Positions 1 through 64,000 of a stretch of 64,000 nt of DNA are shown in pieces (position 1 is the stretch's first letter; each line of letters starts with the position of its first letter). Location of the stretch: contig JAIXMN010000013.1 in NCBI GenBank assembly GCA_025716815.1, positions 682,001 through 746,000 of the forward strand, written 5' to 3'. Below the pieces are notes generated by a model that did not search any database, had not been told where the DNA came from, and worked only from the letters and a program-made list of their open reading frames with translations. The translations under genes were made by a program, and so were the position numbers. The stretch is from Dichotomocladium elegans. Its lineage: Eukaryota; Mucoromycota; Mucoromycetes; Mucorales; Lichtheimiaceae.

Positions 1-2755
1 TATGCAGAAAGCCCTTGCCAAGTCGTCCATTGGACCTCCATCCAATTGACGAGCCTGGATATCATGAAAATGCTCTTCACCTTGGACTGTCTTGAACACA
101 GAATAAATAAATAAACATGAGGAGGCGGGCAAGCACTGAGGTCCTATGTAGCCTTAGCTAAGTACACCACATGATGGAAATGGAATATATATTTAATTAT
201 TCAAAATGCATGATCTGGTGGGGTTAAACCAAAATCTACTGAATCCATGAGGATATTCAAGGTCTGCTTGCGATCTGCAGCATGGGGTTTTACTCTTCAT
301 TTAGAAACGACGTGATTAAATAGTGTTTATTAAACTGGTGACATTGCCAGAGAGTTAACAACAGTGTGGTGGGCATGGCAGAAGAGATAAATAGACCTGT
401 TGTTGATACTTGATAAAAGACGACTTTTTCCAGGCTTGATCGCATTCCGTCCCTTCTCTTTTTCTTTGGATCCCTTAATTTTACATATTGGATATCAATG
501 AAAAATCGGCATTTTTTTTATTATCGCTTGTTTGGTGTAGAACAAGTTAAGATACGTCGCTGAGCAAGGCTGTATCCACAGTTACGGTGACAACTCCCCA
601 ATTGACCAACGAACAAGACATTATGAGAATAATGATCATGATCAAGACTGCGCCTTCGGCGATGGTATTACAATAAATTTACGAGTAGGTTCTTTGAGAT
701 ACAAAGTAGTGCGTCTAGCCTGATTGATGGAAAGAAGACTGTTGAGTATGAGTTCTTTTGATTAGTATCAGTAAGGTACTGAGGACCTTATTCGTACTGT
801 ACGAAGCCGAATCATAGAGTGGATAACAGTTCTATTCAAAAATAGTCGCTAGACAATATCCCCATCTTGAGTTTTGGATTTGCTTATTCTAGACAAGAAG
901 CGGAAAAGAAATGAGATGAGGAGGTAGGTTGCCGCCAAGGTGTTCAAGTAATTCATCATCCAAGTCGCCACTAAAGTCTGCATATTGATACTGCTTCCGG
1001 CCATGGGCTGTGCACAAACAAAACGGTCTGATCCCTTTCACTGTTCCAAAGATCTAACGAGCGACAACATTGCCCTCTTCCAAAATCACTGCATTCTCAA
1101 CAATTTTGACACATGCTATGGACAGAAGAGTATGCTAATTCTCGTGGTGGGAAGCAAATATGATGATGGTATTTATCGTGTGTTTGCTTAGAGCTGAGCA
1201 GGACTCGTGTTTTAGAGATTTTCTGTAAAACCAAGAGTGTCAGAATACGATGAAAGTCGTGGATGCCTTTATTCAAACAATATCGGAATCTGATCCTCCA
1301 TCACTATACAAGTATCTACTATTTATATTATTTATGGAAGAGGCTCTAATTGGGATCGATTGGGTACTCTGTTTATACACAGGGTACTCTGACATAATAG
1401 CACTATTACGGATAAAGTGTTCATGTGTACAGATAACTGATATCAGAGTTCACATGTCCTTGTTCCATTCAGACCATCCTCGCGTCGATAAAACCGCATA
1501 AAAACCCGGTAGGAGAAAAGTAGAAGGAAAAAGACTCTGAAAGTGGGCCTGGTTATAGCGCGGTGTCATGGACCTTTCATTCTGTAATTCCATGCAGAAG
1601 CACATCCAGGTTATACAAACCAAAGCAAATACCTGAGTCTAGATATCTCTCGGCTCTGCAGCATAGCAAGTAGTTAAAAGGTACATGACTCTTTATTCAA
1701 TGTGAACAGCAAAGTCATCCTTTAAAAGTAACCCTGTTGATTAGCAATTACATGAAATAAATGAAAGGATACTCCCAATTATTTCGCATTTATCAACGTT
1801 CTGGTGTAGCACACGTTATTATCTTAGGATATTGGGAAGCTCAGCCTGGAACAGCTGCAGGAATTTGAAAAACAATTGACGTAAATGCGGTATACAAGAC
1901 AGACAAAGGGAAACGGCCATATACTTGTCGACTATGAAGTAAGGCGTTCCTTTTAGACCACATTTCGAAGTTAGATGGGGAATCAAAGAAACTCCCGGTT
2001 TTGTAAGCTAACTCCACATTCAATACCTTCAGCTTCACGATGGTTTCTCTGGTGTAGAATCGCCAATAGTGTCTCCAATAAATTACGACTATCTTCCTCA
2101 TTAGGAATCACAGTATCAGAGAAACTTCACCGTGGACGTGTTAATCTCCATAATACCAGCAATCGGTTGATGATCCTCTGACATTAATATACTTTAAGGG
2201 GCAGTTTGATTAGCGCGCCATTGCTTTAGCATTCATTTCTAATTTTCACCCTTTCAATTATGTTTACATTGGGCTCTTCTTGTAATATAGCAGCGATTGC
2301 ACTTCTATTATCTAATAGGCTTATTCTTGTTGCTTAATCAGCGTACATAATGTTGTCATTATAAGCGACGATGTTGCTTCTGTATAAGCAATGTGTGTAA
2401 CTGTTCATTGAGGGCATGCTTCAGAAGTAATCTGGGTTTGGCTCACGCATAACTCGGGATGTAAATGTTTGCTTTTCTTAAAATGCGTGTACAAATGTGC
2501 GTGCATGGCGCTGAGTACGTGAAATGACTGTTTAAGAACGCTGATAATTTCGAAAAGTGATGGAGGCACTCACTAGCCTTACTTATTATCGGGGCTGATG
2601 GAGCCGCAGAGATTGTATTCCGTTTTTTGTAAAAGAAAACAGGAAGCAGCAGGATCAGAAAGTTCGGCCTGGTGTACAACAGTGCTCCAACCACCAGGAC
2701 CCGCACATCAAATTATTGTAATATTTAGAATTAAAAAGTCGATAAAATAACAAGT
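1..2755. other. Intergenic, AT-rich, no recognisable gene
   Basis: No open frame here is longer than about 97 codons and none resembles a known protein. The stretch is AT-rich and contains one copy of a dispersed repeat (about 1238-1600, listed separately). No tRNA other than the one at its right edge was seen. It may be degraded transposon sequence, but nothing beyond the repeat supports that. Confidence 0.6.
1238..1600 (+). repeat. Dispersed repeat R, copy 1
   Basis: This segment aligns by eye, with scattered substitutions and small indels, to about 34911-35275. Shared blocks include GTCAGAATACGATGA at the left edge, CTACTATTTATAT, CCTTGTTCCATTCAGACCATCCTC and GCGGTGTCATGGA near the right edge. 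Both copies have the same orientation. A weaker match (GTGTTTTAG) lies just left of both. No coding capacity is visible. The second copy lies directly beyond the 3' end of the Fanzor1-like relic. It may be a solo LTR or the end of a DNA transposon; the boundaries are approximate. Confidence 0.7.
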
Positions 2756-2838
2756 GGTAACTTGGCCGAGTTGGTCTAAGGCGCCAGACTCAAGTTCTGG
2801 TCTCGCAAGAGGCGTGAGTTCGAATCTCACAGTTACCA
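2756..2838 (+). tRNA. tRNA-Leu (anticodon CAA)
   Basis: The sequence folds as a class II tRNA. The acceptor stem GGTAACT (2756-2762) pairs with AGTTACC (2831-2837), followed by discriminator A. The D arm is followed by the anticodon stem CCAGA/TCTGG with loop CTCAAGT, giving anticodon CAA. A long variable arm is present, as expected for Leu, and the T arm is GTGAG-TTCGAAT-CTCAC. There is no intron. A TTTT run about 15 bp downstream is the likely RNA polymerase III terminator. An LTR retrotransposon begins 44 bp beyond the gene. Confidence 0.95.
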
Positions 2839-2882
2839 TTGCACTGAACATACTTTTGCATTTCTCCGCTATATTGTCGTAG

Positions 2883-3193
2883 TGTCGTGGCCAGATACCG
2901 CTGGTCACACAAACTAATGCATTAACATTCATCGTATCATTTCGACAGCGCGTCGCCTCGCAGCACGTCGTATTGCAGCGCGCCGCATTGCAGTTCACCA
3001 CATCATCACTATCATTTTATATCCTCATCTTATCATCCAAAATAGCAGTACATATAAATATCACGATTACTCATATTCAATAAAGGACATCTATCTGTCG
3101 TTATCTTCCCGAATCGTCTTAGTGACATTCTCTGTTCTTAGTGAACTCGTCGTTGTCTCTAGCAAGAGGATCTTAGTGACCAAGACGACGACA
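2883..3193 (+). repeat. 5' LTR
   Basis: This 311-bp repeat matches 7892-8202 at every position I compared. It has short inverted ends TGTCG...CGACA. A TATAAAT motif (about 3053) and an AATAAA polyadenylation motif (about 3079) lie in its right half and could serve as promoter and 3'-end signals. Confidence 0.95.
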
Positions 3194-3195
3194 AT

Positions 3196-3202
3196 TGGTA
3201 GC
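3196..3202 (+). other. Candidate primer-binding site
   Basis: TGGTAGC begins 2 nt after the 5' LTR. It would pair with a tRNA ending GCTACCA, as fungal initiator Met tRNAs do. The match is only 7 nt, and the Gag ATG starts 2 nt later, so the leader is extremely short. The assignment is tentative; self-priming, as in Tf1-like elements, is an alternative. Confidence 0.45.
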
Positions 3203-3204
3203 TG

Positions 3205-4416
3205 ATGGCAACATTCTCTGCCGAAGACCAAAAGAAATACCGTATCCAAGAATTCATACTCGAACTACTACCTGAGGGTTATCAGCAGCTTTACAAGTCC
3301 AACGTTCCGCAAGTCTTTATTCCAAGAAACGACCGTGCAACTTTTACCCCCGCAAACCTACAACGCCTCAAGAACCGCGCACAAGTCCTAGCAGACAAAT
3401 TCGTCAAAACTGTAACCATGGATCAGAGCAAGATGCTGGACACGATCCACGCAATGCTAGCCCAGATGCAAGCCCAACAAGTGGAGTTGACTGCGTTACG
3501 CACAGCGGCAAATAAAGGGTCAATTTCAGCAATCAAGCCCGTGCAGCCCGATGTGTTTCGAGGTGAGCGTTCGTCGGCCAAAGTGGAGGCATGGCTCCAT
3601 ATGGTAGATAAGTATCTCGAATACACTGGCCTCGAAGACAAGCCGCGCGTAGCGTTCGCTTCGACACTCCTTCGTGATGGTGCGGCCACCTGGTGGCGGC
3701 ATCTCGAAACTACCATCGATCCGTATGAGGGCGGCAACAAGACTCCTGCTACCTGGCAGGACTTTCAAGAAATGTTTCGCGCAGAGTTCAAACCACGGAA
3801 TTCCGACAAGCTTGCTCGCCACCGCCTGCACGAACTCAAGCAGCGCAACATGCCGTCGCGATCTATCCATGATTATATTGTTGCTTTCCGTAACATTATG
3901 TTGGACCTACCCGGAATGCCGGACGAAGACGCGATCCACTATTTTTTGAAGGGGCTCGAGTACGACCCCTGCCTCCAGGTCGCTCTCCATAGGCCAAAGA
4001 CCCTACACGATGCTTACGAAGCAGCTGAAGAGTACGAGTCCGTGCAGCAATACACCCAAGAGCTGCGCGATCCCCTCCATCACCCGGTCTCACCACCACA
4101 CCATGGCTCGAACTCTAGTCCATCGCCGCAGAACGGACCAACGCCGATGGATCTTGACGCCATCCGCCAAATGCCAAGGCAGCAGTGGAACCAAGGTCGA
4201 CAGCAGTGGCGCAGCAACGGTGCATTCCGGAACCAGTACCACTCCGGCCCTGCAAATGGCCAACTTCGGACAACGAACAAGCTGTGCTACAATTGTGGTG
4301 GTAGAGGCCATCTCGCTCGCAATTGCAGCTCGCCCCCCTTCGGGAGAAGCCACCAAGGCCCGGTAGCATCGTCCTCCACTGGGGGTGATTTAAAAGCCAA
4401 CGCGCGTCAGGATTAA
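3205..4416 (+). CDS. gag: Gag polyprotein of Ty3/gypsy element
   Basis: This 403-residue protein forms the particle of the retrotransposon. Residues about 100-290 match the retrotransposon gag family pattern (AWLHMVDKYLEYTG, ATWWRHLE, the RLHELKQ block and the FLKGLEYDP block). Near the C-terminus a single CCHC zinc knuckle, CYNCGGRGHLARNC, would bind RNA. The first ATG after the 5' LTR is used, only 11 nt past its end. The stop TAA (4414-4416) is preceded by a -1 frameshift heptamer at 4389, so a fraction of ribosomes should continue into pol. Confidence 0.93.
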   Translation: MATFSAEDQKKYRIQEFILELLPEGYQQLYKSNVPQVFIPRNDRATFTPANLQRLKNRAQVLADKFVKTVTMDQSKMLDTIHAMLAQMQAQQVELTALRTAANKGSISAIKPVQPDVFRGERSSAKVEAWLHMVDKYLEYTGLEDKPRVAFASTLLRDGAATWWRHLETTIDPYEGGNKTPATWQDFQEMFRAEFKPRNSDKLARHRLHELKQRNMPSRSIHDYIVAFRNIMLDLPGMPDEDAIHYFLKGLEYDPCLQVALHRPKTLHDAYEAAEEYESVQQYTQELRDPLHHPVSPPHHGSNSSPSPQNGPTPMDLDAIRQMPRQQWNQGRQQWRSNGAFRNQYHSGPANGQLRTTNKLCYNCGGRGHLARNCSSPPFGRSHQGPVASSSTGGDLKANARQD

Positions 4417-4432
4417 GGGGAGTCCCGACGCG
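4389..4432 (+). promoter_or_regulatory. Programmed -1 frameshift signal between gag and pol
   Basis: The heptamer T TTA AAA (4389-4395) is in the gag frame and fits the X XXY YYZ rule for -1 slippage. A 7-nt spacer follows. CGCGTC (4403-4408) can then pair with GACGCG (4427-4432), with a possible extra G-U pair outside and two G-C pairs beyond a bulged A inside. Slipping back one base enters exactly the frame that stays open through protease. The gag TAA lies within the stem-loop. All elements are seen directly; use by the ribosome is inferred from known retroelement practice. Confidence 0.85.
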
Positions 4433-7400
4433 TACCACACCATCCCTTTGCACCATGGATCAAGATACAAGAACACATACGCCGATTGCCGCAACAGCGC
4501 CTCTAATCGACCTCTCCGAGGAGCCCACTTCACAAGACCAGCACATTACATTAGAAGGAGCACAAGAGGACATCAAACATATCAAATCATTATATTCAAT
4601 AAACCAAACCCAGTTGCCCTTGTATTCCATGGTGTGTAATGGCCATAATATCGAGGTCCTCCTGGACAGTGGAGCGACGGGAACATACGTGACGCCTAAG
4701 GTTGCGCAAGGATTACCAGCACGACCTGTGTCAAATCAAGAGGTTGAAACCGCTGGTGGCCATACATTGGTGATCAAGGAGGTGGTGACCCTCTCACTGA
4801 ATGCTGGTGGTCTTATACACGACGTTCCCGCTTATGTGTTGGACACGAAATTCGATTTGATACTGGGACGCGATTGGATCAAGCGCATGCGACCTGCACC
4901 AGATTGGGATCTCGACACCTGGCGCATTTCACAGAATGGTAAAGAGTACACACTTCACCCCAAATACCAACGCAACATCCCAGAATTGTCCTACCTGATC
5001 TCCCACCGCCAGGTACAACGACTCGAACAACAAAAACAAGTCGCCGACATGTTCCTGCTTTATCTGAAAGACACACTCACGAACAAGAAACCCATTGCGG
5101 ATACCAGTGTCGACCGGCTGCTCGCTGACTACGAAGACGTCTTCCAGGATAAACTACCAGGGCTCCCCCCCGACCGTGAAGTTTCGCATGTCATCGACAC
5201 CGGCGATGCAACACCTATCAATCGGTATCCGTATAAGATGAGTCCTCGGGAGTTGGATGAGTTGCGTAGGCAGCTCGATGAGCTTACTGGAATTGCGCCT
5301 CATAAGACCAAGTACATCACCATGGGGAGCTCCGGTGCTCTTCGTACGCAAGAAAGATGGTTCCCTCCGCCTTTGCATTGATTACCGTGCACTAAATGCT
5401 GTGACAAAGAGGAACTCCCATCCACTCCCTCGGATCGACGAGTGTCTCGAGAGACTTGCTGGGGCGCAATATTTTTCAAGCATCGACCTCCGCAGCGGAT
5501 ACCACCAAGTAAAGATACGCGAAGAAGATATCCCAAAGACGGCTTTCAACACTAGATATGGTTCGTTCGAGTGGCGTGTACTCAGTTTCGGATTGACGAA
5601 TGCGCCACCAGTCTTCCAATCCATGATGAACAAGACACTTGCCGACTATATTGATAGGTTCGCGCTGGTGTATCTCGACGACGTACTGGTGTATTCCAAA
5701 ACCAAAGAGGAGCACTCCCAGCACGTACGCCAGGTCCTCGATCGCTTGCGTGAAGCCAAACTGATAGCCAACCGCAAAAAATGCTCTTTCTTCCAAACGG
5801 AGCTGGAGTTCCTGGGTTACCAATTGGGCGCTCAAGGTATTCTGCCGTCAGTCAAGAAGGTAAAAGCTATTCAAGAATGGCCGCAGCCCACCAACGTCCA
5901 GGAGGTGAGGCAATTCGTCGGGCTATGCTCGCATTACCGTCGCTTCATTCGTGGGTTCGCGTCCATTGCTGCTCCTTTGACTGACCTCACGCAAGGAACC
6001 GGTGCAAAAACAAGAGCGATTGTTTGGACTCACCATTGCCAAGCCGCTTTTGACGAACTCAAGTCACGCATGGCCAGTGCTCCAGTCCTACAGCCACCCA
6101 ATCAGGACAAGCCATTTATTATTGAGACAGATGCTTCGGACTATGCCAGTGGGGGTGTGCTGCTGCAGGAAGGTCCTGATGGGCTGCTACATCCTGTCGC
6201 ATTCGAGTCGAAGAAGTTTTCCCTCCAGGAGCGTGCGTATCCTGCCCAAGAACGAGAACTTCTTGGAATCCTTACGGCGCTGCGTGCCTGGCGCTGTTTT
6301 GTTGAGGGGCGAAAGTACACCGTCCGCACTGACCACCATCCGTTGCGTTACTTCCGCACACAGCGCAGACCCACTCCCCGACTTACCCGATGGATGGCAG
6401 AACTCGAACTTTACGATCCCGACATCGAATATAAGCCCGGCCGAGAAAATCGTGTCCCTGATTTGCTTTCCCGACGTGACGGTCCCCAATGCCCGACAAC
6501 CGAAGCCCCACTTGAGCCCGAGTATCTGTACGCTGTCAAAGCAATCCAAGACTCCGACTGGCCCCGTTTCTATACCCGCAAGGCAGAAGAATGGCCCGTT
6601 ATCTACAAGGATATTCTGCTTAAACACCAACAGCAATTCGCGGTTCATAATGATCAGGTATTTCGCAAGGTGAAAATCAATGGACAAGAGGAAGAGGTAC
6701 GTTATGCCCTCTTTGCTCGAAGGGCAGACATCGTACAGCACTTCCACAATGGGTTCGGACACGCCGGCCGTGAGACCATCTTCGATTTGATCAAGAAACG
6801 TTGGTGGTGGCCAAACATGAAAACGGACATTCAAGACTGGCTCAAAAACTGCCCGCAATGCCAACTTGCTGCGAATGCGGATCGCCACACCCACCATGGC
6901 CCAATGCGGTTACAGGAAATACCACCAGTATTCTCGCGGTGGCATCTGGACTTTATAGGCGAATTACCCACTACCGTTCGCGGGAATCGATGGATTCTTG
7001 TCGCTGTGGACTACACTACAAATTGGACAATCGCACGAGCCATCCCGGACGCCACTGCACAAGCGATTGCCGAGTTTCTGTTCACTGAAATCGTCATGCC
7101 ATTCTCTTGCCCCGTGGAAGTGGTTACTGACCGCGGTGCAAATTTTATGTCCAAGGTGCTGAATACATACCTCGGTCGCCTCAAGGTTAACCATCAAGCA
7201 ACATCCGCTTTCCACCCACGGACTAATGGCAAGGTCGAACGTACTAATGGCATCCTGAAACAAATGCTTCGCAAGTACGTCAACGGTGCAATATCCACGT
7301 GGGACGATTATCTGGACACGGCTGTTTTTGCCTGCCGTATCCGAAAGCACCGCACAACTGGTGTTAGTCCGTACTTCTTGGTTTATGGTGTGGAACCCCG

Positions 7401-7926
7401 CCTACCCGGTGACATACTTCACCCATTTTTAGCGAAAGATCCCGATCCTGCCCCGCAAGATCTCCTAGCTGACCGCAAACCCTCCTTACTTCGTCTCCGC
7501 GAAGCTCGTGCATCTGCCGCCCAGCGACTTTCCGCCAATGCTCAACGGGACAAAGCTACCTGGGATGCCGTGCTCAAGCCCCAGGTTTTCGCTATTGGAG
7601 ATCATGTCCTAGTGCGTCACGAAAATAAGCTTGGCCTTGAGTACAACTGGAAGGGTCCTTTTGTGGTAATTGCACGCAACCTCGATACCGATATCTACCA
7701 GTTACGCGACATGAACGGTTCTCTTTATAATTCCTGGGTCCATACTGATCGCCTCCGTCCCATACACCATACCACCGCCCCGCAATCCAGCTGGTACGAT
7801 CCTGCCTCCTCACGTGCTGCCGATCGCCGCACTCTTGCTACGAACGCATTGTTATTGCTCGAGGACGACCAAGTGTTTCGGGAGAGGGTATTGTCGTGGC
7901 CAGATACCGCTGGTCACACAAACTAA
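4396..7926 (+). CDS. pol: Pol polyprotein (PR-RT-RNaseH-IN), frame broken at about 5283
   Basis: Entered from gag by -1 frameshift; an internal ATG at 4455 also exists. The aspartic protease has [11 protein letters not shown] (D at 4665) and LILGRDW. Reverse transcriptase includes [18 protein letters not shown] and the catalytic YLDD (5671-5682). RNase H has [12 protein letters not shown], and integrase has an H-H-C-C zinc region (about 6745-6870) and a D,D,E core ([22 protein letters not shown]). The frame used for protease ends at 5381, while RT onward is in the next frame; protein continuity moves between frames at about 5280-5290, beside GAG CTT ACT G. This is either a one-base indel, a sequencing error, or less likely a +1 slip. 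The final 12 codons run into the 3' LTR. Confidence 0.9.
7880..7888 (+). other. Candidate polypurine tract
   Basis: The purine run GGGAGAGGG lies 3 nt before the 3' LTR, the expected place for the plus-strand primer. It is inside the pol reading frame. Confidence 0.6.
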
Positions 7927-8202
7927 TGCATTAACATTCATCGTATCATTTCGACAGCGCGTCGCCTCGCAGCACGTCGTATTGCAGCGCGCCGCATTGC
8001 AGTTCACCACATCATCACTATCATTTTATATCCTCATCTTATCATCCAAAATAGCAGTACATATAAATATCACGATTACTCATATTCAATAAAGGACATC
8101 TATCTGTCGTTATCTTCCCGAATCGTCTTAGTGACATTCTCTGTTCTTAGTGAACTCGTCGTTGTCTCTAGCAAGAGGATCTTAGTGACCAAGACGACGA
8201 CA
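7892..8202 (+). repeat. 3' LTR
   Basis: This is the downstream copy of the 311-bp LTR, read as identical to the upstream one. The pol stop codon (7924-7926) lies inside it. The flanking GTAG duplication follows at 8203-8206. Confidence 0.95.
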
Positions 8203-8212
8203 GTAGCACAGA

Positions 8213-8570
8213 CTGCTCGGCCAATCAACGTCATTCCTTATTTTGTCGTCTTTGTTTTCACTTGAATACGGAAAGACGACGACCACGAAGGATAACCACG
8301 AAGAGAGTAGACCAGGAAAGCGCTTGGTAGATGAGTGCCTTTATTGCTGTCTACTTGTCCCTTATTTATACTGTTTTCTACTACTAAAATTATACATGCG
8401 ATATCGTCATTCGTACGGGCGATGCTGTTAAAGAAGTAATTATGTCTGTCATTATCCATGTCGATCGTGATATCAAAAGAAGAAGTCGGCCGAGCATTAC
8501 GTCAGGCATCGTACGAAAATGGAAGTAGGTCGGTTGATCAAATCGCCGGTTGGTGTAAGCTACGACAATT
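8213..8570 (+). repeat. Diverged repeat B, copy 1
   Basis: This segment aligns with 9072-9440. Shared landmarks include CTTTGTTTT, GAAGGAT, the TTTATACT-TTTTCTA block, ATACATG and AAAGAAGAAGT-GGCCGA, followed by TCGTACGAAA-TGGAAG. I estimate roughly two-thirds identity by eye. Fragments of the same family appear at about 8816-8960 and 9695-9850. TGCTCGGCC near the left edge recurs inverted at about 8487, but a true terminal inverted repeat was not established. Element class unknown. Confidence 0.6.
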
Positions 8571-8670
8571 TTATCCTTTTCTGTCTTCATCCCCAGTGAA
8601 AGCATACCCGGTCGCAAGTCCTTCTTTGGACGCATTGCTGAATGTCTTTTCTCTCCTGACTCCATATATT

Positions 8671-8818
8671 ATTGTTAGATGTCAAAACAGTATAAGTATC
8701 CAAGTAGTCCATATACAATAAAGAGAGCCATCTATCTATCTGCGACTCTTATTCTGCCCAGTTATTCTTGTGTCGTTACTATTGGCTACGGTGTAACCGC
8801 CAAAATACAAGCACGACA
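8671..8818 (+). repeat. Possible short solo LTR
   Basis: A segment starting TGTTAG and ending CGACA contains a CATATACAATAAAG-ATCTATCT block. That block resembles CATATTCAATAAAGGACATCTATCT in the retrotransposon LTR. It could be a solo LTR of a related element. No clear target duplication was found, so the call is weak. Confidence 0.35.
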
Positions 8819-9071
8819 ATATCCCTTTTTGTGTCGCGTCCGTCTTTTATGTATTTATTCCACGTATCGAGAGGTTGGGATATTTATACTGTTTTCTAAT
8901 GTTAGAGTATGTGCGAGTATTGCTGCGGATGTGATGATGAGGTAGATGGATAAAATGATGAATTGTGGTTACTTTGGGTAAGGATTGTGTCGTAGTAGAA
9001 ATGCATCTAATACGACAGTTGCTGCACATAAGTCTGGAACTGTTTGTTACTGACGCAGGGATGCTTAATTA

Positions 9072-9440
9072 AACATGGTACGACGCCATTTGTCGCCTTT
9101 GTTTTTGCATGAACACGGAAGGAAGACGTCCACTACGAGAATATATACCATGAAGGATGATCATGAAGAGAATCGACCGAAGAAGGGTTCAGTAGACGAA
9201 TAATTCCCTTTACTGCTAGATACTTTTCCATTCTTTTATACTATTTTCTAATTCTAAGAATATACATGTGTCATTGCTATTTATACAGGCGATGTGTTCA
9301 AACAAGTAATTTGCATCTGTCATGATCCATGTTGGTCATGGTATCCAAAGAAGAAGTTGGCCGAATATTGCATGAGAAATCGTACGAAATGGAAGCGGAT
9401 CGGCTGCTTAAATAGCCTGTTGATGTGGCTATGACGACTT
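9072..9440 (+). repeat. Diverged repeat B, copy 2
   Basis: This is the second, more complete partner of the 8213-8570 repeat, in the same orientation about 860 bp away. The two copies are separated by other fragments of the family. No protein is encoded. Confidence 0.6.
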
Positions 9441-9849
9441 ACCTTTGGTGGATATCCCTCGCTAGGCGTAGTGATGGACTGTAGTAATAAATATAGTGGA
9501 TATGGTGTTTTGCGTGCCTTTGTTTTGTGGAGCAATGATATTAGTACGATTTTATGTCGAGAAACAGAAGAAGAGGAAATGGAAAAGGAAGAGATAGCGC
9601 GTATTGGTCTTCACGAAGAAATTCACCGCATGGGTGTGAGGGGATGCAACCGCATCAGAAAAGGATATCCAGGACAAGGCAAATTGATTGGTTTCCGGTT
9701 TTTTTGCGTGAAAAACCACGAAGGTAACCACAAGGAAATCAGTAGACGAATGGTGTCATTTTTTGCTCCGTTATTAGCTCCTTGTGTGTAATACTTTCTA
9801 TTACTACGGTGAATATCGTAATTGTGATGCTGAGATGGGTCAGTAGAAG

Positions 9850-11551
9850 GTGGCAAAAAGGGTAGCTATATTATACAATAAACCCGTCACCGGATATTGT
9901 GTCCCAGAGAGAGAGATAGTGTGTGTGTGTGTGTGAGAGTATGCCTGTAAGGGTTAAAAATGGAAACTGGATAGGAGCTGCTATAGCTCCTCGATTTGAT
10001 TACGACGAAACTTTGACTGTTAGTAGTAACAGATTATCTTTTGGTATTAGAAATTACTGTAAGCTTTTTCTGGCATGACTCAAGCCGATCCATTAGAATT
10101 GTTTGTATTTAACTTATACGTATTATGCATAATCATGGAATAACAGCATTCCTGCACCAATTGCTCCTGTTGCTGACGTCCCTTTGTTTGGGGTGACGGA
10201 ATTTATCGAATCACACCAAGTCAAACCGAACGGTAATGAGAGAGAGAGATGGCCATATTCAATATGATTCACTTGTCACTTGCAATATCCTGCATTAAAT
10301 GCGAGATACATTGTTCCTGACCTTTCAGAAGCATTCTGATGTAGGCAATTATCACCGCACGGACACTATATCATCGACTACGATGGAAATATCTTCTAAT
10401 GATCATACGAGAAGAGTCAATTATTAGCTTTGGATGAATGAGTCAGATGGGAGACCGTGAAGAGGGTGAGACAGACAATAAAGTGACGCATGCCTAAGGT
10501 TTACGAAGAAAATCCTCGATGAAACACACAAAAAAGGCGGGAGACTTATGGATAATAAGAACCACTGAGAAATTGTTATTTTGCTCCAAGGGGCTCTTAT
10601 AATTATTTCTCAGATAGCACCCAGTACAATAACAAAAAAGAAAAAACAGTGGATATTTAGTTTGGCACAGATTCTTTTTCTCTTGTTGAATTTGTTATTC
10701 CTTCCTCTCTTGTTGCACTTGATATATTTTCCTTGTCCATTCTGTTCCTCCTAATTCTTCTTTTGCTAAATATCCACGGGAGTGACGAAATGGGTCGCTG
10801 ATGGCTGTTGTGCTACTCTAGCAAGACTGTGTCTCATTGTCATGATGATTTTTCTATCATCACAACACGTCGCTCTCTGGAATTTCCTTTGAAGCGTATC
10901 GAACATCATGCCAGCTGAGACGCATATCAAGGGCACGTGAGGATGTTCATTATCCTCAGCCGAATGAGTTCCGAGTTCTCACTAGCAAAAGAGATAACGA
11001 GGCCAATTAAATACTAAAGTCAAATAAAGTTCCATTATGAGGATACATTATAGATGTTTTCGTATTTTTTGATAATACATCTTTCAAAGTTATTGGATCT
11101 GGCATGTCGTTGATCCCCAGACTGGATCTTGCTTAAACTACAGACCCCCGACTCCGCACTTTGCTACTCTCATATGATGTCTCCGTTTATTTCATTCATA
11201 TCGACTCTAAAACTATTTATTATGATGTATACGCTGTTCCTTATGAAAATCTCTGCATGCGCCCCTCATAGACAACCAGTGTACTCGGTGTTCTACTTCC
11301 CTTTAGCTTCATGTAGCTTTTATTTGTTTCTTCACACCTTTCTGAGAACTTCTCGACTCTATCGTTAACCCAAACCGTAATCTCATCATCTTGTTTGCAA
11401 ATAAATTACGCTACATTGATTGTTATCAGTCCTTCATGATTACCTCATAATTTAGAAGGAAGAAAAGCACATGTACTAATGCATGAATCGAATAGCATAA
11501 AGAGTCATGAAACCAAAGAGTGCAAATGATGTAACACGCTTATATAGATTA
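9850..11551. other. Intergenic, no gene seen
   Basis: This stretch has no convincing open frame. It holds a GT microsatellite at about 9920-9935 and AT-rich sequence. The right part is the 3' flank of the nucleotidase-like gene, which reads leftward and stops at 11552. Confidence 0.6.
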
Positions 11552-14011
11552 TTAGCAATTGGCAGCCCATTGCTCCTTTGCAAACTTCGACCACATAGTG
11601 CTCGAGTGAATAGCTGGATCTCCATAATAGCCAGTCTCTAGGGTAGCATTCTTTCCGCTCAGCCTAGTAACCACTTCGAGGACAAGATCCTGAATAAAAT
11701 CAACAAATACAAGGTCGACCATTTCGGCAGCAGGAAGGGCAGTTCCGACAAATGCAGGAGCGTCGTAGTAAGGGATTGCAATATGCAGAGTATCGTCACC
11801 ATCGGAGCCAAGATCATCCTTGGTAGTATATCCCGGGGTAAGAGCCACAGTAGTATTCTGCGTGCCTTCGTGCCTTTTGGCAATGTAGCTTGTAAAAGCC
11901 GTTTCTATGCTAGAAGGAACAAACGAGCCTTCCTCCTGAGCGCGCAAACTGCGTTTCCGCTTGTAGGATGATGATGAACCATCGCTATTCATAGTTGCGA
12001 GGACTTGAGAGGCGACATCGATAGGAACATTGGCAATCCAGACAAAGCGGTCAACAAAAGGCGATACTTGGTACGTGGTATCCAAGGTGAATGGGCCCTT
12101 GTAGATGTCGTAGCGGAGCATCCCGCTGTTCACAATAAAGTAAGCGGGATTCGGGCGCGTGGGATCAGCAACAGCTTTCGGCAAGACCTCTAGAAAAGAA
12201 ATGTGTGTTGAGCCGTCTCGACTGCCACCAGCTACATTCACTCTTACCAGTGAGCATAAGGTTAACTGCGCTCGAGTTGCTAGTATACTCGACAGAAGAG
12301 AGGTAGTAATCCTGAGGAGCGCAACCATATGCGTTGGACAGATTGAGTTTTTTGCGCCATTCGGTGATACTTGCGGTGATCTGCTTTCCCAAAGGAGTGT
12401 CAAAGGAGGAGGCTCGGTTGTTCTTTGTGCTGTGGTAAATATAAGTCTCTCGGTTCTGATCCAGGTACCGGCGGGAAAAAGTCAAGTTCTGGGGTCGGTG
12501 ATGAATTGCGTTATAGCCGTGCTTCTTGATAAATTTTTTGGACTCCTTAATGCCATCTACCGAGTACCAGCCAATGGTCTCGAGGTATCTCCCAGCAGCT
12601 ATACCGGCAGCCCAGCTATCGTAAACAACGAAGTCGCGCACATGAAGATGGCCACCGAGTACCGTGACGGGCGTATAGGGATGCAGCTTGCGAATAGCAG
12701 CGAGGATGGTCTTGAACTCTGAAAAACGGACGCCGATATGGCCCGCCACGACCTATTTTTTATAATTTTTATCTGTCAGGGGTCATTCATTTCTACCGCA
12801 TTATTTATATAATGCTTGTGAGGTCATTCAAACAATTGATATGCTGTTACATACGATGACATCTGGTTTGTTCTTAGTCAGTGCATCCGAGAACCAGGGC
12901 TGAGAAACTTCATCGGCAACCTTGTTGACAACGGAATGCTTGCCATTGCCAGTGAAATCAAAAAGAAAACCGAAGGCAAGCACGCGTGTGCCATATTCAC
13001 CCCTGAAATAGGAATACTTCGAGCTATGTCGTGTAAGGAATTAGTCCATCTAACCAGATAAAGGGCATGGGGCGACTGTATATACCCAAGGGGTACAGTT
13101 TTGTTGCTATTCATATCTTTGAAATAGACATTCGAAGTCAAATAACGGCCTCTCCAGTGAGGAACATAGTTGGTATAGACATCGTCGGTGATCGTGTCAA
13201 CTAAATAAAAAAACAATGCTTTCCGTTAGCATAACCGTATACATAGGAAAGAGGCAGAGGATGTACCATAGAGCTCATGGTTTCCTAAAATAGAAATGAG
13301 AGTCAACAATAATGAACGTTTCATTCTAACAATCAACATACCGATAGCGAGGACATCGTAGGGAATGTGTGTGAGGAGCGGTTGGGTGACTTTGCCGCTG
13401 GGAGTCGTCACGTCACTCAGTCCGCTACCTTAAGGTTTATCAGTCTTCCTGTATAAATCATATCAACGTATATCCCAACCATCATGGGTATCGCCAGAAT
13501 CCACGATGAAGAGATCCTTCCTTTTCTTCTTAGCGATTTCTTTCATGCGAACCTGCGCATCATCTTGTGCGTCAGTTACGATCCGCGAAATGATAGAATC
13601 AGGTGCAACTTAATACTACTTGCCACAAACGAATAGAAATCACCAAGGTCGCCGTTATAGGATTCCTCTAATAAATGGCCCTTAAAAGGGAATATAATGT
13701 TACACAGAATCAAACACTGTTTTCCCATCTTTGGATAATTTATCTTTACCGCCAACCATCCTATATCGAAGAAAAATGTGGGAATGATTAGCAGGGAGGT
13801 AAGATATGGCGAGCCGTGGCGCGGAGGATCAGGTACCATGTGTGTCTGTAGTCTGGATGAAGTTTACATCACCCCACTGAAGGGGGTTGAGTTTGAGTTC
13901 AGGTGTTTCAACAGCATCAGGTTGTTGACGCTTCGCGAGAAGACTAAGGGGATGACCGACGGCGAGGTTCGCAGCGACCAGAGCAGCGACTACGGAAAGG
14001 CCAAAGTGCAT
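11552..14011 (-). CDS. Secreted 5'-nucleotidase-like metallophosphoesterase
   Basis: This is a multi-exon gene of the calcineurin-like/5'-nucleotidase (UshA-related) family, like uncharacterised yeast YHR202W. The start at 14011 gives a signal peptide (MHFGLSVVAALVAANLAVG), so the enzyme should be secreted or vacuolar. Metal-ligand motifs appear in order: QTTDTHG, VDSGDTHDG, the spliced GNHELYG, and GGHLHVRD. The C-terminal half carries the substrate-side domain (NSGMLRYDIYKGPF, SPFVDRF). It would hydrolyse phosphomonoesters such as nucleotides; the exact substrate is unknown. Exon 1 (14011-13837) is followed by an 11-nt microexon (13760-13750) and then an exon from 13680, which together encode THGWLAGHLLEE in frame. 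Other junctions are less certain, and one donor may be GC. It lies tandem to NOP14. Confidence 0.82.
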
Positions 14012-14214
14012 TGTCGGAAGGGGAGAGAGGAAGGAAGAAAAGAGAAGCCAAATGGGGGAAAATATATGGAGAAGAGATAAGCCATACACTCAGCGATGCG
14101 AGCTCAAATGGGTAGTTTATGACTTTTTTGATTATATCTGACAACACACAGTGCGTTATCTCGAAGAGATGATATGGAAATGTAGTAACACGTGACCGAA
14201 AGCAGGCAGTACAT

Positions 14215-17200
14215 CTATTTTTTTTTCTCCCGCTCTAATCGGTTCTTCTCCGCCTGGTCGGTTTCCAGAAGAGTCATGACGCCCTTGATCATCTTGTTAT
14301 ACTCCTCATCCTTCTCCTTGCGTTGCTTCGCTTTCTCGCGCGCCAGGAACATATTGTCCTTGCGCAGCTCCCTGATTGCGCCCTTACGCTCCTTCTTCAA
14401 CTGGGCCTTCAGCTTATTGTGCTCAGCACGCTCACGATCAGGATCGTAATGCTTATCGAGCGAGTATCGTTCTTCAAACTTAGGCAGGTGCTGTGCAATG
14501 GGTATGGGACGATGGTGTTGCATACGGAGTGGCGCCTTAATCCGCTTGTCTTTGCAGAATTTTATTTGTCGTGTGAGTCGATCTTCAATGGTATCCAGCA
14601 GAGCCTGTTCCCATATGTATGCAATTAATAAATGTGTTACTATCTTAACCCAGCCATTGCTTACATTGATACCATCGTGCCATGTGCTTGATTTGGCTCG
14701 CGATATGATAGACTTCAATGGGTCAAACACTTCAACTAGTGCAGGGGTTGATGCATACAGCTGCAGGTATCGTGTCAACAGTCGCAGAATTGCTTGCAAC
14801 AGCGATAACCGGAATTGATTCTGTTCGTCCTCATCGACAGTCTCTATCGCCAATCGCTCCAGGCTCAAGGCGGGTAATTGATCATCATTTTTTCCTGCTG
14901 TGTCCGCAATATGCAGATGAATCTCCTCGTCTGGCATAGGGAAATCGCCCGGTATTATGTTATCAAATGTATTATCTGGCAAAAGCAGCACAAGTGCACG
15001 TTGTAAGAAATTCATCGCCTCCGGAACAAATCGCTTTGACACGGCCTGGTACTAAGGACATAATCAGCAACTAATCATGCATATGACAAAATTACATATC
15101 TTTTTACCTCATGTAACAGCAATGCCAGAAAGATGCCGCGGCCAATGTCCACCTCAGATCGTACTTTGCATAGAGCAAGTGCTTGACCAATGTACAACAT
15201 AGCCGGTGTGACCACAGGGTGAGCCAAATCAGACGTCGGGAAGATCTTCCCAAGCGTTCGCAACAATGTGATATCCTCAACGTCAGGGAATGCGGAGCCC
15301 GTCGAGTTCATTTTCCGGCCCATGGTTGCGTGCATGACCTTGAGTTTTTGCGTGAAAACATCAGCAGCAGCAACAGGAACCTTCTGGGAAATTTCAAAAG
15401 CATGGGCGATCAACGAATCCAAAACTTTGGCAGGAAAAGGTGATACTGTGGATGCGAGATAGCCAAGATGATCGACAAGAACACCAAGGAATGTTGACAT
15501 CTTTTCTTTGTTATCGGCGTGGAGCTTAATGTGATAAAGGACACGAATACGCTTGACGACTGTGGGAGTGTCCTCGACATCCAGCTCTTTCATAATATCC
15601 AAGAACTCATCATGTGTACTGGGACATTCAAAAGTATATGGAATATCCTTCTTAGCTGCGCCAACAGTACCGGCCTTGGTATCCTTTGGTTTGGGCAGAG
15701 TCTTCTTGACCACACCATTGGTATTGATCTCATTCATATCGTCATCATCATCTCCAAAGTCAGGTACTTCGTCGCCCTCCAGATCTTCATTGTCGCTCTC
15801 TTCGTAATCGTCCTCATCGTCCTCATCCTCATCGTCCTCGTCCTCGTCCTCGTCCTCATCACTCCCTCCTTCTTCACTTTCTTCGTCTTCTCCGGGTCCT
15901 GCAGCATTTTGGATATCTTCGAGAGTAAGACCTTTGCCGAGCATGTTAACCTCGTCTGCAAGATCGTCAAGATAATCGTCTTCAAGGTCATCACCCTGAG
16001 GAACACTGGCCTTTCTCCTTTTGCGACCATGTTTAGAAGTGCTTTCATCTTCAGACTCGGACTCTAGGCCTTCCATTCGCCGTTTTCGCGCACGCTCAGC
16101 CTTCTCAAGCTTTTCCTTTTCCTCAAGTGCAATTTCCTCCTCCGTCTTTGTGCGGTCAGTTGCCATAGCACGTCGGTCATTGGCCATTTCCTGCACAAGC
16201 CGGTCATAGTCCAGGTAATCATTTTCATTCTCCTCCGGCTTTGCGTTCTTTTGGAGCTCATGTTCGGCCTTGCTGAAAAGCGCAGTTTGGGAGACAAGAG
16301 GCTTGCGTTTGGGCTTCTCGGCGGTTTCGAGCATACCTCGAATCTCCTTGAGTTCTTCATCCAAATCCTCACGCAGCGACTCATCGGCCTGCTTCGCAAG
16401 CTGGCGTTCGTATTTGTGAAATTTGCTCTTGGAAATGATTTCTTTCATGATTTCATTCCGTGTCTTCTTCTTGCCATCCTCATTAAGTTCATTATCGTCG
16501 TCGAAACCACCAAAGTGAAGTTGAGACACCATCTCCTTTGACAGCTGACCCTTGCCACCGTCTTCATCATCGCTCAAACGAAGACCCGTATCGTCAAAAT
16601 CATCCATATCAGCAAGTGATTGACCGTAATGCGTGAGACCCATCTCGCCATCATCATCGTCTAGGTTGAAGAGGGACGTGGTGGCCTTGGCAGATTTCTA
16701 TGGATAATATCAGGCGTTGAGCTTTCGCCCGCGTTCAAGCCCAAAAAAATCAATATCCAAACCTGCTTTTCTCGGGTGAAACGCTCAAGCATCTTCTCTT
16801 CGGGAGTCAAGTGAGGGTTGTTTTCTCCAAACCGCTTATCAATGATACCACCCACATGACCCTTGCTCTTCATTTCGGTCAGCAGTGTCTTTTTGCGCTA
16901 AAAAAGAAATACGCAAAGAATAAGGGAAGCTGTCAACGCTCGCCATGTTCCGTTTTGGAATGGGTCTTTGGCCACTCCGCTTACGTTCTCTTCACCGATC
17001 TGCTTGCTCAAGGCAGGCTTTCCAGTCACACCTTTGGTCTTGCGGCCAATGACGTTGAATTTCGTATTTTGCGTCTTGATCTCGAACGGATTGAATTCAT
17101 CGCGGATCAACTGCAGTTTGTCAGCGGTCGAGTTCTTGCCGACCTCGGTGGGAATGCCTCGTTTTCTAGCCTTCTTCGAGCGACTCGCTTTGGACTGCGG

Positions 17201-17293
17201 ACCAACCACACCAGCTGATCTCAATGAAGTTTTCAGTCGCTTAAGCGCTGATCCTCCACTCCCTTTGGGTTGTCCTTGTTTTGCAGGCGCCAT
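14215..17293 (-). CDS. NOP14: Nucleolar protein 14 (40S ribosome biogenesis)
   Basis: NOP14 is an SSU-processome component needed for 18S rRNA maturation and acts in the nucleolus. Four exons are read: 17293-16985, 16897-16763, 16697-15108 and 15051-14215, with introns of 56-87 nt and a total of about 956 residues (yeast about 810). Diagnostic segments are FNPFEIK, the block [37 protein letters not shown], and [14 protein letters not shown]. Residues encoded at about 15740-15900 form a long Asp/Glu tract. The C-terminus is basic and Lys-rich (REREKKK type), with a likely coiled coil. The start ATG is the first in a frame that matches the family N-terminus ([10 protein letters not shown]). Confidence 0.95.
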
Positions 17294-17628
17294 AATAACT
17301 CTAAAATAGGGATTGACCGGAGCAAAAAAAAAAATCTTTTTTTAAAAAAAAAAACCACCTAAAAGTGGAAAATGGGGAAGAAGGGATTGCACCGCTCTAA
17401 ACTGTCACCGACAGAGCATTTTTTTACTCAGCGGTCACGCCAAACGAAATGGGTGGCAGCAATTCATGCGGAAGTCATGGCAACAATTACTACAACTACG
17501 TTTTCTTTTTATTTTGGTCTCCTCAATGGAGCCATGTGCAATCTAAAAAATATTATCTATCTACAGTAAAAAACAGAGAGAGGGGGGAGGGAATGGAGTC
17601 GACAATCGAGCATCATCGATGGATCTAT

Positions 17629-20200
17629 TTATTTGTTCTTAGCGGCTTCTTTCTTCTTGTACTCCTGGATGAGTTGTTCCTGGACAAAAGTCTGGACTGG
17701 CTGATGGTCCTTGTACTCCATGGAGAACTCGCCCTTGCCCTGGGTAGCAGATCTGAGTTCTGTGGAGTAACCGAACATGTCGTTCAGAGGAACATCGGCG
17801 GTCACTGTGAAGAAATCTTCCTGGATTTCGGTGTCTACAATCGTGCCTTTGCGTTTGTTAAGGCCACCAATGACAGAGCCTTGGAATTCAGTGGGCGCGG
17901 TGATAGAGACATTCATGATAGGTTCAAGAATGGTAGGACGGCCCTTGGCAAAAGCTTCCTGGAATGCGTTTTTGGTTGCAATACGGAAAGCCATTTCACT
18001 CGAATCAACAGCGTGAGCAGCACCATCCTCAAGCACCATCTTGACACCATTCACAGGATGTCCGATAAGAGGACCTTTCTCGAGAGCATCCATGAAGCCC
18101 TTCTCACAAGCAGGAATAAAGTTGGTGGGAATGTTACCGCCAACGACGCGGTTCTCGAAAGCAATATCCTTGCCGGTCTCCTCATCCATCGTCATGGGTT
18201 CAAGCGCTCCCATGACACGACCGAACTGGCCAGCACCACCGGACTGCTTCTTGTGGGTGTAGTTGAACTTTGCAGGTTGAGTAATAGTTTCGCGGAAGGC
18301 GACACGGGGCTTGCCAGTGGTGCATTCGACATTGTACTCGCGCTTCATACGCTCAACGTAAATTTGGAGATGGAGCTCACCCATACCGGAGATAATGGTT
18401 TCCTTGCTCTCCTTATCAACATGAACGCGGAACGTGGGATCTTCTTTCTGAAATCGGTTAAGCGCCTTGGAGAAATTGGGTGTCTCACGGCCGTTAGGAG
18501 TAATCGAAAGGGATATGACAGGCTCAGGGACAAACATCGATGTCTAGACGCAGCCCTCGATTAATATATATGTAAAGAATGAAGCGAGATTATTATAGGG
18601 CCATTTACCATAGTGTATTTAAGGCTACCGTCAGTGAAGGTATCACCACTTGCACAGTCAACGCCGAACATGGCACCAATTTCACCAGCACCTAGCTCCT
18701 CGACATCTTCCATATCAGCGGCATGCATACGAACCAGACGTGGAACCTTGATCTTCTTGCCAGTCTTCACGTTGGTGATAAAACCACCACGTTTCAGGGT
18801 GCCCTGGTAGATTCTCATGTAGGTCAACTGGCCATAGCGGCCTTCCTCAAGTTTGAACGCAAGGCCAACGAAGGGATCAGATGAGAACGGAGTAAGATTG
18901 ACGGGCTTCTCTTCATTATTGACATCAAGAGCAGTGTTCGTAACTTGAGTGGGATCAGGCAGATAGTTTACAATGGCATTCAATAGAGGCTGGACGGCCA
19001 CATTCTTAAAAGCAGAGCCCATCAGCACCGGGGTGAACTTGAGGTCAATGGTAGCACGACGGATGGCAGTCAAGAATTGCTCAGTGGTAGGGATTTCTTC
19101 CATCAAGTAGATATCAGCGATTTCATCATCGACATTTGCCAATTGTTCAATCAGTTCGTGTCGTTTCTCGGTAGCAAAATCCATCAGTTCGGCAGGGATA
19201 TCCTTTTCGACGAGGGTTTCTCTAGTGACAAATAATGGTTAGCATGCGCCTAAAAAGGTTTGTTTCTACATACCCTGATTCTCCCTCGTTGTAATAAGCT
19301 TTCCAGGTAGTCAAATCCACAATGCCACGGAACTTGTCCTCACCACCAATCGGGATTTGGATCGCGGCAGCAGTGAGTTTGAGCTTGTTACGGAGTTGAT
19401 CAATCACACGGAAGGGGTTGGCACCAGCACGGTCCATCTTGTTAATGAACGAGATACGAGGAACATTATAGCGACGCATTTGGCGGTCCACAGTCATTGT
19501 TTGGGACTGAACACCGGAAACAGCACAGAGAATCATGACAGCACCATCCAAGACACGGAGCGCACGCTCAACTTCAATCGTAAAGTCAACGTGACCTGTG
19601 CCGGACTATATATAAGCATACAAAATACATGGAATGCCCACCCCCCAAGCTCAGGAGCGGATAATCCTTACCAGGAGTGTCGATAATGTTAATATTGTGA
19701 TCTCCCCAGCTTGCATATGTAGCCGCAGACTGAATTGTAATGCCTTTCTCTCTTTCTAAATCCATCGAGTCCATCTTCGCGCCCACACCGTCTCGACCGC
19801 GAACATCATGAATCTCCTTGATACGGCCAGTGTAGTAAAGGATACGCTCGGTACAGGTAGTCTTTCCGGAATCGATATGTGCCGAAATACCAATATTACG
19901 AAGGTGACGCAGGCGATTCTGCATGGACCACAAACCGTTTGCTTAGAAAAATGCTGTGACATACGGGCCGAAATGCGGGCGGCCACTTATGCTACTTACC
20001 AGATCTTTGGGATCAATATTCTCCTCGTCGGTGTCACTGGAGGCCGAAGCTGCAACCGAAGACTGGAAGCGTTGACAGGCATATACCGGACCTAATGAGA
20101 GTGTCTGATGCGGCATGCTCTCAAAGAGACTGGAGGCGTTCTGCCGAAAGGCAGCCGACCTCTTTGGTAGGCTCCCTAGCAGAGAGCGCATGAACGACAT
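17629..20200 (-). CDS. MEF1: Mitochondrial elongation factor G
   Basis: This GTPase translocates tRNA and mRNA on mitochondrial ribosomes. The N-terminus ([20 protein letters not shown]) is Arg/Ser-rich and lacks acidic residues, as in a mitochondrial targeting peptide. The G motifs are visible: AHIDSGKTT (P-loop), GITIQSA (switch I), DTPG, NKMD and GSAFK. Domains II-V follow, including [27 protein letters not shown] and the C-terminal [16 protein letters not shown]. The gene has at least five exons, with introns near 19950-20000, 19610-19670, 19220-19275 and 18540-18610. The C-terminus is Lys/Glu-rich. It is co-directional with NOP14, and divergent from TOP1 across about 1 kb. Confidence 0.96.
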
Positions 20201-21239
20201 GGCGTTTGACGGCAGACGTTTAGAAAGAGGTGCACTTGCGGTATACAAAAAAAAAAAATCTGGCAGCCTTTTCAAAGGCACGAGCTGTGACTGCCTCACC
20301 AAGCACAGCACTCCTTTGTCCTCCTCCAAAAGCCCCCAACCTTTGCTCGCTCTTGCTCTTGTCTTATTGCAGGGAAAGTGCAACAGCCGAAAATGGATTT
20401 CTTCAAATCCTGTATACCCGCACGTATCGATTTTAATGTGGTATGTGCGTTATCATTTTGTTTTTACAAGGTCAAAGATTACCGGGAGTGCTGACATGCC
20501 AAAGCCAGGGCTGTGAAGTCCGCCCGTGTGTTTCACAACAAACATGTATGCGTTATCTGCTCTGGCGATGTGGACGTTTGTTGTTGAAATGCCACAAAGG
20601 AAAAAAGATTATGTACATATCGTCTTTAACTGTTCTATGTCGCCCGTAGTAGACGCGGTTGACTACCAGCTTAATGAAAGCAGAAAGAGGTGTTAAGGAA
20701 CGAGCGAAGATTGAAGGGCTTCACAAGATGAACTGGCTGATGTGCTCTTGATACTATGTCTGTGAGATATCCCCCGGATGGTCACATAGAAGCAAAGGGT
20801 CCAAACACAATGATCTTTACCAGAGGACAAACAACAATCAATGACCATGCAAAGAGTATTTCTACATCAACTTGACGAACCATGTCGGTACGTCTAGTTC
20901 TCCACATGGCACAACAGCCCCTTCTTGCTAACATCCTTGAACTTGATTATTATAACCTTCAGCACACTACTTTATTTTGGATTCATGAATATCATAGCCC
21001 ATTTTCTAGTATGACTTTGGCAGCGAAAATATGCATAGCATGGGGTAATGGCTAGTTATCGGAAAAGCAATCCAAGAGCACCAAGCCGGAAGCTGTATTC
21101 GTTTTGCTCCCCAAGATTTTTGGGGAGCAACGAAAACCGGAGCACTAAGGAAAATTTTGAACTCAGCAGTGCGATGAGTCCTCTCTGACAAGGCTCTCCG
21201 ATATATGGCTGCTTTTTCTTCACTTTCTGAAAGAAAATC
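20201..21239. promoter_or_regulatory. Divergent intergenic region, MEF1 / TOP1
   Basis: About 1 kb separates the MEF1 start (20200, minus) and the TOP1 start (21240, plus), so both promoters should lie here. A poly-A run (about 20247) lies just upstream of the MEF1 start. No canonical TATA box stood out, and no other gene was recognised. Confidence 0.55.
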
Positions 21240-24200
21240 ATGTCGGATTCGGAAGACGACCTCCCACTTTCCAGGCGTGTCAACAGTACCAAAAATCCTT
21301 CAGGTGTGTGCTGATCGTGTAAGAGAAATAGGTCTTTTTGCTAATGATTTCACTTAATATTTTTTTTGCCCCTTGCCCTGCAGGTTGTGCGCCTGCGCCG
21401 ACTCTACTCGAACCTTCTGTTATGGTGAAAACAGAACCGACCAATGTGGAAGCATCCCTTGTGAAGGGTTCTTTAAGCGATGATAGCGACGATGACATAC
21501 CACTGTCTTTACGTCGCGATGTTAAGATTGAATGCCCGATCAAGCGCGCCGCATCGGTGAAATTAGAGAGCGACGATGACGATGTTCCGCTGGTAAATTG
21601 CCTCAAGTCATGTACATATTAGGTCCACGATGGCTTATATGCTGTTACATATGATAGTCAAAGAAAAGAAAGAAGCTATCACTTAAAAAGACGACTGTGG
21701 TGAGCAATAAAGAAATATACGCGAGTCCGTTGTGGCTAATCGTTTCCCTTTCAAAGACGGAAAAGACGGTCACCGTTGCTGAAAACGAGAACGGCAAACG
21801 CAAGTTGACTTCGACAGGCGATGAAAAACTTTCTAAACGTGGCAAGAAAGAACAGGAGAACCCATCCCTATCTACTAAAAAAGCAAAGGCAAAGGCAAAG
21901 AAAGAAGAGGAAGAAAATATATACAAGTGGTGGGAAGAGGAAGAGCAGCAGGAGATGAATGCGGATGATAGCATAAAGTGGACCACATTGGAACACAACG
22001 GTGTCCTCTTTCCGCCGGAGTACGAACCTCACGGTGTGAAAATGAAGTACGATGGCAAGCCCATTTGGTTGAGTCCCGAGGCCGAAGAGGTGGCTAGTTT
22101 TTTCGCTGCCCTGCTTGAGACAGATTATGCGAAGAACCCCAAGTTTTGCCAGAACTTCTTTAGAGATTGGCGGGCTGTTTTAGCAAAAGATCCACGCGTA
22201 AGTATTTGAATGATTGGGTAACACTACCGAGCTCTCGTTCTTACCGAACATTAAACATATTTATAAAAAAAGAACCCAAAAATTACTTCCTTTGAGAAAT
22301 GCGACTTCCGCCCGATTTGGGAAAAGTTTGAAGCAGACAAAGAAAAGAAGAAGCAGATGACAAAGGAGCAGAAAGCGGTGAGCCTTTTTGATCTTATATT
22401 TTATCTATTTATGCTTTTGTGGAAGCTGATGATATCCATTATACGGGATTCCCGTGTGTGTGTGCGTATGTCTATAGAAATTAAAGGAGGAGAGGTTAAA
22501 ACTCGAGGAGCCGTTCATCTATGCCTACGTCGATCATCGCAAGGAGAAGGTTGGAAACTTTCGTATTGAACCCCCAGGTCTCTTCCGTGGACGTGGCGAC
22601 CATCCAAAAACAGGTACTCTGAAGGTAAGTTAGAGTCTGAAATCCTAAAGCCGGTAAAGTTTTGATAATATATATCATTTGTGTAGCATCGAGTTCGGCC
22701 TGAGCAGGTCACTCTGAACATCGGGAGGGATGCGAAAATCCCCCCTGCTCCACCTGGCCACAGCTGGGCCGGTGTGGTTCACGACCAGACCGCGACCTGG
22801 CTCGCTACATGGAAAGAAAACGTAAACAATACGATCAAGTACGTTTTCCTTGCACAGTCATCTGCTTGGAAGGGCCAGAGCGACATGCAAAAATTCGAGA
22901 AAGCAAGAGAGCTCAAGGTATGTAATATACGAACGAGTGGTCAGTCACCACGCTTTCTCTGGATACTCAACGAGGACTTATTTCGCAGGGACTCGTTGGC
23001 AGTATTCGTAAGAACTATACAGCCGAGTTGAAGAGCGATAAAACACTGGTGCGCCAGCGGGCGACAGCGATGTACCTGATAGACCGTCTTGCGCTAAGAG
23101 CTGGTAATGAAAAGAATGATGATGAGGCAGACACTGTCGGTTGTTGCTCGCTACGCTCGGAACACATTTCTCTTGAGCCGCCGAATATTTTACACTTCGA
23201 TTTCCTGGGTAAAGATTCCATCCGATATCAAAATAGCGTCCCAGTCGAACAGCAAGTCTACAAAAATATCAAGGCGTTAAAAGCCGATGCGGACAAGAGA
23301 GTTAGCGCGATAGACAAGGAATTTAAGAACAAGAAATCTGCAAAGGATCAAGAGTTGTACAAGAGGCAACGAGACGATGCTGCTGCGATCTTTAACGAAC
23401 TAACGGTACTGTTCATAAAGTGCATGTTGACTGTCATGTTTATCGATGTTTTTTATAGACCACTGCGCTGAACAAGCACCTCACCAACTACATGAAAGGG
23501 CTTTCTGCAAAGGTTTTCCGTACCTATAATGCCTCACATACGTTCCAGATTCAGCTTGACAAGTTAACAAGAAAGGATGAAAGCCTTCCAGACAAGATGC
23601 TTTCGTTCAATCGCGCGAATCGTGATGTGGCTGTCTTATGTAACCATCAGCGCTCAGCCTCAAAATCACATAGTCAACAGATGGAGCGCATCCAAGACAA
23701 AGTAAGAGAGAAAGGGGAACAGGTTGTGGGAAAGGAGCGATTGAAGAATGTACAGTTTGCTTAAGACGCGCGTATTGCTATCAGATCCGTGCTTTCAAAT
23801 ACCAGAGGATGAAGTTGCGAAAACAGACCTTCGAGCTCGATCCATCCTATAAAAAGAAGCCCGGATTTGGAGATGAATCGGATCTGGACGATGAATGGAT
23901 TGAGAAGCACGAAGAAGTGCTTATTGCCAAAGAGCGCGAGCGCGTTAAAACTAAGTTTGAAAAGCAGAACGAGAAACGCAAAGAAGAAAAGGAGCCTCCG
24001 CTCCCTGACTCACACCTACGAGAACAGCTTAAGGCTGTGGACGAGATGGAGGCACGGTTGATCAAGGAGCGCAAAACTGGCCGCTCGCAGCCGAAGGCGA
24101 GCGCGACGGTGGAGAAGCTCCTAAACAGCATCTCAAGGATAGACCAGCGCATCCAGGCTAGCAAGATCCAGGCAACAGATAAAGAGGAGAACAAGGAGAT

Positions 24201-24411
24201 TTCTTTGGGCACATCCAAGATGAATTATATTGATCCACGTATCTCGATATCCTGGTGCAAGAAGTACGGGGTTCCTTTCGAAAAGGTCTTCAGCAAAACA
24301 TTGCTGGAGAAGTTTAGATGGGCGCAGACAGTGGACGAAAACTGGGTAAGGGATGCTCTAACCTGCGTATGATGGGGAAGACTAAAATTGTGGGTTCTGT
24401 AGACATTCTGA
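21240..24411 (+). CDS. TOP1: DNA topoisomerase I (type IB)
   Basis: This nuclear enzyme relaxes supercoils by transient 3'-phosphotyrosyl cleavage of one strand. The acidic/Ser N-terminus ([13 protein letters not shown]) is followed by a Lys-rich linker and the core domain ([45 protein letters not shown]). All catalytic positions are visible: Arg in LRAGNEK, Lys in FLGKDSIRY, Arg in FRTYNAS, His in NHQR and the nucleophile Tyr in [10 protein letters not shown] Lys/Glu coiled-coil linker precedes the Tyr domain. There are about ten exons and about 830 residues. The most plausible ending uses the donor after DENW (GTAAGG) and an acceptor at 24401-24402. This leaves a 9-nt terminal exon, Thr-Phe-stop, that keeps the Phe C-terminus typical of the family. 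Confidence 0.95.
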
Positions 24412-25849
24412 TAAGAGATACTTCCAATGCTTGGGTCGATGTACTAGCCCGGCTTTTTTTCTTTAACATATCTTTCAGTTCAAATCATTTCATTTATTAA
24501 ATGACAAATATAGGATCCATTCTGTCAAATTCGCTAGGATGGCGTGTGGATGATTGGATACTATTACAGGAGTGCTATGTAAAAAGACTCCTTTAGTTCA
24601 ACCGCAAAACATTATATTTAGAGCTGCTAAGGCGGGACTTCGACCGTCGCTTCCTGAGATGGGAATAGTCCGATGTACCATGGCACGCTACAGCATTTGT
24701 GTCGTAACATACCAATGAGAGGCAGTGGAGTCCAGCTTTGTACAATATATCAAGGCAAACGGGTAATGCTCTGCCCCAAACAAGAGGCAATGATCATTAT
24801 TGCTAGCAATTCCGGTCGTGTGTGATGATAGTTTTGCATAAAGGAAGAACAAGATGTAGATCCCGCTGCTCCTTTGTACTTTGGATTTGTGCAGCAACGG
24901 TTAGATAGGTTTAATGAATGCATTCTCTAGTTGACGAGCATGATGTCCTATAACAAATTCTGGAAGGTCGGTGGATGATTGCGTTCCTGGCTTGTATCGG
25001 AACAACTCCTTGGCTCGGAAACAAACGATAGAGACCGTTTTCATGCGGAAGACGGGTTCTGCAGTATTATATATATTCAGCAGTTGCTTACACAAATATA
25101 ATAGATCATAACAGTGCGCTTGCGCACATGAGCCGATCAGACCCAGTTACCACTCGCGATATAATGCACCATCCCCCATGAAATCATGCTGCAGGCGGGA
25201 TATAGATGAATCAACCATTTTAAAGTAACATATAAGTTACAGCTATGTTTTTGACTTATCTGGGCTGTATGTAAGTGTAGCCTTAATGTTAGATTGACAT
25301 CCAGTATGTGTATGAAAAGAACAAGTCGGTGCATTTACGCTTAGTACCGAAACAAAAGAGATCCCAAACGTTCGAGTACCTCATTTATCTAATTTCTTCC
25401 TCTGGCTATTACCATCATATCCTTTGCACAATTGCTCTTGCAAAATCTCTTCCACTGTGCACACATTATTTCCTCCTGGAAGGGACGCTCATTCAGGAAA
25501 AAAAAATACGACACACTCAGGAAAGGGAGTGGGGAAGCTCATGGTGACGCTGTTCTTTTTTTTTCCCAAGTGGTCACGTGTATCTTTTGAAGATTCCGAA
25601 CCGTGGTACAGAACTTTAAAATGTTTGATCCCATCTTATCCTTCGGCCAGGTCGTGCTATTGACACTACATATAGCAGTGAGTGGCGCTCTTCTGTCTAT
25701 CTGTGCATATCCGTAACATGAGTGGCTGTCCATTGTGCGGAAAAAGAGTCATGGTTTCATGGAATTCTATACAAGATATGCGTTTTTGGAAAACAAAAGT
25801 AATACTAGTAGTAGCTATGATGATGAAGATAGATTGAGAGGATGTGTTG
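24412..25849. other. Convergent intergenic region, no gene seen
   Basis: This lies between the 3' ends of TOP1 and the sugar transporter. It contains only short open frames without recognisable products. It has no obvious repeat beyond AT-rich runs. Confidence 0.6.
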
Positions 25850-27569
25850 CTAGGATATATGTGGGAGAGCCATGTTCGTATTTAGACCGTACCAGCCAAG
25901 TTCACGGCCAATCTCGTCGATTGACTTGCGCTTCGTTTCGATGAGGGCAAAAGCGACAAAGACGGTCAACAGAAACGCGACGCTTCCAAAGATCAAAAAC
26001 ACATAGTCGCCGCAGACGTTCATCAGGGTTGGAAAAATGAAGCCGATCACGAAGTTGAAGAGCCAATTGACGACGAGAGCGACCGAACAAGCTGGATCGA
26101 CGGCGCATGTTGGAAAGCATTCGGGTGTATAGAGGAAGGGAACGATCCCCAGACCCACCCCAAAGCCTGTCACGAAGACTAGGATGCACACGACCTGCAG
26201 GACACCGACGTCGAGGCGCAAGCCGACTGTCATGATCGCAGAGGCACAGCACATAATCCCGCAGGATACAATCACAAGTACCTTGCGGCCAAGCTTATCC
26301 ACCAGAATCAATCCGACCACGGTAGCAGCCACGTTGATTGCTGCGGTCCCAATCGTCACATAGGCCGCGGACGCTCCCCCGAACGTCTGCTCAAAGATAC
26401 TCGTCGAGTAGTACATGATAGCATTGATTCCAGACAGCTGAGATCCGGCGTGAAATATAAGCATCTTGAAGAGCAGCGTCGCAAGGACAGGGATCCGGAG
26501 CACCTGGACGAGGGACAATTGCTTTTGCTGCTGCTGAACCGTTTTGTTTTCTTGCACGCAGTCGCCGGCAGGCTGCTCCTTCTTGGCTGTGAGTGTCGAC
26601 GTCTGTGCCAGGGTCGAGTCAACCTCACTGCGGCTATCTCCGTCGGTGCCTGCCGGTAGTTCCTTGGCGGTACCAAGCTCCAACGAGACCGACATATCAG
26701 CGAACTCGGATTCGATATCGCCCTTTCGCAGGCGTACAAGCTGGGTCCGCGCCTCATCCACACGGTCATGCGAAAGAAGCCAGCGCGGTGATCGTGCACA
26801 CAGAGGGAGCAGAGCCGATTGGATTGCGGACGGTGCAACCGTAATGACTGCTGACACCCGCCATCCTACGGAGGATCGAAGTCCGAGGCCAACGAGCTCG
26901 ATAAAAAGAATACCAGCTGTTGTCATCAGCTGCAGAATACCCACGAGCGCACCACGATGGGCCGCTGGTGCTATCTCGGAGATGTACATGGCCACCACGA
27001 CCGTCTATGGGAAAAAGTAAAGAGACGGGAGTAAGTCCTCCTAAGTACGCCACCGCCACCGCCCCACCCCCACACAGTATCTTTCTTTCTTCGTTGGGGA
27101 ACATTACCATGAAACCAGAGCCTATTCCAGTAAAGATACGTCCTATTGCAAATTGCGTACTGGTTGTTGCTGTTGAAATAAGCGCAGCTCCAATAACAAA
27201 GGCAAGGTTCAGATAGATCATCGAGTCTCGCCTGCCAAGTCGCTTTGCGAAAGGTCCTGCAATTAACGCACCTAATAGTCCACCAACAGGATACATGCCC
27301 GTAGCCGCACCCCTTCTCCCCCCCTTGCGTATCAGAGTCCATCCGAAGCAAACTTCCTCAACACGTATCGATGGAACATACCACTCCCAATCACTCATTG
27401 GGATGCAAAGCGGAAGTAGCGCATCCGGATCAGATTCGCAGGTACGCACAAAACTGGCGGGTATATTCATGGAACTTGTATTTACGCCAGAATTGAACGT
27501 CCCGATGCTTGCAACGAGGGCGCAAAACAAAACATAGGGTTGGACACCCTCCCATCGTGAACTCTTCAT
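25850..27569 (-). CDS. MFS sugar transporter (SLC2/GLUT-like)
   Basis: This is a plasma-membrane hexose transporter candidate with 12 predicted membrane segments. Family signs include GGLLGALIAGPFAKRLGRRDS (first GRR loop), GRIFTGIGSGF, SEIAPAAHRGALVG, ARSPRWLL (PESPRW-type), GSQLSGINAIMYYS (QLSGINA substrate motif), DKLGRK and TPECFP followed by a C-terminal LIETKRKSIDEI. The central loop after TM6 is unusually long and Gln-rich (KQQQKQLS region). Three exons are read: 27569-27382, 27312 to about 27110, and about 27006-25850. The first intron (27381-27313) has no stop in frame, but splicing it gives the family sequence EWGAATGMYPVGG. Substrate cannot be told from sequence. Confidence 0.9.
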
Positions 27570-28411
27570 GCCAAATAAGAACAGATAGATGCCAAGGAGT
27601 GAAAAGTGATCTTGCTACTGTACGGGATAAACTCAAAATACAAAAAAAATATATATATATAAAATACTATTTTATACTGTGACTTGCCGCGTCAAAAAAA
27701 AAAGGGACAATTCATATCCATGGAGGGGCTTTTTCCGCTCTAGGTCCCCAAAGGAGAGGTCATGCTGGCTCTCGGATTATCCGGGGTCGGCCGATCCATG
27801 TGCTGTATTCGAAAGAATAATCCGTGCAACCATCAATGTATCCAATGAGACTTTATTCGGAAAGTTTGTAAAGTCAGGATTGACCCGGAAAAAAAAAAAG
27901 CTATTACCCCGCAATTCCCGGCGCGCGGGGATTGCAACACTCACACATCTAGAGAATTCAAAGACACACTGTTATAGTGAAGTTTTCTTTTCCTGCTATA
28001 CAGATGGATTTATGATGCGTTAAATTGCCAAAAAAGAATATACTTAAGCTTATTCGATCTGCGGCGTTGGTAATGCCATCGAACGGAATACAAAGGTCAT
28101 TGCGGTCAAAGGTAGCGCAACGGCCCGGTGTCCCAAAAATTTGCAATACTATGTACCACATGCGAGAATAGAAAGTCACGCCCGCCCAAATAGCTCTCTG
28201 AGAAGCAAATCAGGATCCAGGTTATGTTCGCATCTCTTTCTTTATCCTACTTGCGGCAATATGATCTTGAAATTTAAGTGAAGGAATCATGAGATAGTGA
28301 CGTTAAGTCGACAATATGGATTTCCTTGTCAGCGGAAGAGGTATAGAAGTATATATATATATATGGAAACTATATGAACAGTAAAGAATATGTTTGCTGA
28401 CGAAATTGGCT
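27570..28411. other. Intergenic between transporter and MET17
   Basis: An AT microsatellite (about 27645-27670) lies just upstream of the transporter start, and another TA run is near 28350. No gene recognised. It should contain the transporter promoter and the MET17 3' end. Confidence 0.55.
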
Positions 28412-32784
<4,373 letters not shown>

Positions 32785-34044
32785 AGTGTGCACAGCTGCT
32801 AGGAATTCATGTTCTTTCAGCCCAGCGATGGGCATTACAGTACGAGAAGGACCCTGACAGTATCTTTAAGAAACCTAATGCGACGGATCGTTCGCGTATT
32901 CTCAATGAGGAGCATAAGAGCGTTATTTTAGAATGCATTGATGAGAATCCATCCACTGTCCTAGAGCAGCTGATGGAGCAACTGCTCCAAAGATTTGAGG
33001 GTCTCAAAGTATCTAAAACGACGCTTCATCGATTTATGAAAAGCGAAAGCAACGTATCATTGACTATGGCTCGGTTTCAGCCTACAGACAGGAATAGTGC
33101 TGCGAAGATCCAAGAGCGCCTTGACTGGGTGTGCAAATGGGACAGGACCGACATCGACTTTAGAAAAAACTGCATTTTTCTTGACGAGTCTGGATTCCAT
33201 AATAATATGAAACGCAGCATGGCATGGTCCAAGAAAGGGACTCCTGCAATGGTCACAATACCAAAGATAACCACAATCTTGGGAGCAATGGCAGCACCAG
33301 GGATCATTAATGTTGTTTGAAAATCCCACAGTCCCCACTCAAGAAAAGAAAGAGGGTAGATCAATCTGAATCACGAGCAGAGGAACCGTAACTGGACATT
33401 ATCTCAGCTTCCTTAAGGCCACGATGGACGAGATGGGTAAGTATGAACATATGAATGACCATTATTTGGTGATGGATAATGTACCTATCCATAAGGCTGA
33501 GGATATCGCTAAATACATCGAGTCTCGAGGATATCGATGTGCTTACAGAATTTTCAAGAAGTTTGTCACGAAGTTTAGTTGTTGGTATAGATCGTCTAGG
33601 TTTTTTGTCGTTTTTGCTTGAAATTTGAAACATAAACGTTTAGCCTTCCAAAACTATTCTGGTGTAAAAAAGAAGCTAAGAAAGACTCACCTATAGCCTT
33701 GACTGAAAACTTTTGCAACTATTGCCTTTAAATTTTGACGAAAAACCAAGACGATCTATACCAACAACTAAACTTTGTGGCAAACTTCTTCTTGAAAATC
33801 CTGTATCTTACACCATGCTCGCCTAAACTCAATCTGATTGAGCAGTTTTGGTCAGTCGTCAAGAGCAAAATAAAACGCAATAAATTCTTGGAAAGACGTT
33901 GATGACCCGAATTAGTGAAGCATCCAATAGGTTAACGCTGAGTGATTTCGAAGGGTTTGTTTCTCATTCTTACAGATGTTTAGCCAACTGTCGTGACAGA
34001 CAACAATGTGATGCGGCTTTCCAGGTACACAACAAAAGTAAGTA
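32785..34044 (+). pseudogene. Tc1/mariner-like DDE transposase, broken
   Basis: An HTH-like segment (LSAQRWALQY) is followed by a second helical region (NPSTVLEQLMEQL, KVSKTTLHRFM) and a DDE_3 core. Catalytic motifs are FLDESGFH (first D), LVMDNVPIHK (second D) and, beyond an insertion, LNLIEQFW (third acidic residue, about 34 after the second once the insertion is discounted). Breaks include a stop and frame changes at about 33318-33430, a 258-bp MITE at 33546-33803 and a further frame change near 33895. The C-terminal part (LSDFEGFVSHSYRCLAN) ends at about 34044. Terminal inverted repeats of the element itself were not found. It is inactive as it stands. Confidence 0.85.
33546..33803 (+). 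mobile_element. MITE with ~65-bp terminal inverted repeats, TA target site
   Basis: The left end CAGAATTTTCAAGAAG and the right end CTTCTTCTTGAAAATCCTG are near-perfect inverted repeats that extend about 65 bp inward. TA lies immediately outside each end (33544-33545 and 33804-33805), as for Tc1/mariner-type insertion. Removing the element plus one TA rejoins the transposase frame around the third catalytic residue, which confirms the boundaries. The 258-bp element encodes no protein of its own. A related but truncated copy occurs at 35959-36094. Confidence 0.92.
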
Positions 34045-34908
34045 GAGTATGCGACGTTGATTTACAATCCTATCACTCTGATATCTACGTACATGGTATC
34101 AACTAAAGACGAGAACAATGTGAAAGCATATGTCATATTAAAGAGCTTGATGAGTTAGCTCTCGGTGGTGATTATTACGAGCATGTGCAATGGTATTGAT
34201 GGGAGACGAAGGCGGATTATGTGGTTGTGGGCGTACCAAGGAATACTAATAAGAGTCGATGGTACGAACAAGACAGTCATGGCGTCTGAAGGCGCAAAGG
34301 ATCGTGAGTACAGGGGCCGACGGTTGACGAAAGAGTGTCCTAATCAATGTCGGAAAGCGGAGTCAAATGGTAGCTGGATGTTGCTTCAAGGGCAAGTGTC
34401 GTACGGGGAAAGGGAAGAGCGATTTCTAGAAGTCCTTGTCCGAGTTCAAGGAGGCTTGTTTTTACAATGGCGGAAGGATATTTTTGAGAGGCTCTGACAT
34501 GACATTGGGCTGGTAGTATGAAAGTTTTCTAAAACCAGCTTGATGATATTAATATAACGTTGGTGCAAGGAGGACTTGGCAGTGAAAACGGAGTAGCAGA
34601 AGCGCCTGCCACCACGAAAATACAATAACATCTTATCATCAATCCAACAAAAAGGATGCCTTCGAGGAGCAAATCTTTAGGCAAGAAAAGAGCAAAATTG
34701 ATATCAAGAAGAGACACCAATTATTGATCACATCATGGCTTTTCGATACTGAGCACTTAAAGATATTGTATATTGTAAATAAAGAGCTATACTTGATAAA
34801 CAGTAGTATACAGAAGATAAAGGAATAGTACTGTTGCGCTCGTATCCACCGTTGCAAATGTCCTTGTCCAGACCACATATGGTGTTTTAGTTGTATTTAA
34901 GGTGGACA
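34045..34908. other. Intergenic, no gene recognised
   Basis: A 110-codon open frame (34165-34497) and shorter ones show no known domain. The right part is strongly AT-rich. Confidence 0.5.
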
Positions 34909-35275
34909 GTCAGAATACGATGAGACTCGTGGATGTCTTTTATTCGAATGAAAGCGAAATCAAGACCCTCCATCGCTACACATTTATCTACTATTTATAT
35001 GATTTACGGAAGAGATCTCAGTTAGGCTAATTGGATACTCCGTCTTGACGCGGGTACTTGGAGATAGTGGCACTATTACAAATAAGGTGCTCATGTGTGT
35101 GTAGATGACCAATAACATAGACTATGTGTCCTTGTTCCATTCAGACCATCCTCACGTCGGTAAGACCACATAAAACCCAGTGAGAGAAAAAAATAGATGG
35201 AAAAAGGCTGTGGAAATGGATCTGTTTATAACGCGGTGTCATGGATCCTTAAATCCGTAATCACGTATGCGGCAC
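34909..35275 (+). repeat. Dispersed repeat R, copy 2
   Basis: This aligns with 1238-1600 in the same orientation, from GTCAGAATACGATGA to the ACGCGGTGTCATGGAT block. It lies just beyond the 3' end of the minus-strand Fanzor1-like relic. It may be the terminal, non-coding part of that element or an independent repeat. Copy 1 has no Fanzor remnant beside it. Confidence 0.7.
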
Positions 35276-35344
35276 CATATCATTCTCGTCCATGTGGTTG
35301 TCCTTGTCGTCTTCGTCGCTGCCCTCGCCCTCGCCCTTCTCCTT

Positions 35345-36645
35345 ATCCTCGTTCTCGCCGCTGTCTTACATTCCGTTGTTCTGGCTCGGCTGAATGGGTC
35401 CTAACACCAGCAGCAGGGGATTCCTTAGGGACCACCGTCCCAACGAAAGCCACTCTGCGGAATCTTGCTGGTACCTCGCCCTGGACCCGGATATTGGTCG
35501 GTGATAGTATGCATGTTTAGACAAGCTGCCAAATCACGGTTCCAATACCGGTATTGCTGTTGGCCGGCATCCGGTTGGTATTTATGCATCTACAGAGTTC
35601 AAACAATGCGTTGGATTGTGACTTGTAAACATTCAAACTTTATACCTGAGCAATCCATGGCATAATGCTCTCTCATTCCCAGGTGCAGGATTCGGTCTTG
35701 GGTTATTACTCCACCGGAACGTCCTCAGGCTGTCTTCCTCACATGTGGGGCAACACCTGCTTGTTTTATATTCGTCATAAGGTAGACAGGTATGTGATAT
35801 GACCTCAGCATCTGACGAAGGCCTTTGCCACGAGTGGTCTCGTGGGCTACAGACCAGTTCCCCATGGGTCAAAACACAGCCAATGGAAAATTTTGGTGCA
35901 AACCGTCGCCTTCTGATATACGCGTTCAGGCGCAGCTTGCGAATGAGAGGGCGGACGGGCTAATAAAGTCTCACCTACAGCCTTGACTGAAACCTTCTTG
36001 CAATTATTTGCCCTTTGAAGCAAAAACGACGAAAAACCTGGACGGTCTACACCAGCAGCTAGATTTGTGGCAAACTTTCTTCTTGGAAATCATGTACTTC
36101 TTGGCCTTGCGGGACTTGTCCTGTTGGGCTTTGGTGTACCGAAACTTCAAAGGGGTCTGAGGGATGGAACCAGCGCCTGCGCAGAATGAAAGGTCTCTTC
36201 TACCTGGGTCAACGGTAACCAGTGGACCTGTAATCGCCTCGCGCCGCTGACTTGTCAAGGCACCGTAATACACTGTATCCTCCTCTACTGGAGTTGGCCT
36301 TTGCTCGGATTCGTGACCAACATCTCTCTCGCTCTTGAGAATCGTGATTCCTACCCCGTCTGTGTACCTAGTCCACCGGAATTGCAGTGTTTCACCCTCT
36401 TGACTCCTGAAAACTGTGTTGTCCAGGCCAACAAGCTGTCCCAAGTGTACCCTTGAATGAACTTGTCTTCTTGATGGCATCTTGCGGCCTAGGAAATGTT
36501 CACATACAATCTTGGGATTGATCATCATGTAGCACGGTGGAAGAGATCGGCGGATGGGGAGGCAGTTGAAAGCGGTAAGTCTAAGCCTTGAAAGAGAATT
36601 GCAAGCTGGTGAAATGACTGGAAATGGTTTTGTGGCTGGGACTTG
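35345..36645 (-). pseudogene. Fanzor1-like (eukaryotic TnpB) nuclease, degraded
   Basis: Fanzors are eukaryotic homologues of IS200/IS605 TnpB, RNA-guided nucleases carried by transposons. Motifs occur on the minus strand in family order: AFNCLPIRRSLPPCYMMINP (36580-36514), RYTDGVGITIL, the RuvC-I block LVTVDPGRRDLSFC (Asp codon 36208-36210), LKFRYTKAQQDK, then after an insertion RPLIRKLRLNAYI, GNWSVAHETTRGKGLRQML, DEYKTSRCCPTC (zinc-ribbon half, about 35741-35776), FRWSNNPRP, HGLLRYK, and RuvC-III WNRDLAACLNM (Asp 35533-35535). GEVPARFRR follows in another frame. Breaks include a MITE remnant at a TA after KAKKY, loss of about 70-100 residues, and at least three frame changes or stops. The N-terminal third was not found. 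No function is likely in this copy. Confidence 0.82.
35959..36094 (+). mobile_element. Truncated MITE of the same family
   Basis: These 136 bp match the right half of the 33546-33803 MITE, including CCTTGACTGAAA, GACGAAAAACC and the terminal block ending CTTCTTGGAAATCATG. TA (36095-36096) follows the right end, as expected for insertion at TA. The left half and its TIR are missing, apparently lost together with the adjacent Fanzor coding sequence. Confidence 0.85.
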
Positions 36646-36649
36646 GCAT

Positions 36650-39600
36650 CATAATGGTATTTATACCTGTTAATCCTGGTATGGATGTTATAGATGGGAT
36701 GATACCTTTGAGGGGGTGATTATTGAAGCGCTTCACCTATGAAGGCGTAGTTGCGACCAATGAGGTATGATCTGTGACAATGAAGATGATGTCGTGACAC
36801 TCAAGGGGGTCTGCCTTTGTACATGTGTACGTAAATCGAACTGATGTTTATTTGTAACAATTGTTATTTCAGTTGTTGTTGCGTTCTCCTATATTCTTAG
36901 AACTCGAGGCGACGATAGTGATACATCCCGTAGTGAGTTGATAAGCTCCGCTCCTCTGGACGCTGGTCCATGGCGGATAACCTTAAGCCACCATTGTAGA
37001 GACGACGATTAAATAGCAATCAATTGATACCTGCGGGTAATCTCAGTAAGGAAGGAACGTATCATTGTCGCGCAAATTCCCATAGAAAGACACTCGTGCT
37101 ACAAGCGTGTAATAGCTTGACTTGTCGAAACACGGATATTTATACTGGCTTGAATGGTTAAGAATATGTGTATGATGTCCTAATCGACAAGTTGTTTTAT
37201 AAACTTGGCATCGGGCATAGGGTTGTTTGGTGTGTCCATCAAGTTTCTTAGTACTCCTGTTGGGATGTTGCTTGGTAATTAAGGTCACATGATAGATGCT
37301 GGTCGGACTGTTACAAAGCGCTATTGCCCTACATGTCAATACTTGGTATTCGTTTAAAGCATTACGGTCTTGTAACACCGAAGTGGTATCAGTAGTGACA
37401 ATGTGGTTGGGTGCACTCCTTAATGTGTCTGCATATGACTATTTCTGGATCAACAGGACCTCGATTTTACTATAAGTGAACGGGACTTGGCAACTGATCT
37501 TCTTTACCAAATCCATCCTCTTCATCTCTTGTGTCTTGAACGGTATACAACCCTATCATACCGACTTGTTCCATTCTGCAACTCTCTAATATTCCGGATC
37601 CTCTGTAGATAATGATATCAGCCCGACTCAAGTGCCTCAAGAGGAGAGGATATGGGCTTTGGGTGGGACCGCGGTTTGGCTGCACCCACGCAGGTCTCAC
37701 CATGGCTTCGTCGAGGTGATTTGTTCGTCTGCTTCCTCCGTTGCTTCCCCTGATGTTTCTGCCGCTGGTGTTGTCGTTGGTCCGTCGTCGTCCCTCCTCA
37801 TTCCTTCCTCCAATCCTTCCTTCGTCGCATCCGCCGTCGACGCTCAACAACACCGGATCCTCCCTTTCATCATTTCCGCCATTGTTACCGCAATGGTATA
37901 CCTAGCTACCTTTGGGGTAAGTTGAAGGGTAAGAAGGGGCTGATATTTTCTGTTGACTAAAGGGTATGTCTCGGCCCTCTTATGCATGCGACATTTTATT
38001 TTACTTTATATGCGCCATAATTTTTATGAAAGGCTAGGAACATTTTGATTTGGAATACACGTGATACCAAGATCGGCATTGCGATAATAACATGTAAACA
38101 CGTTTGAGAGAACTATAATATATTGTCAACTACTTGACCCATAGGTTCAGGAAAGCCTAGTTTATCGTTGACATGGCCACGTCGATCGTAAAAAAAACGT
38201 ACTATCCATCGTGAAGTATAAGATGTGTATGGAAGAAAGAAGAATTGAAAGAATTTCCCTCTCCCTCCCTCAAAAAAAAAGTGCTGATGTATTTCAAGAG
38301 AGGTGGATTGATCTTACTTTCTTGGCCGATGCATGATTCTGTTTCAACAGATTTGCTTACGAATCTTCACTGTGCTCGATTTATTTTCGGATCAAATTAG
38401 CTTTCGGGACAGGGCCGGTGCATATTTTTATTGAAGCAAATGAACTAATTCAAGGGCCAACCCAATCATCATTTTCCATTGTGTACAAGTGCCATGCTCT
38501 GTAGTTCATTTCCACTGAGAAAAAGGAGAGCATATTGTATGTTCAGCGTACTGCAAATCTTCTAATTCTATATGCGGCGATACATGAATACCTCGAAGCT
38601 ATGGAAGCAGATAAACGATCCAGATGTACAACCGCCATAAAAAGTTCCATCCTAGCTACATCACTCGAGTGATTGTGCCTAAGTCTTGGAATAACTGAAT
38701 CGCTGAAATCGAGAAGCGACCTTTGTTCTTGACTGAGTTGTTCTGATGGAACGAGAACGAGAATTTGATTACGGTAATTCGTCTAGATGTTGCATGATCG
38801 TCTATCAAGGGTCAGTTCCGACAGGGTTATGTAACCTCCGAACGTCTCAGGACAGAGTGTGGGTGGAAGCCTCAGTGTAAGTCTAGCACTTGGCAATGAT
38901 CTAATATAAATCCCTGAGACCACCGAAGCAATAAATATATATTTTGAGATGAATGGTTCCTTTAAGGCGTAAAGAGACACCAGAAGGTACATTCTAATAG
39001 AGCAGCAGTCGAGACGCTGATTCTATCAGGATATATCGAATGAAAACATTTATATCATAATCCTCCCATAGATCGGTTAAGAATATTATATAGAGGAAAA
39101 ACCTTTGATGGTGAACATACTTTCACGCGACCAGCTATAAAAGTTGCTCCCTGGGCGTCACAAGTCGTGCTGTGAAATTGTCTGATAGTTCTTCAGTACT
39201 AAATCCATATATTCTATGAAGCGTTCTTCAGGGTTCATGAAGATCAAAGTAGAAACAGGGCTCATTTGCGTATGGATGATATGAATAGAATCCCGTACTT
39301 GTCTTTATGATTGGAAGCGAGAATAGCGCAGCATATCTCGAAACGGACTTCCGTAGTTCTATAATCTAAATCTTTCGGCCTGTACGTTTTGCCAGTATGG
39401 GCTTTTTCTCTTGCTCTAAAAGTGTATCTTGCTCAAATTCTTCTTGGTTACAGTTACTGAGTGACAAGCGACGTAAAAGATCTACTCGATACAGTTGATG
39501 CAGGTACGATTTTCTTCCGGGTGATATCGCTCTTGAAGTGTTTTAAGGGCATCACCAGCGACTATTGAAGTGATGGGGTTGTTTTCCAGAGGGAGCCATG

Positions 39601-42600
39601 GTGTAGATTTATTGGAGGCTTCCAGCTCCTATGACAATGACAGGGAAAGGCATCGTCAGGTTTATGTGCATGTTAAACGAGTGTTTTCGATCTTATCGGT
39701 ATATTTTGGTCATTGGCTTCCCAAGCATAATCATGGGTGGGATTTGTTTTTGGAGCAACTTTGCCTGTGGTACATCCAAGCTAGAGGTATTGTTTGTTTC
39801 ATATATTCCAGCGAATGTATTGAGCGATTAGTATGATAACTTGCCTTCTTCACAGGTACTGGTACGCATCAATGGATATCACAAATGCCATCGCCAAACT
39901 TTTTTTTTGCCGGAGCATATCGCTAAGACAATTGTGTCACCAAATATCAATGAATATCCTGGTTGCTGAAGGTTTACCGTCATCCCATCTTCATCCGATT
40001 TTTAGCAGCAGCCTTGAAAAACTTATCCATTGCCGACATTATTATCGCTCAAATTTCTCGTTGTTTAGCTTCGATTCGACCAAACTTTACGGACTCTGGA
40101 TATAACTCATGAAGAGTACATAAATGAAACCTGATGCCATAAGCCGGTGTAACGGAAGACGGCAAACGAGAAGACCTGATGAAATCAATTGGATACCTAG
40201 AATTTCTGCTTAACATGTTTGCTATCATTGCGTCGGCAGTCTAAGCAAGTGATGATTAGACCCCTGTCGTCCGAAGGGACCTCAACCTGTTTTCCTCTCT
40301 ATTATGGTCAAAATATATGCAGGATAGAACCATGATTACAACACTTATACATTCATAATCTAATGTTTCATGATCAAGCACCAGAGTTTATATTGGGGAA
40401 CACAAGCACGGTAAGAGCGCCCATACGATAAACCCGAACATACAAAGTTGAATTGCAAGCTCAACAGTTTAGTATTGAATCTTTTACCAGAAAAAGAACC
40501 CCCGCGCGGTGACTGCATAAAATAACTATGATAGCAGGTCGCAGCAGAATCTAGCCTAGTCGCAGTGGCTGTCGAGTAGACGCGCCTGCACCACCACCAG
40601 TTGCAACAGATACCTGTGTCTGATAGCCCCTGAGGAACTACATAATTTTCAAAAACTAGAGTCATAACACCAAAAAAATAAAAATTGCTATACGAAGATT
40701 TTAAGCAGATGCAACGCTTTTTTTTTTTAGTACGCGACAAGTGAATGGTCCGATTCAGTGGATGAATCTGATATGTACATATCTTAGATTATTGTCAGGA
40801 CCAAACAAAGTCGTACACTGTCCATTCGGAAAGTCGCAAATGCTTTAGTGATCCATGCCCATTAACAGCTTCCTTACCATAAATCTACTTCGTTTATTCT
40901 CTCATCAAACGCAATGATTTAGGTTGCAACTGGAATTTTGGTTGGTTTGGAAAAGCTAGTACGACTACCAGTTGGTTATTCTTGTGACACGCACTGAGTT
41001 TACCTTCCTATCTCAGCCTCAGTCCGTCCCTTTTTCTCTGTTTCCCTCCCCCCATTTATCATTATCTATGATCGTCTTCCTGATATCTCTGTATCTTTTT
41101 GAGTAGTGGTTTGATTTGGAATTAAGGTTTGTGCACCCTACGCCACGAATAGAAATCTTTTATCTCCTCAATCTGATCTGACTATGTACCCAGAGAAAGT
41201 AGTGCATATCCATTTGCTTATAGCATTGTGTGTAGAAATCATTCTGAAAACCGGTTGAACGTGAAGTGTTCTGTTGTTTGATTGCCTAAAGCAAAAATGA
41301 GTACCGAAAACGACCACTATGTCCCGGTGGGAAGATCAGGGTTGTAGAAAGGATCACACAAACAAGCCGTATCTCAGCCCACTCCGCACGGACGTACGTA
41401 CATATGGTTCCTGCAGCGTCATCACGCCATGTAGAAAGGATTGGCTCTCTGATGATGTTCCATCACACGGCGACTGAATATATTCCTGCTATCTTTTCCG
41501 GGCATACTTGCAACCAGGTCCTTGCTTGTAATTGCGCCGAGATAGGATAAAAGAAGCTGTACCTATAGCAATGTGCATCCTGCTTCACATATGACAGTTG
41601 CTATCTAAGAGCAAATTGACACAGCTTAGCGTCCTTTAGCACACGAGTGCCTCGGTGCCTCGGACACATGCCTATCACCGCTGGGAGGAGTTGTGATCAT
41701 CATTTTTCCTTAGGCCAATGCAAAATCCGGCAGTTCAAGATTGCAGGACGACAACCACGACGTAGCCCATTAACAGCACCAGATAAGCAACGTTGCGTTT
41801 TTTATCACACGCTTGAAGGCACAATGGTCATCACATCAAACGTAGGTAAAGTGTAGTAAATCGGTCATTTGTGTACCTGGGAGAGGACGTTCTACCAGGG
41901 GCGAGCTTTGAGATCTCCCTATCCCCCAAATATTACTTTTTCCTGGTTCATTCATGTGCAAACTTTGTGATATTACCGGTCATTTACAGAAGATTTCTAG
42001 ATCTTCAAGCGCAATGGGGATATTGAGCTTGCTGAACTTGTCTGTCCAAGACCCCGGCCGCCTTTACAGCACATCAAAGCTGTGTGGTACGGGATGAGCT
42101 TGAATTTCATCGGAGTCTCCCTTTTTGCTCCGTATTAAAACTTTCATGGACTGATCGTGTTACTCCCCCCCCATCGTTTTGCATTGGGGCACACATAAAC
42201 AGAGAGAGACACAGAGTGGTGGTCCTCCATGGCAAAGTTAAGGTATCGTGTTACGTAAACAGTAGTAACTGACCGTGATTCAGCGGATGCTTCCAGTGGT
42301 TCTCTGATCCAACCGTATCCCTACCATGTTTGTCGTCCCAACTTAACAGCATCAATGATGCTACTACCCTTGCCTACTTTCCTTATTGGTCGTGAGAATT
42401 TTATTCATTTTTCATCTTTGTTCAAAACCCCTCGCTTTGCGTGATGTACTTCTGCCGTAACAGCGTGGAGGGTTGTTTATCACAAAAGACAGACGGTTGA
42501 TAAACCTTTTTCTATTATGTGTGCCTATATTTTTCCTTTCAATGGCGGACATCAGGGCTTCAGATATGTGCTTTGATAGCTTTCGCACGGACTTCCCCTC

Positions 42601-43380
42601 AAAGATAGGAAATCAACGGGACAAAAGGGACAGTATCACTATGATTGCTCTGGAAGTAAAAAGGGTAGGGCCTGGGTAGGAGGCACCTATCCTATGCTCA
42701 CGTGGACACACGGGGTATTGAGAATCGGCTCGTTGACGAACACCCAGAAGCCGAAAGGAAAAAAAAAAGTACACAGCCAGTCTAGTTAAATAATAATAAT
42801 AATTCAGTTGGTTATTCTGCTAAATGAATCGACATAGACTGCAACTGAGCCTAGAAATACAATTATTAAAAATCAAAGAGCAGGATTGTCTCCCAGACTA
42901 GAACTGCAAAATCTTTCCTGGTACCAGTGGTGTGTATCTGTGTGTGTGCGTATGTGTATGTGTAGCCATGCCACTACATATACCCACGTACACGAGCATG
43001 TGTGTATGTCCATGTACCTAAAAAAATGTCAAGAAATCTTAAAGGTTGGTACACATATACAGAGAGAATCATACGGCGGGGATTACACTGAGCATCGAGC
43101 CGCGCCTGCTGCCGAATCACAAGCGGTTGATCCAAAGACATGTACGCGTTCTTTGAGTTGGCCCATATGGTTTTCCCAGCATTGTGTTTTTTCTTCTTTC
43201 TTTCTTTTTGCCTAGATACACACTTGCCCATGAAAACAGGTTTCTGTGCGACGTGACCCTATGGATGGATGTAGAAGGAAGCAAGAAGCCAGTAAAGAGT
43301 TGTATTTGTCTGCATGTGTGGGGGTATTTGGCCTCTTCTTTCTCCTTCCTTTCTCTCGTTTGCAATCTCTCTTCATCTCC
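36650..43380. other. Gene-poor region, no complete gene recognised
   Basis: About 6.7 kb without a convincing gene. Open frames of 80-130 codons (for example 37043-37378 minus, 37470-37853 minus, 40360-40740 minus) lack recognisable domains. A run of adjacent open frames at 39570-40105 looks like a decayed coding sequence (listed separately). GT-rich simple sequence occurs near 42935-42965. The right edge should hold the promoter of the surface-protein gene. Confidence 0.5.
39570..40105 (+). pseudogene. Possible decayed coding sequence, unidentified
   Basis: Overlapping open frames in all three plus frames give hydrophobic or protein-like stretches, such as RYILVIGFPSIIMGGICFW and LVRINGYHKCHR followed by PEHIAKTIV. 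This resembles a membrane protein gene broken by frame changes. I do not recognise the family. It could equally be chance. Confidence 0.25.
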
Positions 43381-43914
43381 ATGTCCACTTTCGTGATCCG
43401 CATCCTTCTTGTCTCGTTGTTGGCGGTTCTTGTTTCAGCCCAATTGGCAACAAACATCACTAATCCACCGTACAATGGTACTGTCAAGGCTGGCGAGAAA
43501 GTCACGATTAAGTTCGAGTATGGAAATGTCGGCACGGGGAACTACACTGTCGACATTTCCCTGTGGAATGATGCGTTGAGCACGCAGCTTATCAGGAATA
43601 TCACCTCTGATATGGCTGTCGAGGGCGGTAACTCGACTGGCGTCCAACTCAATTACACATTACCCGCCTCCTATGACTGGACCGTCGATGGTGATTTGAA
43701 ATACACCACGACATTCAGCAATGGCAGTTCTGTCGAAAGCACGCCTGAGATCATCTACTTGACCGTTACCACCGAAGCCAGAACCGCCCAAATGGGAACC
43801 ATTCATTCGCGCTCTCGGGCCATCATGCTGCATTATAGTGCTGCCGCTGCAATCACGCCGAGTGTTGCATTTGTTCTCTTGGCCATCTTTTCCGTGTTGG
43901 TCTGCCGGGTTTAA
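43381..43914 (+). CDS. Small secreted, probably GPI-anchored surface protein
   Basis: The product is 177 residues and intronless. An N-terminal signal peptide (STFVIRILLVSLLAVLVSA) leads into a beta-rich domain with PPYNGTVKAGEKVTIKFEYGN, like the Ig-like Kre9/Knh1 or DUF-type extracellular modules of fungal wall proteins. Several N-glycosylation sequons are present (NIT, NGT, NYT, NST, NGSS). The C-terminus is a hydrophobic tail (AITPSVAFVLLAIFSVLVCRV) preceded by small residues, fitting GPI attachment. An upstream ATG at 43246 is in frame but would mask the signal peptide, so 43381 is preferred. Exact role unknown; a cell-wall location is inferred. Confidence 0.75.
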   Translation: MSTFVIRILLVSLLAVLVSAQLATNITNPPYNGTVKAGEKVTIKFEYGNVGTGNYTVDISLWNDALSTQLIRNITSDMAVEGGNSTGVQLNYTLPASYDWTVDGDLKYTTTFSNGSSVESTPEIIYLTVTTEARTAQMGTIHSRSRAIMLHYSAAAAITPSVAFVLLAIFSVLVCRV

Positions 43915-44533
43915 TCGATACCGATCGTATTGTCCTTCAGATATTAGTTTAATAATCGTACCTTAATATCCTCCTTGTACTGAATGTTTTATTATAAAAA
44001 GACAGCAATGTTTTGTTCTAAAAAGATGCCCAAGAGAGAATTGGCACGTGACATGGGCAGATCTAGGCGTATACGTGTGTGTGTGTGTGTGTGAGGGGTT
44101 CGTGTGCATGTGTTTTCCTTAGGATGCATAAAAAATGTGGATAAATTTCCAAGCCCAGCTCAAAAGAATGTTTCCCCTCTGGATTGAGATTTGTACCGGC
44201 ATTTCTCGCCTTTTGGTGCTCAGCTGAAATTCTTCAAGGGTCACCTAGATTGACTGAAGAACTTGGTTGCAGTGAGCTGGGATGGTGCTGGACTTTCCAA
44301 GTGAGGATGGGTGTCATTCGGGGACATGCCAACCGTTTGGCAGGAAGAGTGACACAAACATCTGTCAAAGTATGGAAAGAAGGAAAACAAGCTTCAGGAT
44401 GGAGTCCCAATGTGATTGTGTCTCGGATATTTCTCGATTTCTGATTAGCCGGGTTTTCCAGCTTGGCCAGGCATATCTCCCGCTTTTTCTCAATTTTTTT
44501 GCTTCTTTTCTTTTAATTTCCTCCATTCTTTTC
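43915..44533. other. Intergenic
   Basis: Contains a GT microsatellite (about 44075-44093) and the presumed promoter and leader of the next gene. The pyrimidine-rich 44480-44530 stretch lies directly upstream of its ATG. Confidence 0.5.
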
Positions 44534-44614
44534 ATGCCGAACCGCGCAGAACGTCGCCAAAAACTAAAGGCCGAGAAAAAGGCTGCGAAAAAGCTTGCCA
44601 GCTCAACAACAACG

Positions 44615-44650
<36 letters not shown>

Positions 44651-45756
44651 TCTGCCAACATAACTGACGGCAACAAGGATAGCCTCGGAACATCAGCTCC
44701 TGCTATTGTTCTCAGTGAGGCGCCACCTCGATTGGAACCACAGTCGGTCTTTGTCGATAAGCCTCCAGATGAGATGGCATCTGCAGAGAAACCTACTGCT
44801 GCTGCTGCTGACATCACAAACAAGTCGGCTGCGCTCGAAGAAGGTGCTCAGCACGATACCAAGGCTGCTGTCAGCGGCAGCGGTGGTGGAGTCAGCACCA
44901 GCATCTCATCAACTCAAGGTGATACATCGTCAGCGCAACTGGCCACAGAAGATGTCGCCAGCAAACCGGCTGTTGCTGACAATGGTGAAAATATAATCAA
45001 ACGAGGTAGCATGGCCAGTGGAGATCAGACGCGAGCAGAAGAGGAGCAGCAGCATGACATACCCACGTATGCGGAGACTGCACTGCCATTAAAGACGGGT
45101 ATTCAAGAAACTACAAAGGATACTGTCGCGGGTTCCAAAGACGTGTCAGTTGAGCCCGATATTCCACTCCCTGAAAAGTCGGCCCCAGCACAAGAGGCAC
45201 AGCAAGCGCCACCCATACCAGCGAAGGTGAGCAAGAGCGATACTCGCGACGAGACTTCTTCCGCAGCACAACCGTCCACGCATGATGACCTTCCGCGCCC
45301 AAAGCCGCCACCGATCGGCAAGGACACTGCACCGCAGGCACTGTCTGGTGCTGGTGACGTACCGGCTTCATTAACAGGTCAGCAAACCGAACAGGTGCCG
45401 TCGGGCGCGGTGAGTGCTGCCATCGGCGCTGCAGTCGCTTCGGCCACGGTTGCAGCTGATACGCAGAAGCGTGATGACAAGCAAAAGGGACCGGCCGTCC
45501 CATCGCCCAAACAGGCTCCCAAGCCTGCCGGTAGCACTGAAGCACCACCGCCGACAACGCCCGAAAAGGATACCGCGTCGGTCAAACCGCCGCCCAAGGA
45601 TCGACCCAAGAAGTCTGGAGGCGGATTCTGGAACCTCTTTAAGAGCGGGGGTAGCTCAGCGGTAAGCTAGGGAAAAACGTGTGCTAGTATAAAAAGAGAA
45701 GCTCATTATTTTTAACCCGCAAGGACAAGAAAAAATCCTGGCAGTTCTGGAAATAA
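44534..45756 (+). CDS. Low-complexity protein of unknown function
   Basis: The protein is about 386 residues. It opens with a basic helix (NRAERRQKLKAEKKAAKKL), then a poly-Ala tract encoded by a GCA/CAG repeat (about 44618-44649), then a long region rich in Ala, Pro, Ser, Thr and Glu that should be disordered. The end is conserved-looking and aromatic: GGGFWNLFKSGG. An intron with donor GTAAGC (about 45661) and acceptor GCAAG (about 45723) joins GSSA to a last exon encoding DKKKSWQFWK and stop, which echoes the FW-type motif. No domain is recognised. Retaining the intron would add only Val-Ser before a stop. Confidence 0.7.
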
Positions 45757-46291
45757 GCAGTTGACTGTTGCTCAAAAAACCTCCTCCACCCCCCTCGGCT
45801 CTCCTACAAAGCCCATGCGTATAATCAAATTGTATTTCTCGAGAAAATAATAAATAACCTTGTAGTAATGACTGTCGTAATCAGCAATCCCCATGCTGCG
45901 CATTCTTCGGGATCGCAAAGATCGCGCGCGCCGCATCGCAGAGCACATTTGTAAAATATACAGCACCTCTCTTTCTCTCAAAACCTCCTCGTTTTGTGGG
46001 GTTTGGGCTGTCCGACTCCTTTTGTGTGTCACTCGAGTTATTCTTGATCTGCCTCCCCTTTCTCCCTAGTCACCATCCCCCCCCCTTATTCCGGGTTCTT
46101 TTCACGGTGAAAGTACAAAGTCATCTTCGCGGGTGGGCTAGCATCCGCGTAACTCCCGCGGCCCCTTGGCGAGTCATGTTCTATCTATATAGACTTTTGC
46201 ATATGCAGCACCCCGCTATACTTACTCTCTCTTTCCCTTTCTTTCTAAACCTCGTCTCGCTTTTGCCACAACTTCATGTTTACATGAAACA
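45757..46291. other. Intergenic upstream of kinesin gene
   Basis: Pyrimidine-rich stretches (46030-46100 and 46220-46250) typical of fungal promoters/leaders. No gene recognised. Confidence 0.5.
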
Positions 46292-49200
46292 ATGGCATTC
46301 GGCCCGCCTCTCACAAAAGAAACCACACCTGTCCAAGTTGGTGAGCCCAGCCGAAGAACACAAATCACGCATACTGTGTGTGCACTGACACGCATTGTAC
46401 TTAGCACTCCGCATACGCCCACTCACTTCGCAAGATCGAGCTCAACCACGATTCTCGCAATCGACAGAATCGGATGTCATCAAAGCGATCGACAACACCG
46501 TCGTCGTCGTGCCCCAACAAAAGCTGTTCACATTTGATCATGTGTTTGGCACACACAGCACCCAAGAGCAGGTGTTTGAGTCTGTTGCATCCGGTTTGGT
46601 CGATCGCTTTATTGACGGTAAATTAAAGTTTCGACGAGTTCCAACCTGTTTTCTGCTCTACTCAAACAACATCACACGTTTTCTGTACACGCAATAACCC
46701 ACTCCTCTCCTCCCCCATCCTGGCTGCTGTTCCTTTTTTTTTTTTTTTTTAAAAAAAAAAGGTTACAATGTCACCATCCTTGCCTATGTAAGAATATGTA
46801 TTTTTCTGTTTATAACACCCTGCAGCATTAATGGCATGAATACGCCTGTTACACATAGGGACAAACATCATCTGGCAAGACTTACACGATGGGCACCGAG
46901 GTCCGCGATCAGTCAGACCCTGAGCATCAAGGTGAGTTGCACACACACACACACACGCGCGCTCTCGCTTGCGCACGTCCTTTATCCCCACGGGGCATTT
47001 TAACGTTTGTGATGCATCGCAATCCCGGGGGGCGGGGCGGGGCGGGGTTATGATTGAATAGGCATTATTCCACGCGCCATGGCTGCTATCTTTGCTCATT
47101 TGAGCGGGAAGAAGTCGATGACACCGTCGTCGTTGCTGTTGCAAGCAAAGCAGCGGCCCACCAGTCATTTGCCGCCTATGAGAAGTCTGACGAGTCACAA
47201 ACGATACATGACGATGGTGCGTCCTCCGTCCATGATCACGACAAAGCCTAGCATCAGCACCCGTCTCAGTCAGCGAGCGGCCAGCATGGCACCGGATGGA
47301 GTGTTTCAGCACCAGCAACGACGCTACACAATCAAGGTTTCGTTCATCGAGATTTACAACGAAGAATTGATAGATTTGTTAAACCCAGCACCTTCGTCTG
47401 AGCGACCGCCGGTCACCATCCGCGAGGACCCGAAAGGACAAATCTACTGGACCGGCGTCAGGGAGGTGACCGTCGAAAGCGCCGAAGACGTACTGAGGTA
47501 CTAAGAAGCCAAAAAAAAAAAAACGGAAAACGGATGGTTTCCTTGACGACCAACACATAAGGACTTGACCTTTTTTTTATTCATAGGTATCTCGAAATGG
47601 GCACCTGCAATCGCGCGACTGGTTCTACGGATATGAACGCAAAATCGTCTCGCTCCCATGCAATCTTCACAGTTACGCTTTGGCAGGAAAAATGGGTGGT
47701 GACGCCCAAGTCAAGCATTTCAACGGCTGCGCATCATCATCATCCTCCTCCTCGCGACACACCCGCACCGGCGTCGTCACAGTCCACTGTGCTCGGGGTG
47801 CATCGCCGTCGATCGAGCGGCGCGAGCGCGAAGACAATGACGCACGAGTTCCAGCACCGGCATCCAGAGCCAACGCCAGACGATGGCAAGTGGGTTGTGA
47901 GCAACTCAAAGTTCCATTTTGTTGATTTGGCCGGTTCCGAGCGCCTGAAGCGCACGGCGGCCGAAGGCGATCGTCGCAAAGAGGGGATTAATATTAATGC
48001 GGGGCTTCTTGCGCTTGGCAATGTGATTTCGGCATTGGCCGACGCGGGAGGGAGCAGGCGTGCGGCGGCTGCGCATATTCCCTACCGCGACTCGAAACTC
48101 ACGCGCCTCCTCCAGGACAGCCTTGGAGGAAACGCAACAACGCTGATGATTGCCTGCATCAGTCCATCTGAAATCAATCTCACCGAGACCGTCAATACCG
48201 TCAAGTACGCGCATCGCGCGCGACATATCAAGAACAAGGTCGAACGCAACGAAGCCGAGGAGTGGCTGACGAATGACAACCCTGAGTTTCTGCGGGGCAT
48301 GATCTCCAAACTCAAGGATCAGGTCCGGACGCTGCGCACGTCGAACTCCTTCATGACACCGCCCTCACCCAGGACACCGTCCTTCTCGACCGACACGAGC
48401 ACCACCCCCACCTGCTCGTCCTCAGCCACGACGAACATTACCGTGCCAGACGATCTCGACACGGTCGTCGATCTGCGCCGGCAGATCGAGATACTCCAGC
48501 AGCAAGTACAGGCCAAGCCCGAGATCCAGCGATCGCCGGTCGGCATGGATTTTCAGCACCTCGTCGAGCCTGTCATTGAAGAATACGAGAAGGCGGTGTC
48601 GTCGCTCGAATCGCAGCTTGCGCTGGCCCGGGCTGCGTTAGCGCATCAAGACCAGGCGCTCCAGGCGCAGGCTACGGAGCTCGCATCGATGCAGGAACAG
48701 CAGCAGCAGCAGCAGCAGCAGTTGGAGAGGGAGCAACTTGAATCAGCGGTTGCCGAGCGAGAGGCGACGATTGCGCGGCTCAAGGCGGCCATTAAGGAGG
48801 AACACATCCTGCGGAGCATGATGCGACAAAAAGAAAAGGAGTTGCAGGAGAAGCTTAAAAAGCAGGAGTGCAAGTTCCAGAAGGAGCTGAAACAAAAAGA
48901 TCAGGGTCTCCAGGACGCGATAAAACGACAGGAGCAGACCTTGCGGGCCGAACTCCAGCGCTCGGAGCAGGAGGCCTACCGCTGGCGGTTGCACGACCTG
49001 GAGAAGGCCCAGAAGCAGGTGGCCATCCTCCAGCAGATCCAAGAAAAGCAGGACCAGATCATCGGCGGTCTAACAAGGAAGCTGGACGCGGTGGAGACCA
49101 CCCTCTTTGAGCTGGCCGAACGTGATCAGCGTCTTGATGCGTTGAACCATGCTCTGTCATTGCTCCGCTCTGATCGGAATACCATTGAGGAGCATACGCA

Positions 49201-50704
49201 GCATCTAGTCAGGTCGCTCGAGAAGCATCAGGCCGACACGGAACGGGCAACAGCAGCCCTGGATGATCTCCAGAAAACGACCCAGAACAGAGTCAGCCAG
49301 ATGAGCGAGGAGCTCGCGATGGCCCACGAGGCCGGGCTCGCGCAGCTCCGGGCAAAGCACGCGCTCGCACTTGGAGTGTTGCAGGCCGAACTTGAAGAGG
49401 CTCGCCGGCAGGGCAAAGGCGAGGGTCCGACGACGACGGCAGGCGTGCTGGAGGTATCGCATCAAGAGACGGCAGGCCGGCCACTACAGGACCAGCTGAG
49501 CACCAACCGGCGGCGGCTGACGATCGACACCGAATCAAGCCATGACAGCGGGTTGCCTGACAAAGATCTCGACGACGATGATGCTGATATCGACAGCAGC
49601 AGCAGGCGAGCGGCTGCAATGCTGCGCGAACAGTTCCGCATGAGCATGACGACGGAGCAGGTGCTCGACAAGCTCATGCAGGTGATGGCCGAAAATTCCC
49701 AACTCTCGGTCCAGGTGAATGATCTCGAATCTCAGCTCGAGCTGCAGCATAACCAGCACACGCTGGAGAACGAACATTTGGAACTGAAGGTGATGAAATT
49801 AAGTGCGGCTAACGAGCGCCTCGAAAAGGAAGCAACATCGATCTTCCTCCCACGGAGCCTGTCCAGTCACCAGCTCCAGCCCGATGCCTCTCCGCCACAA
49901 ACGCCAGGATTGCCACCAATGTTCCTCCCGCTGGCATCATCCTCTCTGCCTTTGTATACACAGCAGCAGCAGCAGCATCGACCGCAGGCCCGACAGCGTC
50001 AGTGCCAGCGTCAGCATCCGCAGCTGTCTCTGAAACAAAAACTGGGAGACCGGGATTCGTGGCCCATGTTTAGACTAAAAAAATCGGAATCTCAACGGTC
50101 GATGTTGGTTGGCCAGCAAAGGCCAGAGGACGATGACAATGATATCATCGGCCACATGCGTTCGACGACGATGATTCGAAGAGTGCGTGCGCAGAGCGCG
50201 GCGATCGAGGCCCCTCCGTCGGCCCCTCCGTCGAACCCGCTCCCGCCCGTCCCGTCGCCAGCACGGTCGGTCTCGACGCCGCTGCTCACGTCCTCGGTCA
50301 GTCGCGTGATTAGCAACAGTATCAGCGGGCATTTCTCGGCGGAGCAATACGAAAAGATCATCCGATCGCTGCAACGCAAGGTGCAGATGGCGGACGAGGA
50401 CGTGTTAGCGCACCAGCAAGTGATTTCTAAGCTCGAGACGCAGCTGTCGATGTCCGAGACCGCGGTGCGGCAGGTGCAACGGCAGCTCGAGACGGTCGAG
50501 CAGGAAAAACAAACCTATGTGCTCGAGATTGAGCATCTCCGCGTGCACGAGGCTGAGCATGACCAGCAAGAGCAGCAACTCCTACAGGACCTAGCCCGAG
50601 AGCGGATGCTTAAAGAAAGGGCAGAAAAAGCACGCCATATCCTAGAGCGCCGCATGGAAGAAATCCTTTGCAGTTCGAAACGAAGCAAATTCATGTGCTT
50701 CTAA
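46292..50704 (+). CDS. Kinesin motor protein, kinesin-4-like
   Basis: This microtubule plus-end motor (about 1,300 residues) has its motor at the N-terminus: [16 protein letters not shown], the P-loop [24 protein letters not shown] (switch I), VDLAGSER (switch II) and [17 protein letters not shown], then [14 protein letters not shown] (neck). Long coiled coils follow (about residues 470-880 and the C-terminal 120), with Gln-rich tracts. The motor is closest to the KIF4/KIF21 chromokinesin group; the subfamily is inferred. There are six exons. Intron 1 is 46341-46404. Exon 3 is a 26-nt microexon (46763-46788, YNVTILAY) just before the P-loop exon. A Ser/Pro-rich insert interrupts the motor between [10 protein letters not shown] and [19 protein letters not shown]. 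Confidence 0.92.
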
Positions 50705-51909
50705 ATTCAGCTCTCAAGACGCGGTTGAGCCATGGAAAAAGAAAGAGAGAAAAGCAAAATGATCGCCGGCCAAGACTAGAACGCGCGAGCACGCATGCAT
50801 GCCGCCTCAGAGAGACAGACAGACAAAGACACACACAAAAAAAAAACGACCATCCCTGTATAACTTGTATCTAACTTTTTTTTTTTATGATTTAATTTTA
50901 GTCGTTTTAGTTTAAGCAGCTACGGATGTCCATTACCTTCATATATATTTATATTTATAGTCCAAACATTATGACGTGAAGCAAACAAGCCAAAAAAAAA
51001 AAGGGATCGCCCATCTCGCCTCCTCCCCGCCCCCCCCCAATCTCAAAATAAAAAATGAACGAGAATATGCAAATCAGATTGGGTGGTCTATGCAGTTTGT
51101 GTGCGCGCAAGGCGTGCGTGCGCACGCCTCGTGCCCATGTTGACGGGTTGAATAGCGATGATGAAGGTGGGGTAGGACAGGCGCTGATTGTACTTGCTCT
51201 ATGTGTGTGTGTGTCTTTTCGGGCATTGCGCGTGATTATTGCTAGGACCATACCTACAACGCTACCCATTTTGTTATTATTATCACCCTGCTCATAGATT
51301 GGGGTCATAGGGGGGACCTAGAGCAGAAGGAGGATTTCCGAGTAATACATAATAGAATGAGCAAAAAATAAATATTCGTTTCCGGAACCACGTGCATGCT
51401 TCTAGACTTTGCGAACGTGCACTGATCCTCTTCCAGTCGATTCGGAAAACACAATACACCCAAAAATTTCCCTGTTCGGGGAGATCGTGGGGGGGGTGGG
51501 TTGTTAGAGGAAGGACTTTCTGAAACCTCGCCTTCGTCTCTTCTTCCCGTGGGTTGGGGGAGAAGGAAAGAGGGGTTCATATTTTTAGTTAGAAATCCCG
51601 CCCATCAGATATTTAGCTTCTGTGTCACCTCAAAATAGATTTTTCTTATTTTTGCAGGAGCGATCGTCCATAGGCTCCGCATGATAGTAAGGTGCAACAA
51701 GGCAGTAAAACGAAAAAAATCCACCCATTTTATTATATATAATCCCAACCCACGAAAGGAGCTAGGGAGGAAACAAAAAAGACTAGGAAGAGGGCCGTCC
51801 GTATGATCATGGCAGATCTCTTTCTCTCCTCCCTTTTGCCCTCTGTCTGCGTGCGTGCGTGAGTTCGCAATCGATAAGTTAGTTCATGGAAACGGATTGG
51901 CCCAGCGAG

Positions 51910-51945
<36 letters not shown>

Positions 51946-52144
51946 TGTCTGGTGTAGCCGTTTCCCAAGCAGTGGAACAAGGTTAATTTGTATCACAGTC
52001 AATTGGCTCAGTTGTTTAGTTAATCGGGGAGTAGGAAAACAGTCGATATGGTCCTTAGTGTTATTAGTACATAGACACAAACGATTGAAAGGTTGGTGTA
52101 TGTTTTATATGGCGGTGCGCTCAGGGTATGCATACATACACATG

Positions 52145-52189
<45 letters not shown>

Positions 52190-53072
52190 ATACATACACA
52201 TAGCAAAGCTGTCAAGCTACTGCATCTCTAATAAAGACTTGTTAGACGGAGCACGAGGTGTGGTGCTACGCGGTGTGCTCCGTGCCATAGCTGTTGTAGT
52301 GTGGGCAGCAGCAGGGCAACGCTGGGTTCAGATATATATATATGTATATATATAAGAAGAAAAAAAAGAGGGCAGATTGCCCCTATCGGTAATTTGGTTG
52401 CCTGCTCTTGGGAAGGAGATGGGGGGGGAGGGGGAAGCGATTGTGCTTATGGATCGAACGAGAAGGTGCGCTTGTGGGATTTGGCGGAGAATGATCTTTA
52501 ATAGATAAAGCAAGGAAGAAATTGGTTTGTGTGTTCTATATTGTTGTGTACAGTCTGCGATACGGAAATGAAGAGAGAGAGACAGACAGTGGTTGTATAT
52601 GGGTGTGGAATATATGATTGGGGGGAGGGGAGGGGAGGAGGAAGGAGAGGAGAGTTGGCTGCATGTGAGCGGGCTGTTGCAGGTGGTTGGCATTCTCCGA
52701 GAGGAGGAGGGGATGTGACACGATATCTGTGTTGCCATTCATTTGGGTCATCAACTTCTTCGAGTCTAACTAATAAACATTTGAGTAACAGTAACTAATT
52801 TTGTATTGCTTGCCGTGTTCTGCACATAAATCCCAAGCTTGGATTGCCCTCTTTGCGTGATAGTTAGCCCTCCCCCCCCAAAGAAAAAAAGCGCCTAACT
52901 CACTTTTGCCAATTCCCCTTTGAACAGCTCCCCCCATCCGACCCCCAAATCTCACCTTTCTTTCTTTACCACCCCTCCTCCCAGACCACTCCCCCCTTCC
53001 TATATAAATTCTCTTCTCGAGATAATCCACTCCCTCTTCTGCTTCTTCCCCCTCTTTTCCTTCTCGTTCCTA
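50705..53072. other. Intergenic with several microsatellites
   Basis: No gene recognised in 2.3 kb. Simple repeats are an eight- to nine-unit GGCT array (about 51910-51945), TA followed by TG repeats (about 52144-52190), TA runs near 52332-52352 and purine-rich runs near 52420 and 52620. Several apparent open frames here consist of these repeats and are discounted. Confidence 0.6.
53001..53008 (+). promoter_or_regulatory. TATA box upstream of GATA-PHD gene
   Basis: TATATAAA lies 65 nt before the ATG at 53073, within a C-rich leader. Function inferred from position. Confidence 0.55.
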
Positions 53073-54168
53073 ATGTCGTCGCAAGACCTGTATCATATTA
53101 ACCAACGTATTGCCCCACGACAAAAGATGCCCGAGCAACCCAGTCAAGTGATCGTTCCTTCCATGTTCGTACCTGGACCCTTTTACTATTATCCGATCCC
53201 ACCTTATCCGACTACTGCCACCACCACCACCACCATCCTCCCCATTCCATCTCAACAACGATTAACCATTGGCACTTGCGTAAGTTTTTCTCTCTTGCCA
53301 ATAAAGCAAGGTTCGGACACGTTCAACACATCATGCTTACATATTCCATCTCCCTTTGCACTCATGCATCCAACCCATCATGTATATAAACAACCAGCAC
53401 GCCCCACCTATCCATCACACCCTCGAGAACGCTACAATCACCTACGATACCGTGGTGGAGCATAGCAAGGACTTGGTGAAGGACGTGTTTTTCTCGCCTG
53501 CCATGGCAACAGAAGGACGGGACTCGGAAGGGTCGTCGATCTGCGGCCAGAGCGACAGCGACGAGTCTGACGTCTCGTACTCGCCCTCCGACCTGCTCCA
53601 GGATGACGATCCACTATTTTTCATTGGCCTTGATCTGAATGAAACAACCGATGCTGGCAAGCAGCAGAAGCAATCCCCACTTCATCATCATCACCACCAA
53701 CAACAACGTCATCATCACAGCCACAGCCATAACCAAAAGCCTTTTGCTGGTGCTGCTACCACTGCTGGTGCTGCTGCTAGTGCTGCTCCTGCCAGTGCCG
53801 GTGCCAAGTCAACTCATGTCGTCTCAGGCACCAAACGTCGTCTCCTCGCCTCGACCGCCGCCGCCCCATTGAGCGCCAAGAAGGCCAAGATTTCACCGCC
53901 TGGATCGCCTGTGCTGGACTATTTTGATGATGCGTCTGCCGAAGAGTCTTCGGATGACGAAGATACCCCAAGGTAAATATCATTTTTTCCTCCATCTTTC
54001 TCCTCTCTCTCTTTTTCCCCCTATACACATCCGCGAATGCATACGTTCGTATTGAGGAGGTGGGTGTGTGCTTGTGTGCTTGTGTATAGATGTGTATATG
54101 TGCGTATAACAAACTTCCCGGCCCCGCTCCATTCCCGTTTGGCTCCGCACACACATACGTATAAATAT

Positions 54169-54207
<39 letters not shown>

Positions 54208-55159
54208 CGCACACACACACGCACAACGCATGCAGGAACGGCACACAGACCTGACGTTGAAGAGAGAGTGGGAGGGGGAAGAGAGAGTGTGTGAGCGAGC
54301 GAGTGTGTGTTATGTGGCGGGGTTTGGGCTGGGGAAAAATGGAAGGTCCTAACGTTCAACTTGAACTCATCGCGATTCCCCTCCTTTTGCGCAGTGTCGC
54401 GGATCTCCAAATCAGTTCAATACCCGATGATAACGAATCGACGTCGTCGTGGGAAGAGCGGGCGGATTTCTTTGACGAGACCGATAACGAAGATCAAAAG
54501 GAAGATACCCAGGTGGATCCCCGCCCCACTCAGCACCCCACCATCTACCAGAAGTTGACAAAAGCAAACGTTGACTGGTGCCGGTATTGCGGCACAACCG
54601 AAGGCGTCAATTGGCGCCCGGGCCCTTGGGGAAAGCGGACATTGTGCAAGTATGTATCTGGGGGGTGAGGAGGAAAATAATATGGCAAGTAAGTTTACGT
54701 TTTCGATTGACCTTGTATAAACAAAAAAAAAACAGTAAGCACGGATGCGACTATAAGGGTTACGGCTTTGCATGCAAGCTACCGCGCCTGGACCTGACCG
54801 GGTTTGCGCACGAAACAATCCATGATCGCGACCGCCCGGTGCTCCAGCTGTTCTGCTCCGTATGCCACCGTCAAGAATCTTGGCAGGACAACGTCCTCGT
54901 CCGCTGTGAAGGCTGTCCAAAGGCCGTCCATCAAAGATGCTGTGCGTCTCACCAGCTCACCAATGACTTCGTCGCAAGTGACGACGCCTGGTTCTGCGAT
55001 CCCGCATGCCAGGAGAACGCAAGACGGAAACGCATTGTCGTCGAATTGCCTCGAAAGCGGCTTCCGCTCATGTGCGCACCCAAAAGTAATTCTACTTCGC
55101 CCTCTTTATTGCATCAACGCATCTCTTCTTCCTCTTCCTCTATTTCTTTTTCTTCATAG
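53073..55159 (+). CDS. GATA-type zinc finger plus PHD finger protein
   Basis: This is a nuclear, probably chromatin-associated, protein of about 490 residues in four exons. Exon 1 (53073-53279) encodes a Pro/Tyr-rich N-terminus. Exon 2 starts at 53398 and encodes acidic, His/Gln-rich and Ala-rich disorder, with a basic patch (GTKRRL, KKAKIS) that may be a nuclear signal. The GATA-like finger begins CRYCGTTEGVNWRPGPWGKR and is completed across an intron (donor about 54650, acceptor about 54735) by LCNKHGCDYKGYGFAC. A PHD finger follows: CSVCHRQESWQDNVLVRCEGC, then HQRC and WFCDPAC, giving the C4-H-C3 ligand pattern. Similar finger pairs occur in fungal histone-deacetylase complex proteins such as Ash1/Snt2-type proteins, so a corepressor role is inferred. 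The C-terminal Ser-rich tail may change if a late intron is used. Confidence 0.82.
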
Positions 55160-56038
55160 ATTAGATATATGGCATATACACACACACCGAGAGAGGTCTC
55201 GGTCTCTCTCTGTTTGTCTCTCTCTCTCTCTTTTCCTCCTACCAACCAATCAACACCTCCCCCATCTCTCGATTCGCTCAACATCTTTTTCCCTTTCTTG
55301 GTATTTATTTCTCTGCGCGTCCCGCGCCAAGGCACAAAACACTTCCTCTCTCACGCACACCTATTGCTTTTTTCATTTCTATTTTTTGGATACTACATGC
55401 CTTGTATATAGTTTTAGGCCGTTTGTTATCAACGCACAAACATTCTTATCGTTTGATTTATTCCCCCCCCTTTTTTTTTCCTCGTCCCCGTGCGAGAGTC
55501 ACTTTTTTTTTTCTTATGGTGAATTTTTTATTATTATTATTGTACGCTTTCTCTCAACACAACGCACTTACACCCAAAATAATACTCCTCATTGTTTGCG
55601 GATCTCATTCATAAAGTATAAACGGATTCTTTTATTGTTCTAATGCAATGCTAGGCTTATCTTTAGAGCGCACGCACACAAAAAAAAATTAATCCGGCAT
55701 GGTTTCTTCGTGTGACTGTGCTTGCCCCAACGGGCTGGAAAAATAAGCAGGACGTTTACTCTCAAGGCAGCGCAAACACCCACCCCACCCCGCGTGCCAA
55801 CGTATAATTGCTTCACATACAAAAAAACGTCCCCCATCTACAACATTTATACAGAAAAGGGGAACAAGCGAGGACCCCCACACACAAAAAAAAAAAAAAA
55901 CTTATTTACCAAGTCTAACTCATTCACTCCACAAACATAACCACCCTTCTTTCTCCCCCCCCCATTGTCCCCTTCTCTCTTTCTTTTCTTTTGCTCGCTC
56001 CTTTTTTTCGTATATATATATACGCTCATTGAGAAACC
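55160..56038. other. Intergenic, simple-sequence rich
   Basis: CT-rich tracts and homopolymer A/T runs dominate. A palindromic TATATATATATA lies about 20 nt before the SGF29 ATG and may act as its TATA element. No gene recognised. Confidence 0.5.
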
Positions 56039-57564
56039 ATGGATCGCAAATCGCGGACATCACGGTCGGCTTCGCTCGAAGAAACCAATGAGGAACTTAG
56101 CTTGTGGAAGTCGATATGTACCTCGCTCGCAAAGCTGGAAACCATCCAGAAAGAAACAGAGTCTGTGTTGAACAATATCAATAAAATACACCTTTCTGTC
56201 AATCTCGATGAAGGTAAAAAAAGAAAAACAACCGAATGCGCACACCCCTCGTCATCACGAACTGAATGTGAACCATGCATTCGATATGTTTACCTATGAA
56301 AAAGGCATCACCTCGGCGATTTCAGAACGACTCAAAGACTATTATCAGAACGGCATAACCTTATCCTCGACGGAGGCAAAGTAAATAATAAGACATCCAC
56401 GGAACAATATCAGAATGTTATGGATACGCACATGTACATCCCTACTCACAAAAAAGGATCTCCCTCTTATTAAATAAGAACAATAAGCGATATCATCGAG
56501 AAGGTGTCCGTTCTCATTGCGCTTCGGGAAGCGTCCGAAAGCAGTAATGGTAAGTTTTGTTTTTTTGACGTATTGGAGGTTTTGTGAATCAATGCAGAGT
56601 GAACAAGTCGACCCTTGGTTTTTCCTACCCCACCCCAATAGAACAAAAGCGCAAGAAACGGAAAACAGAGGCTGACGATCTAAAGAATATATCGTCATCA
56701 TCATCACCCGGACTCATCAAAAAGAAAAGGTGAAGCATGAAAAGCATTCAGACTTCTTATCTGGAAAATGAAGCATACAGACCATAACATTTGTTCTTGT
56801 TCCTGCCTGCTAGTGATGTGATATTGCCAGGCACTACGGTAAGGCAACGCGTCCGACAAAATTGATCGTATTGACATAGCAACACACAACATATATAAAC
56901 ACACGCGCGGATAGGTGGCAGCTAGACAGCCAAATAAGAAAGACAAGAATGAAGAATGGATCCTCGCAGTCGTTATCAGCTTTCTTTCAGAAAAGAACAA
57001 GTAATTCATTAGAATGCATATACCTCATTTAGCCGCTTGCTCCTGCTGACGCTTGCTGATCTTGTGTTTTTTCATATATATATATATATATAACAAAAGA
57101 TACCATGTTGAGGATGTAGAACAGGACGAATATGGACAAAAGCAGTAAGTGAGAAGGCTATGCAGTTTTAATCCCCCTCCCCGGGGGATGTTGCAAGTAA
57201 GTCAAGCACTAAGCTATCTCCCTCCCTATCCTTAGGCGATACTGGATACCTGCTCGCAGTGTAATTACTGTGCCTGATAGCTATGAAATAAGGCAACTGC
57301 CGGAGATCAAAATCGGACAGGACGTGCTCGCGCTTTATCCGGGAACGACTTGCTTCTACAAAGCAACGGTGATCCTTCCTCCGAAACAGGTACACTCTCA
57401 ATGATTGTTTCCCCCCCCTCCATCTTGACTCTTTTCGCTGATTGCGTCTCGTCAAGAACAAGGAGAATAACTCAGGAAGCTACAAAGTGCAGTTTGAAGA
57501 TGATAATAACGAGGTGAAGTACGTCTTGCCCGAGCATGTCCTGGAAATGCCAAAGCAGAAATAA
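56039..57564 (+). CDS. SGF29: SAGA-associated factor 29
   Basis: SGF29 is the H3K4me2/3 reader of the SAGA histone acetyltransferase complex. The N-terminus is a coiled coil (EETNEELSLWKSICTSLAKL). A basic, Ser-rich linker (KRKKRKTEAD) follows, then a tandem Tudor (SGF29_C) domain: VAARQPNKKDKNEEWILAVV, RYWIPARSVITVPDS, IGQDVLALYPGTTCFYKATV and YKVQFEDDNNEVKYVLPEHVLEMP. These show the expected aromatic cage region. It has about nine small exons with introns of about 60-100 nt, one containing an AT microsatellite (about 57075-57093). The total is about 280 residues, normal for the family. Confidence 0.9.
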
Positions 57565-58021
57565 CTTCTCTTCCCTCCTTCTCCACCTCTCCCCCGTCCG
57601 AACTTGTTTTTGCCACCTTCTTTCATTGTTCGTTTTTTGTTTATTTTCCACACACACACACATGCAACCGCTTCCCTTTTTATCACTCTGTAGCCTCTTG
57701 TTTATCCAACGGAGGTTATTCAAACCCCAAGACGTATCCCTTTTATGAACTTATTAATTCCTTACCTCACTTGCTCCCTTTTCCATTGACGTAGTTCCTT
57801 ATAATATATACATATAGTATCATCTATTTTATGTTGGTTTTATTTTTTGTTGATGGATAGGCAGGTAAGTTTGTTCTTTAAGCGGGTGGGCCGATGATAG
57901 GGTAACGGAGGTATGTAATAATAATAATAAAAAGAAAATACGCGACGTTTAGAGGGGACGATGTGAAGGTGGGGAAGAAGAGGGAGCAGGGGGCAGCAGC
58001 AGCAGCAGCAGCATTTCTTTT
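57565..58021. other. Convergent intergenic region, SGF29 / Sec72-like
   Basis: Contains a CA run (about 57651), AT-rich sequence with a TAATAATAATAA run (about 57917) and a CAG run at about 57997-58012 just past the Sec72-like stop. No gene recognised. Confidence 0.55.
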
Positions 58022-58588
58022 TTAACCGTCTTGAACCTCTGCTAAAGCCTTTTTGAGTTCCTCGCTTTCGTGATCGAACCGTAGTCCTGTCTGGAAAGCG
58101 TCTGCGGCTTCCTGGGCCCTGCCCATGCCCCACAAGGCCTTACCCTTGCGGAACCAGCCCTTGCTCCACTCGCGTTTGAGCTGTGTGACCGTCTCGGCAT
58201 CGACGAGCGCATCGACAAAGTTCCGGAGCGCCAGATGGGCGGCGGACCGGTTCGACAGGACCGGCGAGAGCTCCTCGCGGACGTACTGGAACGCCAGAGG
58301 CTCCCAGAGAGGCCGGCTCCAGGAGAGGTCGACGGCCATGGTGTAGAAGCGGATGGCCTCGGTGTAATTGCCCGTCTTGAAGAACTTGTTGCCCTCCTCC
58401 TTCAGTCGATTCACCTGCCCCGACCGGACAGGATTCGCCGCATTCGGTGGCGGGATGTCCTTGACCTGTTTCAGACTTGCCGCCAGTTGATTGTGCGAAG
58501 TCCAATCGACACCGCATTTATGGCAGGTCTCTGCATTGTGATCTTGGCATAGGATCTTGTCGCCATCTTTTGAAAGTGTGACATTCAT
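58022..58588 (-). CDS. SEC72: Sec72-like TPR protein (ER translocation complex)
   Basis: A 188-residue, single-exon protein. The N-terminus has two CxxC-type pairs (ILCQDHNAETCHKCGVDW). TPR repeats follow: RLKEEGNKFFKTGNYTEAIRFYTMAVDL, then a middle repeat around LSNRSAAHLALRNFVDALVDAE, then a third (GWFRKGKALWGMGRAQEAADAFQTGL). The WEPLAFQYVREELSPVLSNRSAA block matches fungal Sec72, a subunit of the Sec62/63 complex for post-translational import into the ER. A general TPR co-chaperone is the main alternative, but the conserved WEP-REEL segment favours Sec72. Confidence 0.78.
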   Translation of the reverse strand: MNVTLSKDGDKILCQDHNAETCHKCGVDWTSHNQLAASLKQVKDIPPPNAANPVRSGQVNRLKEEGNKFFKTGNYTEAIRFYTMAVDLSWSRPLWEPLAFQYVREELSPVLSNRSAAHLALRNFVDALVDAETVTQLKREWSKGWFRKGKALWGMGRAQEAADAFQTGLRFDHESEELKKALAEVQDG

Positions 58589-58918
58589 GGCAAGAAAATC
58601 GGTTGGATATGTTATATGTATTGAAGTTTATGGTGAGGTGGGGTTGTCTTTTTGCCGTGAAAGCGAGTGAGCAAAAAAGACAGAGGGAGATACACACCGG
58701 TGTCGGTTGCTCATTGGACCAAAAGCTCCCCGAAAGGGAATTTTTCGTGTTTTTGTTCCTCCGCGCACCCCGCGCAAAAGAGCTTCCTTAACAAGGTGGG
58801 CCCTGTCAATCATTACATCAGAACACGTTCGTGTATCATCCCAGACAAGGATGCTGCGACTTTTAACATGGGCGGCGCATCGTGCCAGGAGGGAAGACAT
58901 TATTTTTTATTGGCATAC

Positions 58919-59976
58919 TTAGAATAAAGTATTACTGCTACGTTGCTGCTGCTGCTGCTTCATTTGTGCAGCAGAAGGTGGTGGGGGCAGCAACGGGATC
59001 GCCCCGCCACTCATATTCGACGGTTGACCCGCTGCAGGCTTGGGACGAGGCGCACGCTTTGTCTGTTATATAGAGCCTATGAATAAAGCATTCTTATTTC
59101 AAGACGCGGATCTCATCAACTCACGTTGCCAATCTGGATGCTGATCGTCTCGCCCTCCTTTAGACTGTAGTCTTTCTTCGGAAGACTATCAGCCTGCGCA
59201 GCTCGTTCGGCTGCCTTCTTTTCCGCTCGAAGCTGTCTACAAGTAGAAAAACGTGGCACCAGCCGGGTTGAGCGAACTGGACGCATTCCCCGCACACAAC
59301 CCCCCTCCCACCACACCTTACTTTGAGAAGTCTTGGAGCGCCACATTAAAGTCGAATGCATCGCCGCGTTCCTGGAAACCCATGCCAATAAACGCATGTC
59401 GACCTAGCCTGCAACATTTATTATCTGTGTTACTTGGCTCGCCCATGCTCACCGTCTGTTTACGTACCTTCGTTCTCGATTTTAAGTACAAAATATCGGC
59501 TCGAGTCAAGCACAGCCTCTACAGAGTTACTTGCTGGATTATACGGGCAGTTGGCAAAAAGTTCGCCTAACAAATAAAAGAAAGGTTTGCAATGGGCACT
59601 AGCAGTAGTATGGCCCCCCCCATGATCGCCTCTTCTACCCGTGTTGCTATCCTCAAGTCGAATGGTGCACGTCTCGCCTTTGCTGATGATGCGAAGCCGT
59701 CCTTTCCACAAGAACGACGTACCTAAATCGCCCCATTCCGCCGCTCTTGGAAAGAGACAATGAGCCCACCCGCTTCTCCATCTTGTGGCTGACGTATATA
59801 TAGATCCCCTGCCCATTACCTGTAGCCTCTTGCTGCGGTACGTGGAGGTATCCTGTAAACTACAAAAAAAAAGAGGCCAAGAACAAGCTCAATGGACCGG
59901 CCATTGATGCGGTGGGATGAATCAACGTACCAAAACATTCGCGAATGACAAGAAGAACACTTTCATAGTCGTCCAT
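58919..59976 (-). CDS. NECAP-type adaptin-ear-binding endocytic protein
   Basis: NECAP proteins bind AP-2 and regulate clathrin-mediated endocytosis. The start at 59976 gives [14 protein letters not shown], then exons encode [58 protein letters not shown], and [24 protein letters not shown], the core PH-like NECAP fold. A further exon encodes [14 protein letters not shown] and [11 protein letters not shown]. The last exon, after acceptor ATAACAG, encodes [27 protein letters not shown], a five-Gln run and a terminal TLF. There are about six exons with 60-100 nt introns. It lies in a minus-strand run with the Sec72-like and AMMECR1 genes. Confidence 0.88.
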
Positions 59977-60168
59977 TGTAAACTGCGCGCTTGTATTGGA
60001 AGAAGTGAGGTAATATCTACGTCTATAGATATATATTCGTATGTATGTATGTGTGTGAAAGCGAAGAAGAACGTGGGGGTGGGTGGGTGGGTATTTCTAG
60101 TCGCAGCGCGGGGGTGGGAGACCCGAAATTAAAGTGTACAAAAATCACACACCGTCAGCCATCAAGCT

Positions 60169-60992
<824 letters not shown>

Positions 60993-61516
60993 CGTTTTCT
61001 GTCAAGAAAATAGAAATAATAAAGCGAAAGAAAAGGAGGCAATTGCGTGGCCCGCGCAGGAACGTCGAAAATGTCCTCGAATCGTGAAACTCCGTCGATG
61101 GTGTCATATGATCAGGATGAGAAGAATGGAAGGGGCTTCTACTGTCAGGGCCAAAAAGAATAGACATTTGCTAAGGAATCCAGAAAGCCTTCCTAACATT
61201 ACACACACTCGCACATGGTTTGCAATCAGACTGACACCTGCTCGTTCTTATTGGCTTGCCCTAGCTTTCCCACGCATTTTCATCATACTGCATAATCTTT
61301 CCACGGCATTTTTTTGGGGGAGAGGTAAATGAATGAGAGCGAGAGCTGGACAGGTCGACGTGTGGGCGGGTCGAAAGCCTGCCCCCCATCCTCGGAACCA
61401 GCCCTTGCGTTCAACGTATTCCCCCACTCGGAAGCAAAGGTCCGACCAGACCCACCCAATAAAAGGGCGACCTCGCTCGCTTCTCCTTCTCCTTCTTCTT
61501 CTTCAATAAAGAAACC
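60993..61516. promoter_or_regulatory. Divergent promoter, AMMECR1 / cysteine dioxygenase
   Basis: A 524-bp gap between two divergent start codons. An AATAAAAG element at about 61458 lies about 60 nt before the dioxygenase ATG, with a CTTCTT tract between. No gene within. Confidence 0.5.
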
Positions 61517-62582
61517 ATGGCTCCTCTCGTTCCCCAAATCGACCCTAGCTCCTGCGCAACTGAAGAACTCACCCTGGAGACACTCGTCCAAAAGATTCAC
61601 ACTATTCTTGGTCCCGATGGAGGTCTCGACTCGGACCATATTGATCCAAACGAGATTATCCAACTGATGGAGGAGTACAACTCCAACGCCAAGGACTGGT
61701 CCAAATATGCCATTTTTGACCATTCGCGTGCTTACACTCGCAATCTTATCGATGATGGCAATGGCAAGGTAAACGAAAAGATTCAAGCTGCTGGAGTCGA
61801 TTGTGTGTGTACATGACGATTGAATGTTGTGTCGTAGTTTAACCTCATGATTCTCGCATGGAGCAAAGGACAACAGAGGTGTGTGTTTTGGCAACTGTTT
61901 ACTTCTCGTCCGCTCTGCTGATTCTCTTTGCTGTTTATAGTCCGATCCACAATCACGCTGGTTCACATTGTATCATGAAAGTTCTCGATGGTGAGCTGCA
62001 CGAGACCCAGTACGCTTGGCCGTCTGAGGAAGTGTCTCGTGGCGATAGCACCCAGTCCACATCCATGCCCCTCCCACAGGAGGCCGTATCGGATATCACA
62101 GCAGCCAATATCCGCACGGTGGAACATGCGGAAAGTGATGCAAGCGGAAAGCCGCTAACTGTCACCAATCATACCTCGTTGCGCCCGAATGGGGTGACCT
62201 ATATTCATGGTAATTTTCTCTCTAGACCCCCCTGCAAGTTTCACCATGCGGTACCTTTGCTTTCACCTCTCCTCCCAAACCACCCCCCCAAAAAAAACAC
62301 CCGGCCCCAATCACTGCCACCCCCTCCCTCCCTTACTTACCTCTCACGCTTCCAAACTGATTATGGGTATCCTTTGCAGATAAGATTGGCCTTCATCGTA
62401 TTGCCAATCCTGACCTATACCAGGGCGCTGTCTCGCTCCACCTTTATACCCCTCCTTACCAGGTGTGCAAGACATTTGAAGAAAGAAGTGGACGGGCCCG
62501 TGTCGGTGGCAAGTGTACTTTCTATTCCGTTGGGGGAGTACGCTGCGCAGATGAGCAGCCGCTGTCGTCATCGTTGTCTTAA
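61517..62582 (+). CDS. CDO1: Cysteine dioxygenase
   Basis: This non-heme iron enzyme oxidises cysteine to cysteine sulfinate, the entry to cysteine catabolism. It is a cupin fold of about 260 residues. Iron ligands are the two His in IHNHAGSHC and the later His in GLHRIANP. The Cys of GSHC and the Tyr of SLHLYTPPY correspond to the pair that forms the Cys-Tyr cofactor in mammalian enzymes. Four exons are read: 61517-61768, then an exon from 61838 (FNLMILAWSKGQQ), then SPIHNHAG onward to TYIH (about 62210), then DKIGLHR onward to the stop TAA (62580-62582). A 30-40 residue Ser/Thr-rich insert between the cupin motifs makes it longer than the human protein (200). Confidence 0.94.
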
Positions 62583-63265
62583 AGTTTGAGTTGTTGTCCA
62601 TGTAATAAATCCAAAGTATCAAGAAGTCCTTTCGAAAGTGAAAGTAAAAGTAGCTGAGAGAAATATTGGGGAAAAGCAAAAGGAGAAAGCAAACGACCTT
62701 TTTTCAACGGCTCATTTCTTTTAAAGAATGGAGTATATCTTGTTGACCAGTCTTTGAACTCGACGATGGCGAAATCATCCGCTCTTTTCATTGGCTGACA
62801 GCCAGGTGATGAGGATTCGTCATTCGGAGATCGAATTCCCTTATCCCTCTTTTCTCTCGCTCTTCATTTTTGCAGACGCAAACCCCTGCCTTGAGCCTCT
62901 GAAACTCATTGCTATTTTTGGAACATGTTCACTTTTTTGTGCAAGACCATACAGCATTTCTTCATCTGTTTTGGGGCGTGACCTGAAGGCGCAACATCCG
63001 ATATCCCATGGATGATCAAAAAGGTAGCTTCCTTAGTGTTATTCCAAAACACGGCAAGTAGTCGGGGGCAGAAGTAGGAGGAAAATGGACGTTGAAGAGC
63101 CCATTTCTTTTCTTTTCCTGGGGGGGGGTGTGTGGCGGGCGAGTGGTGGTTGAGAAAAAGTGCGCAAGGGCGTTCAAGGTGTACAATGTAGAATAAAGTT
63201 TGGTGCGGTTTTCCCTACGGTCTTGCACCTGAACGGTATAAAGCATCCCTATAGTAAAATCTACA
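62583..63265. other. Intergenic
   Basis: Between the dioxygenase 3' end and the final gene. It contains a G-run (63121-63128) and no recognisable gene. Confidence 0.55.
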
Positions 63266-64000
63266 ATGGACGACATGTATCAGTATGCATCTGCTGCTGT
63301 GAACAGCAACTCGACTAACAGCAGCAACATGGGCCAAGGGGGTACTCATGCAGCAGAGACGAACGACATTGTGTTGCAGGCATTCACTAATTTCGGCTGG
63401 GGCAACCGCTTCAGCAGTCTTCTTGATACCGTCAAGAAACAAGTAAGATTATCGTCCGCTCACTTGCATGGCAAAACCCGTGCCAGTCCTCATAAATTAT
63501 GGCCCATCTCCCACCTCAGAGCGGTGCCATTATTGATGTCACTCGTCGCGATCTCGAGGAAATTGCTACACTGCTGCGTGAGGATGGTTCCCCTACCCCA
63601 ACACGTGGAATGAGCCCTTCCACATCATCCACGACAACAGACCCAAGTGCTGCGAGTGGAAGTCATAGCACCCGCGGCAGGGACAACAATAACGATAGTG
63701 ATGCTCGTACTGCCTTTTCGGCATTGCGTGATCGTATCGGTGCGCTCGATCTCAATGGGATTTTGCCTACCCAACGCTTGCCTGAAAATATGGATCTCAG
63801 CCAGCTTAAGAACGAGGTCGTCCAAGGCACACGGTATGCCGAGCAATATCTTTCCAAATTTGGGTCAGAAGTATTTGACATCCTCAGCAACGCCATCACC
63901 ATCCGTGAGCCAGAAGAACACACACAACAACAACAACAACAACAGCAGCAGCAGCAACGCGTCTTGTAAGACGAAGGCTTTTTTTCGGAGGAGAGGGCTA
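63266..64000 (+). CDS. BSD-domain (Dos2-like) protein, 5' part
   Basis: Exon 1 encodes MDDMYQYASAAVNSNSTN, followed by NFGWGNRFSSLLDTVKKQ. An intron (donor GTAAGA, about 63442; acceptor CAG, about 63520) leads to SGAIIDVTRRDLEEIATLLRE. The WG-F-x-VKKQ-x-RRDLEE pattern matches the N-terminus of BSDC1/Dos2-type proteins, whose BSD domain would lie further on. A Ser/Thr-rich stretch, then RIGALDLNGILP and a CAA/CAG-encoded Gln tract (63924-63957) follow. The apparent stop TAA (63967-63969) sits inside TT|GTAAGA, a good splice donor, so the gene probably continues past the window. Family call is moderate. Confidence 0.6.

Follow-up and report, generated by a model that had tools for sequence, protein, structure and literature searches.

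Within the window, by which we mean the whole 64,000-nucleotide stretch of Dichotomocladium elegans DNA that was analysed, the relic Fanzor gene belongs, judging by homology, to a composite transposon of the Tc1/mariner type, now dead, at about 32.3-38.0 kb, of which it makes up one half. The element was read against a sister locus, L029 on contig C57, which carries a Fanzor gene on the plus strand (4063-6296) and a transposase gene on the minus strand (8635-7208). The window transposase (plus strand) and Fanzor (minus strand) also lie tail to tail, in the same order as in L029. The features are listed below; L031 is the reference copy of a family with a 639-aa Fanzor frame.

32296-32340, plus: transposase-side terminal inverted repeat (TACAC..TTTTTCAAA..GTCGCACC), matching L029 at its right end and the 639-aa family at its left end
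32485-33545, plus: Tc1/mariner transposase, N-terminal and central parts (HTH_32, HTH_Tnp_Tc3_2, start of DDE_3), broken; from open reading frames, Pfam and L029
33545-33804, no strand: MITE-like insertion in the transposase gene, breaking the L029 homology at 7419/7420; repeat matches
33804-34878, plus: 3' part of the transposase gene and intergenic DNA, 79% identical to L029 6311-7420
35307-35961, minus: C-terminal half of Fanzor1 (GNWS, DEYKTSRCCPTC, NRDLAACLNM), frames shifted; from the match to 9cf0 and L029 homology
35590-35645, minus: 56-bp intron (GTATAAAG..CTGTAG), at the same site in L029 and L031
35961-36095, no strand: MITE-like insertion, at which the Fanzor gene has lost about 180 bp of coding DNA; repeat family, homology gap at L029 5348-5528
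36095-36655, minus: central part of Fanzor1 with the RuvC-I Asp, inside the open frame 36648-36007; 87.9% DNA identity to L029 4787-5348
36655-36656, minus: point at which the leader and N-terminal part of Fanzor drop out; gap relative to L029 3056-4787
37023-38024, no strand: right-end (Fanzor-side) region, last 40 bp or so with the terminal repeat lost; L029 homology
37878-37897, plus: candidate omegaRNA stem-loop 1 (SL1; GCCATTG-TTACCG-CAATGGT, 7 bp), from covariation
37907-37919, plus: candidate omegaRNA stem-loop 2 (SL2; TACC-TTTGG-GGTA, 4 bp), from pairing only, without covariation of its own
37946-37960, plus: conserved box TTTTCTGTTGACTAA of the module, from the right-end alignment

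Homology blocks running from 38024 to 32294 tie the relic to an L029-type element of about 5.7 kb, so that what is left amounts to the composite minus its outermost 40 bp or so on the Fanzor side. The right end is 76.6% identical to L029 1905-2834, with 93% identity over a further 30 bp at L029 1857-1886. The terminal inverted repeats of the relatives are imperfect (left TACAC..ATTTTTCAAAA, right TACTTTATTTTCAAAAA), and the window keeps one end. Outside the element, positions 29810-30097 on the minus strand presumably hold, as judged by eye, the first part of a host gene similar to O-acetylhomoserine sulfhydrylase, and a GT/AC microsatellite lies near 30.6 kb.

The transposase open reading frames of the window span 32485-33621 on the plus strand. 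Their DNA is 81.8% identical to the L029 transposase block, protein matches were found elsewhere in the same genome, and Pfam returned HTH_32 (2.9e-5), HTH_Tnp_Tc3_2 (0.0012) and DDE_3 (0.0035), all below the gathering cut-offs. The 475-aa transposase of L029 matched DDE_3 at 1.8e-30 and Sleeping Beauty at E=1e-4. A preliminary description of this DNA had noted that Fanzor1 proteins occur in fungal transposons; its interpretation is supported, the relic being a broken Fanzor1 gene in such a transposon.

In that description, made from the letters alone, seven minus-strand motifs in family order had been taken for the remains of a Fanzor1 nuclease gene. All seven were located, in the order claimed: AFNCLPIRRS (36573-36544), TDGVGITIL (36363-36337), VDPGRRDL with the RuvC-I Asp (36213-36190), RPLIRKLRLNAYI (35953-35915), GNWS (35862-35851), DEYKTSRCCPTC with the RuvC-II Glu and the first zinc pair (35776-35741), and WNRDLAACLNM with the RuvC-III Asp (35544-35512). 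When all PDB sequences were searched, the open piece 36648-36007 matched the Fanzor1 of Parasitella parasitica (9cf0) at E=2e-19 and a Spizellomyces punctatus Fanzor (8gkh) at E=0.012, and piece 35959-35636 matched the Parasitella protein at E=2e-6, which upholds the family assignment. As to the profile check that had been proposed, a Pfam search with five relic pieces returned no Fanzor/TnpB family, its sole match being PfaD_N at E=0.16, and the PDB sequence search returned Fanzor1. A check by Pfam alone would therefore have overlooked the relic. No better match to an unrelated family was seen for the pieces in either search.

Both RuvC Asp codons reported earlier as survivors are present, and the list was incomplete, as the RuvC-II Glu is kept too. 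It sits in DEYKTS, within DEYKTSRCCPTC, and aligns with E541 of SpuFz1 when counted along the alignments (numbering from PMC10432273). The relic thus keeps codons for all three catalytic acids of the RuvC D-E-D set (VDPGRRDL, DEYKTS, NRDLAACLN), the first Asp and the Glu being placed by alignment numbering and the RuvC-III Asp by motif alone. The fourth zinc-ligand Cys is replaced by Arg (CINTNR, for CINTNC in the sister) and is kept in L029, L031 and L045. Because its zinc ribbon is incomplete, the relic is classed from its sequence as a pseudogene of the Fanzor1 family and not as a working member.

At the DNA level, the two Fanzor blocks of the relic share 83.0% and 87.9% identity with L029. 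The insertion announced earlier was found to be the MITE-like repeat at 35961-36095, where about 180 bp of coding DNA are lost. The N-terminal third is missing as well; the missing stretch corresponds to L029 3056-4787 (about 1.7 kb, leader and N-terminal third of Fanzor). With the N-terminal part gone and frames broken, the reading frame of the relic is not intact; exon 1 is open in L029 and L031. Frame changes had also been counted as damage. The frames are indeed shifted, except that one change is the 56-bp GT..AG intron, which is common to L029: the same site is found there at 5880-5935 (56 bp) and in L031 at 4024-4092 (69 bp). The intron was not located by sequence patterns in the related loci L045 and L043. 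Besides the intron and the third catalytic acid, the preliminary description had not recognised that the insertion is a repeat, that a transposase lies 2-3 kb away in the same element, and that there is a hairpin module at the right end, on the other strand (37.87-37.96 kb).

Of 79 DNA matches, 67 by our count fall in the MITE-like repeat at 35961-36095. The same repeat is inserted in both genes of the element, at 33545-33804 and 35961-36095; it has inverted ends of about 83 bp, and many of its matches are paired some 285-440 bp apart.

Between the relic and L029, omega was 0.72 over 162 codons, a value in line with a loss of constraint after inactivation. The Fanzor pieces might instead still be expressed as a functional multi-exon gene, and the survival of the catalytic acids, all three, and of the intron sites speaks for this. 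Such a gene is hardly credible given the loss of the N-terminal part, an insertion that has cost coding DNA, shifted frames and a lost zinc ligand, and given that omega is 0.17-0.19 in two unsaturated pairs taken between Fanzor subfamilies and 0.41-0.54 in three pairs within the second tandem subfamily. Taken alone, the relic is unremarkable, one more dead copy from a family that is already known.

In the genome (39.4 Mb, 122 contigs) there are at least 151 Fanzor protein matches, some loci being counted as two pieces. Intact relatives, which had been suggested as possible, do occur: 24 of the 150 matches listed have a stop-to-stop frame of at least 600 aa with no internal stop, and in 16 of these 24 the frame is exactly 639 aa. 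The L029 Fanzor matches the Parasitella protein (PpFz1) at E=7.9e-115, aligned along nearly all of exon 1. Its C-terminus is a repeat tail rich in R, G and Q (L029 6160-6296), whose length varies by subfamily (by eye). A homologue search returned seven proteins, the named ones being from Syncephalis, Bifiguratus, Mucor and Coemansia. For a host gene beside L029, the best named matches were in Fennellomyces sp. (57% over 95%) and Apophysomyces, in keeping with Mucorales. Pairs taken between subfamilies (n=4) gave pS of 0.72-0.79 against pN of 0.31-0.34, and by such codon comparisons Fanzor is under purifying selection between subfamilies. A 750-bp right-end piece of an L029-type element, 98.9% identical, was seen at L111 266-1015 (C57:714365-715114); it adjoins a protein-kinase-like open reading frame (by eye), has no left end within 4.1 kb, and is perhaps a one-ended copy.

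The 639-aa family was compared at twelve loci including L031, three copies aligning in two or three pieces. Eleven copies are 98.5-99.6% identical to L031 over a unit of about 3.95 kb with sharp ends, and because the copies are near-identical and sharply bounded, the family is judged to be recently mobile. When the ends are read as TACACC..AAAGTA, a flanking TA is seen by eye on the left in 12/12, on the right in 9/12 and on both sides in 9/12. The thirteenth copy, L042, is 98.3% identical over 3.37 kb and is without the right end and the module. In this family, the transposase is reduced to its N-terminal piece and Fanzor exon 1 is open, so that, judged by reading frames, the nuclease has been retained and the transposase has not. 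The remnant is a 174-aa open frame (L031 709-1230, element positions 2-523) with the DNA-binding part and without the catalytic part; it could be a repressor or debris. A palindromic MITE with ends CAGTGGCCGC..GCGGCCACTG is nested at about 1760-1936 of L031, with the transposase fragment on one side of it and Fanzor on the other; another of similar kind is nested in the right end of L090 (both by eye).

When the right ends of the tandem families were aligned, a hairpin emerged whose stems differ in letters yet pair. A covariance model (CM) of the SL1/SL2 module was trained on the window, L029, L044, L045, L016 and L031, whose scores are consequently not independent; the window match, at 37873-37962, reached 97.6 bits with its own row in the training set. 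Weak further matches were obtained in L046 and L047 (28.5 and 29.0 bits). In an alignment of six sequences, SL1 shows double (compensatory) changes in five of its seven pairs, and 97.6% of the cells pair. In the larger set of 63 rows (57 distinct), 47 double-change cells were counted against 12.0 in shuffles and the covariation score was also higher, related rows being able to inflate this result; the stem is paired in 85.9% of the cells, against 13-44% in slid controls. The number of SL1 pairs with any double change was not above shuffles, either for the six sequences (5 vs 3.7) or for the 57 distinct rows (6 vs 5.7). An open scan of 5-bp helices paired above 75% gave 61 double changes for SL1 and at best 11 for a helix elsewhere. 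A third stem after SL2, suspected by eye, was rejected on that same best score of 11.

SL2 itself showed no covariation in the six sequences, its columns being invariant or unpaired only. Its UACC/GGUA stem can form in most modules, with a shifted register in L031; in the 63-row set, SL2 and the GTAAGTT that follows it are constant by selection of the rows and thus uninformative. The folding energies of eight modules were unremarkable (z -0.2 to -2.9), and Rfam returned no match at gathering scores for L031, L029 and L045. Downstream of the L029 Fanzor, where an omegaRNA would classically lie, the fold z was +1.0 for a stretch of 304 nt and 0.0 for one of 86 nt, with no sign of structure; behind the L031 Fanzor, it was -1.5 for 290 nt.

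The pattern TACCTTCGGGGTAAGTT, allowing up to three mismatches, occurs 353 times in the genome against 118 for the reversed control, and 72 of its matches are exact; 60 of these 72 modules were extracted, seven more lie in loci already compared and five were left out. In L029 and in the window, the module occupies the strand opposite to Fanzor. It precedes the start of the L029 Fanzor by 2.0 kb; in the window, where that start is gone, it is 1.2 kb from what remains of Fanzor. Among the matches listed, Fanzor lies upstream on the same strand for 11 of the 72 exact modules and on the opposite strand for one (L029), and transposase is the only neighbour for 14, in all 14 upstream and on the same strand; 46 have neither nearby among the 150+150 matches listed, a class that is inflated because at most 150 matches of each type were considered. 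The 639-aa family falls outside the exact set as its SL2 differs, and there, in each of the twelve copies compared, the module comes after Fanzor and shares its strand. The C44 end (L110) gave no match to the element, so that no module could be located for the L048 copy.

One Fanzor-less element on contig C51 shows its left end at about 199190, then the transposase, the module at 200855 and the right end near 201041; two sequence pieces of it are separated by some 390 bp of unread DNA, too small for a Fanzor. This element and the occurrence of Fanzor in both orientations lead us to a plain layout of end, transposase, module and end, with Fanzor placed between transposase and module in either orientation. 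As Fanzor may stand on either strand relative to it, we call the module an orientation-independent guide-RNA candidate. Of seven ends measured, six have SL2 set back from the element end by 154-214 nt, and the deletion copy L044 has it set back by 61 nt; this distance counts against an omegaRNA.

The covarying hairpin is thus present both with and without a Fanzor, and its presence in Fanzor-less transposase elements counts against an omegaRNA; for this reason the module may belong to the transposase or to the element ends and have no relation to Fanzor. The window would then hold an ordinary relic of a Fanzor1-bearing Tc1/mariner element, the hairpins belonging to transposase biology (a 3' UTR or an end structure) and Fanzor being merely inserted, in either orientation, between the transposase and the right end. 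Elements such as the C51 example, the two orientations of Fanzor between the same two parts, and the TGCGAC/GTCGCA subterminal repeats at both element ends all suit this explanation. The letters of the SL1 stem, however, change fully with the pairing and much of the loop kept, which is unexpected for a protein-binding DNA site. Furthermore, the stem sizes equal those of published Fz1 omegaRNAs: SL1 has seven base pairs in three of these and SL2 four in that of PpFz1, the same as in the module here (PMC11423790). Nor is a scaffold without its nuclease exceptional, the Spu-1 element of Spizellomyces punctatus being known from 134 ghost loci with terminal repeats and omegaRNA and without Fanzor (PMC10432273). 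On balance, we hold hairpins of purely transposase origin to be possible but doubtful.

Since the stem sizes agree with PpFz1, and since scaffolds in terminal repeats and ghost loci have been published, the right-end module is read as probably an omegaRNA uncoupled from its nuclease gene. The overall explanation, a dead composite element with Fanzor1 and a right-end guide-RNA module, is given a probability of about 0.6. We consider more tentatively, at somewhat less than an even chance, that the module is a true omegaRNA of the Tc1 family itself, borne by Fanzor-less transposase elements and solo ends too, one set of Fanzor genes serving hundreds of guide-bearing transposons in trans. If true, the uncoupling of module and nuclease (opposite strand, about 2 kb upstream in L029, the window being arranged likewise) would represent a genetic layout that is new among OMEGA systems; a scaffold spliced to the flank would go further still.

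An element of the L029 form, with its DDE transposase and tail-to-tail two-exon Fanzor1 nuclease, would be moved by the transposase through cut-and-paste, presumably at TA. The SL1/SL2 module, on the strand opposite to Fanzor and next to the conserved right terminal repeat, would be transcribed as a guide-RNA scaffold and would take its guide from the DNA just beyond the right end. Once it has bound this RNA, in cis or in trans, Fanzor might then cut the emptied donor site, upon which the element would be copied back.

A side idea is that the scaffold is spliced, GTAAGTT after SL2 acting as 5' splice site, TGACTAAC as branch point and the terminal ..AAAG before TA as acceptor, so that SL2 would be joined directly to the flanking DNA as guide. 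Splicing would explain why SL2 lies so far inside the element end, and the joining would complete the UACC/GGUA stem. GTAAGT and TTTTCTGnTGACTAA are kept among three otherwise divergent right ends, and L031 keeps GTAAGT though an extra hairpin separates it from SL2. Between the box and the end, AG is scarce, with 1, 0 and 1 occurrences in L031, L045 and L029 against 5.0, 3.0 and 4.5 expected (P 0.014-0.031; when the terminal repeat is left out, P rises to 0.058-0.092); in 15 modules with a recognisable end, there were 17 AG and 73 GA against 84 and 89 in the flanks. The distance from branch point to acceptor is long, and AAAG is a poor acceptor. GTAAGTT belonged to the search pattern for the 60 extracted modules, and TGACTAA is kept in 34 of these 60, most of which are decayed. 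The exclusion of AG was rejected as proof of splicing, as the depletion is not specific: read outward, the opposite ends are also AG-poor in L031 (2 vs 7.5, P=0.005) and L045 (3 vs 6.9, P=0.037), those of L029 (P=0.13) and L049 (P=0.42) not being so. Because this control failed, splicing, highly improbable on the whole, is kept aside.

Among solved structures, PpFz1 (PDB 9cf0-9cf3) is the best match to the relic pieces and to L029, whose Fanzor has no match to PpFz1 residues 987-1095, the stretch in which we place its RuvC insertion (FRI). The published omegaRNA of PpFz1 is 75 nt long (PMC11423790), whereas here, in most of the copies measured, 154-214 nt separate SL2 from the element end. Spu-1/SpuFz1 and this genome have in common a Fanzor and many guide-RNA loci, here candidates, without Fanzor; that study found no transposase within the Spu-1 repeats (PMC10432273), whereas transposase, Fanzor and RNA module occur here in one element family. 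Unlike in Spu-1, the module of L029 and of the window is on the strand opposite to Fanzor. The SpuFz1 scaffold takes in the terminal repeat and reaches the very edge of the element, whereas SL2 lies further inside here, and the role of Fanzor for its transposon is called unknown in the discussion of the same report, where help in trans is suggested (PMC10432273).

In our literature search, mostly of open-access papers, we came across no omegaRNA described as lying on the other strand from its Fanzor. The prefix PUl in names of Fanzor elements denotes an oomycete. In PGv-1, PUl-1 and PUl-4, Fanzor1 and a mariner-like transposase share one element with TA duplications, and the window element shows the same pairing of Fanzor1 with a mariner-type transposase (PMC3627910). 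The Tc/mariner-Fanzor1 examples of Bao and Jurka 2013 include viral and Hydra ones, the present one being fungal; Fanzor elements of Mucor, Rhizopus and Phycomyces are named there MuDR-like or unclassified, and parts of that paper make no mention of an RNA module (PMC3627910). For the Fanzor1 of a Spodoptera ascovirus, terminal repeat and target duplication are predicted to lie in the reRNA scaffold, and the reRNA extends about 15 nt beyond the duplication (Yoon et al. 2023, PMC10711439). That element is non-autonomous, with Fanzor only, whereas the family here also has a transposase (PMC10711439).

One element family in one fungus thus combines a candidate guide RNA with a transposase that is intact and a Fanzor whose exons are open, and as tandem, inverted and Fanzor-less forms coexist in the genome, the use of guide RNA in cis or in trans becomes testable. 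A dead Fanzor1 relic is of a kind already known; what appears new here is an orientation-independent guide-RNA candidate in a transposase-Fanzor family.
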